From positions 1 to 57,499 of the forward strand of contig WQXA01000002.1 in assembly GCA_009785095.1 (NCBI GenBank): a stretch of DNA of 57,499 nt. The letters run 5' to 3'. How positions within the stretch are numbered: the first letter of the stretch is position 1; every line of letters starts with the position of its first letter. Under the pieces are notes generated by a model. It ran no database searches. It was not told where the DNA came from and worked only from the letters and a program-made list of their open reading frames with translations. The position numbers were made by a program, and so were the translations under genes. This document shows positions 1 to 57,499 of this stretch, in pieces. The DNA is from Candidatus Saccharimonadota bacterium. GTDB lineage: Bacteria > Patescibacteriota > Saccharimonadia > Saccharimonadales > Saccharimonadaceae.

Positions 1-2
1 AT

Positions 3-30
3 GTCGCCCAACAATCAATGGGCGACTTTT
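3..30 (+). terminator. Rho-independent terminator at left edge
   Basis: A perfect 7-bp stem (GTCGCCC at 3-9, GGGCGAC at 20-26) with a 10-base loop is followed by TTTT. The U-run orientation suits a plus-strand gene entering from the left. The minus-strand gene ending at 29 stops just beside it, so it may serve both directions. Confidence 0.7.
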
Positions 31-814
31 AGTTGGTCAACCACGACGTCGCGGCGGCCTGGATTGGGTCGCGCTGCCAGATTTGCCAAACGGCCGCGCG
101 GGCGGCGATTTCCCCGCTCCAAACGCGCATCGGTTGGTTGAATTCTTGACTAACGACTTGGCCGCCGTGAGCCGCAAACAGATTGCCCGAATGCCAAAGC
201 GTGATCGTGCACGGATATGTCACAGTGAATTTGTGCAATGTTTCGGCGATTTGCTTGACGCCTTGACTAAAAGTCACAACACGCGGATAATAAACATTTT
301 TCAGCAGTTTTTGCAACTGGCTCAGGGAGACAACCAAATGCGTCGGCGTACGATTCAGCACGGCCTCGGCGGCGTTCTTGACCAAATCCACAGCGTCGCG
401 CGTGATCATAACCGGCGTCTCGGTGTCTTTTGCCAGGAAAGTTTCGAACAGGCCGGCCGTCTCCGAGTTCTGACCGTTGTCACCGATGAAAAGGATCAAA
501 TTCGCCCAAGTCGTCGCCGCGCGCAGGTCGACCAGCGCCTCGCGCGACAGACCACCACTCGGGTTGGTCGGCGCAAAAATACAATCAGGCGGCAAAGTTT
601 TTTTCAAAACGTCCGGCAAGATCACTTTTGCCGCGCCGACACCGGTCGCGAGCGCCGTTTGGTAGGCCGCAGCCACCGCCGCAAAACCGTGCGAGTTGCC
701 GCCAACGATGGCCAATTTGCCCGCCGCGTCGCGCCGCTCGGGCTTGCTCCACAACACGTCGGGGAACAGCGGTTTGTCCGGGTTCTGCTTGCGCCAATAA
801 TCACTCGAGCTCAT
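29..814 (-). CDS. Ribokinase-fold protein, NAD(P)H-hydrate dehydratase (YjeF C-terminal)-like, divergent
   Basis: 261 aa from the ATG at 814, which overlaps the HAD gene stop (801-803) by 14 nt. An upstream in-frame start would lie deeper in the HAD gene. The segment AGKLAIVGGNSHGFAAVAAA and the following ATGVGAAKVILPD resemble the nucleotide-binding N-terminus of the NnrD/YjeF-C family, which repairs hydrated NAD(P)H. The usual C-terminal GTGD catalytic motif is not visible; the matching region reads WHSGNLFAAHGG. Activity is therefore doubtful and only the fold assignment is offered. Confidence 0.5.
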   Translation of the reverse strand: MSSSDYWRKQNPDKPLFPDVLWSKPERRDAAGKLAIVGGNSHGFAAVAAAYQTALATGVGAAKVILPDVLKKTLPPDCIFAPTNPSGGLSREALVDLRAATTWANLILFIGDNGQNSETAGLFETFLAKDTETPVMITRDAVDLVKNAAEAVLNRTPTHLVVSLSQLQKLLKNVYYPRVVTFSQGVKQIAETLHKFTVTYPCTITLWHSGNLFAAHGGQVVSQEFNQPMRVWSGEIAARAAVWQIWQRDPIQAAATSWLTN

Positions 815-1619
815 AGCGCGGCCTACCCTTTCCATCTCCGCTAACCCCATTCTTGCAAGCTCCGTCCTTGCAAAGGTGTTGACTACTATCCTTGCAGGAA
901 CCGTTCCTGCAAGAAGAAGGCTCGCCATAAGAACCGTTCCTGCAGGAGAGATTGTAGACGACGTCTTTGCGCTCTACCACGATTGGCCAACCGCGGCGGC
1001 GTGCGGCGGCGAATAATTCCTGATCGGGGTTGAACGCGATCGGCCGCTCGACCATCTGGAGCATGGCGATGTCTGAGGCGCTGTCGCCCACGGCCACGCT
1101 GCCGGCGAGAGTCAACCCGTGCTCGTCGACCAATTTCCCTAGCGTTTTATCTTTGTCAAGCACCGGCGTGATGACTTGACCGGTAAAGCCATCGCCGCGC
1201 CGCTCGAATTCACAGGCCACAAATTCGTCAAAACCATAATATTCGGCCAGCAGCGCGACAATTTCGCGCGGCGAGCCGGAAATCGCCATCAAAAAATAAC
1301 CCTGCTCCTTTAATTCCTTGATCAAATCGCGCGTGTAAACATAAGTTTGATCACGATATTCGTCCCAGATATCGCGAATCACCCGGTCGTAATCCGACGC
1401 GCTGAGATCCGACAGTAGCGGCACAAATTTGTCCATTAGCACGCGCTCGTAACTTCGAAAAGAACGGGCGCGCTCTTTCCATTTGAACCGCGCGGCGTGG
1501 ATTTGATCGTACGAGCTGTCCCCCAATTTCCCGGTGGCGGCCAACCGATTGACCACCGCGTGATAGAGTTGCCAACGAATCAGCGTGCCGTCGATGTCGA
1601 AAACTGCGAATTTTTTCAC
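801..1619 (-). CDS. HAD-superfamily (SerB-like, IB) phosphatase
   Basis: 272 aa, GTG start at 1619, one base after the xth stop. The catalytic motif DIDGT is at residues 8-12, the motif II SGS follows GYFLMAI, and the C-terminal motif is GDSASD. This is the phosphoserine-phosphatase-like HAD-IB layout acting on small phosphorylated metabolites; the substrate is unknown. The last 50 residues are atypical and cysteine-rich (SCRNGSC, CKDGACK) because short palindromic repeats (853-950) have been read through in frame. The core domain is complete before that tail. Confidence 0.8.
   Translation of the reverse strand: MKKFAVFDIDGTLIRWQLYHAVVNRLAATGKLGDSSYDQIHAARFKWKERARSFRSYERVLMDKFVPLLSDLSASDYDRVIRDIWDEYRDQTYVYTRDLIKELKEQGYFLMAISGSPREIVALLAEYYGFDEFVACEFERRGDGFTGQVITPVLDKDKTLGKLVDEHGLTLAGSVAVGDSASDIAMLQMVERPIAFNPDQELFAAARRRGWPIVVERKDVVYNLSCRNGSYGEPSSCRNGSCKDSSQHLCKDGACKNGVSGDGKGRPRYELE
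853..950. repeat. Cluster of short palindromic repeats inside the HAD gene
   Basis: Two complete palindromes lie here: 853-873 (TTGCAAG, 7-base centre, CTTGCAA) and 892-912 (TTGCAGGAAC...GTTCCTGCAA). A half copy is at 931-947. Related units recur at 1701, 5665 and 18345. They are translated as CKDGACK and SCRNGSC at the HAD C-terminus. Confidence 0.8.
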
Positions 1620-1620
1620 G

Positions 1621-2451
1621 TTAGAACTCCAAAGTTAGCGAGATCGGACAGTGGTCAGATCCCATTTGTTCAGGATGAATATCCGCCGCGACGATTTTCT
1701 TTGCAAGGACGGAGCTTGCAAGAAAGTAGTCGATGCGCCAACCGATGTTGCGCTCGCGGGAACGCGCCAAATAGCTCCACCAGGTATAAGCCTCTTTTTC
1801 ATCAGGATGAAGTTTACGAAAAACGTCAACAAATCCGGCGTCCAAAAAGGCCGAAAAGCCCATGCGCTCTTCGGTGGTGAAACCGTGCTTGCCTTTGTTG
1901 GCGGCCGGCCGCGCGAGATCAATCTCCGAGTGCGCAACGTTCAGATCGCCGCAAAAAATCACCGGTTTTTTCTGTTGCAACTCTCCTACATAATCCCGAA
2001 AAGCCGGATCCCATTGGTTAGCGCGCAACTCGAGGCGACCGAGATCGTCTTTGCTATTCGGCGTGTAAACTGTGGTCAGAAAAAAGTCATCCAGCTCGAT
2101 AGTCAGGATGCGACCCTCGCGATTCGGATCGCCGAATTGATCGTCGTACAGACAGTAGCGGTCAGCCAAGCGTGTCGGCAGGTCGTAGTACACGTTCATT
2201 AGACCATTACTCCCACGCCGCTCGTCGCGCAAACGCTCGTGCACAAAAATCGCCGTACCGCTGTAACCGGCGCGCTCGGCCGAATTCCAAAATTCTTCGT
2301 AATCCGGCAGATCGATCTCGACCTGGCCGCGCTTGGCCTTGGTCTCCTGGAGACAAAGGATATCCGGCCGATATTTCTCGATGAACTTGGCGAACTCGCC
2401 CTTCTTGATCACCGCCCTCAGCCCGTTCACATTCCAGGAAAAGATTTTCAT
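1621..2451 (-). CDS. xth: Exodeoxyribonuclease III / AP endonuclease
   Basis: 276 aa, normal for the family. Visible EEP-fold motifs are FSWNVNGLRA at the start, LCLQETK (metal-binding Glu), GDLNVAH (Asp/Asn), GWRIDYF and GSDHCPI with the catalytic His at the end. The product cleaves abasic sites and trims 3' ends in base excision repair. A 21-bp palindromic repeat (1701-1721) is read as LASSVLA between the last two motifs without disturbing them. The -10 TACAAT lies six bases before the ATG, suggesting a leaderless mRNA; the HAD gene follows in the same operon. Confidence 0.95.
   Translation of the reverse strand: MKIFSWNVNGLRAVIKKGEFAKFIEKYRPDILCLQETKAKRGQVEIDLPDYEEFWNSAERAGYSGTAIFVHERLRDERRGSNGLMNVYYDLPTRLADRYCLYDDQFGDPNREGRILTIELDDFFLTTVYTPNSKDDLGRLELRANQWDPAFRDYVGELQQKKPVIFCGDLNVAHSEIDLARPAANKGKHGFTTEERMGFSAFLDAGFVDVFRKLHPDEKEAYTWWSYLARSRERNIGWRIDYFLASSVLAKKIVAADIHPEQMGSDHCPISLTLEF
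1701..1721. repeat. 21-bp palindromic repeat within xth
   Basis: TTGCAAG, centre GACGGAG, CTTGCAA. The same sequence occurs at 18345-18365 in dus and in reverse complement at 853-873. Confidence 0.8.
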
Positions 2452-2457
2452 GTTTCT

Positions 2458-2463
2458 ATTGTA
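2458..2463 (-). promoter_or_regulatory. -10 box of xth, leaderless
   Basis: TACAAT on the minus strand, preceded by TGC (extended -10), with exactly six bases before the ATG at 2451. Confidence 0.6.
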
Positions 2464-2469
2464 GCACGC

Positions 2470-2979
2470 CTATGACTTTCGAGCCCGCTGATTTTCGCGG
2501 TCGAGGTCGCGTTTTTTTATCGTCTCGCGTTTGTCGTATTTTTTCTTTCCCTTGCCCAGAGCGATGACCAATTTAATATAACGCCCGCTGGTCAAAAGTT
2601 TCGTCGGCACGATGGTCAGGCCGCTATTTTTCTTGGCCACTAATGAATCGATTTCCTTTCGTTTAGCCAGGATTTTGCGGGATCGGCTGTCAACGACGGA
2701 GGTCGGCTGGCCGCTGTTTTTCGGTACATTGGTGGCGAGCGAAAACGAGGCGTTTATGAGGAAAAGCTCCGGATTTTGGCGACCGCGCACGGTGACATAA
2801 GCGCCGCGCAGTTGCACGCGTCCCAGCCGCGCGGCTTTAGCCTCGGCGCCGGTCAACTCTAATCCAACCGTCAAATTATCCGACAGCTCGTAATCGAACG
2901 ACGCCCGGCGGTTAGTGACGGCCGAGTTTGGGCGCTTGCTGGCGGTCTTGTGTCCGCGTCTTTGCTTCGACTTTTTCAT
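2470..2979 (-). CDS. smpB: SsrA-binding protein SmpB
   Basis: 169 aa from the ATG at 2979. SmpB binds tmRNA and delivers it to stalled ribosomes. The central block with NRRASFDYEL, GLELTGAEAKAAR, RGAYV and LINA is the SmpB beta-barrel. The C-terminus is the expected basic tail (KKYDKRETIKKRDLDRE). Longer in-frame starts exist, but the -10 TATAAT at 2986-2991 leaves exactly six bases before this ATG, so this start is preferred. Divergent from the glycosyltransferase at 3002. Confidence 0.95.
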   Translation of the reverse strand: MKKSKQRRGHKTASKRPNSAVTNRRASFDYELSDNLTVGLELTGAEAKAARLGRVQLRGAYVTVRGRQNPELFLINASFSLATNVPKNSGQPTSVVDSRSRKILAKRKEIDSLVAKKNSGLTIVPTKLLTSGRYIKLVIALGKGKKKYDKRETIKKRDLDRENQRARKS

Positions 2980-3001
2980 GAAAATATTATACACTAGTGA
3001 T
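2980..3001. promoter_or_regulatory. Divergent leaderless promoters of smpB and GT4 gene
   Basis: The minus-strand TATAAT (2986-2991) overlaps the plus-strand TACACT (2990-2995). Each is followed by exactly six bases and then an ATG (2979 minus, 3002 plus). The two start codons are only 22 bases apart. Confidence 0.6.
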
Positions 3002-4021
3002 ATGAAGAAAATCAAAGTCAACGTTCTCTACGCCACTAAATATAAGGGACAAGGCGTGGCGACGGCGTTCGAGGAGATGGTGCGTGGCCTAAAAGCGCGC
3101 GACGACGTCAAAATCAAAATCAATAGTTGGCAGAAATCTGATATTATTCACGGCCACTCGACCGACCCGAAATCGGCTTTTCATCTCTGGTTTCGGCGTG
3201 GCAAAAAAGTTTTCACTGCCCACCAGGTTTACGGTTCGATGGACGGCTCTATCAAAGGCGGCAAAGTTGTCGAACGTATCTTCTTCTGGTATGTGCGGCA
3301 CGCTTTCTATAACAGAGTTGATCGGATCGTGGCGGTCAGTGCCATGTCAGCGGATATTTTAAAAGACAAGATGAAAGTCAAAACGCCCATCGTGACCATT
3401 TATAACACTATTGATATGGCGGCGCTCAAAATTACGCCGAGCAAGCGCGCCGCGGCGCGGAAGAAGTTCGGCCTGGCCGAAAATGATTTCGTGGTGGTCG
3501 GAAACGGCCAAACCCAGCCACGCAAACGCATTGACACTTTCGCGAATGTGGCGAAAAACTTACCGGATGTTAAATTCATCTGGGTCGGCGGCTTTAATTT
3601 TGGCGCGGTGGCGGCTAGCACTGGCCGGATGGAAAAAATCATCAAAAACGCGCCCGAAAATGTGACTTGGACAGGCGTGGTGCCACTCGAGATGGCGCGT
3701 GAATATATGGCCGCAGCCGATGTTTTCTTCTTGCCTTCTGATCAGGAAAACCACCCAATGTCGGTGCTCGAGGCCGCCGGCGCAGGACTACCGATAATTT
3801 TGCGCGACATTCCTGAATATGACGACACTTTCCGTGGCGATGCGCTGATGGCGAAGGACGACGCGGGCTTTGTCGAGATTATCGAACGCCTACGCGACAA
3901 CCGTGAATATTACGATGAGGCCAAAACCGGCGCTCAAAAAATCGCCGATCGTTTCGATAGCAAAACTGGCGCCGAGCAATTTGTGGCGCTCTACCGCGAG
4001 CTGTTGGAGGGCGAAAAATGA
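3002..4021 (+). CDS. Glycosyltransferase family 4
   Basis: 339 aa from the ATG at 3002, six bases after a TACACT box. GT-B fold: an N-terminal acceptor domain, then VVVGNGQTQPRKRID and the C-terminal donor-binding segment with FLPSDQENHPMSVLEAAGAG, which carries the GT4 E-x7-E type motif. It transfers a sugar from an activated nucleotide donor, probably to a membrane lipid or envelope glycan at the cytoplasmic face. It overlaps the next GT4 gene by ATGA, so the two likely act in one pathway. Confidence 0.85.
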   Translation: MKKIKVNVLYATKYKGQGVATAFEEMVRGLKARDDVKIKINSWQKSDIIHGHSTDPKSAFHLWFRRGKKVFTAHQVYGSMDGSIKGGKVVERIFFWYVRHAFYNRVDRIVAVSAMSADILKDKMKVKTPIVTIYNTIDMAALKITPSKRAAARKKFGLAENDFVVVGNGQTQPRKRIDTFANVAKNLPDVKFIWVGGFNFGAVAASTGRMEKIIKNAPENVTWTGVVPLEMAREYMAAADVFFLPSDQENHPMSVLEAAGAGLPIILRDIPEYDDTFRGDALMAKDDAGFVEIIERLRDNREYYDEAKTGAQKIADRFDSKTGAEQFVALYRELLEGEK

Positions 4022-5295
4022 GAATCGGCCTATTCACCGATAGCTATCATCCGACTAGTAACGGTGTGGTGGTGGTGGTGGATGTGACGCGGCGCGAACT
4101 CGAAAAACTGGGTCACGAGGTCTTTGTCATCGCGCCCGACGGCGGTGTCTTGGAGAAAAACAAATTGCCCGACGACGATCACATTATTCGCCTGCCGGCT
4201 ATTCAATACGATATACAACTGAGTGTCTTTTTCCCGCCTGCCCTACTCAAGAAGATTCGGGCGCTAAAACTCGACATCATCCATTTCATGACGCCGGCAC
4301 AGATCGGCCTGATGGCGGTGCTGGCGGCGCGCAAAACCGGCGCGGTGTTGGTCGGCCAACATACCACCGACACTTATGAATTCAGCAAAGACTATCCCAC
4401 CATGGCGCTGAGCTACATTTTCGGCGGGCTGCTCGGGCCGCTGTTTATAAAATTATCTAGCGAGCAAAGGAGAACTTTTTTCAAATTGTATCTGTCGCCA
4501 GTCGATCGTGATGAGACTGATGAAAAATGGACTCAGCGGTTGGTGGCGGGGCTGATGGTGCTGCTCTATGCTAACTGCGACGGTGTGGTGGCGGTGTCGT
4601 ACAAATCGGCCGATCAGTTGGCTGGATTCGCCGCGCGCTTTGACGAAGAATTGAATCTGTGTGTCATCCCGACCGGTGTTGATATTCTGCCGCCGGCCAA
4701 GAAGTCGGAAATCGAGGCTTTTTGCAAGAAATGGCGCATCACTTCGACGGACGAAGTCATCGTTAATTTTGGGCGCATGGCCGAGGAAAAGAATCTGACG
4801 CTCTTGATCGACATGTTGCCGGAGCTATTAAAGAAGAGACCGCGCGCTAAATTGTTGTTGGCGGGCGATTATATTTACCGTGAGAAGTTGGAGAAAATCG
4901 CCAGCGCCAGCCCGGCGGCGGAGCGGATAATTTTCAGTGGTCGCTATCGTCGCGAAGAAATTCCGACGATTTGCCGGGCGGCCAAAGTGTTTGCTTTTCC
5001 GTCGCTGACCGACACCCAGGCGCTAGTGCTAAACGAGGCGGCCGGCCAGGGTCTGCCGATCGTGATGTGTGACCACGGTGTGAATGATGTATTTCGAGAC
5101 AGCGAGAATGGATTGTTGGCGGCCAACGACGCGGCTGACTTTGCCGATAAAGTAGCGCGAATTCTGTCCGACGATTCTTTGCGGACTCAGTTTAGCAAGC
5201 GTTCGCGCGAACTCGCGGCGGAATTTTCCGAGGAACATCAAACCGAAAAGCTAGTCGAATTCTATCGTGAACTGCTGCGCCAACCGATGAAATAA
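4018..5295 (+). CDS. Glycosyltransferase family 4, glycolipid synthase-like
   Basis: 425 aa. The N-terminal IGLFTDSYHPTSNGVVVVV is typical of diacylglycerol glucosyltransferase-like GT4 enzymes. The donor site includes VNFGRMAEEKN, FSGRYRREEI and FPSLTDTQALVLNEAAGQG. It is translationally coupled to the preceding GT4 gene (4-base overlap). A role in making glycosylated membrane lipids is inferred from family resemblance; the exact acceptor is unknown. Its stop abuts the stop of the convergent cobO-like gene. Confidence 0.8.
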   Translation: MRIGLFTDSYHPTSNGVVVVVDVTRRELEKLGHEVFVIAPDGGVLEKNKLPDDDHIIRLPAIQYDIQLSVFFPPALLKKIRALKLDIIHFMTPAQIGLMAVLAARKTGAVLVGQHTTDTYEFSKDYPTMALSYIFGGLLGPLFIKLSSEQRRTFFKLYLSPVDRDETDEKWTQRLVAGLMVLLYANCDGVVAVSYKSADQLAGFAARFDEELNLCVIPTGVDILPPAKKSEIEAFCKKWRITSTDEVIVNFGRMAEEKNLTLLIDMLPELLKKRPRAKLLLAGDYIYREKLEKIASASPAAERIIFSGRYRREEIPTICRAAKVFAFPSLTDTQALVLNEAAGQGLPIVMCDHGVNDVFRDSENGLLAANDAADFADKVARILSDDSLRTQFSKRSRELAAEFSEEHQTEKLVEFYRELLRQPMK

Positions 5296-5856
5296 TTAAA
5301 AATCAATGCCCTCTTGCGCTAAAAAGCCGTCGTCGTAGTGGTGTTTGGTCTTTTTCATTTCTGTGGCGATGTCGACTAGCTCGAGCAACTTTTTCGGAAA
5401 ATCGCGACCGGTTAGGCATAGCGATGTCGTGGGCTTTCGCAAAGTAATCAGCTCGCGCAAATCGTCCGCGGTCAACAATCCGTCGTGCACGGCGTTGTTG
5501 ATCTCGTCACAGATCACCAAATCGAAATCGCCGCTCGTGGCGCAGCGTTTCGCAAAGTCAAGAGTCTGGCGCGCGGCCGCTCGGTGTTCGGCGTCGCTGA
5601 CGTTCTTGGCGGAATGCTCGCCGGCGCGGAAAAAGCCCTTGCCGCCCCTGTGAAACACCAACCTATCCTGCAGGAACGGTTCCTGCAGGATGTCGGCAAA
5701 AAATTTGTGCTCGCTAACCGCCCACGTTTTGATAAATTGCACAAAAGCCACCCGCCGGCCGGCGCCGAGCGCGCGGATGGCCGTGCCGATAGCGGCCGAA
5801 GTTTTGCCCTTGCCGTCGCCGGTGAAAACGATGACGATGGAGTCCTTTTTCATCAC
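5296..5856 (-). CDS. cobO: Corrinoid adenosyltransferase (CobO/BtuR family)
   Basis: 186 aa, full family length. The P-loop TGDGKGKTSAA near residue 13, VQFIK and DEINNA are hallmarks of the CobO/BtuR family, which adenosylates cob(I)alamin or its precursors with ATP. No other cobalamin gene is in the window, so its role here is unclear. The start is GTG at 5856, six bases after a TATAAT, followed directly by ATG. A 27-bp palindromic repeat (5665-5691) is read in frame as ILQEPFLQD. Confidence 0.85.
   Translation of the reverse strand: MMKKDSIVIVFTGDGKGKTSAAIGTAIRALGAGRRVAFVQFIKTWAVSEHKFFADILQEPFLQDRLVFHRGGKGFFRAGEHSAKNVSDAEHRAAARQTLDFAKRCATSGDFDLVICDEINNAVHDGLLTADDLRELITLRKPTTSLCLTGRDFPKKLLELVDIATEMKKTKHHYDDGFLAQEGIDF
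5665..5691. repeat. 27-bp palindromic repeat within cobO-like gene
   Basis: ATCCTGCAGGAAC, one central base, GTTCCTGCAGGAT. It is related to the copies at 892 and 931 in the HAD gene and is tolerated in frame. Confidence 0.75.
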
Positions 5857-5862
5857 ATAGGA

Positions 5863-5868
5863 ATTATA
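5863..5868 (-). promoter_or_regulatory. -10 box of cobO-like gene, leaderless
   Basis: TATAAT on the minus strand, exactly six bases before the GTG start at 5856. Confidence 0.6.
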
Positions 5869-5941
5869 TCATAATTGTAATATTTACAACACTTCTACTC
5901 TGTTAAACTAATAAAAATCATAACAACATCAAATTCAAGTA

Positions 5942-5970
5942 TTGACAATTCAGAGAGAGAGAGAGATAAT
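5942..5970 (+). promoter_or_regulatory. Sigma70-type promoter with (AG)7 repeat in the spacer
   Basis: A consensus TTGACA (5942-5947) and GATAAT (5965-5970) are separated by exactly 17 bases. Most of the spacer is an (AG)7 run (5952-5965), whose last G is the first base of the -10. Gain or loss of one AG unit would make the spacer 19 or 15 and should weaken the promoter sharply. It drives the orphan gene at 6001. Confidence 0.75.
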
Positions 5971-6000
5971 TAGAGGCGAAAATAATGGCGAAGGAGTAGC

Positions 6001-6342
6001 ATGGATGAACCTAGACCTCGGTTTGTGAAAAGATTTGAAATTGTGGATATGTCCGAAGAGGATTATGAGGATTGGTACAATTCCGGTACCTGGCCGACAG
6101 TGACTTCCCTTTTGGACGAGTTAGTCATTAAAGAAGCTTCGGAAGAATACTGTAGTACGCTCGGCTGTGGACCATGTGTAGCCGGAGGCGGACGACGCGG
6201 ATGCGGAGCTGCAGATCAGGTAATCAGGAGATCCCTCTTAGATACTGACGGCAAAGGCAGAGGCCCTGCTGCGATAGTAACTTGCTCAGAACGCACGCGC
6301 AAAGAGTGCGAGGAACGAATAGCTAATTTGTCTCTGAGTTAA
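6001..6342 (+). CDS. Orphan protein, cysteine-rich, under repeat-containing promoter
   Basis: 113 aa, not recognised. AAGGAG lies four bases before the ATG. The N-terminus is basic (MDEPRPRFVKRF), then an acidic stretch (MSEEDYEDW), then a Gly/Cys cluster (CSTLGCGPCVAGGGRRGCG) and two more cysteines near the end, which could bind metal or form disulfides. It has no signal peptide or membrane segment. It stands alone between convergent neighbours and has its own promoter with an (AG)7 spacer, so expression may switch on and off. Confidence 0.7.
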   Translation: MDEPRPRFVKRFEIVDMSEEDYEDWYNSGTWPTVTSLLDELVIKEASEEYCSTLGCGPCVAGGGRRGCGAADQVIRRSLLDTDGKGRGPAAIVTCSERTRKECEERIANLSLS

Positions 6343-6363
6343 ACGAAATATAGCCTCCGCGCC

Positions 6364-6627
6364 CTACGCCTCTTTCAACGCCGCGTCGATTTGGGCGCGG
6401 TCAAAGCCGAATATGATGACGCCGGCGATGTCGATGACCGGTACGCCGCGGAAATTGCCACCGATTTTGTCCATCAATTCTTGGTGTGCCGCGGGGTCTT
6501 CCTCGATGTTTTTCTCCTCGACGGCCACGTTTTTGTCGGTCAAATATTTCTTAGCCATTTTGCAATAGGCGCACCAATTGGTGCTGTAAACGATAACTTT
6601 TTTGGCGTCTTTTGCGTCGTCGCTCAT
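6364..6627 (-). CDS. Glutaredoxin-like protein
   Basis: 87 aa, standard glutaredoxin size. It has the redox motif CAYC (residues 18-21) after VIVYSTNW, the cis-proline segment GVPVI, and the C-terminal GFD turn. It is a cytosolic thiol-disulfide oxidoreductase, possibly reducing ribonucleotide reductase as NrdH-like proteins do. GGGAGGG upstream of the ATG serves as ribosome binding site, and a TACAAT lies about 30 bases further up, so unlike many neighbours this mRNA has a leader. Confidence 0.85.
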   Translation of the reverse strand: MSDDAKDAKKVIVYSTNWCAYCKMAKKYLTDKNVAVEEKNIEEDPAAHQELMDKIGGNFRGVPVIDIAGVIIFGFDRAQIDAALKEA

Positions 6628-6721
6628 TTTGTTTCCCTCCCCTTAAAAGATTAACGATAACTATTGTAACAGGATTACAAAATAGAAGTCAATACATTTA
6701 GCGTTGTAATTTTAACCACAA

Positions 6722-6763
6722 ACGCTACATATGGTGTATGAGACGCTACATATGGTGTTTTCG
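6722..6763. repeat. Tandem ACGCTACATATGGTGT repeat
   Basis: Two copies of ACGCTACATATGGTGT at about 6722 and 6743 form an imperfect hairpin ending in TTTT. A diverged version acts as a terminator at 44477-44520. It could be a weak terminator or relic here. Confidence 0.5.
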
Positions 6764-6925
6764 CCTGTTCCAATCTTTTGTGAAACCTTTCGAATTTCCG
6801 GAAATTTTTGAAGAATTTTTCATCAAATGCGAGTACGAGCTTGTTCTCCGCACGGAGCATCTGAGAAAAATTTAAGAAAATTTCGTCGCGAAATTCGACT
6901 TAGGTTGAACAAAGATTGGAACAGG
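6764..6925. repeat. Palindromic element C (162 bp)
   Basis: The ends form an inverted repeat (CCTGTTCCAATCTTT at 6764; its complement ends at 6925), and the arms continue to pair imperfectly to a central hairpin (CTCCG CA CGGAG). Its arms, including TTTCCGGAAA and TTTCGTCGCGAAATT, resemble those of the elements at 34855 and 51145 in opposite orientation. It fills most of a 298-base gap and is more likely a non-coding repeat than a gene. Confidence 0.6.
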
Positions 6926-7123
6926 TTAATCAGTACCCGATTTTCTAGTCAAATGCCATTTCCCACAACTCGAGCAATGATACGATTTCAAGCGCAAATC
7001 GTCGCCGGCGAAAATGGTTTCTTGCTCGCGTGCTACGGCGTCGGCTTCTTGGCGCGATTGATAGCAATTCTTGCCACAGGATTTGACGGGTTTCGGCGGG
7101 ACAAAGGGTTTGATTTTGCGCAT
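6926..7123 (-). CDS. Small zinc-ribbon-like protein
   Basis: 65 aa. Two cysteine pairs (CGKNC near the N-terminus, YHCSSCGKWHLT near the C-terminus) suggest a single zinc-binding site. It is basic overall and of unknown function. The ATG at 7123 lies exactly six bases after a minus-strand TATGAT, supporting this start and a leaderless transcript. It sits divergently next to the ATP synthase operon. Confidence 0.65.
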   Translation of the reverse strand: MRKIKPFVPPKPVKSCGKNCYQSRQEADAVAREQETIFAGDDLRLKSYHCSSCGKWHLTRKSGTD

Positions 7124-7129
7124 GATTTA

Positions 7130-7135
7130 ATCATA
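7130..7135 (-). promoter_or_regulatory. -10 box of small zinc-ribbon gene, leaderless
   Basis: TATGAT on the minus strand, exactly six bases before the ATG at 7123. Confidence 0.5.
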
Positions 7136-7160
7136 GCACAATTTTAACTTGAGAAAACTC

Positions 7161-7189
7161 TTGCATAAACAAAATAAACTTGTTACAAT
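7161..7189 (+). promoter_or_regulatory. Main promoter of the ATP synthase operon
   Basis: TTGCAT (7161-7166) and TACAAT (7184-7189) with a 17-base spacer. Only nine bases separate the -10 from the first ATG (7199), so the leader is very short. Confidence 0.65.
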
Positions 7190-7198
7190 GACGAAGTA

Positions 7199-7498
7199 AT
7201 GGGTAAAAAACTGACTACCCCGGGGTTTAGGAATGTTGGAGATGACTCTAGCATGAAAGAGATCAAATTGTCGCTGTTTACGGCGGCCGTGTCGGCGACT
7301 CTGCGTATGGTGGTGCCAACGATGGGGTTGTTTCTCATCGGCCTGATTATCGATTTTAGCTTGAGGCAAACGGTCTTTTACGCCATCATTGGGGCGTGTC
7401 TCGGTTTCGTCGTTGCGGCCGTTCTAATCTATTTCCAAATCAAGAAAGTCAAAAGCCAAATGAAAAAGGACGCAAGCGAGTCCAAGGAGAAGAAGTAG
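7199..7498 (+). CDS. AtpI-like small membrane protein
   Basis: 99 aa with two hydrophobic segments (about residues 36-54 and 59-80) and a charged, lysine-rich C-terminus. Position directly before atpB, size and two-helix layout match the AtpI family that helps c-ring assembly. Sequence similarity alone is weak, so this is a call from context. The stop overlaps the GTG of atpB. Confidence 0.6.
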   Translation: MGKKLTTPGFRNVGDDSSMKEIKLSLFTAAVSATLRMVVPTMGLFLIGLIIDFSLRQTVFYAIIGACLGFVVAAVLIYFQIKKVKSQMKKDASESKEKK

Positions 7499-8302
7499 GT
7501 GCACGTTTCGATAAAAGCCGAACCACTTTTTGAGATGTTTGGTATTGAGATAACCAACGCGATTTTGCTCGGGATTATCGGCCTGGGTTTTTTGATCGTG
7601 TGGATGATTTTTGTAGCGCGAAAAATTGCCCAGGATCGCTACGGCTCGGATAAGAAAGGTTTCTTTACGCGGCTGGTGCTCTGGGTGTTCGAGGGTTTGT
7701 ATAAAACCGTCCACGAAACTATCCCGAATAAAAAAGTCGCCCGTCAGGTCGCGCCGTTCGTCATTACGATTTTCTTTATCGTGGTGATCCAATATTACAC
7801 CGGGATTTTGCCGTTTGTTGGCGAGGCTATGACGTTCGGTCACACTCCCCTGTTCCGCTCACAGGCGGCCGATTTGAATTTCACGCTGACACTAGCGATT
7901 ATCACGATTGTGGCCTGTCAAGTTTGGGCGTTTCGCGTGCTCGGTTTCAAGGGTAACATGCATCGTTATTTTGTTAATCCGCTCAAAGATCCGATCGGTT
8001 GTTTCGCCGGTTTTCTCGAGCTAATCGGCGAATTTTCGCGCATGTTGGCGCTGGCCATGCGTTTGTTCGGGAATGTCTTTGCGGGCGAGGTGCTGCTAGT
8101 TGTGGTGGCTTATCTCGGTTCGTTTGCGAGCCCGGCGCTGCTGCCCTTCTTTTACATTTTTGAATTATTCATCGGTGGCATCCAGGCCTATGTCTTTTTC
8201 ATGTTGGCCACCGTTTTCATCGGATTGGCTGTCTCGCACGACAGTCACGCGGAATCTGTTCACTCAACTGAGGTTAAAATGGTGAGTGAAATGTCAACTT
8301 AA
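7499..8302 (+). CDS. atpB: F-type ATP synthase subunit a
   Basis: 267 aa, membrane proton channel of Fo. The GTG start at 7499 is chosen because the conserved opening HVSIKAEPLFE follows it; GGAG precedes it. About five membrane helices are visible. The essential arginine lies in LALAMRLFGNVFAGE, and the C-terminal helix YIFELFIGGIQAYVFFMLA is typical. It works with the c-ring in the cytoplasmic membrane. Confidence 0.95.
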   Translation: MHVSIKAEPLFEMFGIEITNAILLGIIGLGFLIVWMIFVARKIAQDRYGSDKKGFFTRLVLWVFEGLYKTVHETIPNKKVARQVAPFVITIFFIVVIQYYTGILPFVGEAMTFGHTPLFRSQAADLNFTLTLAIITIVACQVWAFRVLGFKGNMHRYFVNPLKDPIGCFAGFLELIGEFSRMLALAMRLFGNVFAGEVLLVVVAYLGSFASPALLPFFYIFELFIGGIQAYVFFMLATVFIGLAVSHDSHAESVHSTEVKMVSEMST

Positions 8303-8316
8303 ACGAAAGGAACGAA

Positions 8317-8529
8317 ATGGAAAGCATGGCATTTAGTCTGGCGTATGTGGTGCCGGCCTTTGGTGCGGCGATCGGTGTGGGTATCATCGGTAGCGCGGCA
8401 CTTAACGCGGTGGGTCGCAACCCCGAAAAAGCTAGCACGATTCAGCAAATGATGATCCTAGCCATCGCCTTTACCGACGCTCTGGCTATTATCGGTGTCA
8501 TTGTGGCAATTCTTGGTAAGGTCATGTAG
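8317..8529 (+). CDS. atpE: F-type ATP synthase subunit c
   Basis: 70 aa, two transmembrane helices joined by the polar loop RNPE (34-37). The first helix carries the glycine-rich packing motif (FGAAIGVGIIGSAA). The ion-binding carboxylate is Asp54 in AFTDALAIIG; no Na+-type glutamine/serine ligand set is evident, which favours protons. GAAAGGAACGA precedes the ATG. It forms the rotor ring. Confidence 0.95.
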   Translation: MESMAFSLAYVVPAFGAAIGVGIIGSAALNAVGRNPEKASTIQQMMILAIAFTDALAIIGVIVAILGKVM

Positions 8530-8537
8530 GGCGACAC

Positions 8538-9101
8538 GTGGAGAAATTACTCTATCTATTCGCCTCTACCGAGGCCAGCGAAGAAGTTACGGGCGGGATG
8601 TTTGGTAGCTTGGGCATCGATTGGAAAGTCATGATTCTGCAACTCATCGCCTTTGGCGTTTTGGTGTTTGTCTTGGCAAAGTGGGTTTATCCGCCGATCC
8701 TGGCTATGCTAGATCGTCGCCAAAAACTGATCGATGACAGCATCAAGGCAGCCAAAAAAGCCAGCGCCGATTCCGAAAAGGCCGCCAAAGACATCGCCCA
8801 GCAGCTATCGAAAGCCCGCGTCGAGGCCGAGGATATCGTGGCTGCCGCGCACAAACAAACCGAACAGATCCTAGTCGACGCCAACCAAGAGGCCGAGCGG
8901 CGATCCGAGGCGACCGTGGCGGCTGCTCGAGCGCAGTTAGCGCGTGACGTCGAAACAGCGCGCAAAACTCTGCGCGACGAAACGGCCAATTTGGTGGCGC
9001 TAGCGACCGAAAAAGTCGTCGACGAAAAAGTCGACATGACCAAGGACGCCAAATTGATCCGCGAGGCGATCTCTAAAACTGAAAAAGAGGTTAAGGAATA
9101 A
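8538..9101 (+). CDS. atpF: F-type ATP synthase subunit b
   Basis: 187 aa, GTG start. One N-terminal membrane helix (about 30-50, VMILQLIAFGVLVFVLAKWV) is followed by a long alanine- and charge-rich coiled coil, the peripheral stalk. It overlaps atpH by one base. The length is somewhat above the bacterial norm because of an extra N-terminal 25 residues before the helix. Confidence 0.93.
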   Translation: MEKLLYLFASTEASEEVTGGMFGSLGIDWKVMILQLIAFGVLVFVLAKWVYPPILAMLDRRQKLIDDSIKAAKKASADSEKAAKDIAQQLSKARVEAEDIVAAAHKQTEQILVDANQEAERRSEATVAAARAQLARDVETARKTLRDETANLVALATEKVVDEKVDMTKDAKLIREAISKTEKEVKE

Positions 9102-9490
9102 TGCAAAATCCGTCTCGCCGTCGCATTGCCAAATTCATCGCCGACCAACTCATGAGTGGTGAGAGCGTCCAACGTGTCGCGAAAGTTCTAGCGGCGTGGT
9201 TGGTCGAGAGCCGACAGACGCGGACGTCGGAGCTGGTTCTGCGCGACATCGAGACCGCTCTGCTGAACGATCACAAATTTCTAGCGGCGGATGTTTCGAG
9301 CGCGCGCGAATTGAGCCACGAAACGATCGCTAGCTTGCGCGAAATGTTGGCGGCCGAAACCGGCGCGCAGAAAGTAGAAATAATTCCACAGGTCGACGAA
9401 AATCTAGTCGGCGGCGTCATCGTGCGCACACCCGATGCGGAAATGGATGCTTCCCTGCGCACGAAATTGCGAAAGTTGAGGGCGATATGA
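9101..9490 (+). CDS. atpH: F-type ATP synthase subunit delta, short form
   Basis: 129 aa against about 175-180 in most bacteria. The C-terminal domain is clear (VDENLVGGVIVRTPDAEMDASL), but the N-terminal helical bundle is shortened. Delta connects the peripheral stalk to F1. It lies between atpF and an inserted NYN gene, overlapping the latter by ATGA. Confidence 0.88.
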   Translation: MQNPSRRRIAKFIADQLMSGESVQRVAKVLAAWLVESRQTRTSELVLRDIETALLNDHKFLAADVSSARELSHETIASLREMLAAETGAQKVEIIPQVDENLVGGVIVRTPDAEMDASLRTKLRKLRAI

Positions 9491-10152
9491 AAAAACAACC
9501 CGTCACTTACGCTTTTATCGACAGCCAGAATCTTAATCTCGGCATATCTCACGACGTTACTAATAGCCATGGGCGCAAAATTTATGAAGGCAAAAAACTA
9601 GATTGGCGACGATTTAGACATTATTTGCGCGAAAAATATGGGGTTAGGCAGGCTTATATCTTTATTGGTATGATGCCAGGCAACAGTCAACTCTACGAGT
9701 ATCTGCAACGTTGCGGCTTTACGTTGATATTCAAAGAAGTCGTCGAATATGTTAACAAAGACGGCAAAACCGAAGTCAAGGGCAATGTCGACACCGATTT
9801 GGTGCTTTGGGCAGCGGCGCGTGAATTCGCTAATTACGATCGGGCGATTTTTGCTAGTGGTGATGGCGATTTCTTGAGCTTGTATAAGTTCATGGCAGAA
9901 AAGAAAAAATTGCTGAAAATTCTTGTGCCGAACCGGTTTCGCTATTCGAAATTACTGAAGTCTAATTTTCACAAATACCTAGTGTTTGTTTCTGACAAGA
10001 CTGATCTGTTTAAGCCAATTAAAAAGGCCAGGAGTAGCGGTCGGATCACATCCTTAGGCATGCCTGGTCATCGTGATAAACCCAGTTTAGCAAAACCACG
10101 CGCGAAAGTCAAGCAAGTTACGCGCAGGAAATCAAATCATGGTAAAAAATAA
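9487..10152 (+). CDS. NYN-domain (LabA/DUF88-like) putative nuclease inserted in the atp operon
   Basis: 221 aa. The PIN-like NYN fold is shown by AFIDSQNLNL (first acidic residue), KGNVDTDLVLWAA and AIFASGDGDFLSLYKFM, giving a conserved Asp cluster for metal-dependent RNA cleavage. The last 60 residues are basic and disordered, suiting RNA binding. It is coupled to atpH by ATGA and sits between atpH and atpA, a place where other bacteria have no gene. Its link to ATP synthase is unknown. Confidence 0.8.
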   Translation: MKKQPVTYAFIDSQNLNLGISHDVTNSHGRKIYEGKKLDWRRFRHYLREKYGVRQAYIFIGMMPGNSQLYEYLQRCGFTLIFKEVVEYVNKDGKTEVKGNVDTDLVLWAAAREFANYDRAIFASGDGDFLSLYKFMAEKKKLLKILVPNRFRYSKLLKSNFHKYLVFVSDKTDLFKPIKKARSSGRITSLGMPGHRDKPSLAKPRAKVKQVTRRKSNHGKK

Positions 10153-10164
10153 GGAGGAAAACTA

Positions 10165-11721
10165 ATGTCAGAACTATCAGTCAAAGAACTAAGCCGCGAG
10201 TTGCGCGAAGCGATCGCCAATTTGGATGCGAGCGAGGGGCTCGAAAAGGCCGGTATCGTGACGCGAGTCGGCGACGGCGTGGCTTGGGTGCACGGCCTGC
10301 GCGACGCTGGCTCGTCGGAGATTTTGAAAATCGAGACGTTGGACGGCGACGTGACGGAAGCTTTCGCGCTGAACCTCATGGAGGACGAGATCGGAGCTGT
10401 GCTCCTCGGCGATGAGGAACAAGTGGCGGCCGGCGCCAAAGTCACCCTGACCGGCGAAGTGGTCTCTGTTCCGGTTGGGTCGGAGCTCCTAGGTAGAGTC
10501 GTCAATCCGCTCGGTCAACCTTTGGACGGCTTGGGCGAAGTCAAAACCGAACTGCGCGGCCTGGTCGAGAAATCCGCCCCGGGCGTCATGGCGCGTCAAT
10601 CTGTTAAAGAACCGTTGATGACCGGCATTATGTCGATCGACACGATGATTCCGATCGGTCGCGGCCAGCGAGAACTAATTATCGGCGACCGCCAGACCGG
10701 CAAGACGGCCATCACGCTCGACACTATGATTAACCAGGCGCGCCAAAACACCGGCGTGGTCAATATTTACGTGGCGATTGGCCAGAAGCTGAGCAAAGTC
10801 GCGCGGCTCGTTGAGCGACTAAAACAAGAAGGCGTCATGGATCAAACGATCGTGGTAGCGACTAGTCCGGCCGATCCGGCTTCCCTGCTCTATTTGGCGC
10901 CTTATGCTGGGGCGGCCATGGGCGAATATTTCCGCGACAACAAGGAGCACGCCTTGGTTATCTACGACGATTTGACCAAGCACGCCAATGCTTACCGCCA
11001 GATGTCGCTCTTGCTACGACGGCCGCCGGGGCGCGAGGCTTATCCGGGTGATGTCTTTTATTTGCATTCGCGCTTGTTGGAGCGAGCTGCTAAATTGTCG
11101 GATGAATTTGGCGCCGGGTCGCTGACCGCTCTGCCGATCATCGAGACGCAAGCCGGCGACATTTCGGCCTACATTCCGACCAACGTGATTTCGATTACCG
11201 ACGGCCAGATTTTCCTGGAGACGGATTTGTTCTACCAAGGCATCCGCCCGGCAATCTCGGTCGGCCTCAGCGTGTCGCGAGTCGGCGGTAACGCCCAGAC
11301 CAAAACGGTCAAATCAGTCAGCGGCAACCTGAAACTCTACCTGGCGCAGTTCCGCGAATTGGCGTCGTTCGCCCAATTCGGATCGGATCTCGACGCCGAA
11401 ACCAAATCCATTATCGAGCGTGGCCAGCGTCTGACCGAGCTGCTCAAACAACCGCAATATCACCCGCTCGACATCTGGGAACAGGTCGTTAGCGTGGTGG
11501 CTTTGACCTCGGGCGCCTTTGACGGTGTGCCGGTGGCGAAAATCCACACCGCAGTCGAGAATTTGCTGGCTCGTATGAAAACTGATAAAAAAGATTTGAT
11601 CAAGAGGTTGAACACCGGCGCCGACAAAGTCGAGGGCGACGCTCTAAAATCCATCGAAGATTTAGCGCGCAAAACCGCTAAAGAATTCGCCGATAAACCC
11701 GCTAAGAAAGAGGAAGAGTAG
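10165..11721 (+). CDS. atpA: F-type ATP synthase subunit alpha
   Basis: 518 aa, full length. Walker [12 protein letters not shown] (about residues 172-182), the arginine-finger region [11 protein letters not shown], and the N-terminal crown with VAWVHGL are present. It forms the F1 hexamer with beta. AAGGAGGAAAAC precedes the ATG. The C-terminal 40 residues are lysine-rich and typical. Confidence 0.97.
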
Positions 11722-12183
11722 ATGAACATCATCGTTGGCAGCGTCGTAGTCCAGGACGGAAAAATCTTGCTGGTTCAAGAAGCCAGGCCGGCTGTTTACG
11801 GCCAGTGGAATGTCCCGGCTGGCTATTTGGATGAAGGCGAAACGATTGTGTCCGGCGCAATACGAGAGACCAAAGAAGAAACTGGTTACGATGTTGAGCC
11901 GGAGGAGGGGGGCTTGCTTTTGATTAGTGATCCGACGTTCCAAGTCCGTGGCCATGCGATCGTGGTAATTTTATTCAAGATGAAGGTCGTTGGCGGTGAA
12001 TTGGCGTTTGACAAAAACGAAATTTTGGATGCCAAATGGGTGCCGATCGATGAGACTTCTTCCTTAGAATTTCGTGACGGTATCAGGAGGTTACTCGGCG
12101 AAATATTACGTCGCCTCAAGAGCGGCGAGAGCTATCCACTGAGCCTGACGTATGATGCGATCACGCAGAAAGAGGCGGGATGA
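11722..12183 (+). CDS. NUDIX hydrolase inserted in the atp operon
   Basis: 153 aa. The Nudix box runs GYLDEGETIVSGAIRETKEE plus TGY (residues about 33-55), with the REtKEE metal-binding glutamates intact. It hydrolyses nucleoside diphosphate derivatives; substrate unknown. The ATG follows the atpA stop immediately, and the gene overlaps the next by ATGA. A G6 run at 11905-11912 lies in frame. Confidence 0.85.
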   Translation: MNIIVGSVVVQDGKILLVQEARPAVYGQWNVPAGYLDEGETIVSGAIRETKEETGYDVEPEEGGLLLISDPTFQVRGHAIVVILFKMKVVGGELAFDKNEILDAKWVPIDETSSLEFRDGIRRLLGEILRRLKSGESYPLSLTYDAITQKEAG

Positions 12184-12683
12184 AAGTTTTGTTCGTCTGC
12201 AACAATACCGTCGGTCGCTCGCAGGCCGCAAAAGCGTTTTACAATCAGTTGACCAATTCACATGACGCGGATGCGGCGGGGGTTGGGCTGAGGCTTCCCG
12301 AGGCCGATACCATGCTCAAGTTTTTTGTGGCAAAGAACGGAGAAGCTGCGATGTACAAAACTCTGCAAGAGATCGGCATTGACATCGGTGATTATCCGCG
12401 CGTGCAGCTAACACCCGAGATGCTTGGGGGGGGGTATGACTTGATAGTGAATATTGCTGACAAGAGTCAAACGCCGAAATGGCTGCGTGGCGACAAAGTA
12501 ATCTGGTGGAATGTTCCTGATCCCGGCCACAAAGAAAATTTTGAGGAGCGCCTAGTGTACTCAAGAGTCACGCGCGATTTGATGCGCGAGCGCGTGAAAA
12601 AGCTGATCGAAATTGAAAAATCCGGTGGGGATTTTCACAAACTCGACGACAATATCGACGGAGGCAAAAATGACAGGAAATGA
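12180..12683 (+). CDS. Low-molecular-weight tyrosine phosphatase/arsenate reductase-like protein with in-frame G9
   Basis: 167 aa. The P-loop CNNTVGRS (Cys7, Arg13) fits the C-x5-R-S motif of LMW protein tyrosine phosphatases, and DPG in VPDPGHKE supplies the general acid aspartate. Predicted to remove phosphate from phosphotyrosine or a related ester in the cytoplasm. Codons 83-85 are a pure GGG run (G9 at 12426-12434) read as GGG in MLGGGYDLI. At nine bases the frame is open; a change of one base would truncate it. Coupled to the NUDIX gene by ATGA. Confidence 0.75.
   Translation: MKVLFVCNNTVGRSQAAKAFYNQLTNSHDADAAGVGLRLPEADTMLKFFVAKNGEAAMYKTLQEIGIDIGDYPRVQLTPEMLGGGYDLIVNIADKSQTPKWLRGDKVIWWNVPDPGHKENFEERLVYSRVTRDLMRERVKKLIEIEKSGGDFHKLDDNIDGGKNDRK
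12426..12434 (+). repeat. G9 homopolymer in phosphatase-like gene (in frame)
   Basis: Nine consecutive G, flanked TGCTT and TATGAC. It starts exactly on a codon boundary (codons 83-85). Candidate slipped-strand site. Confidence 0.9.
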
Positions 12684-12698
12684 TTTACTTGCTATAAT
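12670..12698 (+). promoter_or_regulatory. Internal promoter upstream of atpG
   Basis: ATGACA (12670-12675) and TATAAT (12693-12698) with a 17-base spacer, overlapping the end of the phosphatase-like gene. It could keep atpG and downstream subunits expressed independently of the accessory genes. Confidence 0.55.
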
Positions 12699-12750
12699 AG
12701 GGACGAAAGCGACGGCGCCGTCCCTGAACTGGGTCGGCCTACGTCGCTTC
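12699..12750 (+). promoter_or_regulatory. Two competing hairpins in the atpG leader
   Basis: Hairpin 1 pairs AGGGACG (12699-12705) with CGTCCCT (12719-12725). Hairpin 2 pairs GAAAGCGACG (12705-12714) with CGTCGCTTC (12742-12750). The left arm of 2 lies inside hairpin 1 and its right arm outside, so they cannot form together. This resembles an attenuator or a translation switch, unproven. Confidence 0.35.
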
Positions 12751-12770
12751 TTTGATAGGAGGAAAATCTA

Positions 12771-13652
12771 ATGGCCAGCGTCCAGCAACTAAAGAGCCGC
12801 ATCAAGAGTGTCAACTCGACCAAACAGATCACTCGTGCCATGCAATTGGTGGCGGCTAGCAAAATGCGGCGCGCCATCGAGCGGGCGGTTTCGGCGCATG
12901 ACTATATCTATGCGGCGCGCGATCTGTTTATTTACCTGTCAGAAATTTGTCACACTGATCGGCATCCGTTGTTCATCCGTCGCCCGATCAAGAATCGCCT
13001 GCTGGTGGTAATTAGTAGCGACACCGGCCTGGCCGGCGCCTATAACAGTAACGTTTTCAAAAAATACATTTTCGAGCTAAAGCGCGACAGAGATCGCAAT
13101 GTGAACACCGATACGCTAGCGATCGGTCGTAAAATTTCTCAGTTCGCCTCGCGCCTCGAGGGCAACAACGTGATCGGCACGTATGAGCGATTGCCGGAAG
13201 ACCTAGCGCACGCCGAGTTTGGCAGCCTTTTCAATATAATCTTGGACGGCTACAAAACAGAGAAGTACGATGCGATCGACGTTATCTACACCAAATTCAA
13301 CTCGTCCATCTCCCAAGAAGTCCGCATGCACTACCTACTGCCGATGGGTCATGCCCCGGGGGACGAAGATTTCAAACAATCTTATACGGTGGCCGACTAT
13401 ATCAAGTTCGAACCGCGTCCGGGCGAAGTTTTGGATTTCGTGGCGGATCGTCTGGCGCAGGCTGACATCGTGCACTTTTTGTCTGAATCATTGGCGAGTG
13501 AGCACTCCATGCGCATGATGGCCATGAAGAACGCCACCGACAACGCTTCTTCCCTGTCGGACGATTTGACGCTGGCCATGAACAAGGAACGCCAAGCGGC
13601 GATCACCCAGGAATTAAGTGAAATTTCAGCCGGAGCGGAGGCGGTATCATGA
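12771..13652 (+). CDS. atpG: F-type ATP synthase subunit gamma
   Basis: 293 aa, the central rotor shaft. Conserved ends are clear: LKSRIKSVNSTKQITRAMQL at the start and SEHSMRMMAMKNATDNAS near the end, the coiled coils that contact beta and c. TAGGAGGAAAATCTA precedes the ATG. It has its own candidate promoter and leader hairpins (12670-12750). The stop overlaps the next gene (ATGA). Confidence 0.96.
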   Translation: MASVQQLKSRIKSVNSTKQITRAMQLVAASKMRRAIERAVSAHDYIYAARDLFIYLSEICHTDRHPLFIRRPIKNRLLVVISSDTGLAGAYNSNVFKKYIFELKRDRDRNVNTDTLAIGRKISQFASRLEGNNVIGTYERLPEDLAHAEFGSLFNIILDGYKTEKYDAIDVIYTKFNSSISQEVRMHYLLPMGHAPGDEDFKQSYTVADYIKFEPRPGEVLDFVADRLAQADIVHFLSESLASEHSMRMMAMKNATDNASSLSDDLTLAMNKERQAAITQELSEISAGAEAVS

Positions 13653-14161
13653 ATCGTGCATTGTCTTCACCAGGCAAGAAGGTCATCATTGATGCACTAG
13701 CGGGCAGTCTCTTTGACCCGAATCAAGAAACGTTATTTCCTATAGGGAATGGTTATCCTGATTATGATATTCCGATACCACCAAACTATGTCGTTACAAG
13801 CATGGAGGAACTAATGAGATTGATGTTCGCTGCTGCTGCATATGTATTAGGCTTCGCACCATTTGATATGACCTACTCGGCTAACCATGAAATGACAGCA
13901 ACACGTGAGCGCAATATAGTAGACGACGCACTGGATGGTGCAGATCCTGTAAGTTGCATCGGTCAAACGAGTCGTAGGGAGGTGTTTGGCGATCGTGTGT
14001 GCATAGATAACGGCTGGGGATTTAGGCTTCATGGTGATCCTAATTCCATAGAATCTTTGGACGAGCCATTGGCGGTTTCGGAAAAGGATCTCCGCTTTTT
14101 ACTCGAGGGAGCATGCAAGTCGGCTCGTGATTGTCGCGATATGGTGAGAGCAGGGACATAG
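13649..14161 (+). CDS. Orphan protein inserted between atpG and atpD
   Basis: 170 aa, not recognised. No signal peptide; one moderately hydrophobic stretch (MRLMFAAAAYVLGFAPF, about residues 54-70). Four cysteines are spread in the C-terminal half. Base composition is more AT-rich and codon use less biased than in the flanking atp genes, which suggests recent acquisition. Coupled to atpG by ATGA, so expressed with the operon. Confidence 0.65.
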   Translation: MNRALSSPGKKVIIDALAGSLFDPNQETLFPIGNGYPDYDIPIPPNYVVTSMEELMRLMFAAAAYVLGFAPFDMTYSANHEMTATRERNIVDDALDGADPVSCIGQTSRREVFGDRVCIDNGWGFRLHGDPNSIESLDEPLAVSEKDLRFLLEGACKSARDCRDMVRAGT

Positions 14162-14195
14162 TGCAGTGTGTAATGGTTAATAAGAAGGAGGAAAA

Positions 14196-16507
<2,312 letters not shown>

Positions 16508-16515
<8 letters not shown>

Positions 16516-16960
16516 CTACCCGACTCTGACGCTGCGGCTGGTGACGCTGCTCGGCGAGAAAATGAAAGAAGACGTCTACGAGGTCATTCTGCCGACGACG
16601 ACTGGTGAAATCTCGGTTTTTCCGGGTCACGAGCCGCTGGTGACACTGGCCAAGCCGGGCGTGATCGCTGTGCGTCGCCGGAAAATTGACCCTGATGAGT
16701 TGCTCGAATATTTTGCTACGAGCGGCGGCATCATCGAAATTAACACCGATCATGTCAAGATTTTGGTCGACGAGGCGGATCATAGCGACGATATTGTCGA
16801 ATCCGAAACCCAAAAAGCCCTCGAGCGTGCCATGGCGATGCGCGATAATGCTTCTGACCAGGTCGAGCTAGAAAAAGCCACCCAGCTAGTCGATCGCCAC
16901 CAAGTCCGCCTAAAAGTCGCCGGCCTCAGACGACACAAGAAACCGACGCAGTACAAATAA
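16508..16960 (+). CDS. atpC: F-type ATP synthase subunit epsilon
   Basis: 150 aa. GTG start with AAGGAGG seven bases upstream, inside the methyltransferase gene. The N-terminal beta-sandwich is evident (LVTLLGEKMKEDVYEVILP, TGEISVFPGHEPLVT) followed by the helical C-terminal pair. It is the last gene of the ATP synthase operon; a T6 run follows its stop without a clear stem. Confidence 0.93.
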
Positions 16961-16997
16961 TTTTTTCCCAAAATTAATTAGACGCGACTATCCGTGC

Positions 16998-17003
16998 TAT
17001 AAT
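16998..17003 (+). promoter_or_regulatory. -10 box of NUDIX gene, leaderless
   Basis: TATAAT, exactly six bases (GCTAGC) before the ATG at 17010. The -35 region is weak. Confidence 0.6.
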
Positions 17004-17009
17004 GCTAGC

Positions 17010-17501
17010 ATGAATGTGGTCACAGCCAGAGACGTTTTTGGGAAGCAGCACCTAGTCGACGTGAGCGACCTCACCCAGGACGCTCATATTTACGGCATTG
17101 CCGTGGAGGGCGAAAAAATCCTAATCGTGCCGCAATTTGACGGTTACGATTTTCCGGGCGGCACGATCAAAAATGGTGAAACGCATGGGGAGGCCTTGAG
17201 ACGAGAATTCAAGGAAGAAACGGGTTTAGAAATTGAGCCGATCAAGCTACTGAACGTTTATACTAGTTTCTTTCACCACCAAAAATATGGCACAAATTAC
17301 CAATCGCTGCTCATCTTCTATCTAGTAAAAATTGTCGGCGGCACAATCTCCGCGGACGGTTTCGACGAGGATGAAAAAGAATACGCCTCAGAAGCTGAGT
17401 GGAAAAACATCGACGATCTAAAAGAGATGAGACACGTATGCAGCATCGATGTCGCCAGCGAAATAATCGCCTCCACCAAGGCGGCTAGTTATTCGCGATG
17501 A
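17010..17501 (+). CDS. NUDIX hydrolase
   Basis: 163 aa. The Nudix box is GGTIKNGETHGEALRREFKEE then TGLEIE (about residues 50-76), with REFKEE metal ligands intact. The substrate is unknown. The start is fixed by the -10 six bases upstream. It is convergent with the HAD gene at 17513. Confidence 0.85.
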   Translation: MNVVTARDVFGKQHLVDVSDLTQDAHIYGIAVEGEKILIVPQFDGYDFPGGTIKNGETHGEALRREFKEETGLEIEPIKLLNVYTSFFHHQKYGTNYQSLLIFYLVKIVGGTISADGFDEDEKEYASEAEWKNIDDLKEMRHVCSIDVASEIIASTKAASYSR

Positions 17502-17512
17502 TGTTGCACACT

Positions 17513-18193
17513 TTATTTTGCGTTTAGCTGTTCTAGCACCGACTCGAGCTTGGTCACGTCGTCGATTATGTATTTGACGCCGATCTTTTTTGCGCCCGCT
17601 CTGCTGAGATGTCCCGTCAATACGGCAACCGGTTCGATGCCGGCATTCCACGCCATCTGCATATCGCTTACGGCGTCACCGACCAAAATTGTTTCTGTTT
17701 TTGCCACATTCTCGGCTCTCATAATTTTGTTTGGCATAAATGGATGCGGTTTGCCATGGTTGGGGTCGGCTAGGTCGTATATGGATAAAATATGGGAAAA
17801 GACATCAGGTATGTCAAACTTCGCCAAGAGCCGTTCGCGCAAAATTCGCGGGTGTGCTCCTGTCGCAATGGCTAACTTGTAATGTTTTGCTAATTCTTTC
17901 AAAAATTTCTGGCTGCCCGGAGTGACTGTCAAGCAATCAATAAAGGTATTGCCAAACAAGTTTTCCTCATAGATTTTCACTGCCTTGTCTAGGAGCTCCG
18001 GGTTTTCTTTCAAGAGTCCTCTAATTAGTTCCCTGTGATGCGCACCCCATTTGGCTTTGATCCGCCTGTCTTCTTCTTCGGGCGGGAGAGAAACGCCGAC
18101 GCCTTTTACAGCCTCGTGATAACACTTGTAGTAACCTTTTATGGAGCCCCGCGTAAAAACGTCATCCCAATCGAAAATAATCAATTTAATCAT
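17513..18193 (-). CDS. HAD-superfamily hydrolase
   Basis: 226 aa. Motif I is FDWDDVFT (Asp nucleophile and Asp+2, with the usual Gly replaced), motif II is AIATGA, the lysine is in HGKPHPF and motif III is VGDAVSDMQMA. It resembles phosphoglycolate-phosphatase-like (subfamily I) enzymes with a helical cap. A minus-strand TACAAT lies eight bases before the ATG. Confidence 0.82.
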   Translation of the reverse strand: MIKLIIFDWDDVFTRGSIKGYYKCYHEAVKGVGVSLPPEEEDRRIKAKWGAHHRELIRGLLKENPELLDKAVKIYEENLFGNTFIDCLTVTPGSQKFLKELAKHYKLAIATGAHPRILRERLLAKFDIPDVFSHILSIYDLADPNHGKPHPFMPNKIMRAENVAKTETILVGDAVSDMQMAWNAGIEPVAVLTGHLSRAGAKKIGVKYIIDDVTKLESVLEQLNAK

Positions 18194-18255
18194 TGTTGCC
18201 TATTGTAAGTCATATTTTGTTTATTGGCAAATTTTTACCAAACGTCTCGCGCACT

Positions 18256-18717
18256 TCATCGGTGGTTGTATCTAGAAAATTTTAGAAAGCTCTGCGAACG
18301 AGCTAATGACTCTAGTAGCTCCAGCCTCGAAAAGTCGCAATTGTTTGCAAGGACGGAGCTTGCAATGAGGGCGCTGCCGCCGCCGGATTTGACGACTTTC
18401 TTGTCGGGACAGCCCATGTTGATGTCGATACCGGCGAAACCTCTGGTGGCCAAGGCGTGCGCCATTTTTGCAAAATGTTCGGGCTGGCTGCCCCAAATTT
18501 GCGCCACGATCGGCATTTCGTCCGGCGTAAAAGTCAAACGACCACGCGTTGAAAATTCCCCCTTCTCGGAACAGAAACTGGCGGTGTTGGTGAACTCAGT
18601 AAAGAAAACATCAGGCCGTCCAGCACGCGCCACGACGTGACGAAAGACCACGTCGGTGACATCCTCCATCGGCGCCAGCGCGAAAAATGGTCGCGGCAGT
18701 TCGTCCCAAAAACTCAT
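18256..18717 (-). pseudogene. dus: Truncated tRNA-dihydrouridine synthase
   Basis: 153 aa; complete Dus proteins are about 310-340 aa. The N-terminal FMN-binding half is clear ([50 protein letters not shown]). After the catalytic-Cys region the protein runs into IASSVLAN, encoded by a palindromic repeat (18345-18365), then unrelated residues and a stop. The rest of the TIM barrel and the tRNA-binding domain are absent, so activity is unlikely. It starts by ATGA overlap with the uvrD-like gene. Confidence 0.75.
18345..18365. repeat. 21-bp palindromic repeat at the dus breakpoint
   Basis: Identical to the repeat at 1701-1721 (TTGCAAG, GACGGAG, CTTGCAA). Dus homology ends beside it. Confidence 0.75.
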
Positions 18718-21700
18718 TCTTTCCCCAGTAAAAACTTTTCAAAATCGATCACGCCGGCTAGGTTGGGCGTGAATTTGTCAATCGTCGGCAGATCGAGCGT
18801 CATAATGCGCAACCAAACTTTTTTCAGTAACTTGATGAATTCGGCCATTTCTTTTTCATCAAAATCCAATTCTAATTTCACTAACTGACCGTCGAGAGGC
18901 TCGACGAATTTCAAAACGCCTTTCTCGGCCGACCAGCCGGCAAACTCGCGGGAATTTTCGATGAGCAGTTTATAAAACATCAGCTGGTGGCGATAGCCGT
19001 GCAATTTGACTTTTTCGTAATCGCTCTGGCCTCGCCAGCCGCGCGGCGCCTTGCCGGTTTTGTAATCGATCAAAACTAATTTCTTCTTTTTCTTATCAAT
19101 GTCGATCAAATCAATCAGGCCGGTCAGTCGCATCTCGCCCACCACCGCATCGAAATGTTGTTCGGTTTTCTGCTGCGGCGTGAAAGTCTTCGTGTGCTCG
19201 GGCAAGAAAACATTCAGCGCGTCCACGCCCTTTTTCAAATAGAATTTTTGATGACTCAAGCTAAGCTCAGCGTTCATAAGAATATTTTCAAAGTCACCGA
19301 TAACGTCCTCGAGCGGCTTGGTTTGCTGGGCGGCCGCCAGATGCGTATGAGCCCATTGCAGCGCGGTGTGGATGGCCGTGCCAAAAATGGCCTGGGGCGA
19401 GCGAGCGGTCGGGAATCTCAGCAAATACTTCAATAAAAATTCTTCCGGCCCACCGCCCATGACATCGATAAATGTGCCAAAATGACTGGCCGATATTTTG
19501 TAATTGGCCAGCCTATCGGAAAGTAGATCGCGCAAATTATCGTCGACTGTGGCCAGCGGCGCATGCCAAGAAACGCTGAGTTGCTCGGCGGCCGTGGCGA
19601 TGCCTCTCGGCGGGAGTTTTTCGGTTTCTAAATCCAAAGTATACTCGAGCGGCAGTAGAGGTTTATCGCCATCAGTCTCGGCCGAAGTCATGGTCAAATA
19701 TTTGCGAGCGCGCGTCAACGCCACAAACAGCAGTCGCAGTCGCTCGTCGTCATTATCACCGCTCAACCGAAACGGCATGTTGTGCGGCCATCCCAACAAA
19801 CTGCCGCGCGTGCGGGTCTTGCTACCCCAAATTTCCGAATTAGCGCCGATGATAAAAACGTGGTCGAATTCCGAACCTTTGGCCTTGTGCGCGGTCAGGA
19901 GCTTGATTCTGGCCTTGGTGGCCAGCGTGAAATTACTGGTCAGCGGTTTGCCTAGTTCATCGATCTCGCGCACGAAATCGAGAAAATCGATCAGCCGCAG
20001 TGATTTATTAGGTCGCCAATCGCGCAAGTGATCCCTCAGCGTCGTTAAATCGGCCAGGAAATTCAAGTAACTCTCAGGCTCGCGATCCAAGGCCTCGGCC
20101 GAGAAGAAATAATTGTAAAGTGGCGAATGGATCTGACCAAACATTTCCTCCAAGATCCCGTCTCCTCCTCGCTTCGCCTCGTCGTCGACCGTCTGGCGGT
20201 TTGGCGCCAGCCCAGGATCTTGGAGTAAAGTTTGGTCAGATCCAATCAACTTATCCAAAATGATTTCGAGCGGTTCGTTTTGCGCTAGTTGAGCGGTTGT
20301 CTGGAGCCAATCGGCGAGCGGCGCGGATTTCTTGTCGGTGGCTAGAACATCCAACCAACCAAGTTTTTTATCATGCGCGGTCAGACTAATGCGCCACAGC
20401 TCGGCCGGCGGAATATTCCACGCCGGGTGCGCCAAAACTTGCGGTAAATACTCGTCCACAATAGCCGTCACACCGCGCGAAATCGCCTCGACCACTAGGC
20501 TGAGATGGATGAGTTGCCGGATCGGCTCACTGCTCAAAACGTCGCGCCGCCGCTCATAATCAACCGCCAAATTTTGCTCAGCCAAGAACGGCAACAAACT
20601 CTCCAACTGTCGGTGGTTTCGGGCGATGACGGCGATAGTTTCAGGATTAGTTTTAGCGTCGATGAGACGGCGGATTTCTCCGGCGACAAAAGCGCTCTCG
20701 GCCTGGCGCGTAGCGGCCGAAACGCGCCGGACTTTGGCCGAATGTTCGACTTTCTTGATTAATTTCTTGGTCGAACCGTCCGCTCCCAAAAGTCGCTCGG
20801 AAATCTGCGCAGCCGCGCGGCGCGCCAAATCCAAAATCGCTTCTCCGCTGCGATAATTTTCGCTCAAAGACACAACAGTCAAGTTCGGAAAACGCACGGC
20901 GAACTGTTGAATATTGCTAATGTCCGCGCCCTGGAATCGATAAATCGCCTGGTCGTCGTCGCCCACCACCATCAAATTCGGCTCGGTATCATAATCGGTC
21001 AATAGGTGGAGCAAGCGCATCTGGGCGTCGTTAGTGTCTTGGAACTCGTCGACCAAAACGTATTGAAAAGTCTCCTGGAGCTCGGATTTCAAATCGGGAT
21101 TTTGCTCGATGGCCGTGATGACGCGCAGGATCATGTCGTCGAAATCATAGAGTCCGCGACGGGGCATTTCGTCCATGTATTTGGCGTAAACTTCCGCGGC
21201 CAACAGCAATTTCTGGCTCAGTTTATCGTCCTTTAGAATCAAATCACCACGCGGGTTTTTGACCGTCCAAGTTTTTTTCCACTCGGTTAGCGGTTTGGTT
21301 TTGTTGGTGGTTTTGGTTTCGTCTAGGGCGCGCCTTAGGCTGCTCCCGAAAACCTCCGCCAAAGTCGGTTCGGCCGAAAATGCTAGGCGCGGCGTCTCGG
21401 CGACTGCCTTTTCGGCCTCGTCCATCAATTCGGCGGCCGCGTCGCACGTGGCGGCTACTATTTTGCCCGCGAAAACTCGGCGCAGCGTCGGCGTGATATT
21501 AGCGCAAAATGCCAAATTTTGCGCTAATAACTCTCGGATCTCGTCGGGCGCGAGACCGGCTTTTTTGAAATCAGAAATCACCCGTGCCAGCTCGCCAAGA
21601 TAAGTCCAGCGGCCGTTCATGGTCGTAGCTAGCGGATTATTGTGCGGCAAACTTTCGAGAATTTCGTTTAGAACCGCCAAAGTCATCAACTCATCAGCCG

Positions 21701-22034
21701 GCCGAAAAAGCGCGCCACCATAAAAATATTCCGGATGACGACTAATAATTTCCGAACCAAAACTATGAAAAGTATGGATGGCGACTTTGTAGGCGTCGCT
21801 GCCGATAATCTGGCTCAGTCGCTCGGTCATATTAGCCGCCGCCGATTCGGTAAAAGTCAAACACAAAATCGATCGCGGATCGGTGTCGGTCTTCTTTAAA
21901 ATATTGGCCACACGCAGCGCGAGTAATTGGGTTTTGCCGGTGCCCGGCCCGGCGATAATCATCAATGAACCATCGATCTGGTTGATGGCTGCTGCCTGCG
22001 CCTCGTTCGGTCTCTTGATACTCACATTAAACAT
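18714..22034 (-). CDS. UvrD/PcrA-family helicase with C-terminal PD-(D/E)XK nuclease
   Basis: 1106 aa. Superfamily I motifs in order: Walker [23 protein letters not shown] (Ia), [12 protein letters not shown] (II), [16 protein letters not shown] (III), SLSENYRSG (IV), [15 protein letters not shown] (V), [11 protein letters not shown] (VI). Near residue 1000, [15 protein letters not shown] is the RecB/Cas4-type nuclease motif. This two-part layout resembles AddA-type recombination nucleases and implies DNA-end processing in repair. Translation of dus is coupled to its stop. Confidence 0.9.
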
Positions 22035-22082
22035 TTTACGCTATTTTGGCGATTTTTGAAAAATATGGTAAAATACATAGCC

Positions 22083-22568
22083 ATGAAGCAACTTTATGCA
22101 GAAGTGAGTCTAGAAAAACACCTCTACGCCATGTTTGGGCTGCGGATTGACATTAAATCGGTGATCGCTAATAAAATTCCGGTCGGCGCCAGCACCGGAG
22201 CGACGGTGTTTCTGTCTGAAAAAGGTCAACTCTATGTTTTCATCATGACGCATGGCGGGCAGAATCTGGGCGATGTCAAGAAAATTCTAGCGCGGATGAA
22301 TTTAAAACCAGAGCAATTTATGCCGCCCAAGGGAGACAACGGTTATTTCGATCGTGTCGCCACGGTAAAGTTCCGCGAAGTTTTCCCCGGTCGCACGCCG
22401 AAAAACGACGGTGACCTAAAGTTTTATCGCACGGTGGCGCCCTACAATCCGGCGTTAGTGCAAATTTCCGAAGTCCAAAACGGCATCATCAAGCAATACG
22501 ACAGCGACGCTGTCGGCCGCTGGCGCCCCGCGATCAAATTCCAATATCGGCGAATTAGGACGAGCTAG
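22083..22568 (+). CDS. Conserved-looking protein of unknown function
   Basis: 161 aa, not recognised. The ATG at 22083 is preferred over upstream in-frame starts because an extended -10 (TGGTAAAAT, 22066-22074) lies eight bases before it. It is a mixed alpha/beta sequence without membrane segments; GASTGATVFLSEKGQLYVFIM suggests a small beta-sheet domain. Codon use matches the core genes. Divergent from the helicase gene. Confidence 0.65.
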   Translation: MKQLYAEVSLEKHLYAMFGLRIDIKSVIANKIPVGASTGATVFLSEKGQLYVFIMTHGGQNLGDVKKILARMNLKPEQFMPPKGDNGYFDRVATVKFREVFPGRTPKNDGDLKFYRTVAPYNPALVQISEVQNGIIKQYDSDAVGRWRPAIKFQYRRIRTS

Positions 22569-22601
22569 CGATATTTTAGTTTTGTGATTAAAATTTAGCA
22601 C

Positions 22602-22631
22602 TTGACAAATGTGCATGGGGGGGGGTATACT
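22602..22631 (+). promoter_or_regulatory. Sigma70 promoter with G9 run in the -35/-10 spacer
   Basis: TTGACA (22602-22607) and TATACT (22626-22631) are 18 bases apart. The last nine spacer bases are G9 (22617-22625), touching the -10. Eight G would give the optimal 17-base spacer; ten would give 19. Tract-length change should set promoter strength, as in known phase-variable promoters of other bacteria. Confidence 0.8.
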
Positions 22632-22660
22632 CTCAGGGTAAGTTAATTAGGAGAGAGCAT

Positions 22661-22927
22661 ATGAGCCCCGAAGCACAAGGTGACAGGAAACCAAGACAAA
22701 GACCAAATAGGAAACGTGGACGAAAAGATCCTGTAGCGGCAGCCATGGCTGCAAGAATTAGCGGGGCGGCTGGCGGTTTGGGTATTGTTGATGGGGTTCG
22801 TGCGGATGATCAGACAAAGCGGAATGAGGCTGCCGCAGCAGCAAGAGCGGAGGCGGATCGCGTGAGAAGGATGAGTTTCGCAGAACAGGAAGCCCATTAT
22901 GCAGAACTGTACAGTCACCTGTGGTAG
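22661..22927 (+). CDS. Small basic orphan protein under a G9-spacer promoter
   Basis: 88 aa, not recognised. GGAGAG lies six bases before the ATG. The N-terminal 30 residues are highly basic and disordered (MSPEAQGDRKPRQRPNRKRG), followed by an alanine- and charge-rich helical part. There is no signal or membrane segment. The basic N-terminus resembles the openings of the genes at 48327 and 54078. Expression should depend on G-run length in its promoter. Confidence 0.7.
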   Translation: MSPEAQGDRKPRQRPNRKRGRKDPVAAAMAARISGAAGGLGIVDGVRADDQTKRNEAAAAARAEADRVRRMSFAEQEAHYAELYSHLW

Positions 22928-22934
22928 CGATCAG

Positions 22935-23396
22935 TTACTCAACCGTCTCAGCGACCAACTCCCCGCCGATTTTCTCGATGTCGGCTAGGCCGTGTAGATC
23001 GATTATGTTGGTGAATCCGGCTTTTTCTAAAATCTCAGTCGCTCGCGCTGAGCGGGCGCCGCTGCGGCAATGCAAATAAATTTTGCTGTCGTGCGGCAGG
23101 TCGGGCAATTCGCCGGCCTCGATATCTTCGATCGGCCAATTCTCCGCCCCGACGAAATAGCCGGCCGCGTACTCGTCGCTGCGGCGCACGTCGTAAAATT
23201 TGGCGCCGCTCGCGATATCGTCCTGGATCTGCTCGAAAGTCAACTCCGGCGTGGCGGCGGCTCCTTTTTCGGACACACCGGCTACTTCGGCCGGCGCTCT
23301 CTCGGTCGATTCTTCCCCGCCGCGCCCTAGTGATACGCCCACAATCACCCCGCCGGCTACTGTGACGATGGCGATGACGATGATAATTTTGCGCAT
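22935..23396 (-). CDS. Membrane-anchored rhodanese-domain protein
   Basis: 153 aa. An N-terminal hydrophobic helix (residues about 4-24, KIIIVIAIVTVAGGVIVGVS) anchors it; a low-complexity linker follows, then a rhodanese domain with the active-site loop CRSGARSA and DVRRSDEYAAGYF. Rhodaneses carry sulfur on the loop cysteine; here the domain would face outside the membrane. AAAGGAAAAG precedes the ATG. Confidence 0.85.
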   Translation of the reverse strand: MRKIIIVIAIVTVAGGVIVGVSLGRGGEESTERAPAEVAGVSEKGAAATPELTFEQIQDDIASGAKFYDVRRSDEYAAGYFVGAENWPIEDIEAGELPDLPHDSKIYLHCRSGARSARATEILEKAGFTNIIDLHGLADIEKIGGELVAETVE

Positions 23397-23408
23397 CTTT
23401 TCCTTTCT

Positions 23409-23699
23409 TTAATGGCTCAGAGCCACGATAGCAATGACGCCGACCACGACCCACATTGTGTTAGTGGCGGCCGACGGGTAGGCTTTGCGGATCAGAGCCA
23501 ACACCAATAAACCGCTACCGCCGATAATGTTTAGTGTCTGATACAGATACGATTGAGCGGAAACCACGTCCGAGCTAACGAGGATGTAGGCGCTGACCAG
23601 AGACAGAGCGCCGATCCAACCAAGAACGTCACCGATCAGGAGTCGCCGATTATCCCGGCTGCTATCGGGTTTGTGATGATGCAAAGGATGATAACGCAT
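23409..23699 (-). CDS. Small membrane protein, CBU_0592-like
   Basis: 96 aa with three hydrophobic segments (about 23-42, 51-67, 77-94). DVLGWIGALSLVSAYILVSS and SYLYQTLNIIGG follow the pattern of the CBU_0592 family of small bacterial membrane proteins of unknown function. Probably co-transcribed with the rhodanese gene 12 bases downstream. Confidence 0.65.
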   Translation of the reverse strand: MRYHPLHHHKPDSSRDNRRLLIGDVLGWIGALSLVSAYILVSSDVVSAQSYLYQTLNIIGGSGLLVLALIRKAYPSAATNTMWVVVGVIAIVALSH

Positions 23700-23773
23700 A
23701 CGATAGCCATTGTATCACTTCTATTTGAAAACGAAAAATGTTATAATGGTAAGAACATATCTAAGGAGGGATA

Positions 23774-24526
23774 ATGAATGAAAAACCGATCCTAGCGGCT
23801 AAGCGCTTGACCAAAATTTACGGCAAGAAATCACTCGAGGTCAAGGCGCTCGACGGAGTCAATCTAGAGATCAATCGCGGCGAAAGCATGGCGATTATCG
23901 GCAAAAGTGGTTCCGGCAAAAGCACACTGATGCATATCTTGGCGTTCCTCGATACACCGACGTCGGGTGTGATCGAGATTAACGGTAAAAACGCCACCAA
24001 ACTAAAGACACGCCAAGTCAACCGGTTGCGCAATCGGCGATTCGGTTTCGTCTTCCAACAATTCTTTATGAACGCGCGCGACACAGTGCTAAACAACGTC
24101 ATGTTGCCGCTGAAAATCGCCGGTATCAGGAAATCCGAGCGCAAGCGCCGCGCTATGGAAGTGCTCGAGATCGTGGAATTGACCGACAAAGCCAAAACGC
24201 GAGCCAACGATCTGTCCGGCGGCCAAAAGCAACGAGTTTGCATCGCGCGAGCCTTGGTCAACAATCCAGCGGTGATTTTCGCCGACGAGCCGACCGGCAA
24301 TCTCGACTCGGTTACCGGCGCTGCGGTGGAAAATCTGCTGTTTAAACTCAACAAAGAAAAAGGCATCACGCTGATTATCGTGACGCATGATGCTGATCTC
24401 GCGGCGCGCTGTGATCGGCAAATTTATCTAAAGGACGGCAAGATCATAAAAAGTCCCGTGTCCAGTGGAGTAAAAACCGTGAGTCCACCCGGCAAACGGG
24501 GCGTAAAAAAAGGAGGCCGCATATGA
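23774..24526 (+). CDS. ABC transporter ATP-binding protein, MacB/LolD type
   Basis: 250 aa. Walker A is IGKSGSGKST, the Q-loop is VFQQFFMNARD, the signature is LSGGQKQRVCIARAL, Walker B is VIFADEPTGNLDS, and the H-loop is IIVTHD. TATAAT at about 23742 and AAGGAGG before the ATG give a leadered mRNA. It overlaps the permease gene, forming a two-gene exporter or mechanotransmission complex. Confidence 0.95.
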   Translation: MNEKPILAAKRLTKIYGKKSLEVKALDGVNLEINRGESMAIIGKSGSGKSTLMHILAFLDTPTSGVIEINGKNATKLKTRQVNRLRNRRFGFVFQQFFMNARDTVLNNVMLPLKIAGIRKSERKRRAMEVLEIVELTDKAKTRANDLSGGQKQRVCIARALVNNPAVIFADEPTGNLDSVTGAAVENLLFKLNKEKGITLIIVTHDADLAARCDRQIYLKDGKIIKSPVSSGVKTVSPPGKRGVKKGGRI

Positions 24527-25854
24527 AACTTCTCGATATCATCAAGAGCGCCAACGCAAATCTCTTGCGCAACAAAGGCCGAACCTTTTTGACGATTTTG
24601 GCAGTTTTCGTCGGTTCGTTCACCATCATTCTGACGAGTGGTATTCGCACCGGCGTCAACAGCTACATCGACACGCAAATGAATAACGCCGGCGGCGAGA
24701 ATGTGCTGGAAATTAGCTCGTCGGCAATGAGTGAGGCGATGGAAGGTAGCATGATGGGCGGCTCGTCTGCACCGAAAAAATACGACCCCAGCAGGAGCCC
24801 GATATCCACCACTGGCATGGCTATCACAGGCGAGCAGCTAAACAAAGCCCGCAAAATTAACAACATCGAATCGGTCAGTCCGTTCATCATGACGAGGATG
24901 ACTTCGATGATTCCGATCGGCGTGGCCATCAAATACGCGGTCGGGGTCAATGGCGAAAAGTACGAATTCGATGTGCGCAGCTCGATCGACGGGGTTAATT
25001 TGGACATCCGCGAGGGCACGAAGTTGGACAACCAAACAAAAGAACGCCAAATCGCCATCGGGATGGATTATGTGGCGGCCTTTGGATTCAAGGACGACAA
25101 GGACGCCATAGGCAAAGAACTAACGATCTACGTTCTAGATCGCGGTCGCCCGGGCAAATTGGTACCGATCAAAGCCAAAATCGTGGCCGTTCTTAACAAA
25201 TCGATTTTGACCATGAGCGGCGGCTCGGTCAACGACAGCTTAGCCAGGGCGATGTTAGATGCCGCTAGCCAGAATTTACAGGACAATTTCCGCCAAATGT
25301 ACACGATGGCTACGGCACAACTCAAACCCAACCTGAGCGACGCCGAGCTCGACAAAATCAAGGATCAACTAAAAGAAATCGGCCTGTCCGGCATGACCGC
25401 GGAAGAAGAAGTCGGCATGATCAAGGCGTTCTTTGACGCGATTATTTTGGTGTTCACGATCTTTGGCGGTATCGCTCTACTGGCCGCCAGCATCGGTATC
25501 ATCAACACACTGTTTATGGCGGTCCAAGAACGCACGCGCGAAATCGGCCTAATGAAAGCTATGGGTCTCGGCCGAAGCAAAATCTTTCTGATGTTTAGCA
25601 TCGAAGCCATCTCACTCGGTTTCTGGGGCTCGGCGCTCGGCGTCGGCGTGGCTTACTTGGTCAAAATGATACTCAATCCATTAGCGGCCGACACTTTCCT
25701 AAAAGACCTACCCGGCTTTAATTTGATGAAGTTCGACCTCGTGCTGTTGCTGCTATTGGTCGCTCTGGTGATGGCGATCGCCTTTTTGGCCGGCACCCTA
25801 CCCGCCCGCCGGGCCGCTAGAAAAGACCCCATTGAGGCGCTCCGGTACGAATAG
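24523..25854 (+). CDS. ABC transporter permease, MacB/FtsX type
   Basis: 443 aa. One N-terminal helix (about 19-40), a large extracytoplasmic MacB-like domain (about 45-295), then three C-terminal helices in the FtsX domain (IFGGIALLAASIGIINTLFM, and two later). The motif RTREIGLMKAMGL between helices is characteristic. It partners the ATPase upstream; likely exports a peptide, lipid or lipoprotein-like cargo. Confidence 0.93.
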   Translation: MKLLDIIKSANANLLRNKGRTFLTILAVFVGSFTIILTSGIRTGVNSYIDTQMNNAGGENVLEISSSAMSEAMEGSMMGGSSAPKKYDPSRSPISTTGMAITGEQLNKARKINNIESVSPFIMTRMTSMIPIGVAIKYAVGVNGEKYEFDVRSSIDGVNLDIREGTKLDNQTKERQIAIGMDYVAAFGFKDDKDAIGKELTIYVLDRGRPGKLVPIKAKIVAVLNKSILTMSGGSVNDSLARAMLDAASQNLQDNFRQMYTMATAQLKPNLSDAELDKIKDQLKEIGLSGMTAEEEVGMIKAFFDAIILVFTIFGGIALLAASIGIINTLFMAVQERTREIGLMKAMGLGRSKIFLMFSIEAISLGFWGSALGVGVAYLVKMILNPLAADTFLKDLPGFNLMKFDLVLLLLLVALVMAIAFLAGTLPARRAARKDPIEALRYE

Positions 25855-25868
25855 CTACCGCGACAAAA

Positions 25869-26366
25869 TCATTGATCGTCGTACCGCGGTTTTTCTTCTG
25901 AAATCATTTCGAATGATACGTCGGCATTTTTGAAAATGTCGGCGGTTTCTGACTTGCCGTGATAATCGTGTTGGACGACGACGCGTTTGACGCCGGCGTT
26001 CACGATCAGCATGGCGCAATTTCTGCACGGAGTCATTCGACAATAAAAAGTGGCGCCGTCGATCGACACACCGTTTTTGGCCGCTTGGCAGATGGCGTTG
26101 GCTTCGGCGTGGGCGGTTCGCATGCAATGTTTGGATTTCGAACCGTCTTCGTGGGTTATTTCTTTCATGAGGTGCCCAACGTCATCGCAATGTGGCGATC
26201 CTTTCGGGCTGCCGACGTAACCCGTCGAGAGTATTACTTTGTCGCGAGCGATAACGCAACCGCTCCGGCCGCGATCGCAGGTGGCGCGCTTGCTCACGGC
26301 GTCCATAATTTCCATAAAATATTCTTCCCAAGTCGGTCGAATGTACACGTTGGTTTTCTTTGGCAT
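25869..26366 (-). CDS. dCMP/cytidine deaminase family protein
   Basis: 165 aa. Zinc site: HAEANAIC (His and catalytic Glu) and CRMTPCRNC (two Cys), matching dCMP deaminase. It would convert dCMP to dUMP, the thymidylate synthase substrate, fitting thyA, tmk and folA at the right end of the window. AAGGAGG precedes the ATG. Confidence 0.9.
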   Translation of the reverse strand: MPKKTNVYIRPTWEEYFMEIMDAVSKRATCDRGRSGCVIARDKVILSTGYVGSPKGSPHCDDVGHLMKEITHEDGSKSKHCMRTAHAEANAICQAAKNGVSIDGATFYCRMTPCRNCAMLIVNAGVKRVVVQHDYHGKSETADIFKNADVSFEMISEEKPRYDDQ

Positions 26367-26452
26367 AGTCCTCCTTTTCGTTATTTATTCTAACACAAAA
26401 TGTGGTAGAATGTTATTAGCCAGAGGTGACATTATGGTAAACAAAGGTCAAT

Positions 26453-27133
26453 ATGAAAATTAGTAAAAGCACGCTTTTCATGATAGTCGTGGCCTTGTCG
26501 GTGACGGTTTTGATCGTCAGCAACATCGCTAGCACCAAATTGTTCGATTTTTTCGGGACGGGTTTGGTTTGGGACGGCGGCGCGATTTTGTTTCCTTTAG
26601 CGTATGTTTTGGGCGACGTAGTGGTGGAAATTTACGGTTTCAAAGTAGCGCGCAAAATCGTGTTGGTGACTTTCGCGATGAATTTGCTGGCGGTTTTGGC
26701 GCTCTGGATTGTGCAGATTTTGCCGCCGGGCGTTGGTTGGGGCAACCAAGCGGCCTACGAAGCCATCATCGGTTTCATGCCGCGATTGGTGGCCGGCAGC
26801 CTAGTGGCCTACGCCGTCGGCCAGATCGCCAATGCGTTTGTTTTCGCCAAAATCAAGGTCGCCACCAAAGGCCGCCGATTGTGGCTCAGAGCGCTCGGAT
26901 CGAGCCTCGTCGGCAACCTCATCGACACGCTGATTTTTGTGAGCGTCGCTTTTTACGGCGTGATTTCTCCCGTCCAATTCGTCGGCCTAATCTGCATCGC
27001 CTACGCTACAAAAATGATCGGCGAAACGCTGCTGCTACCGGTGACATACCGCGCGGTCAAATTCATGAAAAAAGTCACGGGCGATGATCATTATGATAAA
27101 AAACTAAGGTTGCGCAATGTCTTTTTCAAATGA
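26453..27133 (+). CDS. Queuosine precursor transporter (YhhQ/VUT family)
   Basis: 226 aa, six hydrophobic helices. VSNIASTKLFDFFG, GAILFPLAYVLGDVVVEIYG and GSSLVGNLIDTLIFVSVAFYG are hallmark segments of the YhhQ/QPTR family. It overlaps tgt by 17 bases, and the pairing strongly supports import of a queuosine precursor base for tRNA modification. Confidence 0.9.
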   Translation: MKISKSTLFMIVVALSVTVLIVSNIASTKLFDFFGTGLVWDGGAILFPLAYVLGDVVVEIYGFKVARKIVLVTFAMNLLAVLALWIVQILPPGVGWGNQAAYEAIIGFMPRLVAGSLVAYAVGQIANAFVFAKIKVATKGRRLWLRALGSSLVGNLIDTLIFVSVAFYGVISPVQFVGLICIAYATKMIGETLLLPVTYRAVKFMKKVTGDDHYDKKLRLRNVFFK

Positions 27134-28610
27134 TCGGAAAGATCCGAGAGCGGAAGAATTTTTTAGTTTTGAAATAACAGCTCGGTACGGTGATTTGGCG
27201 CGGGCGGGGGTGATCCACGCGCCGCATGGTTCGATTGAGACACCGACGTTTACGGTGGTGGGCACGCACGCGGCGGTGAAATGTTTGACGCCGAACGACC
27301 TAAGGGCGGTTGGTGTGCAGGTGATGCTGAGCAACGGTTATCACCTGCTCCGGCGGGCGGTTATGATCGATGCGGCCGGCGGTCTCGCGGAATTCAACGG
27401 CTGGCGCGCGCCGACGATGACCGATAGCGGCGGCTTTCAAATCATGTCGCTCGGCTCGGGACTAGGCAAAATTGTGTCGATGAGTGAAGAGGACGGCGCT
27501 ATTTCGAGCAACGTTTTTTCTTCATCGTCGGCTCGATCCGAGCAATCCGAGCCGGACGACATCCCCATGCTTGATAAATCAAGCGGGGGCCCTGTCGTTC
27601 GGTCGGCTTCATCGGCTCTTCGCGCGAATGAATATGATTCAGAAAAAAATTGCTCGAACGCGCCTGGCAGAGCTCGAAACTTAACAGAAGTCGATGACGA
27701 GGGCGTGACTTTTCGCGATCCGTATCACGGGCGGATTGTCAAATTCACGCCGGAGCTGTCTATCGCGACGCAGCACAAAATCGGCGCTGACGTGATGATG
27801 GCTTTTGATGAGCTGACTTCGTTTGGCGATGATTACGATTACAATGTGGAAAGTTTAGAGCGGACGCGAATTTGGGCGGAGCGCAGTTTGCGCGAACATG
27901 TACGACAGGCAAATCTGCGGCGCGGCAAACCATACCAAGCATTATTCGGCGTCCTCCAAGGCGGCCGCTGGCAGGATTTACGCGAAAAAGCCGCGCACGA
28001 TCTCGCGGCGATGCGAATCCGCGGCGCGGAATTTGACGGTTTTGGTTTGGGCGGCGCTTTTGAAAAGGAACGCCTGGGCGAAACTATTAAATGGATGACG
28101 CGGATTTTGCCGGAGAACAAACCGCGGCATTTGCTCGGCCTGAGCAAACCCGACGATATTTTTGTCGGCGTCGAAAATGGTTGCGATACGTTCGATTGCG
28201 TGGCGCCGACGCGCGAGGCGCGGCACGGGCGAATTTATACTTTGGATGGTGATATCAACTTGCGCCGCAGTGAATTCGCGAGCGACGAACGACCGCTCGA
28301 TCCGGAATGTGATTGCCCGGCTTGTTGTCCTATTCGTCATTGCGAGGAGCCGAGGGCGACGCGGCAATCTAGTGGATTGCTTCGCGGTGCTCGCAATGAC
28401 AATAATTATTTCTCTCGTGCCACATTGCGCGCCATGCTCAAATCATCCGAACCGGACGAAAAGGCTCGCGCCCTTTCCCTACTTTCCAGGCATAACGTGC
28501 GTTTTATTATTCGGTTGACCGAGCAAATTCGGGCGTCGATCATTGACGGAACTTTTGATGAATTAAAAAGCTTTTGGCTGAAACGATATTATGGTACAAT
28601 AAAGTCATGA
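27117..28610 (+). CDS. tgt: Queuine tRNA-ribosyltransferase with two in-frame repeat insertions
   Basis: 497 aa against about 370-380 usually. TGT exchanges guanine 34 of certain tRNAs for a 7-deazaguanine base. The nucleophile motif DSGGFQ is present, as are FDELTSFGDDYDYN, GVLQGG, LGLSKPDDIFVGVENGCDTFDC and the zinc ligands CDCPAC with a later His. The excess length is two insertions: about 70 residues after MSLGSGLGKI from a 158-bp palindrome (27503-27660) and about 25 residues after the zinc cysteines from a 65-bp palindrome (28336-28400). Both keep the frame. Confidence 0.9.
   Translation: MSFSNDRKDPRAEEFFSFEITARYGDLARAGVIHAPHGSIETPTFTVVGTHAAVKCLTPNDLRAVGVQVMLSNGYHLLRRAVMIDAAGGLAEFNGWRAPTMTDSGGFQIMSLGSGLGKIVSMSEEDGAISSNVFSSSSARSEQSEPDDIPMLDKSSGGPVVRSASSALRANEYDSEKNCSNAPGRARNLTEVDDEGVTFRDPYHGRIVKFTPELSIATQHKIGADVMMAFDELTSFGDDYDYNVESLERTRIWAERSLREHVRQANLRRGKPYQALFGVLQGGRWQDLREKAAHDLAAMRIRGAEFDGFGLGGAFEKERLGETIKWMTRILPENKPRHLLGLSKPDDIFVGVENGCDTFDCVAPTREARHGRIYTLDGDINLRRSEFASDERPLDPECDCPACCPIRHCEEPRATRQSSGLLRGARNDNNYFSRATLRAMLKSSEPDEKARALSLLSRHNVRFIIRLTEQIRASIIDGTFDELKSFWLKRYYGTIKS
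27503..27660. repeat. 158-bp palindromic element within tgt
   Basis: The ends TTCGAGCAACGTTTTTTCT and AGAAAAAAATTGCTCGAA are inverted repeats. The centre is a hairpin, GCTTGAT AA ATCAAGC (about 27570-27585), with C- and G-runs outside it. Intermediate arm segments pair imperfectly. It is translated as a serine-rich insertion. Confidence 0.7.
28336..28400. repeat. 65-bp palindromic element within tgt
   Basis: It begins GTCATTGCGAG and ends CTCGCAATGAC, with an inner GCAATC/GATTGC pair. It is the same family and length as 42076-42140 in recR. It is translated as RHCEEPRATRQS, a peptide seen where this element class is read through. Confidence 0.85.
28595..28600 (+). promoter_or_regulatory. -10 box of AI-2E-type permease gene, leaderless
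   Basis: Extended -10 TGGTACAAT within the end of tgt, with exactly six bases before the ATG at 28607. Confidence 0.55.
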
Positions 28611-29812
28611 GAAACGTGAAATTGGGCATCGGCACGGGAACATTCGTGCGGTTTTGGTTGGTTATTTTGGCGTTTATTGCGGTCATCGGGACGGCTTGGG
28701 TGGCGCGCGGCGCCATCATCACGGTGTTGGTGTCGTTCTTTTTGGCGTTGGTTTTGAATCGGCCGGTCTCGTTCATCGCTCGGCACCTGCCCGGCAAATC
28801 GCGAGTCATCGCCACGTTGATCGCCTATGTTTTGGTGGTGAGCATCATCGCGCTGGTTTTCTTCCAGGTCGTGCCGGTTTTCGTCAAGCAAATCTCGGTT
28901 TTCTTGGGCTCTTTGCCGGATCTATTGCGCAGCTTCCAGGGTCAATCGGGCTGGCTAGCGGATTTCTTAAACGATCATAATTTGGCTGATCAATACGCTC
29001 TTTGGCTCAAGGAATTCCAGGGCGAAATCACCAACATCGCCAAAGGCATCGGCAGCTCGTTTATGGACATATTGAACGCATTGGTCAATGTGATTATTAA
29101 CGTGATTTTTGTGGCGGTTTTGACTTTTCTGATGCTGATCGAAGGGCCGACGTGGGAGGAGCGTTTTTGGCGGCTAGTTTATAACGACGACAGAAAGCGC
29201 AAAACTCACCAAGCCATCGCGCACAAAATGTACAACGTGGTCAGCGGCTACATTAGCGGCGTCAGCATGGTGGCGGCGATCGCGGCGACGTTGACTGCGG
29301 TGGCCGTGGCGATATTGTCGGTCATATTTGCTTTTGAGTTGGCGTTGATTTGGCCGGCTTGGTTGATTGTTTTCCTGTTGACGTTTGTGCCGATGTTCGG
29401 CTCGATGATCGGCGGCACGATTGTGGCGCTGCTGCTCCTGCTCTACTCGTGGCCGGCGGCGGTGATTTACGCGGTGTTCTTTGTCGTCCAACAACAGGTC
29501 GAAAACAACATCATTTCGCCCAGGATCCAGTCCAAGCGACTCAACATGTCGGCCATGGTCGTCTTGATCGCGGTTTTGTTTGGCCTACAGGTGGCCGGCC
29601 TGCTCGGCGCGTTGGTGTCGATTCCGGTGGCCGGTTGCGTGATGGTTCTGCTCAAAGAACACCTGCGTGCCAAGCGCGTCCAACAAGCAAAAGCCGCCGG
29701 CCGAGAAGTCGACCCAAACAACGAAGCCGAAGTCGCGGTCGTCTTCAACGAAAAGAAATCTTTCACGAGACTGCGTTTGCCGAGGATTAAACGGAAGCGG
29801 AATCAGGGTTAA
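28607..29812 (+). CDS. AI-2E family (PF01594-type) permease
   Basis: 401 aa from the ATG at 28607, which overlaps the tgt TGA and lies six bases after TACAAT. About eight hydrophobic helices with the family pattern: an N-terminal pair, a central periplasmic helical region (QISVFLGSLPDLLRSFQGQ), then FVPMFGSMIGGTIVALLLL and VVQQQVENNIISPRIQSKR, the most conserved segment. Substrates in this family vary and cannot be inferred. Confidence 0.88.
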   Translation: MRNVKLGIGTGTFVRFWLVILAFIAVIGTAWVARGAIITVLVSFFLALVLNRPVSFIARHLPGKSRVIATLIAYVLVVSIIALVFFQVVPVFVKQISVFLGSLPDLLRSFQGQSGWLADFLNDHNLADQYALWLKEFQGEITNIAKGIGSSFMDILNALVNVIINVIFVAVLTFLMLIEGPTWEERFWRLVYNDDRKRKTHQAIAHKMYNVVSGYISGVSMVAAIAATLTAVAVAILSVIFAFELALIWPAWLIVFLLTFVPMFGSMIGGTIVALLLLLYSWPAAVIYAVFFVVQQQVENNIISPRIQSKRLNMSAMVVLIAVLFGLQVAGLLGALVSIPVAGCVMVLLKEHLRAKRVQQAKAAGREVDPNNEAEVAVVFNEKKSFTRLRLPRIKRKRNQG

Positions 29813-29813
29813 G

Positions 29814-30838
29814 CTACAATTCGGCGCCGGCCAATTCGGGCGGTAGTTTCAAACCGGCAGTCCGCGCCAGTGCTTTGCTGGACATAAATCTTTCGCAGGC
29901 TTCCCTTGCCATCGACACTTCATTTGCGCCCGCTTGCTCTAAATGATGTTCGGTGCAATAATTAACTATTGCTTCATCAACCTTACTCTGTAATCCCTTG
30001 GGGATATGGAGCATTGTCTCAGGGTTTTCACCTTCAGTGCTTGTAAGACATAACGCCCCGTTTTTGTCTAGGCTTACGAGAGTGTGACGGAGAATTCTTC
30101 GATCTCCGTCCCCACAACCGCTCTCGGGTATTTGATCGGGGATCATATAAAAGGGTCTGCCTACTACGTCATATATCAGTTGCAAGAAGTCATAATTAGC
30201 CTGTTTTATTGCTACTACTCTAGTGTGCCTAATATCCGCTATCCCACAATTTACTCCTAAAAATTCTGATGCTTTGCCCCTAGTGTGTAGCGGATTATTT
30301 AGTGTTAAACTTGCAGGTATGGTTATAACATCTGATACTTGAAGACGAGCTAAGCCAAGAAGCTTTGCTTTTTCTAGTTGTGACTTATTGGCTAGTGTCT
30401 TTGCAGTTTTGCCGACCCAAGATTTACATTTTTGCGCCCTTATAAGCTGAGCAGACAAGGCTTCCACCGACAACAGATCCTCTATATCAATGATTGAGGT
30501 CGCGTCTAGCGGGGGAGTGCCTTCCTCAATCAACATCCCCATTACCGCTCTTACGGAGTGTGACTCGACGGATTGAGCCGTGCTATCATCTTCAGCAAAT
30601 ACGTCAGTACCAGCGACGTATTGTCCTCCGGGCGACATATAGCGAATGGCTAACGGAGCCAATCCCGATGCCGCAAGGCTCCTGACGTGTTCCGACACGC
30701 TCGTTTCTACTATGCGCAAACCGGGATTGGCAATCGTTGCACCAGTACCAAACCCCTTTAGCAAGCGGCTACGTACATCATCTGGGGGGGGGTCACGTTA
30801 CCTGAATCCCCTTTTGGGCGCCGACGTAAAAAACTCAT
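29814..30838 (-). CDS. Orphan protein, out of frame at a C9 run (phase OFF)
   Basis: Not recognised. The ATG at 30838 has GGAGAAAGAAG just upstream and opens M-S-F-L-R-R-R-P-K-G. At codons 16-19 the coding strand carries C9 (30784-30792). As sequenced, ACC-CCC-CCC-CAG leads to a stop after 25 codons. One extra C (or two fewer) joins this start to the long downstream frame, giving 341 aa. An internal TTG at 30764 is the only start in that frame near the tract. The body is soluble, with no known motif. A TTGACT-17-TATCAT promoter precedes it. Confidence 0.8.
30784..30792 (-). repeat. C9 homopolymer (G9 on plus strand) that breaks the frame
   Basis: Nine C on the coding strand at codons 16-19 of the orphan gene. 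Ten are needed for the open frame. Confidence 0.9.
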
Positions 30839-30875
30839 ACTAAACTTCTTTCTCCACCCGTGAATTGTTGATGCA

Positions 30876-30904
30876 ATGATACGCTAATTTTGTCGGTAAG
30901 TCAA
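30876..30904 (-). promoter_or_regulatory. Promoter of the phase-OFF orphan gene at 30838
   Basis: Minus-strand TTGACT (30899-30904) and TATCAT (30876-30881), spacer 17. This leaves a leader of about 30 bases with a ribosome binding site. Confidence 0.6.
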
Positions 30905-30912
30905 GAGTTTTG

Positions 30913-32337
30913 TTATTTCCGCGACCATATCGAGCCGACGGACGAATCTTTGATCTCGATTCCCTGCTCTAATAGCTCGTCGCGAATTTTGTCGGAGGTC
31001 TCGAAATTTTTGTTGTCGCGGGCGGTTTGGCGCTGGGTGATCAGGCTCTTTTGCTCGTCCGAAATGTCCGGCGTGGATTCGGCGATCCTTAGGCCGAGAT
31101 GATCATCAACGAATCGGATCAAATTGTCCAACGCGAGATGATTGACGTTGCTCGGTGCAAAAATCTCGATCGCGGCGTCGAGGTGTTTCAGTGCCTGCGG
31201 CGTGTCGAGATCATCGAGCAACGCTTCCTTAGCCTGATTTAATAAATCGTTAACGATTTCAGTTTGACCGTCGTCACCGGAATCTACGACTTGCCATCTT
31301 AATTCCGCGATATTTCGCCAATTACGCCGGCGATTTTGTGCTGCGGCCAAATTTTCCCAACTGAAATTCGTGCTCTTCCGATAATGCGATTGCAAAACCA
31401 ACATGCGAAAATCGAGCGGATCGTAGCCTTTTGCAACTATGTCCGGCAAAGTGTAAAAGTTATTCGCGGACTTGGCCATCTTCTTTCCATCAACCAACAA
31501 ATGTTCGTTATGCACAAAAAAGTTCGCCATCATTTCCGGCCGATCGCCAGCCGTGATTTGGGCGATCTCGTTCTCGTGATGCGGAAAAATCAAGTCCACG
31601 CCGCCAGTGTGAATGTCGAACGGCTGACCCAGGTTATCAACCGACATAACCGAGCATTCGATGTGCCAACCCGGGCGACCGCGGAAATTTTGCACGCCGT
31701 ACGGCTCCGCGCCCTGCGGGATCACAAAGTCCCACGCCGGTTCGCCAACCTTTTCGCTCTTCCACAGCGCAAAATCCGCCGCCGTGTCTTTGTCATATTC
31801 ATCGTTGTTGATACGCGACTTGGTTTCGCTTGCTAGTTCGATTTTGCTCAGTTGGCCGTATTTGCGCGTCTTGGAGTACTCGGCGATGCTGAAGTAGATG
31901 CCATCGTCGGCAACATATGCGATGCCCATTCGCAGGAGTTCGGTGATCAGCCATTGCATCTCAGGAATATTTTCCGTGGCTCGCGCGAACTGAACTTCGT
32001 CGACCAAGTTGCCAATCTCGCGCATTTCGCGCCGGAAAATTTCCTCGTACTGACTCGTGAATTCGATCAACGCATCCATCGGATCCAAATCTGGAAAAGC
32101 CGCCGCTGAACCGCGAATCGTTTTGTCGTCAACGTCGGTAAAGTTCATGACGCGTTGCACATTGTAACCAGCTAATTTCAAAGTGCGATGTAAAATGTCT
32201 GACGCGACATACGAAGATAGATTGCCGATGTGTGCATGATTGTAAACCGTCGGCCCACAAGAATAAACCCGCGCGATATTGTCATTGCTCGGCGCAAAAT
32301 CGTCGACTTTTTTGGTCAGTGTATTATAAAGTCTCAT
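30913..32337 (-). CDS. cysS: Cysteinyl-tRNA synthetase
   Basis: 474 aa, normal length. Class I motifs: HIGN in YNHAHIGNLSS and KMAKS (usually KMSKS). Zinc/cysteine recognition residues are in YSCGPTVYNHAH, GWHIECSVMS and FPHHENEIAQ. It charges tRNA-Cys. A GGAGTGG site precedes the ATG; the GNAT and DHH genes lie upstream in the same operon. Confidence 0.96.
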   Translation of the reverse strand: MRLYNTLTKKVDDFAPSNDNIARVYSCGPTVYNHAHIGNLSSYVASDILHRTLKLAGYNVQRVMNFTDVDDKTIRGSAAAFPDLDPMDALIEFTSQYEEIFRREMREIGNLVDEVQFARATENIPEMQWLITELLRMGIAYVADDGIYFSIAEYSKTRKYGQLSKIELASETKSRINNDEYDKDTAADFALWKSEKVGEPAWDFVIPQGAEPYGVQNFRGRPGWHIECSVMSVDNLGQPFDIHTGGVDLIFPHHENEIAQITAGDRPEMMANFFVHNEHLLVDGKKMAKSANNFYTLPDIVAKGYDPLDFRMLVLQSHYRKSTNFSWENLAAAQNRRRNWRNIAELRWQVVDSGDDGQTEIVNDLLNQAKEALLDDLDTPQALKHLDAAIEIFAPSNVNHLALDNLIRFVDDHLGLRIAESTPDISDEQKSLITQRQTARDNKNFETSDKIRDELLEQGIEIKDSSVGSIWSRK

Positions 32338-32771
32338 TTGCCCACTCCTTCTAAGATGTCACTTTCTGGCCAGTCTTTTAAAAACATCGCACCTTCATTG
32401 TCTTTTATTTCGAAACCAAATCTAGCATAAAATTTTTCGTTCTTAGAGAACTCGGTAGTCAATACTTGGCGGCCGAAACCGCGATAATTTTCTAATAATT
32501 TTTCTACTAGTTTTTGTCCGATTCCATGACCCTGATATTCTGGTAAAACTACGGTAAAGGTTAAAAACATCGAAATCGCGCCGTCATCAATAGCCGAAAC
32601 CAGCCCAATTAATTTGTCATCATCCCACGCAGACACTACGCGGTCAGCGCCGTTAATGGCGCGTGCCAGATGGTTAGGAAATTTAGAAGAAGTCCAGCCA
32701 GTGAAAGCAAAAAGACGGCTAGTTTCTTCCGTGCTGAAATTTTTGTCAGTTTTGTAAATTATTTTCATCAT
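32334..32771 (-). CDS. GNAT-family N-acetyltransferase
   Basis: 145 aa. The acetyl-CoA binding motif is VVLPEYQGHGIGQKLVEKLL (Q/R-x-x-G-x-G-x type), followed by the beta-strand and helix with FYARFGFEIKDN. The acceptor is unknown. It overlaps cysS and the DHH gene by four bases each, so all three are co-translated. Confidence 0.85.
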   Translation of the reverse strand: MMKIIYKTDKNFSTEETSRLFAFTGWTSSKFPNHLARAINGADRVVSAWDDDKLIGLVSAIDDGAISMFLTFTVVLPEYQGHGIGQKLVEKLLENYRGFGRQVLTTEFSKNEKFYARFGFEIKDNEGAMFLKDWPESDILEGVGK

Positions 32772-33832
32772 TTTCCTTCCTTTATGCGGAAGCTTTTGAA
32801 CCCATCGCCGTTCGTTGATCTGGTTGTTTCGCGTGGATTCTCGTTGTCGTATTCTCTATAAACTTTTTCCATCATCGCGGTGAATTCGGGCAGCCACTCG
32901 TCGTACTTTTCATAAATGCGAAAACCGGCTGCGTATGGGTGACCGTCGCCACCAAAGAATTTTGCGACCAAGTGCGACACCGGAATGTTGCTGCGCAGCT
33001 TCCCCGTTAATTTACCATCAGGATAAGTTTTTGCACCAATCGCCACGTCAACGCCGATGACTAGACGCATTTCATCGAGCACCAACATGGTCGGGTTGTA
33101 GTCGTTGGAATATTCCTGGATTTCCTCGAACGGCACGAAAACTAACGCTGTGCGACCGTCGTTATAATACTCAATTCGGTCGATAAGCTGACCTTTGTAC
33201 TTCAAAATTTCTGGTTTTTTCTTCATAAATTCACGCCGTTTCTCCTCGATATCGGCCGGATTGGCACCGAGACGAACCAATTCTGCGCAGGCGGCAAAAC
33301 TTTCCGCGGTCGTGGCGGCGGTGGTCAGGCCCAAACTATCGGCCTGGATAGATATGAACAAATTGGTCGCGGCCGTGGCGTTAATCGTCCACTTTTCTTC
33401 TCGACACAAATCATAAATCAATTCACCAGTAGCCACGGCGGTGTCGCTCATTATGTATTCGGCGTCGAATGGCAAATCTGGTTCGACGCTGACGTGGTGA
33501 TCAAAAACCAATACAGGGTGTGTGTTCAAAAAGTTGGCCGAAGTGGGATTATCTAAAGTTTTGCTGAGCAAGATTTTCGACGAAGTATCGACAATTATAG
33601 CGATGTCGGCATCAGTCGGGAAATCCAAACTGACACGATCCCAACCGACGATATGCCGCAGATAAGTCGGAATTTGCACCGGACAATGCAATGCGACTTC
33701 TTTGCCCATTTCGCCGAAAATTTCCTCCAGCGCTAGAGCCGACCCCAATGAATCACCATCGGGATTTTCGGCTTGGATGACCAAAATCTTCTTGGCGTCG
33801 GCGATTAATTTCCTTTGCGAATCGTTCAACAT
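32768..33832 (-). CDS. DHH/DHHA1 phosphoesterase (NrnA-like)
   Basis: 354 aa. DHH domain: NPDGDSLGSALAL (first Asp pair), IIVDTSS, and the signature VFDHHVSVEPD. The C-terminal DHHA1 part has GGDGHPYAAGF. NrnA-type enzymes degrade short oligoribonucleotides and dephosphorylate pAp; one of these roles is likely. The -10 TAGAAT lies six bases before the ATG. Confidence 0.9.
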   Translation of the reverse strand: MLNDSQRKLIADAKKILVIQAENPDGDSLGSALALEEIFGEMGKEVALHCPVQIPTYLRHIVGWDRVSLDFPTDADIAIIVDTSSKILLSKTLDNPTSANFLNTHPVLVFDHHVSVEPDLPFDAEYIMSDTAVATGELIYDLCREEKWTINATAATNLFISIQADSLGLTTAATTAESFAACAELVRLGANPADIEEKRREFMKKKPEILKYKGQLIDRIEYYNDGRTALVFVPFEEIQEYSNDYNPTMLVLDEMRLVIGVDVAIGAKTYPDGKLTGKLRSNIPVSHLVAKFFGGDGHPYAAGFRIYEKYDEWLPEFTAMMEKVYREYDNENPRETTRSTNGDGFKSFRIKEGK

Positions 33833-33838
33833 ACGAAT

Positions 33839-33844
33839 ATTCTA
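33839..33844 (-). promoter_or_regulatory. -10 box of DHH gene, leaderless
   Basis: TAGAAT on the minus strand, exactly six bases before the ATG at 33832; heads the DHH-GNAT-cysS operon. Confidence 0.6.
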
Positions 33845-33851
33845 CCAGAAA

Positions 33852-34415
33852 CTAGAGTTTTTCGCGAGCGGCCAAACATTCTAAATGCTCGAAAAGTTGC
33901 GAAAAATAAGCATCGCTGTGCGGCACGATCTTTTCTTTTGGATCGTCATCGAGCAGCCAACTTTTTAGCTCCGGCAGAGAGAACCATTTCAAATCGCTAA
34001 CCTCACCGTCATTGAAATTGAATTTCTTATCCCCATAAATCCTGTACAGAAAAACATCACGAATCTCTTCGTATTTGCCAAAATGGTGGTCGGAAAATAT
34101 GTAGTAAAGTTTTTCGCGATCAATTGATAAACCGATTTCCTCGAGAGCCTCACGTACCGCAGCGTCAAGCACGGTCTCGCTGACATTAATTTTACCGGCC
34201 GTTGAAATATCCCAGCAGTTTGGCCAACTAACTTTGCCTGGCGAGCGTAGTTGCAGGAGGATCTCTACGCCCCCGTCCACAACTGGTCGCCAAATCCAAA
34301 CATGCGCCACGCCGCAAATTTTTGCATGATTCGAAAATGCCGATCTATGAAAGCCTCGATTCTTGCTCGCGCCATTGGCGGCAAACTCCTGCCACAATTC
34401 ATCGTCGTGATTCAT
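33852..34415 (-). CDS. NUDIX hydrolase
   Basis: 187 aa from the ATG at 34415, placed six bases after TACAAT. Longer in-frame reading runs into the divergent gene and is rejected. The Nudix box is GKINVSETVLDAAVREALEE then IGL (about 97-119), and the N-terminal WRPVVDGGVEILLQLRSPGK resembles isopentenyl-diphosphate isomerase-like or dNTP-acting NUDIX proteins. Substrate not assigned. Confidence 0.83.
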   Translation of the reverse strand: MNHDDELWQEFAANGASKNRGFHRSAFSNHAKICGVAHVWIWRPVVDGGVEILLQLRSPGKVSWPNCWDISTAGKINVSETVLDAAVREALEEIGLSIDREKLYYIFSDHHFGKYEEIRDVFLYRIYGDKKFNFNDGEVSDLKWFSLPELKSWLLDDDPKEKIVPHSDAYFSQLFEHLECLAAREKL

Positions 34416-34437
34416 GCATCTATTGTATAATGGTTGG
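34416..34437. promoter_or_regulatory. Overlapping divergent leaderless promoters
   Basis: The minus-strand -10 TACAAT (34422-34427) and the plus-strand -10 TATAAT (34426-34431) share two bases. Each is followed by exactly six bases and then a start codon (ATG at 34415 minus, GTG at 34438 plus). RNA polymerase could occupy only one direction at a time. Confidence 0.65.
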
Positions 34438-36522
34438 GTGAAAAATAACAGCTTACTGCGATTTCTGAGTTCATGCCGGGGTGTGTTTTTGTTGGGTGCG
34501 TTGGTTGGCGTGATATTTTTTGCCGTGCAATTCGGATTGGCGACTGCGAACCCGCTAGCGACTGATTGGATTTGGCACGGTGTGACACACGATACCGCGC
34601 AGCATTTCATTGGCTGGGAATTTTTCCGCGCGGATTCGACCGGCGCCGTGATTAATGGTTTGGCCTACCCGGAAGGTTTGCCGATTACATTTATGGATGG
34701 GATTCCGCTGTTGGCGTTGCCGTTGAAACTCATAGCAGGAATTTTGCCGGCCGGATTTCAATATTTCGGTCTGTGGGCGCTAGCTTGTTATATCTTACAG
34801 GGCGGCATCGCTGCGGTTTTGGTGCGAAAAATTTGGCGGAAAGTTTTCAAATCACAAATTATTTCCGCTGCTCATTCGACCGGATTTCGCGACGGAAACT
34901 TGACTTCTGAAAATCAGGAATCACGCTCCAGGCATTCGCGCTATCCTGATTTTCAATCAAGGCAAGTTTCCCGGAAATCCGGAGAAATCGCAGACAAAAA
35001 TAATTTGCGCTGCTCGATTTGGCAAATTCTCTTTGTGGTAGCCGGTGCATTAATTTTCGTCCTCGCGTCGATGATGATTGCGCGAACGTTGTACCACCCA
35101 GCGCTGGCGGCGCATTGGCTGATTTTGCTCGGCATATTGTTGGTTTGGGATGCGCCGAAATTTGCGAAATGGTGGAAATCCGTGCTCGTTTGGTCGGCCA
35201 TGCTCGTCGGCGCCGTGTTGATCCACCCGTACTTTTTGCCGATGCTGACTGTAATTATGCTGGTGGCAATGCTGCGGCTCTTGCCGAATAGTTCTTCTGA
35301 GGCTGTACGTAGTTACGACGAGGCGAAAGTGATTTCCCCCGTAACGACGGGCGGAAATCACGTACCGAAGAAGAAACTTTTGGCAAGAGTCGCTGAATCC
35401 GCTATGAGAGTCATAATCCCGATTGCGTTAGCCGGACTAGCTTTTTGGGCAATCGGCGGCTTTGCGCTCGGTTCGGGCGCCGAAATTCGCGATTTGCACG
35501 AGAAAGGATTTAATTTGCTCAGCTTCGCAAATCCCGGCGGTTATTCGATTATCCCGGCCTTTCCCAACGCGTCGAGCTCGCCGGAAACTTTGATGTGGCT
35601 TGGGCTCGGTGTCTGGGCGATGCTGATCGCCGCGGCGATTTTGTGGCGCGGGCGATATAAAAAATCAGTGAAAAATTTGGTAAAGAAATTCAAGAAACAT
35701 CGCGGGCGCAACATCGCCATCGCGGTCGTCGGCTGCGCGCTCCTAGCGTTCGCGATCGGCGTGCGAGTTGATGTCGGGCCGTTGGTGGTGTTCCAATGGG
35801 AACCGCCGGCCAAGATTTACGAGCTCTGGTCAGCATTCCGCGCGGCGGCGCGCGAGGCTTGGCCGTTTTATTATTTGACGATTTTGCTGGTGATTTATTG
35901 GTTTGCCAAAGCTATAAATTGTCATTCCGAACTCGTTTCGGAATCTAAAAAATCTTCGAGTAAGATCCTGGGCGCAGCGTTCGGAACGAACCATCAAGTT
36001 CAGGATGACAAGAAAAAGTTTTTCCGGAAATTCAGAGAGGTCGCAGAACAAAATATTTTTGCAACTGTAGCGGTCTTGTTTTGCGCAGTTTCGGCAATGC
36101 AATTCATCGACATTTGGTTCAGCGAAAAAGCAGTGGCGCGGCGCGAAGGTTTCGCGATCGCCCGCACGGCCGAACCACAATTTCGACCGATGGATATCAA
36201 GGATTTACTGACCACGCAAAAACATTTGGTCATGCTCGACAGTAGTTTTCGTGGCGACCAAAGCGGTACGTATGAAATTGCGCGAACCGCGCTCGCCAAT
36301 AATTTGACGATGAACATTGGTTTCTTTGCGCGGATTCCCGACCCGATTTGGGAACAGCAGACCACCTGGCGCAACAAAGTTTTGCGTGGCAAACTTTCCG
36401 TCGATGACCTGCGCGACTACATCTTCGCAACACGCGACGAGAAAACTGCCAAAAAAATCGCCAAACATTATAGAGTCGAAAAACGTGAGAATTTCTGGTT
36501 TATAATAAAATATGAGGAGTAA
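34438..36522 (+). CDS. Large multi-pass membrane protein with in-frame repeat insertions
   Basis: 694 aa from the GTG at 34438. About ten to twelve hydrophobic helices, large extracytoplasmic segments and no clear catalytic motif; GT-C glycosyltransferase-like proteins of envelope assembly have this look. Two soluble intrusions are encoded by palindromic repeats: about 50 residues at 34855-35007 and about 31 residues at 35919-36012 (opening NCHSELVSES). Both lie in loops between helices and preserve the frame. The C-terminus is soluble. A cupin gene follows two bases later. Confidence 0.7.
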   Translation: MKNNSLLRFLSSCRGVFLLGALVGVIFFAVQFGLATANPLATDWIWHGVTHDTAQHFIGWEFFRADSTGAVINGLAYPEGLPITFMDGIPLLALPLKLIAGILPAGFQYFGLWALACYILQGGIAAVLVRKIWRKVFKSQIISAAHSTGFRDGNLTSENQESRSRHSRYPDFQSRQVSRKSGEIADKNNLRCSIWQILFVVAGALIFVLASMMIARTLYHPALAAHWLILLGILLVWDAPKFAKWWKSVLVWSAMLVGAVLIHPYFLPMLTVIMLVAMLRLLPNSSSEAVRSYDEAKVISPVTTGGNHVPKKKLLARVAESAMRVIIPIALAGLAFWAIGGFALGSGAEIRDLHEKGFNLLSFANPGGYSIIPAFPNASSSPETLMWLGLGVWAMLIAAAILWRGRYKKSVKNLVKKFKKHRGRNIAIAVVGCALLAFAIGVRVDVGPLVVFQWEPPAKIYELWSAFRAAAREAWPFYYLTILLVIYWFAKAINCHSELVSESKKSSSKILGAAFGTNHQVQDDKKKFFRKFREVAEQNIFATVAVLFCAVSAMQFIDIWFSEKAVARREGFAIARTAEPQFRPMDIKDLLTTQKHLVMLDSSFRGDQSGTYEIARTALANNLTMNIGFFARIPDPIWEQQTTWRNKVLRGKLSVDDLRDYIFATRDEKTAKKIAKHYRVEKRENFWFIIKYEE
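34855..35007. repeat. Palindromic element A (153 bp)
   Basis: The arms CAAATTATTTCC... and its complement ending at 35007 pair over about 45 bases, including CGGATTTC and GGAAACTTG. The centre is a hairpin, AATCAGGAATCAC/GCTATCCTGATT. It aligns base by base with element B (51145-51303). 153 is a multiple of three and the frame stays open. Confidence 0.8.
35919..36012. repeat. 94-bp palindromic element, CHSELVSES class
   Basis: It starts TTGTCATTCCGAACTCG and ends CAAGTTCAGGATGACAA, an imperfect inverted repeat. It is translated CHSELVSES...VQDDK, the peptide typical of a widespread interspersed palindrome. Immediately after it (36013-36058) is a single arm (TTTTTCCGGAAATTCAGAGA) of the element A/B family. 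Confidence 0.75.
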
Positions 36523-36523
36523 A

Positions 36524-36895
36524 ATGAAGAGTAATTCTTTTGAAGTTTATCGTGATCCAAAGCTAGGCGCGATCTTCTATTTTAGCCAGTGTGACGAAAA
36601 TCTGACGACGGGAGTTCTGTTTCTGCCACCACATACGGAGCTAACGAAACATAATCGCCCGCTCGCTTTTGAAAACCTGATCCAGATTTCCGGCAAATGT
36701 GTCATGAAAGTTTTCGATGACAACGATCGTGTGACCGAGTATCCGCTGTCGGTCGGCGATACGCTGCGCATGGATCGGGGGCAATGGCACATTCACGCCA
36801 ACCCACACGACGAGGCTTCCCTAACGATTTTCAAAATTGAGGGCGACATCACCGCGATCGTGCAAGCGATCCGTGAGAGTTGTGAAAAGTTGTAG
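36524..36895 (+). CDS. Small cupin-fold protein
   Basis: 123 aa from the ATG at 36524, with GAGGAG six bases upstream; an earlier ATG at 36512 lacks a site. The conserved beta-barrel pattern shows as GVLFLPPHTELTKHNRP, VMKVFDD and LSVGDTLRMDRGQWHIHANP, with His residues at the expected metal positions. Function unknown; it may be a sugar isomerase-like or sensor protein. Confidence 0.7.
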   Translation: MKSNSFEVYRDPKLGAIFYFSQCDENLTTGVLFLPPHTELTKHNRPLAFENLIQISGKCVMKVFDDNDRVTEYPLSVGDTLRMDRGQWHIHANPHDEASLTIFKIEGDITAIVQAIRESCEKL

Positions 36896-36920
36896 CCAAA
36901 ATATTTTCGCGGCGACTAGA

Positions 36921-39857
36921 CTATGGGCGGGGATCTTTCATTGAATCTATCAAAGCTCCCATACTCAACTTGATAGCTCCAAAGCCATCTTGTTCATCTA
37001 GTCTAAGGAAAGTATATTTTTTGCCGTGCGCAGACAGTATTCTCTCCAGTTCTATTTCTGCGACTATGTCTGGCCCGCAGCCCATCGATGACAGGTGTAC
37101 AAATTCGAGTTGATCCGGATATTTGCAGACCGCACTGGCCGCACGGTACAAATGTGTCGGCAAAGCCCACTGATCTCTTACGTTTAGCTGCGGTGGGTCG
37201 GCAAGATGGCTTATAGAATCAGCCGTCAGCACCCCGTAGCCCATGGAGCGAATAATATCTGGCGCCAAGTGATGAACCAGCGGATCAATTTGATAGGGAC
37301 GACAGGCCAGCACTATGGCGCGCTTGCCACTATCTCGTAACGACTGCAAGGCGTCCTCGCCGGCTTGTTTGAGATCAGCCTCAAATCGGTCTTGTTCTTG
37401 CCAGGCATATTCAACAGCGGCACCGATTTCTTTTTTCGACAATCTATACCCTTGACCTTTCAAAGTTTCACGCAGCTCGCGTGCAAACTCTTTTTTATCC
37501 AGCAGCGACATGCTGGGATTTAGAAAAGGTATTTCGGACGTGCGGACTTCATGAATATTATCGGCAATACGGATTGGAGTTCCGGAAACGAGCGGGCAGC
37601 TGTAACTGTCGCGCATGCCAGCAAAAGGTGGTCGTCCCCATCGACACGATGGCATGAAAACAAAATCTACGTCGCTCTTGGCCAGCTCAATAACATGGCT
37701 GTGTGACAACTTTTCCGGGAAACAATCGTTGTCTCCCAATATAGTATGAGCACTTTCCAGTTGCGCCTTTTCATTCGATTCGGACGACAGGACAACCCGA
37801 AATCCCAGCCTGGTGAAAGCTTCGCAAAATAGCGGGAAATTTTTATACATATCCAAGGCGCGTGGTATACCAACAGTTCCGCGCTGATTAGGACCCTTTG
37901 GCTCCATATCTCTATCGAACAACAGTTGATAATTAAGGTTGAATAAATCTGGCAGACTCGGATCAATGCGCTCCCTGATCGAAGCGACGTGATCGATTGA
38001 GATTTCAACACCGCCGAGCTCCGTAGCTGGTAGGAGACTTGATCTGTGATCACTCTCAGTTCCCTTTTCCATGGCCATTACAGCCGCCCCGTAGGCACCC
38101 ATAATTCCTGATAAACCGCCTGATGGACGAATGACCGGCATGCCCAGTTGATTCTCGAACGCCGCCAGCAAGGCATCATTAAGGAACGTGCCGCCCTGGA
38201 CCAATATCGGCCTACCCTCTAGAGCTTCCTGGAACTTCGCGCCCGCGTGCACTTCACGCCTGGCTATGTTCCTGGCCAGTCCACATATTAGCCCAGCCGC
38301 AATATCCTCAGCAGGAACATTCTTCTGTAGAAGCCCACGCATAGCAGATGTAAATAATATTGTGCATCGTTCATTAACGCTGGCTGGATGCTGCGCATTG
38401 AGTGCCATTTCTGATATTTCCTTAACTGATTTACCAAACAACAGTGTCGCGGCATCCTCCAAGAAAGATCCGCTGCCAGACGAACATATTTCGTTTTTGC
38501 GTGTAGTGTAGCCATTCTCGTCGCACATCATCACCTTGACATCTTTGCCGCCAACGTCTACCACGCAACCAACATCTGGGGCCAAGGTTTTGGCGGCCTT
38601 GTGATGAGCCGACATTTCGACTACGTATTCATCGGCCTTGAACGCCCGTACTGCAATATCTTCGCCACCGTAACCAGTCGCCACTGTATAGGTAATATGA
38701 GATGAGTCTGGTATAACCTCATACAGATCCGCAAGTACATTAGCTAGAGCGGTTTTTATATCAGCTTTGTTACTAAAATAGCTATCGTGGACAATTTGGC
38801 CGCGTTTGTTCAGCAGCACAATTTTTATCGTCGTCGATCCGGCGTCAATGCCCAGGAAAAGTTTCGGTGTGAACTCATCAGAGCGCTCGGCCGTTACATC
38901 ACTATTGTGACGCTCCAAGAAAGCTGCTCGATCTTCTGGCCCAGCAAATATCGGCGGTAGCTGATCATATGACCCGCGAATGTTAATACTTTCGGCCAAT
39001 CTGGCTTGCAGTGCCCCAAAAGCTATCGTGGTCGAGCTGCCCAACGCCGCGCCTAGCGCGGGATAATATAAAGCCTCTTCGGTCGGCCGCACGATCTCGG
39101 CACCTGGTGATTGCATGGAAATTATTTCCTCAAATGCTCGACTTAGTTCTGGGGAATAATACAGCGCACCACCAGCCATTTGAACTCTTCGTCCATCAAT
39201 CGGAGTACCTTTAGCTAGCTGCATAGTTTGCCCCGCCACGCCATAGAACGCTGACTTCGCTAGTTGCGGCAATGAATATCCCAGATTAGATGATTCCTGT
39301 ATGGCATTTCTGAGAAACACACCGCAACGATAACCGGTCGGGAGCAACTCGCCATCATCCGGCCACTCTCTGGCAAGCTGATTGAGGCCAGCCACATCTG
39401 TACCCATACGCGAAGCTACCTGTTCTATGATGCTGCCGGTTCCGGCAGCACAGGTCAAATTCATAGTCGGATCGATGCGAACCAGATCACCTTCCTCATC
39501 ATAGGTCACTCTGACGATCTTTGAATCTTCACCGCCCAGTTCAATGTAAGTTGTCACGCCCGGGAAAAAACTATTCCTAAAAAGTGCTTCGGTAGCCTTG
39601 AGCTCCTGGGTGAATGGCACGCCAATTTGTTCCGCTAGCACCTTGGCGCCAGTACCAGTCATAGCCACAGTCACCATTTGATCCGGTGTGACCAGGTTGC
39701 CAGTCACCATACTGGCCAGATCCCTGGACAGCGTAGCGCGATTATCAGCATTGTGGCGGCCGTAATTTTCATGAATGACATTGCCATCGGGCCCCACTAA
39801 TACCTCCTTGGCTGTCGTAGAGCCCAAATCTATTCCCAGTCGCAGGTGGTCTGCCAT
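36921..39857 (-). CDS. Tandem BadF/HgdC-type activase with DUF2229 domain
   Basis: 978 aa from the ATG at 39857 (TGATG overlap with the upstream gene). Two ASKHA ATPase modules: LGIDLGSTTAKEVLV near the N-terminus with ELGGEDSKI, and FLGIDAGSTTIKIVLLN near residue 337 with DVGGKDVKVM. Each is followed by a Cys-containing segment typical of the Fe-S dimer interface (NLTCAAGTG, EICSSGSGSF). From about 660, GIPRALDMYKNFPLFCEAFTRLG starts a DUF2229 domain with conserved cysteines (GDNDCFPEK, MPSCRWG). This is the activase part of 2-hydroxyacyl-CoA-dehydratase-like systems; substrate unknown. Confidence 0.85.
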   Translation of the reverse strand: MADHLRLGIDLGSTTAKEVLVGPDGNVIHENYGRHNADNRATLSRDLASMVTGNLVTPDQMVTVAMTGTGAKVLAEQIGVPFTQELKATEALFRNSFFPGVTTYIELGGEDSKIVRVTYDEEGDLVRIDPTMNLTCAAGTGSIIEQVASRMGTDVAGLNQLAREWPDDGELLPTGYRCGVFLRNAIQESSNLGYSLPQLAKSAFYGVAGQTMQLAKGTPIDGRRVQMAGGALYYSPELSRAFEEIISMQSPGAEIVRPTEEALYYPALGAALGSSTTIAFGALQARLAESINIRGSYDQLPPIFAGPEDRAAFLERHNSDVTAERSDEFTPKLFLGIDAGSTTIKIVLLNKRGQIVHDSYFSNKADIKTALANVLADLYEVIPDSSHITYTVATGYGGEDIAVRAFKADEYVVEMSAHHKAAKTLAPDVGCVVDVGGKDVKVMMCDENGYTTRKNEICSSGSGSFLEDAATLLFGKSVKEISEMALNAQHPASVNERCTILFTSAMRGLLQKNVPAEDIAAGLICGLARNIARREVHAGAKFQEALEGRPILVQGGTFLNDALLAAFENQLGMPVIRPSGGLSGIMGAYGAAVMAMEKGTESDHRSSLLPATELGGVEISIDHVASIRERIDPSLPDLFNLNYQLLFDRDMEPKGPNQRGTVGIPRALDMYKNFPLFCEAFTRLGFRVVLSSESNEKAQLESAHTILGDNDCFPEKLSHSHVIELAKSDVDFVFMPSCRWGRPPFAGMRDSYSCPLVSGTPIRIADNIHEVRTSEIPFLNPSMSLLDKKEFARELRETLKGQGYRLSKKEIGAAVEYAWQEQDRFEADLKQAGEDALQSLRDSGKRAIVLACRPYQIDPLVHHLAPDIIRSMGYGVLTADSISHLADPPQLNVRDQWALPTHLYRAASAVCKYPDQLEFVHLSSMGCGPDIVAEIELERILSAHGKKYTFLRLDEQDGFGAIKLSMGALIDSMKDPRP

Positions 39858-40237
39858 CAATTATTCTCCCCCAGGCCAATCACCCGACTGAGAACATGGG
39901 TACCTTCCAGGTCTTCGATACGCCGTTCGACAAGTTGAATGTTAACATCCGGATAAAGTTCTTTGATGCGAGCGATTGGTGACATAGCTGCCACTTTGCC
40001 AGCCAGGCAGCTATAAGGCTGAATGATGACTATGTGCTTGACGCCGTTTTCGATAGCTTCAACAATTTCTGCTGATAGCAGCGGACCTTCGCCGCCCGAC
40101 CACTCACCTCGAATCATCCTTTTCTGGTACATGTCCATGAATTTGACATGGGGTTCAAAGTGTTTGGATTTTCTCATGGCGCGTCGAACCGGCGCCCGAT
40201 ATCGCTCAATAAGATGAATCGCCAGCTCAGCCATCAC
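39857..40237 (-). CDS. Dehydratase-related fragment gene, middle of the split system
   Basis: 126 aa. KHIVIIQPYSCLAGKVAAMSP and IKELYPDVNIQLVERRIEDL look like the C-terminal CoA-dehydratase-like portion of large activase-related proteins. In many bacteria this is fused to the activase in one protein of about 1400 aa. The stop overlaps the next start (TGATG). Confidence 0.65.
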   Translation of the reverse strand: MMAELAIHLIERYRAPVRRAMRKSKHFEPHVKFMDMYQKRMIRGEWSGGEGPLLSAEIVEAIENGVKHIVIIQPYSCLAGKVAAMSPIARIKELYPDVNIQLVERRIEDLEGTHVLSRVIGLGENN

Positions 40238-40294
40238 ACTATAGCCAAGTGGTGTGCGAAACGCTTTCCGCCTGTGAATGTTACCAGCAATAGA

Positions 40295-41179
40295 TTACAT
40301 AAAGAAATTCAACATATCCGGCAGCTCTACTTCGCGGCCGATGTCTTCGAGTCTTTCAACAATATGATAGTTATAATCTGCCTGATAATTAGCAAATATC
40401 TCCCCTATGACAAGAGTCTTGTCCTTGGGAGTAACCCCCCCCCTGCGCTCTAAACCATCAAAACTGTCAACTATGTATTTGATAGCGGCGACATATTCTC
40501 GCCAGCCCCTAGTGGCAATAATACCTAGACGACCCTGCATTCGACTGAGACGCTCTTTGAGCCCCTCAATACACTCTACAGTGAGCCTATCTGTTGAGCC
40601 TGGTTCGACTTCATATGGCCGCGTGCTGTTGGCGCATTGCTGTAGGGTATCAGCAAGGATAGTAGCCTTGGCTAGCCCAAAAAACATATCTAGGGACGGT
40701 ATCATTCTTGTGGTGCGACGGCTGCCTCCATCATTAAGTGATGGCGGCACCAAATCCATGTCGTTATCGCCTGGCACGAGGGATAACAGCATCAGATCCA
40801 TGTCGACGTTGGCTTCATCCAGACCGTTGCCTATAATGAACGAGTAGTTTGAGGCGCGGCATGGACCGCCAGTCGCCGTAATTAAGGCTACCCTTTCCTT
40901 GCCGTCCAAATTCTTAGAATGATGATCTAATAGGGCACCGGCAACAGCCGTAGCTGGTCCACAAATCTCTATTGGCATGTGATCCAGACCACGCTGAATA
41001 GCTGTGGCACCGATAGCATTTTCCACCTCAACTGCGTTAAAGCCAGCTTGCCTTAGCAGCTCAGTATACAGCGGCATAGTGTACGGATTCATTGGAGGAA
41101 CTAAATACTCAACTCCGTCCCTGGGCTGGGTCGGTTCCCCTAGAAATTTTTTTGATAGTTTAGCTATTATTTCGTACAA
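40295..41179 (-). CDS. HgdB-like subunit with in-frame G9
   Basis: About 294 aa. It has HMPIEICGPATAVAGALL near the N-terminus and the closing GEIFANYQADYNYHIVERLE then LPDMLNFF, the C-terminal pattern of HgdB/BcrB-like dehydratase subunits. The start is unclear: no ATG fits, TTG at 41179 or CTG at 41191 are the options after an in-frame TAG. G9 on the coding strand (40435-40443) covers codons 246-249 (RRGGV) in frame. A TTGACA-17-TATTAT promoter lies about 55 bases upstream. Confidence 0.7.
   Translation of the reverse strand: MYEIIAKLSKKFLGEPTQPRDGVEYLVPPMNPYTMPLYTELLRQAGFNAVEVENAIGATAIQRGLDHMPIEICGPATAVAGALLDHHSKNLDGKERVALITATGGPCRASNYSFIIGNGLDEANVDMDLMLLSLVPGDNDMDLVPPSLNDGGSRRTTRMIPSLDMFFGLAKATILADTLQQCANSTRPYEVEPGSTDRLTVECIEGLKERLSRMQGRLGIIATRGWREYVAAIKYIVDSFDGLERRGGVTPKDKTLVIGEIFANYQADYNYHIVERLEDIGREVELPDMLNFFM
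40435..40443 (-). repeat. G9 homopolymer in HgdB-like gene (in frame)
   Basis: C9 on the plus strand, G9 on the coding strand, read AGG-GGG-GGG-GTT (R-G-G-V). It is the only run of the set with C on the plus strand. Confidence 0.9.
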
Positions 41180-41233
41180 CCTTTCAATCAGACGACACTA
41201 GAGCCAGTCTGTTTCCTCACAAATACCATATCA

Positions 41234-41262
41234 ATAATAAATGTTATCTCAGGGTTTGTCAA
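41234..41262 (-). promoter_or_regulatory. Promoter of the activase/dehydratase-like operon
   Basis: Minus-strand TTGACA (41257-41262) and TATTAT (41234-41239), spacer 17. A leader of about 50 bases follows, holding a GAGGAAA sequence. Confidence 0.65.
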
Positions 41263-41314
41263 TATTTCCGATATCTATGTTTCTTAGGATGCGACAAGTG
41301 GTTCGAGCAGATAA

Positions 41315-41947
41315 TCATCTTGCCGGCGGGTTGTTGCGAATCTTGCCATTGGACGCCGCTTTCGTCTCGTCATAATCAGCGACGAACCAGTCAAAAACTT
41401 GCTTGTAAAGATCCTTCACTAAAGGTGATGCATTTTCAACTTGTTTGCCATGCACTTGGCGCACTTGCTCAAGCAGAATCCCTTGCTCGTAATATGATCG
41501 ACAATAATCAAGCCTGCCCTGAATTAATACTTGCATCTTGTCCACCGACCACACAAACAGAGCCTCATCGTCCGAGCGCGCTTCGTAATCGCGCATGATC
41601 GCGACGAGATCCGGAAAATCAACCTTCATTTCTTTTTCAATTCGCGCCAAAGATTTAGCCTCGCGCCGCTTCTTCTCAGCACGCAGCTCCGGGCTGGCAT
41701 AGGCGTTAATATCACCAGCATAAATCTCGACAATATCGTGCGCCAACGCATATTTCAAAATTTTGCCAAGGTCTAGGTCGAGGTTCAAATCCTCATAAAT
41801 CTGCCAAGCCAAGAAAGCCACGCTAGCGCTGTGATGCAGGTCGCTCTCATCTTCGTCGAGGCCGGGCATGTAAACCGATCGCCGAATTCTCGAAAAGTCG
41901 TTGATTAGTTTTTGCAGATTAAGCAGTTTGGCGGGAGGAGGCGTCAT
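41315..41947 (-). CDS. HD-domain phosphohydrolase (YfbR/HDDC2-like)
   Basis: 210 aa. Metal ligands: H in DLHHSASVAFLAW, HD in KYALAHDIVEIYAGD, and a distal D. This order matches 5'-deoxynucleotidases such as YfbR, which dephosphorylate dNMPs. The ATG follows the recR stop directly, so the two are co-transcribed. Confidence 0.82.
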   Translation of the reverse strand: MTPPPAKLLNLQKLINDFSRIRRSVYMPGLDEDESDLHHSASVAFLAWQIYEDLNLDLDLGKILKYALAHDIVEIYAGDINAYASPELRAEKKRREAKSLARIEKEMKVDFPDLVAIMRDYEARSDDEALFVWSVDKMQVLIQGRLDYCRSYYEQGILLEQVRQVHGKQVENASPLVKDLYKQVFDWFVADYDETKAASNGKIRNNPPAR

Positions 41948-42652
41948 TTATAACTCCTGCCTACCCTTCAACGCATGCGACAAAGTAATCTGATCAGCGT
42001 ATTCGAGGTCGACACCGATCGGCAAGCCGCGCGCCAGGCGGGTGATTTTCAGTGGTTCTCGCGGTGGCGCATTATCGTCATTGCGAGGCGATTTATCGCC
42101 GTGGCAATCCATAGATTGCTTCGCGTTGCTCGCAATGACGGTGAGATCGGCTTCTTCTAGCTGTTTCTGAATGTAGAGCGCGGTCGATTCACCCTCGACG
42201 CTGGCGTTGGTGGCGAGGATGACTTCGCGAACGTCGTCGTCCTTTAACCGCTGAATCAGCTCAGGAATATGTAATTGCTCCGGCCCGACACCGTCAATTG
42301 GCGAAATGGCACCGCCCAACACGTGATAAGTGCCGCGGAATTGACCAGTATTTTCGAGCGCCAAAACGTCAAACGGCTCCTCGACGATGGCGACGAGTTG
42401 GCGGTTGCGCTGCGGATCGTCGTAAAGCGGTGAAATCTCCTGCCCGGAATTGATCAACGCAAAAGTTTTCGGGCATTGTTTGATCCGGCCGTGTAAATTT
42501 TCCAAAGCTGCCGCCAATTTCCGCGCGTCGCCGGCTGATTTTTTCAAAACCGCATAGGCATAGCGCTCGGCCGTGCGGGCGCCGACACCAGGCAACGACC
42601 CGAACGCCTCGATGAGGTCGGTCAATGCCTTCGGGAGTGCAGAATTCTGCAT
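41948..42652 (-). CDS. recR: Recombination protein RecR with an in-frame repeat insertion
   Basis: 234 aa against about 200. The helix-hairpin-helix GSLPGVGARTAERYAYAVL, the zinc region with only one evident Cys (IKQCPKTFALIN), and the Toprim domain (VDGVGPEQLHIPELIQRL, EVILATNASVEGESTALYI) are present. The closing PIGVDLEYADQITLSHAL is typical. The extra residues (VIASNAKQSMDCHGDKSPRN) come from the 65-bp palindrome at 42076-42140. The zinc-finger cysteines normally number four, so this finger looks degenerate. Confidence 0.9.
   Translation of the reverse strand: MQNSALPKALTDLIEAFGSLPGVGARTAERYAYAVLKKSAGDARKLAAALENLHGRIKQCPKTFALINSGQEISPLYDDPQRNRQLVAIVEEPFDVLALENTGQFRGTYHVLGGAISPIDGVGPEQLHIPELIQRLKDDDVREVILATNASVEGESTALYIQKQLEEADLTVIASNAKQSMDCHGDKSPRNDDNAPPREPLKITRLARGLPIGVDLEYADQITLSHALKGRQEL
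42076..42140. repeat. 65-bp palindromic element within recR
   Basis: It begins CGTCATTGCGAG and ends CTCGCAATGACG, same length and ends as the copy in tgt (28336-28400). Read through in frame as VIASNAKQS. Confidence 0.85.
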
Positions 42653-42655
42653 ATT

Positions 42656-42952
42656 TTACATTCCCAACGAGCCCAAATTCCCCATGAGCGGTTTCATTTT
42701 CTCGGCGGCGACTTCTTGGGCTTCTTTCAAACCATCGCGGACGGCGGCCTTGATCCAGCCTTCCAACTCGGCGATATTGCCAAGATCGATCAGCTCCGGA
42801 TCTAGTTTGACATCGACGATTTTTATTTCGCCATTGATCTGAATCACAACAGCGCCGTCGCCGGCCTCAACCTCGACCACTTCCCTGGCGAGTTCTTTTT
42901 GCGCCTTTTTCAGCTTCATCACCAGCGCCATTTGATCTTTCATTCCAGGCAT
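42656..42952 (-). CDS. YbaB/EbfC nucleoid-associated protein
   Basis: 98 aa. The family core is visible: LKKAQKELAREVVEVEAGDG, then VVIQINGEIKIVDVKLDPEL, then an acidic helix. It is a dimeric DNA-binding protein that usually lies beside recR and dnaX, as here (directly before recR, while dnaX is 5 kb away). AGGAGG precedes the ATG. Confidence 0.92.
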   Translation of the reverse strand: MPGMKDQMALVMKLKKAQKELAREVVEVEAGDGAVVIQINGEIKIVDVKLDPELIDLGNIAELEGWIKAAVRDGLKEAQEVAAEKMKPLMGNLGSLGM

Positions 42953-43008
42953 AAATCCTCCTCTTATATTTACCTACACATTGTACCATATGATACAATG
43001 GTCGAGCA

Positions 43009-44478
43009 ATGAAAAGCGACCTCGTGCAACAGATAACTCTGTACAAATATCGCTACGTCGTCAGTTTTGGGGTTTTGGCGCTGATCGCCCTGCTGGTCGT
43101 GGCCTGGCAGTTTTGGGTGTTGCCCGATGGCTTAACGGAATCGGAAATAGCGTCCGCCACCGCGGCGGGACACTTTTCGCCGACGCAGTTTTTGGGTAGC
43201 GTGGTCAATCTGCCTTGGACGATAATGCAGTGGCTGTCTATCAAATTGTTCGGCGCCACAATCTTGGCGTTTCGTTTGCCGGCGGTGATTTTGATGATTT
43301 TGTCGGCCGTTGGTTTGGTGTTGTTCTTGCGCAAATGGGCGCGCCAAAACATCGCCGTTGTTAGTGGTTTTTGGGCTGTTACTTCGATGATGTTTATTGG
43401 GCTCAGCCGATCAGGCACGCCGGCGGCCATGACTACCTTCCTGATCATTATGATCCTGTTGTCGGTGGTCACGATCCTAAAATCTGTCGAGGAATATGGC
43501 CAGGACAAGGCGGAAAACCAAGTGCGCCGTAGCTGGCAGACGCTCCTGGCCAAAATTATTGTTTGCGTGGCGTTGGCGTTATTATGCTATCAGGAAGCCG
43601 GCATTTATTTGGTGGCGTTATTCATCGCGGTCGGGGTGATCCACCCCAAAACGCGCCTAGTTTTTCTTAAAAGTAAACCCTGGAAAATCGCCGTTGGTTT
43701 AGCGGCTGGTTTCGCGGTGTTGGCGCCGCTGATTTTCGGCCTGGTGGCGAATGGTTGGTCGTTGATCAAAGATTGGCTGGCGCTAGACGGCGCGTGGTCG
43801 CTTGGGAATCTCGGCTGGTTGGGATCGGCGCTGGGTGGATTCGAGGCTGGTTTGGTCGGCGGTTTGGTGATTCCCGCGGTGACGTTGGTGGCTTTGGTGG
43901 TGGCTTTCTTGGGACTCATGAAAATCTGCGTCGATCGGCTATCGGCTAGGTCTTATTTGACGCTGGCACTCCTTTTGGTGACGCTAACGCTCGCGGCTTG
44001 GCGGCCGACGTTGGTTTATTTGTTGTTCGTGCCACTGACTTTGCTCGTCACGGTTGGCATCGATACCTTGATCCGCCAATGGTATGATCTGTTCCCGTGC
44101 AACCCTTACGCGCGGATTCTGGCTGTGGTGCCGCTAGCCATTATGATCGCCACGCTGGGATGGACGAGCATCACGCGTTTCGGTCTCAGCCAAAATTATG
44201 ACGAGAGTGTGGTTTATCATTATAATCAGGAATTTATGGCGGCGCGTAATGTGCTGTCCAAGGACAAAGACGCGCGGGTGCTAGTGGTCGCGGCCGATCA
44301 GAAAAGTTTCTACGAGATCCTGGAGCGCGATTTCCCAGGATTAGTCGTTGCCACCAAACCACAAAGCGGCGCAAAAAACATAGTGCTAGGTTCCGCGAAT
44401 GTCAAAAAGTCGGAAATCCCCAGCCACGTCACCACGAGTTCGCGCAGCAAAAACGCCGTGCTTCTCAGAGTTTACTAA
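43009..44478 (+). CDS. GT39-like (PMT/ArnT-type) membrane glycosyltransferase
   Basis: 489 aa, about eleven hydrophobic helices. The first loop after helix 1 (LPDGLTESEIASA...FSPTQFLGSVVNLP) and FGATILAFRLPAVILMIL follow the GT-C PMT pattern, though the usual paired acidic residues are not obvious. A soluble C-terminal domain starts near residue 405. It may attach sugars from a lipid carrier to envelope proteins or lipids. TACAAT lies nine bases before the ATG. Confidence 0.7.
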   Translation: MKSDLVQQITLYKYRYVVSFGVLALIALLVVAWQFWVLPDGLTESEIASATAAGHFSPTQFLGSVVNLPWTIMQWLSIKLFGATILAFRLPAVILMILSAVGLVLFLRKWARQNIAVVSGFWAVTSMMFIGLSRSGTPAAMTTFLIIMILLSVVTILKSVEEYGQDKAENQVRRSWQTLLAKIIVCVALALLCYQEAGIYLVALFIAVGVIHPKTRLVFLKSKPWKIAVGLAAGFAVLAPLIFGLVANGWSLIKDWLALDGAWSLGNLGWLGSALGGFEAGLVGGLVIPAVTLVALVVAFLGLMKICVDRLSARSYLTLALLLVTLTLAAWRPTLVYLLFVPLTLLVTVGIDTLIRQWYDLFPCNPYARILAVVPLAIMIATLGWTSITRFGLSQNYDESVVYHYNQEFMAARNVLSKDKDARVLVVAADQKSFYEILERDFPGLVVATKPQSGAKNIVLGSANVKKSEIPSHVTTSSRSKNAVLLRVY

Positions 44479-44520
44479 ACGCTATATATGGTGTGTCAGA
44501 CGCTACATATAGCGTTTTTT
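44477..44520. terminator. Bidirectional terminator between convergent genes
   Basis: AAACGCTATAT (44477-44487) pairs with ATATAGCGTTT (44507-44517), with T-runs outside on the plus strand and A-runs giving U on the minus. The loop contains ACGCTACATAT, matching the tandem repeat at 6722-6763. Confidence 0.8.
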
Positions 44521-45096
44521 TCGTCGTCGAAAAATCATTATGAAAATTAGAAGGACGCTCACAAAAGCACCCACAGCTCGCCCGAAAATATTAACAAAAT
44601 CAAAATTCTCGGTCGCGGCAATGCCAAAAGTCACTATCAAGAAAAAAACAACCCAGGTGTAAAGGGACTCGCTGCGCGGATCTCGCCAAGTTTTGGTGAT
44701 TGTCGGCACGAAACCGAGAGCGCTAGCCGCAGCAAGCAAAATAACTGAGATCACGGCCAGGTCTCGAGACAACAGCCACAAAACTAACGCGGCCAAGGCG
44801 AGTAGTAAGAATACGATATCAGCCCGCGAAAACTTACTAGATTTCCGATAATTGAAGAATGACAAAATCGTCACAACCAAACAGAAGGTCGTGCTAACTA
44901 GATACCCCCAAGAACCAGCATGCGCGCCATTGAAAAGCAAAATCATACCGCCGGTGCCGAGAACTAGCACTTGGATGAACCAAGTCACCGGATGCGGCTT
45001 GAGTTTGCCTTTGATCGTCGAAATGATTAGCGGAACATAAACCAACGCCGAGAGCACGACCGTGAGCGCGCCAAAAATCTCACGAAAATCGTTCAT
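44503..45096 (-). CDS. PQ-loop-type six-helix membrane protein
   Basis: 197 aa, about six helices. It shows a duplicated motif: LSALVYVPLIISTIKGKLKP and ALGFVPTITKTWRDPRSESL, each with a proline in a membrane helix, as in PQ-loop/SemiSWEET transporters. Substrate unknown; small sugars or amino acids are typical. The ATG lies two bases after the dnaB stop. Confidence 0.65.
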   Translation of the reverse strand: MNDFREIFGALTVVLSALVYVPLIISTIKGKLKPHPVTWFIQVLVLGTGGMILLFNGAHAGSWGYLVSTTFCLVVTILSFFNYRKSSKFSRADIVFLLLALAALVLWLLSRDLAVISVILLAAASALGFVPTITKTWRDPRSESLYTWVVFFLIVTFGIAATENFDFVNIFGRAVGAFVSVLLIFIMIFRRRKKRYM

Positions 45097-45098
45097 GT

Positions 45099-46736
45099 CT
45101 ACTCGGATTTCTTATCTAGCGTCATAAACTTTAGCCGCTCGGGGTGGAAATAGAGCTCGACTCTGCCGGTCGGTCCGTTGCGGTGCTTGGACAGCAAGAG
45201 CTCAGTGATATGTTGGCGATCGGTGTCGGGATTGTAGTAATCTTCGCGGTACAGAAACAGCACTAGGTCGGCGTCCTGTTCGATCGAGCCAGATTCGCGC
45301 AGATCCGACAGCATCGGACGCTTGTCGGGACGTTGTTCGACCAAGCGCGACAGCTGCGACAGCGCAAGCACCGGCACGTCGAGCTCGCGCGCCAGCAATT
45401 TCAAACCGCGCGAAATCTCGCTGACTTCCTGGACGCGATTGTCACCATATTTACCGGCCGTCGACATCAGTTGCAAATAATCCACGATGATGAGACCGAG
45501 CGGCGTTTTGTGCGCCTGGCGGCGAGCCTTGGTGCGCATTTCGAGGATGCTCAGTCCCGGCGTGTCGTCAAAGAAAATCGGCGCTTCGGCCATCTCGCCC
45601 ATGGCTTCGGAAATCTTGGCAAAGTCATCGTCGCTCAAATTACCGGTGCGAATATTCCAACTATCGACGCCCGACGCTTCGGCCAACATGCGATCGACCG
45701 TCTGGGAATTCGACATTTCGAGGTTGAAAATGAGCACGGCTTTGTTTTCTTTGGCCGCGACGTTATAAGCGATGTTCTGCGCCAGAGTTGATTTGCCCAT
45801 GCTGGGTCGCGACGCCAAAATCACTAGGTCGGATTTCTGCAGTCCGGCCGTCAAGCGATCGAGATCACGAAAACCAGTTTTGATGCCGCGCAGTTTACCT
45901 TTGTCGCGATGGAGCTCCTCCATGCGGTCGAAACTCTCGGTCAAAATGCTCTCTATGCTCACCAGGTCGGATTTCTCGTTGGCCTCGCTCACCTGGAACA
46001 AACTCGATTCAGCCGTAGCCAAAATTTCGGCGATTTCGGCGCTGTCTGAAAAAGCTAGTTCGCTAATTTTCGAACCGGCGTTGATCAAGCGGCGGCGGAT
46101 GGCGGCGGCGGACACGATGTCGGCATAAGAAGCGGCGTGAGCGCTCGATGGCACGTAATTCGTCAGCTCGGACAGATAGGTGGCGCCACCGATGGCTTTT
46201 AGGTCGTCGCTTTTTTTGAGCTCGTCGGTCAAAGTCAAAAGGTCGACCGGCGCGTGTTTTTCGTACAAACGGATCATGGCGGCGAAGATTTTTTCGTGGC
46301 GCGGATCGTAAAAGTCGATGGCGTGGACTTTATCGGCCACGTCCGCCAAAACTTCTTCGTCGATCAAGACAGCACCGAGCAGCGACATCTCAGCGTCGAG
46401 ATTTTGCGGCGGGATTTTGCCGGTGGGCAAGGATTGTGCTTCCCGCGAGCCAGCCCCGCTGCTCACCAAACTACCCGCGACAGTTCGCTCGTCAAGCCCG
46501 TCGTCACGGGTCTCCTCGCTCGTCCTCGCCGTAGCTGAGATAGACTGTCGCGATTGGTTTGGTTCGCGCTCGTCATTACGGGATGAAGAAAATGATTCGG
46601 GTAGAGTCGGCAACTTAGCCGAAGCTGGACTCGCCTTCTCTTTCGCGTTATTCTTTCTCGCCGCAGCTTCAACAACCGGCGCGTCGGTTTTGCGCTCACC
46701 GCTCAAATCTGCACTAGTGGAACTATGTTTTGCCAT
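45099..46736 (-). CDS. dnaB: Replicative DNA helicase DnaB
   Basis: 545 aa. The N-terminal 115 residues are low-complexity, an extension beyond the usual 450-470 aa protein. The DnaB N-domain begins at PPQNLDAEMSLLGAVLIDEE, and the RecA-like helicase domain has LVILASRPSMGKSTLAQN (Walker A), LIIVDYLQLM (Walker B), ELDVPVLALSQLSR and DADLVLFLYREDYY. It unwinds DNA at the replication fork. It overlaps dnaX by 14 bases. Confidence 0.95.
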   Translation of the reverse strand: MAKHSSTSADLSGERKTDAPVVEAAARKNNAKEKASPASAKLPTLPESFSSSRNDEREPNQSRQSISATARTSEETRDDGLDERTVAGSLVSSGAGSREAQSLPTGKIPPQNLDAEMSLLGAVLIDEEVLADVADKVHAIDFYDPRHEKIFAAMIRLYEKHAPVDLLTLTDELKKSDDLKAIGGATYLSELTNYVPSSAHAASYADIVSAAAIRRRLINAGSKISELAFSDSAEIAEILATAESSLFQVSEANEKSDLVSIESILTESFDRMEELHRDKGKLRGIKTGFRDLDRLTAGLQKSDLVILASRPSMGKSTLAQNIAYNVAAKENKAVLIFNLEMSNSQTVDRMLAEASGVDSWNIRTGNLSDDDFAKISEAMGEMAEAPIFFDDTPGLSILEMRTKARRQAHKTPLGLIIVDYLQLMSTAGKYGDNRVQEVSEISRGLKLLARELDVPVLALSQLSRLVEQRPDKRPMLSDLRESGSIEQDADLVLFLYREDYYNPDTDRQHITELLLSKHRNGPTGRVELYFHPERLKFMTLDKKSE

Positions 46737-48153
46737 TGTATACCACCTCTCCTCCGCCCATTATATCAAGAATTTGCGCTGCGGCCGAATTCTCGCGCAC
46801 TGCTGATGCGGAAATCGTGATTTTTGGCGCGGAACCATAGAGTTTTTGAAAAGCTTGGCCGAGGACGTTGCGGAATTTGGCGGTGTCAGCCTTTTTTCGA
46901 TGGAAGATTTTTGAAAAGTAAAGCGTCAGCCGGCCGTCGTCGTAATCGAAATCGGCGAATTTGAGCGTGGCCAAAACCGTCGGCTCGTCAAGATTTTTCA
47001 CCTCCGCCAAAATGTCGCCCCAGGCGAAATTGGTCCGCATCTTGCTCGTCGAATCGTCTTTCTCGGCGAAAGCATCACCTTCCTCCGCGATCTTCTGCTC
47101 AATAATCTCAGCCAACTCGATGTCGGCTTTAGTCGAAGTGGCGACGGCAGCAGAAGTCGTCGGAACGCTCTTGCTCGCGGCGCTGGCTAATATGGCGGTC
47201 AATTTGATGTCCGGCGCCGAAGATCGGGCGACCTCTAATAACTTTTCAATCAAATCATACAATCGCGGCTTGTCGGGCGCCAATTTGCCGAGTTCGCGCA
47301 GGAGCTGGTCGACAATCAACGCCGGCGCCACGCCGTCACTAAACGAATCGTTCAACGTCGCGATCACGGTCGGCGCGTCGTGCGCGGTGATAGCATCGAT
47401 GATCGTGGCAATAGTCGTCTCGGGCGCCAGCCCTAGAATCTCCTCGACCATCGAGCGCGTTACTCGGCCGCCCGAATTGGACAGTTGATCGAGCAGACCG
47501 ATGCTGTCACGAAAACTACCCTGCCCGTGCTCAGCGATGAGATTGAGCGCCTCGTCGTCGGCCGCAATTTTTTCCTTATCGGCGATTTGCCTGAGGTGCC
47601 GCGCCATAATTTCGGTCGAAACGGGACGAAAATGAAAACGCTGAACACGACTAAGGACGGTGGCCGGGACTTTATGGATTTCTGTGGTTGCTAGGATGAA
47701 AACAATATGCGCCGGCGGCTCCTCGATAATTTTGAGCAGCGCGTTAAAGGCCGACGTCGACAGCATATGCACCTCGTCGATGATATAAATTTTGTGACTA
47801 GCGGCGGCCGGCGCGATGGCCGATTTGTCGCGCAGCTCGCGGGCGTCGTCGACCGAACCGCGGCTAGCGGCATCGATCTCGATAATGTCCAAATCAGCAC
47901 TAGAATCATCGGCCGTGTACGGCGTGTTGTTGATGAGATGCGCCAAAATGCGCGCCGTCGATGTTTTGCCGGTACCGCGCTGGCCGGTGAACAAATAGGC
48001 ATGAGCAAACTGGCCGCTCTGGGCGGCTGCCGTCAAAATCTCCGTGACCTGCGGTTGGCCAACAACCTCGCCCAACGTCGTCGGACGATAGCGGCGATAT
48101 AGCGCGATTTTCCTAAGCGAAACCCCACTAGCGGATTTTCCCCTCTCACTCAT
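46723..48153 (-). CDS. dnaX: DNA polymerase III gamma/tau subunit, zinc module lost
   Basis: 476 aa. AAA+ clamp loader: YRRYRPTTLGEVVGQPQV, Walker A FTGQRGTGKTSTAR, Walker B IIDEVHMLS, sensor 1 FILATTEIHKVP, SRVQRF and sensor 2 GSFRDSIGLLDQL. The four cysteines that normally follow the Walker A helix are absent (INNTPYTADDSSADLD) and the segment is shorter. The -10 TAAAAT is six bases before the ATG. Forms an operon with dnaB. Confidence 0.95.
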   Translation of the reverse strand: MSERGKSASGVSLRKIALYRRYRPTTLGEVVGQPQVTEILTAAAQSGQFAHAYLFTGQRGTGKTSTARILAHLINNTPYTADDSSADLDIIEIDAASRGSVDDARELRDKSAIAPAAASHKIYIIDEVHMLSTSAFNALLKIIEEPPAHIVFILATTEIHKVPATVLSRVQRFHFRPVSTEIMARHLRQIADKEKIAADDEALNLIAEHGQGSFRDSIGLLDQLSNSGGRVTRSMVEEILGLAPETTIATIIDAITAHDAPTVIATLNDSFSDGVAPALIVDQLLRELGKLAPDKPRLYDLIEKLLEVARSSAPDIKLTAILASAASKSVPTTSAAVATSTKADIELAEIIEQKIAEEGDAFAEKDDSTSKMRTNFAWGDILAEVKNLDEPTVLATLKFADFDYDDGRLTLYFSKIFHRKKADTAKFRNVLGQAFQKLYGSAPKITISASAVRENSAAAQILDIMGGGEVVYNGKT

Positions 48154-48159
48154 GCGACC

Positions 48160-48165
48160 ATTTTA
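48160..48165 (-). promoter_or_regulatory. -10 box of dnaX, leaderless
   Basis: TAAAAT on the minus strand, exactly six bases before the ATG at 48153. Confidence 0.55.
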
Positions 48166-48263
48166 ACACGTCGAAAAAGAAAATACTGTAGTAATTTTTA
48201 CAGGATAACTAACGCATCCATAGGCAAAATTAAGCATTTGCATTATAACATCTATTTAACGTA

Positions 48264-48292
48264 TTGACAAGCAAACAATAGTGGCGTATAAT
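48264..48292 (+). promoter_or_regulatory. Consensus promoter of the phase-OFF orphan gene at 48327
   Basis: TTGACA (48264-48269) and TATAAT (48287-48292), both perfect, with a 17-base spacer. One of the strongest-looking promoters in the window. Confidence 0.75.
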
Positions 48293-48326
48293 CCGTGTAA
48301 TAATTAAAGGATTGGAGAATTAGAGA

Positions 48327-49150
48327 ATGGCGCCGAACAAGGGAAAAAAAGGCAACCAGGGTCAAGGTGGTAATCCGGGGGGGGGCAGGTCAAGAAGCAA
48401 ACTCGGAGGCAGAGGGATGCGGTAAAAAGAGTTCATGAAAGCCGAGGCGAGGGTGAATATACCGGTAAGTCTCCTGAGGATGTTCATGCAGATAACCTAG
48501 AAAAAATAAATAAGATCAGGAGAGGGCGAGGGCTGGGTGCAGTAGCGTCAGATATTGTCGCAGCGCGGATTGAACCAGAGCAACTACAATCGCACGATAT
48601 ACCACTAACCTGGGCTCAAGAAAGAGCGGCAGAACAAAAAGAGAGACAAAAAGAATGGTTGCTTGAAATAAATAGGAGGGCAAAAGAAAAACTAGATGCG
48701 CAACGAGAAGAACGAGAACAAGCGGAGGCGGCAAGACAGGCTCGCTTAGATAAGGTGGAAGCAGCGTTGTTAGCGAAAGCAAAACTTGGTATGAAGGGGG
48801 AAGTTTTTGATGAATATAGGTGGGACGTACCAGCCGTTAACGAAATTCTAGTTGATAGATTCCTGGCGGAGCGCACGCTCGCGCGCAATGATCTAATGGC
48901 TATATTGGGCGAGCCTCATGGTTTGGATGTAGGGGGCATGGAGCGTGTCGTTGCTGATATTGTTCGGGAAAGCTTACGTAAGATTAGTCATATTTATCCA
49001 CAACCCACATCGCTCTCTGAGGAACACATACATGTACCAACAAGATACGATTATAAAAGTAGAAGAGACGTCCCGATTTTTGATGTCGATGGTCGCCTAC
49101 CAATCCATGACATATTAGCTGACATGGCTGAGCAGCTGAAGACTAAGTAA
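48327..49150 (+). CDS. Orphan protein, out of frame at a G9 run (phase OFF)
   Basis: Not recognised. The ATG at 48327 (GGAG about 11 bases upstream) opens M-A-P-N-K-G-K-K-G-N-Q-G-Q-G-G-N-P. The G9 at 48377-48385 covers codons 17-20. As sequenced, the frame ends at TAA 48423-48425 after 32 codons. One extra G would open a 274-aa frame ending at 49150. That frame has no ATG, GTG or TTG before 48659, so the upstream ATG must be its true start. The protein would have a basic Gly-rich N-terminus, a long charged coiled coil (about 110-150) and a C-terminal domain. Confidence 0.8.
48377..48385 (+). repeat. G9 homopolymer that breaks the frame
   Basis: Nine G after AATCC, at codons 17-20 of the orphan gene at 48327. 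Ten (or seven) are needed for the open frame. Confidence 0.9.
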
Positions 49151-49204
49151 CGACGCGCGCAATCCAACCCCAGTTTCGATGATGACGCCCACTGTTAGCT
49201 ATAT

Positions 49205-49732
49205 CTACAACACAGCCTCGACCGCGGCCCATTCGGCTTCGCGGTTGTCTTCGGGGACGATAATGGAGACTTGGTCGCCGATGTGGGCTTTGAAAAACGT
49301 CACGCTCGCCAAAAGGACGCGGAATTCTTTGCCGCCGGCCTCGACGTAATAGGCGCCGTCGTGTTGGACTAGTGTGCCGATGAGTTGGCGTCGGGCGACG
49401 GGGCCGATTTGCTTGTAAATGAACGAACCGTCCTCGGCGATGGTCAATTTCAGGATATCGCCCTCAACCAATTTCGATTTAGAGGCGTAATTGGCCGGCA
49501 CGGGGTAGGCTTTGCCGTCGGCGTCGTGCATGGTTTGGCCGTCGAAAACGCCTTCGATGACTTTGCCGGCGACCTCTTCGACGGTGCGCGTTGGCAGATC
49601 GTCGTCACCGACCATGCTGTACAATAATTCTTTGGCGGCCGCCAGATTGGTCTCGGCCTCGTTCAACAGAGCACGCAAACGTTTGACTTGCTTTTCTGGC
49701 AGTAGTGTGTCGTTGGTGTCATTCTCGCTCAT
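49205..49732 (-). CDS. Conserved-looking protein of unknown function
   Basis: 175 aa, not recognised. The N-terminal 50 residues are a predicted coiled coil (KQVKRLRALLNEAETNLAAA). The remainder is beta-rich (VEGDILKLTIAEDGSFIYKQ, EFRVLLASVTFFKAHIGDQV), like an OB- or KOW-type barrel. Acidic, soluble, with core-like codon use. The TATAAT at about 49782 leaves a leader of about 45 bases. Confidence 0.65.
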   Translation of the reverse strand: MSENDTNDTLLPEKQVKRLRALLNEAETNLAAAKELLYSMVGDDDLPTRTVEEVAGKVIEGVFDGQTMHDADGKAYPVPANYASKSKLVEGDILKLTIAEDGSFIYKQIGPVARRQLIGTLVQHDGAYYVEAGGKEFRVLLASVTFFKAHIGDQVSIIVPEDNREAEWAAVEAVL

Positions 49733-49920
49733 AACAGACTCTCGCTTTCTGTCTTGTTCTTAAGTTTCTATCTGTTCGTAATTATACGCCACGAGCTCAG
49801 TAAAGTCAACAACAATCTTTTCCACAATAAATTAAGAGGTCGTGCGCGCGGACGTTGTTTTTTTGAGGCATAAAGTTGCCGGGATGGCAAAAATGCTAGG
49901 GGGCTAGGTCAATGATGGCG

Positions 49921-50609
49921 TTAAGAGCCCACCTTGATTCTCGGCGGGATTTGACCGCCTTCAGGGTCGAATTTGCTGTAATTGATTTCTTGAGGAATAG
50001 GTTGACTTGTCTGTAAATTTCTCACTCTCATACTGAGTGCCAACCAGGTCGCCAACGAATGGTCGTCTGAGGGGTGGAGACCCGATACTGCTATCGCACC
50101 ACCCTCTACAATAACTCCACCAGTTCGTACCGCGAAGCCACCTAGTATATGCGACAAATCGTGGCCTTCTATATCTACTTCGCCCGCTTCTGCTGAGGCC
50201 GTATTACGTCCCAAGGCAATTGCGCCCAAGGCTTTTATTACCGCAATTTCTTCAGGATTTCTGCCCTTTTCATCTTCACCGTACCCCTCAGGTTCGCGTA
50301 GCGTTATCGCGCCTTTAATTAGATTCTGCCGCAACGCCTGGAGTACCCGCGGGTCAACGTCAACTTCTACTCCCTCTCCTCTAGAAAGCGCATCATCAAT
50401 CTTCAATGCTGTCTCGATCATGCCCAGCCTGGTTGCTTTAATGGAGAGCTTCTGAAGTTCTTCCCGACTAAGTTCTAGGGGGGGGTCTCCAAAGGCCGTT
50501 CATTTGAAACGTAGACAGCAAATACGGAGACATTCTCATTGCCGGCCGGAGATGAATGAACGGGAAGAACATCCTTCGCGTCTTTCATCTGATTTTGCAT
50601 GTCGCTCAT
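49921..50609 (-). CDS. Orphan protein, out of frame at a C8 run (phase OFF)
   Basis: Not recognised. The ATG at 50609 opens M-S-D-M-Q-N-Q-M-K-D-A-K. The coding strand has C8 (50478-50485) at codons 42-44; the next codon is TAG, giving a 44-aa peptide. One extra C yields ...ETPPLELSREELQ... and joins the long frame to 49921, for 229 aa. The body is acidic and soluble, with a glycine-rich beta stretch (GGFAVRTGGVIVEGGAIAVS) like a small right-handed repeat. A TTGACA-17-TAGAAT promoter gives a very short leader. Confidence 0.78.
50478..50485 (-). repeat. C8 homopolymer (G8 on plus strand) that breaks the frame
   Basis: Eight C on the coding strand; nine, the length seen at the other seven runs, would open the frame. 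Confidence 0.9.
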
Positions 50610-50620
50610 ATTATATCCCC

Positions 50621-50649
50621 ATTCTAACAAATAAATCACAAAGTGTCAA
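50621..50649 (-). promoter_or_regulatory. Promoter of the phase-OFF orphan gene at 50609
   Basis: Minus-strand TTGACA (50644-50649) and TAGAAT (50621-50626), spacer 17, with 11 bases to the ATG. Confidence 0.65.
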
Positions 50650-50670
50650 GCGCGGAGCGCGACTAAATAC

Positions 50671-50698
50671 AAGAACCACCCCATCCGGGGTGGTTCTT
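50671..50698 (-). terminator. Terminator hairpin after rplL
   Basis: A perfect 12-bp stem (AAGAACCACCCC / GGGGTGGTTCTT) with a four-base loop. The following U-run is poor (GTATTT), but the stem is strong and well placed after the rplJ-rplL operon. Confidence 0.7.
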
Positions 50699-50722
50699 AA
50701 GCAACAATTCGGGCATTTTTGA

Positions 50723-51112
50723 CTAAACAAGCTCGACGGTGGCGCCGGCTTCCTCGAGGGTTTTCTTGGCGGTTTCGGCTTCGTCTTTGCTGACTTTTTC
50801 TTTGACCGGGGCGGGTGCGCCGTCGACGATGGCTTTGGCTTCGCCCAGTCCGAGGCCGGTGATTTCTTTGACGGCCTTGATGACGGCGACTTTTTGGGCG
50901 CCGGCGTCTTTCAATTGGATGGTGTATTCGCTTTTTTCCTCGGCGGCGGGTGCGCCAGCGTCACCACCGGCGGCCGAGCCAGCGGCGACTGCCACAGCCG
51001 CGGCGGCCGGCTCGATGCCGTACTCGTCTTTCAAAATGTTTTTGAGTTCGTTGACTTCCAAAACAGTCAACGCGGTTAATTCTTTGGCCAGTTTCTTGAT
51101 ATCTGTTGCCAT
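50723..51112 (-). CDS. rplL: 50S ribosomal protein L7/L12
   Basis: 129 aa. N-terminal dimerisation helices ([20 protein letters not shown]), an alanine/glycine-rich hinge (about 35-60), and the conserved C-terminal domain [20 protein letters not shown] then [11 protein letters not shown], which recruits translation factors. GGAG precedes the ATG. It is separated from rplJ by 205 bases holding palindromic element B. Confidence 0.97.
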
Positions 51113-51144
51113 GGTTTTCTCCTTAAAGTTTATTAGGTTGTGTT

Positions 51145-51303
51145 GCGTGAAAGATTTCTTTCACTCACTCGACGATTTTCGCGTCGAAAAAGTTGCTCCT
51201 AAAATCCAGGAATCACACTCCATGTATTCGTGCTTTCCTGAATTTTAATCGAGAAACTTTTTCCGGAAAATCGGAGAGGTCGTGAAAAGAAATCTCTGCA
51301 CGC
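51145..51303. repeat. Palindromic element B (159 bp) between rplJ and rplL
   Basis: The outer arms (GCGTGAAAGATTTCTTTCAC at 51145 and its near complement ending at 51303) continue to pair through CCGATTTT and AAAAAGTT. The centre is a hairpin, CCAGGAATCAC/GTGCTTTCCTG. It aligns along its length with element A (34855-35007), so it is a dispersed repeat and not an rplL-specific leader. Confidence 0.8.
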
Positions 51304-51317
51304 GAATGGTTGCTATT

Positions 51318-51839
51318 TTAGGCTTTCGCGGACGCCTCGAGGGCGTTGACCAATGAACCGAGCGGGTTCAGCGCGCTCACCACGTCGTTGACCGGCGATT
51401 GCAATGTCGCCACCACCTGCGCGATGAGTTCGTGCTTGCTCGGCAATTTAGCCAGCGCGGTGGTCTCCGCGGTGTCGAGGTTGTTGCCTTCGCTCGAAAA
51501 TCCGCCGATCAACACCAGGTTGGGGTGTCCTTTCGCGAATTTGTCGAGCAATTGCGCCGGCGCGACTTCGTCCGTGGCGGAAAAGGCGTACAGGATTTGT
51601 CCCTTTAGCGCCTCGGTCGAAGTGTTTTTTAGCGTGTCGATTTGGCTCATCGCCACGCGCACCAGGCGGTTTTTGACCACTTTGATGGTCACGCCAGCCT
51701 CGCGAGCGGCGCGGCGCAACACCTGTAAATCTTTGACAGAAATGCCGGTGTATTGCGCAAACACGGCCATTTTGGCGTCACGCAAAATCTCGTCTAATTC
51801 AGCAACCAAAGTTTGCTTTTTGGCTTTACTAATCGCCAT
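51318..51839 (-). CDS. rplJ: 50S ribosomal protein L10
   Basis: 173 aa. MAISKAKKQTLVAELDEIL, FAQYTGISVKDLQVLRRAAR and VVKNRLVRVA are the conserved rRNA-binding N-domain; the C-terminal helix anchors L12 dimers. AGAGGAG precedes the ATG. An L10-leader RNA lies upstream, giving feedback control by L10-L12. Confidence 0.97.
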   Translation of the reverse strand: MAISKAKKQTLVAELDEILRDAKMAVFAQYTGISVKDLQVLRRAAREAGVTIKVVKNRLVRVAMSQIDTLKNTSTEALKGQILYAFSATDEVAPAQLLDKFAKGHPNLVLIGGFSSEGNNLDTAETTALAKLPSKHELIAQVVATLQSPVNDVVSALNPLGSLVNALEASAKA

Positions 51840-51954
51840 AAATTTCTCCTCTGGTTAAAGTTGTTTTACCCCTTTTTGGCCATTTCGGATTTGTTCCAGA
51901 ATGACAAAACTAGGGATTTCGCCCGAATTGTTAAAGTTTTCGTCACCAAAATAA

Positions 51955-52020
51955 GAGAATTCATCTCGGCGGCAGATTAAGACCCCGTGGGATCAGCCGC
52001 TGTCTTTGATAACGCTACGA
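51955..52020 (-). ncRNA. Ribosomal protein L10 leader
   Basis: On the minus strand AAAGACAGCGGCTG and TTAATCTGCCGCCGAGA flank a small stem, matching the conserved core of the L10 leader, where L10-L12 binds its own mRNA. It lies between the promoter at 52024-52052 and rplJ. Assigned from the recognised core motif, not a covariance model. Confidence 0.75.
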
Positions 52021-52023
52021 GAG

Positions 52024-52052
52024 ATTGTAGCACAAAGCCGCGGGCGGTGCAA
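52024..52052 (-). promoter_or_regulatory. Promoter of rplJ-rplL
   Basis: Minus-strand TTGCAC (52047-52052) and TACAAT (52024-52029), spacer 17. It starts the L10 leader transcript of about 180 bases before rplJ. Confidence 0.7.
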
Positions 52053-52062
52053 GGGGCTCCGG

Positions 52063-54078
52063 TTAGATCTTGCCCCTTCGTCTCCTAGGGGCGGCATCTG
52101 TCGCAGCTACTGCAGCTTCGCCCACACTTGTCTCGCCAAAATGTTCGACCTCCAGGCGTTGCCGCCAAGATTCGTGAGCGCTCCTCACACTCACCGAGTC
52201 TGGACGCCCCATATGTTTTTTGCGTTTAGTGAGTTCCTTAATGGCCGCCACCAGTCTGCTTATGTTGGATGACGCCTTATGACCTGCCTTGAATAGCCAA
52301 TGAGCGATTTTGCCATCCCGCATAGCGGTACGATAATCCTCGGTTACACATTGGATTTCCATAGGTAGCTCAACGCCGTCATCCCTCGTGTAGATAAAGG
52401 TTATTTTAGCGACGTGCACGTCGTCATTTGTGTATTCTATGAATTTCTCACCTTCTCCCTCTCCCCATTTGAATTCAATCATGCCTTGTATGGTTTCTTC
52501 CGAAAGACCTATCTTAGACAAATGAGTGGAAAAATCCTCCGTGAATTTTTTTGTTCCGCGGATTTGAATAGCTTGTTTTCGAGAAGGCGCTGGTTTTGAC
52601 CTATATCTAGAAGGGTCTATCGACTGAGCCTCGAGCAGATTCCCAACCATTCGCCCAAATATAACGTGCTGGTCGCTTTCATCCTGTGCCATGACTGTGA
52701 CACCCACAATATCCATTATTAGTGTGGTAATGTCTGGGCTATTCTCTATTTCGTCTAAGATCTTCTCCGGAGTCTTTCCAGTCTTATCAGCCTCCTTCTT
52801 GACGTATTGCTTGATTTTCCAGCCAAGAGAACCGTCACTTTTTATGCGGTAACGAACTCGGTTCGAATCTCCTGCAGAACCCTCAATCCAACCTTCACCA
52901 TATGTGATTCTGGACGGGGACTCGTCACTTTTAATTAAAGGATTAGTAGCAGCCGTAGAGCCAGATAATTCTTCTAAAACACTTTCCACGGCTGAATTGA
53001 TATTTTCAGCCCCTGGCAAGTCTTTTTTAATTCGGCGGGCTAGTTCTAAACATCGCCGATCCGTATGAGTTCCAAAGGTCAGTCTTATTTCCTTTGCCAT
53101 GCCGTCTAGTGCTATAAACAGGGCATCGAACCCCTGGCTTTCCGCTAAGTGTGCTAGAACCTCTTGGGCGAGCATTACTTCACGGAAAACCACCGGATTA
53201 TTGAATTTATCCCTTTCGGTTGGGTCAGATAGAATTTGCGTCGCCCTGATAAGATCAGCAAGAGCTTCAACTGCCCTAATTAATGAGTTTTCCATATTGG
53301 TATCATGCAACACGTTCCGCATCCGGTCTGCCTGGACTAGATTGCTGACATCGGCTGTCGACCATGTAGATTCATCAATTGGTTTATGTTCCACTTGCTT
53401 TAACACAAAATCCACCAGACCCCCCTCAGGCAGGACAAGTTTCCCAAACTTAAACTTGGTATTCAGTTGTCCGTAGAAGTGCTTTATAAAATCTGCGATT
53501 TTTCGTCGGTGTCTCCCGAGATCATATGTATAGGTTAATTCACGCTCAGGTGATAGCTCGCATGGAAAAATCTCATCAAATGGCTGCTTGCTTTTCAGAT
53601 GGTTTTTGTATGGGTTGTCATGAATGTTCTCAGGCTCGACATAAGAATGGGGGGGGGATTTAGCGAACCAACTACCATCACCCGTTTCGTAGTGATTCCT
53701 AGTCCACTCGCAAAACATTTTCCAAGCAGAACGGAATATTTCCCCAGTTGCTGGAATGAGCCGTAAGTCTTCACGAGTACCATCAAATATCGGGCCTAAC
53801 ATGGCTGTATAATAAGTGAACGGATTTAGCTTTCTATCTTCGCCGTCAATACTACTATCAACGCCAAATTCTTTGAGCAATTGATTTATTAAATTTAGCC
53901 GTTCATATAAAGCATCTCGTTCCTCAGGACTTTTAAACGGATAATTCTCGTAAATCTTTATAACCAGCTCAGTAGCTTCAAGAATAATTGCTTCTCATGA
54001 TTGGATGGCAGCCGCTTTGTAACGGGCGTGACGCCCACGTGGGCGTCCTCCTCTAGGAGTACTTTTCTGGGGATCCAT
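52063..54078 (-). CDS. RelA/SpoT-homology-like protein with in-frame C9 and an early TGA
   Basis: From the ATG at 54078 the frame is 671 codons with one internal TGA at codon 28 (53995-53997). The ATG follows TATAAT by eight bases and opens M-D-P-Q-K-S-T-P-R-G-G-R-P-R-G-R. Coding character continues past the TGA (EAIILEATELVIKIYENY). C9 (53649-53657), codons 141-144, is in frame. In the C-terminal third, DIVGVTVM and LPMEIQCVTEDYRTAMRDGK then IAHWLFKAG resemble the (p)ppGpp synthetase fold. The enzyme role is tentative. As sequenced the gene is disrupted, or initiates internally (TTG 53880). Confidence 0.6.
53649..53657 (-). repeat. C9 homopolymer (G9 on plus strand) in RSH-like gene (in frame)
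   Basis: Read TCC-CCC-CCC-CAT (S-P-P-H), codons 141-144, in frame at nine bases. Confidence 0.9.
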
Positions 54079-54086
54079 ATCTCTCT

Positions 54087-54115
54087 ATTATAGCACATTT
54101 CATGCTAAAAAACAA
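54087..54115 (-). promoter_or_regulatory. Promoter of the RSH-like gene
   Basis: Minus-strand TTGTTT (54110-54115) and TATAAT (54087-54092), spacer 17; eight bases to the ATG at 54078. Confidence 0.6.
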
Positions 54116-54128
54116 TATTGCGGATCTG

Positions 54129-54797
54129 TTACAGATGCTGACGAATTTCCGTCTGAATATCATCGATCGACCGCATTTTCTCAGCTGCAGCGTCCCAACA
54201 GTCAATCGCCACGAAATTGTCAGGGTAAAATTTCAACAGTTCACGATAAGCGGCGGCGGCGTTCTTCAAATGATCGGTGTCCTGTTCGTGCAGGTCACGG
54301 GTTTTTGCGGTATAAGAGCGAGCGGCTTTCTTGTCAACGTTGGACTGGGCTATGACCTCGGGCAATAGCAGCACAAAGTTTCGGTCTGGGTGCAGAATAC
54401 CAAATTGATTAAATTCCAAGTCCATTTGCTCCTCATAAAACTGGTGACGTTTAGCCGCATCGGCGATTTTACCGCCCTGATGTGCCAGATTAGACGCGAC
54501 ATAGCGATTGGCCACGATGTAGCCGTCCATGTGAGATGCGACAAAGGCGTCAATTTCCGGTTTGGCTTGCCAGCGGTCAAAAGCATAGAGCATAGACGCT
54601 AAATCGGGCGCAACATCCGAGCCATACTCACCGTTCAAATAGCGCTCGACGTAACGCGCAGAGGCTTCACCATAACGCGGGAAATCTAGTTCCAGGACAG
54701 GCTTTTTCAACTTGTCGCGAATGTATTTAACTAACAAGTCAAACTGGGTTTTCTTGCCTGTGCCGTCTATGCCCTCGATCACAATAAAACGTGTCAT
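54129..54797 (-). CDS. tmk: Thymidylate kinase
   Basis: 222 aa. P-loop EGIDGTGKKTQ, LDFPRYGE (DRX-type substrate motif region), FDRWQAKPEI and the YIVANRYVASNLAHQGGK lid segment are characteristic. It phosphorylates dTMP to dTDP and completes the pathway with thyA and folA next door. A minus-strand TAAAAT lies nine bases before the ATG. Confidence 0.92.
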   Translation of the reverse strand: MTRFIVIEGIDGTGKKTQFDLLVKYIRDKLKKPVLELDFPRYGEASARYVERYLNGEYGSDVAPDLASMLYAFDRWQAKPEIDAFVASHMDGYIVANRYVASNLAHQGGKIADAAKRHQFYEEQMDLEFNQFGILHPDRNFVLLLPEVIAQSNVDKKAARSYTAKTRDLHEQDTDHLKNAAAAYRELLKFYPDNFVAIDCWDAAAEKMRSIDDIQTEIRQHL

Positions 54798-54825
54798 TTC
54801 CCGACAATTTTAACATGGAATATGG

Positions 54826-54831
54826 TACAAT
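54826..54831 (+). promoter_or_regulatory. -10 box of folA, leaderless
   Basis: Extended -10 TGGTACAAT, exactly six bases before the ATG at 54838; heads the folA-tal-thyA operon. Confidence 0.6.
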
Positions 54832-54837
54832 GGAAAC

Positions 54838-55359
54838 ATGGAACAAGTGAGGGCGATAATTGTGGCATATACGGTGCCGAATCGTGTTATCGGTGATCAC
54901 GGCTTGATTCCGTGGCTGGGTCGGATGCCGGCGGATATGGAGCACGTGCAAGATTTGACGACTGGTAACGCGATCATTATGGGGCTGAACACCTTTAACT
55001 CGATTGTTAGGCCGCTGCCGAATCGACAGAATATCGTGCTGTCGGCCGACAAAATGGTTATTGACGGCGTTGATATCGTAGGTAGTTTTGACGAGGCATT
55101 TTCCGCAGTAGAATCCGGTCGGACACTCTTTATTTTCGGCGGCGCCAGCGTTTACAAACAAGCCCTAGAGCAAGATCTGGTTGACGTAATTTATGCCACA
55201 GAAATTCACGGCGAATTTTCGGGCGACGCATTCTTCCCCGCTCTGGATTTGGATGTCTGGCGCGAAGTTGAGAGGCAGGATTTTCCGGCGGACGAGAATA
55301 ACGTTTTTCCCTATAGTTTCGTAATTTATAAAAGAAAGGATCAAAATGTCAAAGACTGA
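54838..55359 (+). CDS. folA: Dihydrofolate reductase
   Basis: 173 aa. The NADPH/folate fold is shown by VIGDHGLIPW (catalytic loop), PADMEHVQDLTTGNAIIMGL, NRQNIVLSAD and LFIFGGASVYKQAL. It regenerates tetrahydrofolate consumed by the thymidylate synthase in the same operon. The start is set by TACAAT six bases upstream. It overlaps tal by 14 bases. Confidence 0.93.
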   Translation: MEQVRAIIVAYTVPNRVIGDHGLIPWLGRMPADMEHVQDLTTGNAIIMGLNTFNSIVRPLPNRQNIVLSADKMVIDGVDIVGSFDEAFSAVESGRTLFIFGGASVYKQALEQDLVDVIYATEIHGEFSGDAFFPALDLDVWREVERQDFPADENNVFPYSFVIYKRKDQNVKD

Positions 55360-56449
55360 AGCATTAGCAAAACGCGGGGTGTCAATTTGGTTGGATGATT
55401 TGTCGCGCGAGCGGCTGAACACGGGCAGTTTAGAAGAATTAATAAAGACTAGCAATGTTGTCGGAATTACAACGAATCCGTCGATTTTTCATAAAGCTAT
55501 CTCTGCGGCCGGATCCTACGACTCGCAGATTCGAGAATTAGCGCGGGTCGGCGTGCAGGCCGAAGAGGCCGTCAAAGCCATGACGACGGATGATGTGCGG
55601 GCGGCGCTCGACATTTTTCGGCCGATTTTCGATGCTACCGACGGCGTCGACGGTCGCGTTTCTATCGAAGTCGATCCGCGTTTGGCGCACGATTTGGAAA
55701 CGACCGTGACTCAGGCGATTGAGCTGGCGCACCTAGTTGATCGGCCAAACGTCATGATAAAAATCCCGGCGACGCGCCAATGTTTGCCGGCTATCACGGA
55801 GGTCTTGGCCGCGGGAATTTCGGTCAACGTGACGCTGATTTTCTCGGTTGAGCGATACGCGGCGGTCGCGATGGCCTTTAAAAAAGGATTAGAAGAAGCC
55901 CTGAAAGCCGGCCGCGACATCAGTCAAATTCATTCGGTAGCGTCGTTTTTCGTGTCGCGCGTCGATAGCTCAGTCGACCCGCAACTCGAGGCGATCGGCA
56001 GCGATGAGGCCTTGGCGCTGCGCGGCCGAACAGCCGTAGCGAACAGCCAGTTGGCCTGGAAAGTCTTTGAGGAGAGTTTCTCGGACGAAACTTGGCGAAA
56101 ATTAGCGGCCGCCGGCGCGCACAAACAACGCCCCTTGTGGGCCTCGACGAGCGTGAAAAATCCTGAACTTCCTGATACGTTTTATGTCGATTCACTCGCC
56201 TACGCGCCTTCCGTCAACACCATGCCCGAAGCCACACTCAAGGCCGTGGCTGATCATAGCGACGCGGGGCTTTACCCGGGGGCTTCCAACGATGCGGCTG
56301 AGGTTATTTCGCAAATCGAGGGTTTAGGAATCTCGCTCGATCAAGTGACGGACAAACTAGAAACCGACGGCGTAGCGCAATTCGTGACGGCTTGGCAGGA
56401 TTTGTTGGATGACGTGGAAATGCGGCTTAAAAAAAGTTTGAAAAAGTAA
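55346..56449 (+). CDS. tal: Transaldolase
   Basis: 367 aa, the longer (actinobacterial/cyanobacterial-type) form. SIWLDDLSRERL, GITTNPSIFHKA, SIEVDPRLAHD and VMIKIPAT with the Schiff-base lysine are intact, as is SVNVTLIFS. It exchanges three-carbon units between sugar phosphates, supplying ribose or erythrose phosphate. AAAGGATC precedes the ATG within folA. Followed by thyA with AAGGAG. Confidence 0.93.
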   Translation: MSKTEALAKRGVSIWLDDLSRERLNTGSLEELIKTSNVVGITTNPSIFHKAISAAGSYDSQIRELARVGVQAEEAVKAMTTDDVRAALDIFRPIFDATDGVDGRVSIEVDPRLAHDLETTVTQAIELAHLVDRPNVMIKIPATRQCLPAITEVLAAGISVNVTLIFSVERYAAVAMAFKKGLEEALKAGRDISQIHSVASFFVSRVDSSVDPQLEAIGSDEALALRGRTAVANSQLAWKVFEESFSDETWRKLAAAGAHKQRPLWASTSVKNPELPDTFYVDSLAYAPSVNTMPEATLKAVADHSDAGLYPGASNDAAEVISQIEGLGISLDQVTDKLETDGVAQFVTAWQDLLDDVEMRLKKSLKK

Positions 56450-56458
56450 GGAGAAAAC

Positions 56459-57397
56459 ATGTCAAAGTTTGATGAGCAATATCTGGATCTGTGTGAAAGA
56501 ATTCTGGAAAACGGCGAGAAGGTTTCAAATGATCCGAAAGTTGCCGATAAAAAATTGAAGGAAAACGCCGGGACGAACTTTCCCAATCACCTATCGCAGA
56601 CGTTGAATCCGATCGTGACTTATCGTTTGCCGCATCAGACTCTGCAATTCAATTTGGCCGAAGAATTTCCGATTTTGACCACGAAATATGTGGCGTGGAA
56701 AGCGGCGATCATCGAAATGTTTTGGATTTTTCAGGCGCAAAGTAACGACGTGCGCTGGCTGCAGGAACGTGGCGTCAAGATCTGGAACGAATGGAAAATT
56801 GATGAAAATGGTGATTATCTAGGTAAACATTTCGGCTCTGAATTCGCGCACACTATCGGCACGGCTTATGGTTGGATTGTTAATCGTTACAAATTGACGC
56901 AGGGGCTGATCGAGACGCTGAAAAATGACCCGAACAATCGGCGCATGGTGATCAGTTTATGGCAGAACGAGTTCTTGCCGACGGCTGCCCTGCCTTCTTG
57001 CGTCTGGAATTCGCAGTGGAACGTGACGAACGGTCGGTTGAATGTGTTGGTGGCGTCGCGGTCGACTGATGTGCCGCTCGGCCTGCCGTTTAACATCACG
57101 CAGTATGCGGCGTTTTGTCATCTGTTGGCGCAAGTTTGTGATCTGGAACCGGGTTTGATGACTTTTGTAACGAATGATGCGCATATTTATGAAAACCAAA
57201 TTGACGGGATCAAGGAACAGCTGCGGCGGCGGGATGAGAAATTGGCGACGGATGGCAAATTGTTCGACGCGCCGAAACTTTGGGTGAATCCAGATATAAA
57301 GGATTTCTTTAAGTTTGACAATTCGAAAGAGTTGTTGGATGTCCGTTTAGAAAATTACGAGCATCAGGGGAAAATCTCTATGTCAGTGGCGATGTGA
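56459..57397 (+). CDS. thyA: Thymidylate synthase
   Basis: 312 aa. The catalytic cysteine is in ALPSCVWNSQW, where most ThyA proteins have PPCH; the His after Cys is replaced by Val. RSTDVPLGLPFNITQYA (phosphate- and dUMP-binding) and NDAHIYENQI are intact. It methylates dUMP with methylene-tetrahydrofolate. The sequence change beside the nucleophile occurs in some divergent ThyA lineages. AAGGAG precedes the ATG. Confidence 0.93.
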   Translation: MSKFDEQYLDLCERILENGEKVSNDPKVADKKLKENAGTNFPNHLSQTLNPIVTYRLPHQTLQFNLAEEFPILTTKYVAWKAAIIEMFWIFQAQSNDVRWLQERGVKIWNEWKIDENGDYLGKHFGSEFAHTIGTAYGWIVNRYKLTQGLIETLKNDPNNRRMVISLWQNEFLPTAALPSCVWNSQWNVTNGRLNVLVASRSTDVPLGLPFNITQYAAFCHLLAQVCDLEPGLMTFVTNDAHIYENQIDGIKEQLRRRDEKLATDGKLFDAPKLWVNPDIKDFFKFDNSKELLDVRLENYEHQGKISMSVAM

Positions 57398-57402
57398 ATC
57401 TA

Positions 57403-57499
57403 TCAATGCCGAAAATGTCGCATACTAGTCACCACCATGGCGATGCCATATTTGTCGCAGGCGTCGATGGAGTCCTGATCCTTGATTGAGCCGCCGGGC
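57403..57499 (-). CDS. purH: Bifunctional AICAR formyltransferase/IMP cyclohydrolase, C-terminal end (partial)
   Basis: Only the last 31 codons are in the window. [20 protein letters not shown] followed by [11 protein letters not shown] and TGA matches the invariant PurH terminus (GSIRD...MRHFRH), the folate-dependent formylation domain. The gene continues beyond the right edge and converges on thyA. Confidence 0.9.

Follow-up and report, generated by a model that had tools for sequence, protein, structure and literature searches.

In the Neisseria genes porA and opc a G/C tract lies between the -35 and -10 boxes, and the resulting spacer length sets promoter strength. The poly-G/C tracts of Campylobacter show length peaks at 9 (53%) and 10 (26%); C. 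jejuni is reported to possess 18-39 phase-variable genes per genome and carries C on the coding strand in 5% of its in-ORF tracts (PMC6321876). Published sets comprise 29 tract-associated coding regions for Helicobacter canadensis (PMC2823697) and 115 repeat-switched genes for Neisseria meningitidis (PMC5084427). For a bacterium of the candidate phyla radiation (CPR), a hypervariable gene with 9-base amino-acid repeats that keep the frame was reported in Gracilibacterium (PMC6851277). Among the open-licence papers searched we found no report of phase variation in Saccharibacteria or other CPR bacteria.

We analyzed a stretch of 57,499 nucleotides (the window), which is contig C2 of the 781-kb, 38-contig genome of a Candidatus Saccharimonadota bacterium (G000). 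It contains a G9 tract which separates a start codon from a long open frame. This tract belongs to a genome-wide class which resembles the Campylobacter poly-G/C loci: the commonest tract lengths are 9 and 10, the tracts lie mostly in ORFs, and one base toggles the frame. Moreover, many Campylobacter tract genes occur in single isolates, and the tract genes described here are mostly lineage-specific. In contrast to C. jejuni, 101 tracts are found in 0.78 Mb, C is on the coding strand in about 38% of the ORF tracts (32/84), the phylum is a different one, and the tracts are known from assemblies instead of within-strain variation. Like porA and opc, 16 tracts of G000 are located in promoter spacers; however, the promoter of the locus under study is tract-free with an optimal 17-base spacer, and the promoter-spacer tracts form another class in the same genome. 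A genome-wide set of repeat-switched genes, here a putative one, is shared with H. canadensis and N. meningitidis. These are cultured organisms with larger genomes and evidence from strains or deep sequencing, whereas the genome studied here is uncultured and the product is an orphan. The Gracilibacterium gene is likewise a variable repeat locus of a CPR bacterium, but it is one gene, no homopolymer switch and not genome-wide. The mechanism is already known from Campylobacter, Helicobacter and Neisseria, while the host group and the tract density appear to be new.

Anatomy and setting of the locus

The target gene is located between dnaX (46723-48153) and a conserved gene encoding 175 amino acids (49205-49732). 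The original prediction described a perfect promoter followed by an ATG, a frame that ends after 32 codons, a frame one base over that is open to 49150 without a start of its own before 48659, and a G9 tract at codons 17-20 which is one base short of a 274-aa frame. All of these elements were verified base by base and agree with the description (Table 1). The -35 box TTGACA occupies 48264-48269 and the -10 box TATAAT 48287-48292 with a spacer of 17 bases. The start codon ATG (48327-48329) is preceded by GGAG about 10 bases upstream. The assembled frame encodes 32 amino acids, MAPNKGKKGNQGQGGNPGGGRSRSKLGGRGMR*, and terminates with the stop codon at 48423-48425. The neighboring frame P0001 comprises 258 open codons from 48374 to its stop codon at 49148-49150, and its earliest ATG, GTG or TTG is the TTG at 48659. 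At this base composition a stretch of 258 codons would stay open by chance with a probability of approximately 6 × 10^-6. Addition of one G to the tract joins the ATG to the long frame and yields an ORF of 274 aa; consequently, a single-unit change toggles the reading frame between 32 codons (G9) and 274 aa (one more G). An A7 run at 48344 was ruled out as frameshift site by a stop codon of the long frame at 48371-48373, so that the shift must occur 3' of that stop.

Table 1: Coordinates of the locus and of the other G/C tracts in the window
Feature	Position	Strand	Remark
Sigma-70-type promoter TTGACA-17-TATAAT, exact consensus	48264-48292	+	
Assembled frame, ATG to stop, 32 codons (putative OFF state)	48327-48425	+	
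G9 tract, codons 17-20, proposed switch	48377-48385	+	one of 101 genome G/C tracts of at least 8
Downstream open frame P0001, body of the predicted 274-aa orphan protein	48374-49150	+	
G9 inside ORF 12180-12683, in frame	12426-12434	+	
G9 inside ORF 15781-16515 (methyltransferase-like by sequence), in frame	16186-16194	+	tract-less relative in G002
G9 within promoter spacer, TTGACA-18-TATACT	22617-22625	+	
C9 as read, near start of leftward ORF ending 29814	30784-30792	-	out of frame as assembled; one more base gives 341 aa
G9 in the sense direction (C9 on the + strand), toward the end of ORF 40295-41179; frame call uncertain	40435-40443	-	
G8, read as C8, 5' of ORF 49921-50421	50478-50485	-	assembled out of frame
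C9 as read, in frame inside ORF 52063-53880	53649-53657	-	

The claim that the product is an orphan held in every collection tried, as no credible homologue was found in the whole genomes of 199 relatives, in GTDB contigs or in viral, plasmid and phage collections. For the 253-aa product neither Pfam nor PDB yielded a match, and PHROGs gave a single weak one (E = 0.009) confined to a charged helix. No paralogue was detected in G000 or in G002, a genome of the same genus. A weak match to an adenylate-kinase-like ORF (L003; E = 0.0097 per genome) was dismissed since such a value is expected by chance across 199 genomes. The product has a basic, glycine-rich N-terminal part and is predicted to lack a membrane segment. 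AlphaFold without alignment produced a low-confidence model (mean pLDDT 59) with a long helix at model residues 73-134; this model was too poor for a fold search. The coding signal of the target is weak (-0.06 per codon versus 0.21 for core genes), as it is for most tract ORFs. Its codon use is typical among them (rank 32 of 67), and the long frame shows the best codon-use score of the three frames at the locus.

In relatives the gap that separates dnaX from the 175-aa gene (48154-49204 in the window) is short, empty or filled with different genes, and it looks like a site of gene turnover. The G002 gap opens with a different ATG-started frame bearing a C10 tract, immediately before the contig end. 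The named relatives, identified via the flanking 175-aa gene, are nearly all metagenome-assembled genomes (MAGs) of Candidatus Saccharibacteria, and the closest include Th196 from the gut of Termes hospes, Co191 from Cornitermes and one reactor MAG. Elsewhere in the window, in a tract-free vicinity, a tRNA-dihydrouridine-synthase-like ORF of 153 aa (18256-18717) has about half the usual length and is directly followed by the next gene.

G/C tracts in the source genome and its relatives

Sequence of 778 kb from G000 and 621 kb from G002 (about three quarters of the latter) was examined. In G000 the 101 G/C runs of at least 8 bases are mostly 9-10 long. Counts by length are 1 (7 bases), 6 (8), 54 (9), 34 (10), 5 (11), 1 (12) and 1 (13), so that lengths 9 and 10 make up 53% and 33% of the 101 tracts. 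Under independence only about 4 runs of length 9 and about 1 of length 10 are expected. Runs of 4-7 are scarcer than base composition predicts, and A/T runs end at length 8 without a comparable bump. Eight of the 101 tracts fall in the window, namely the target and seven other G/C runs of 8-9, and 93 lie elsewhere in the genome.

The placement of the tracts is not that of random sites. Sixteen of the 101 are flanked by near-consensus -35 and -10 boxes with spacers of 16-20 bases, compared to 6 of 268 control runs of 5-6 and 391 of 20,000 random sites (about 2%; Fisher p = 6 × 10^-6), and an ORF starts within about 70 bases of most of these promoters. Eighty-four of the 101 tracts are located in ORFs of 100 aa or more in which the tract length decides whether the frame continues, most of them in the first 60 or so codons. 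As assembled, 58 of these are in frame and 26 out of frame (61 in frame by a second rule); since each tract was assigned the longest of six possible ORFs, this split is approximate and some single-tract calls will be wrong.

The tract genes are, as judged by sequence comparison, mostly lineage-specific: a match in G002 was found for 12 of 84 (14%) but for 385 of 632 other ORFs (61%; Fisher p = 1 × 10^-16), the incomplete sequence of G002 lowering both rates alike. Their codon use is far from that of the core (median -0.06 versus 0.21). Among 79 tract ORFs 37 Pfam families were matched, mostly with one ORF per family, including reverse transcriptase, sigma-70 factor, GDSL lipase, NUDIX, PfkB, HAD and methyltransferase. 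Surface lipoproteins were ruled out as the main class, since a lipobox was present in 3 of 61 in-frame tract ORFs and membrane segments were depleted (8/61 versus 246/697). Consequently, a tract gene should not be assumed by default to encode a surface antigen. Two individual ORFs deserve mention. One of about 1169 aa (L254/L075; G000 C1:38598-42047) has a borderline MutS_V match (E = 7 × 10^-8) and a C11 tract around codon 13; should the match prove genuine, a tract would control even a repair-like ATPase. In the other (L096, approximately 7793-8578; G000 C12:8565) a hydrolase-like ORF crosses a G10 tract into the apparent C-terminal half of an amidase gene, a layout which may reflect a fusion, a deletion or a chimeric contig.

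Comparison of G000 and G002 revealed differences in tract length at homologous genes. A reverse transcriptase gene carries G13 in frame in G000 (L103, 6945-7955; C17:7475) versus G9 out of frame at the same place in G002 (C19:8686), and another gene carries G9 in frame (C3:22737) versus G10 out of frame (G002 C22:3593). A GDSL lipase-like gene has an in-frame tract in both genomes. In a further shared gene the same codon position is occupied by C10 (PPP) in G000 (L112, 897-2945; C26) and by G9 (GGG) in G002 (C12:4315), both in frame. The length of one promoter-spacer tract also differs between the two. Tracts of G002 are enriched within 150 bp of contig ends (6/50, p = 2 × 10^-4), which is what mixed tract lengths in the sample would cause; in G000 such an enrichment was not significant.

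A G9 run was present in 67 of the 199 relatives, and some contained dozens. Tract-rich genomes are patchily distributed among Saccharibacteria: at least 10 G9 hits, counted with overlaps and uncorrected for relatedness among genomes, were found in 12 of 50 named genomes, comprising nine termite-gut MAGs (Gx481 and Pcl387 being assigned to termites by the style of their codes only) and three laboratory-reactor MAGs, and the other 38 had 0-5. The termite origin of Th196, Co191, Nc150 and Nt197 is documented (PMC7024585), as is that of Hm464 and Gx485 in a study in which Pc512 occurs too (PMC11707648). The three rich reactor MAGs rule out the termite gut as the sole habitat of tract-rich genomes. 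In a sample of the phylum G9 counts were low in nearly all genomes. In G164, from the same order and another family, G9 hits counted with overlaps numbered 293, double the figure for G000. Loss of mismatch repair is insufficient as the cause of tract richness, as MutS_V is absent from nearly all relatives, rich and poor alike.

Explanations for the interrupted frame

The locus is most probably a phase-variable (contingency) gene that was assembled in its OFF state. This reading rests on the anatomy of the locus, the genome-wide excess of tracts, the positions these occupy within frames and promoter spacers, and the ON/OFF differences between homologous tract genes in the two genomes of one genus. 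The tract-bearing frame which G002 carries in the same gap speaks in its favor, as do the codon use typical of tract ORFs and the best score of the long frame. The weak coding signal, the lack of a significant contig-end enrichment in G000 and the in-frame share of 58/84, which exceeds the one third expected under free drift, count against it. Translational switching by the G tract, as originally predicted, is the best-supported explanation in view of the genome-wide G9-10 class and the two homologous genes with opposite states. In such a switch transcription would proceed from the strong consensus promoter, and slipped-strand mispairing at replication would add a G to the codon 17-20 tract or remove one. 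With nine Gs the ribosome would halt after 32 codons; with ten, or ten plus or minus a multiple of three, it would produce the 274-aa soluble orphan protein. We infer that the tract at 48377 changes its length in living cells and that the product is synthesized and fulfills a variable, accessory role.

A decayed gene, whose frame broke once for good and whose remnant is now drifting, would agree with a product without homologue, weak codon bias and an assembled OFF state. We consider this unlikely, because no second disabling lesion is present: promoter, ribosome site, ATG and all 258 codons are intact, and the sole break falls exactly on a tract of the genome-wide hypermutable class. Even less likely is an error of sequencing or assembly, such that the actual tract preserves the frame and the gene is intact. 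Homopolymer length is the commonest indel error, and a one-base error at tract 48377 alone is possible; however, the tract class as a whole is real, as its members occupy promoter spacers and reappear at corresponding positions in G002. HiSeq 2000/2500 instruments make few homopolymer errors. G002 stems from a project that used them (PMC7024585).

The DNA itself might also remain unchanged. A run of about nine identical bases can cause RNA polymerase slippage, and a mixed mRNA pool transcribed from G9 would constantly provide some full-length protein. The 26 tract ORFs that are out of frame as assembled fit this explanation and are compatible with DNA switching as well, but slippage leaves the promoter-spacer tracts and the length differences between homologous genes unexplained, and it is very unlikely. 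We regard as extremely improbable that the ribosome either changes frame at the tract in a programmed manner or starts internally at the TTG at 48659, an allowed start, to give a 163-aa protein. The two frames do overlap across the tract; yet a stimulatory RNA structure after it is absent (z = -0.25 for 48300-48480), and an internal start would account neither for the 95 codons that are open from 48374 to 48658 nor for the unit of promoter and ATG.

Tract origin and biological meaning

The sequence around the tracts shows several regularities. The base following the G run is T in 67 of 101 tracts of G000 and in 37 of 49 of G002 in either coding orientation (control 37%), and in all 16 promoter-spacer tracts. 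The G strand matches the sign of the local GC skew in 82 of 101 tracts, and does so even in 20 of the 32 with C on the coding strand. This agreement is suggestive of the leading strand. The scarcity of runs of 6-8, the T after the run, the agreement with GC skew and the C10/G9 pair at one shared codon would fit a directional gain of G9-10 tracts instead of a slow growth of short runs. Only with considerable doubt do we suggest such a gain, and that the tracts might jointly serve these host-dependent Saccharibacteria for bet-hedging across the genome, with proteins that are mostly soluble and lineage-specific.

CPR bacteria are believed to have very small gene sets and to live on other microbes. 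If phase variation by tract length holds true, about 100 poly-G switches in less than 0.8 Mb would mean that one of the smallest cell types alters a considerable part of its accessory genes at random. This would offer a concrete, testable way for these symbionts to deal with hosts that change or become resistant. Many apparently broken genes in these genomes would then be readable as OFF states, and caution is advisable when a gene is scored as absent or as a pseudogene in an assembly of this kind, since it may simply be OFF.
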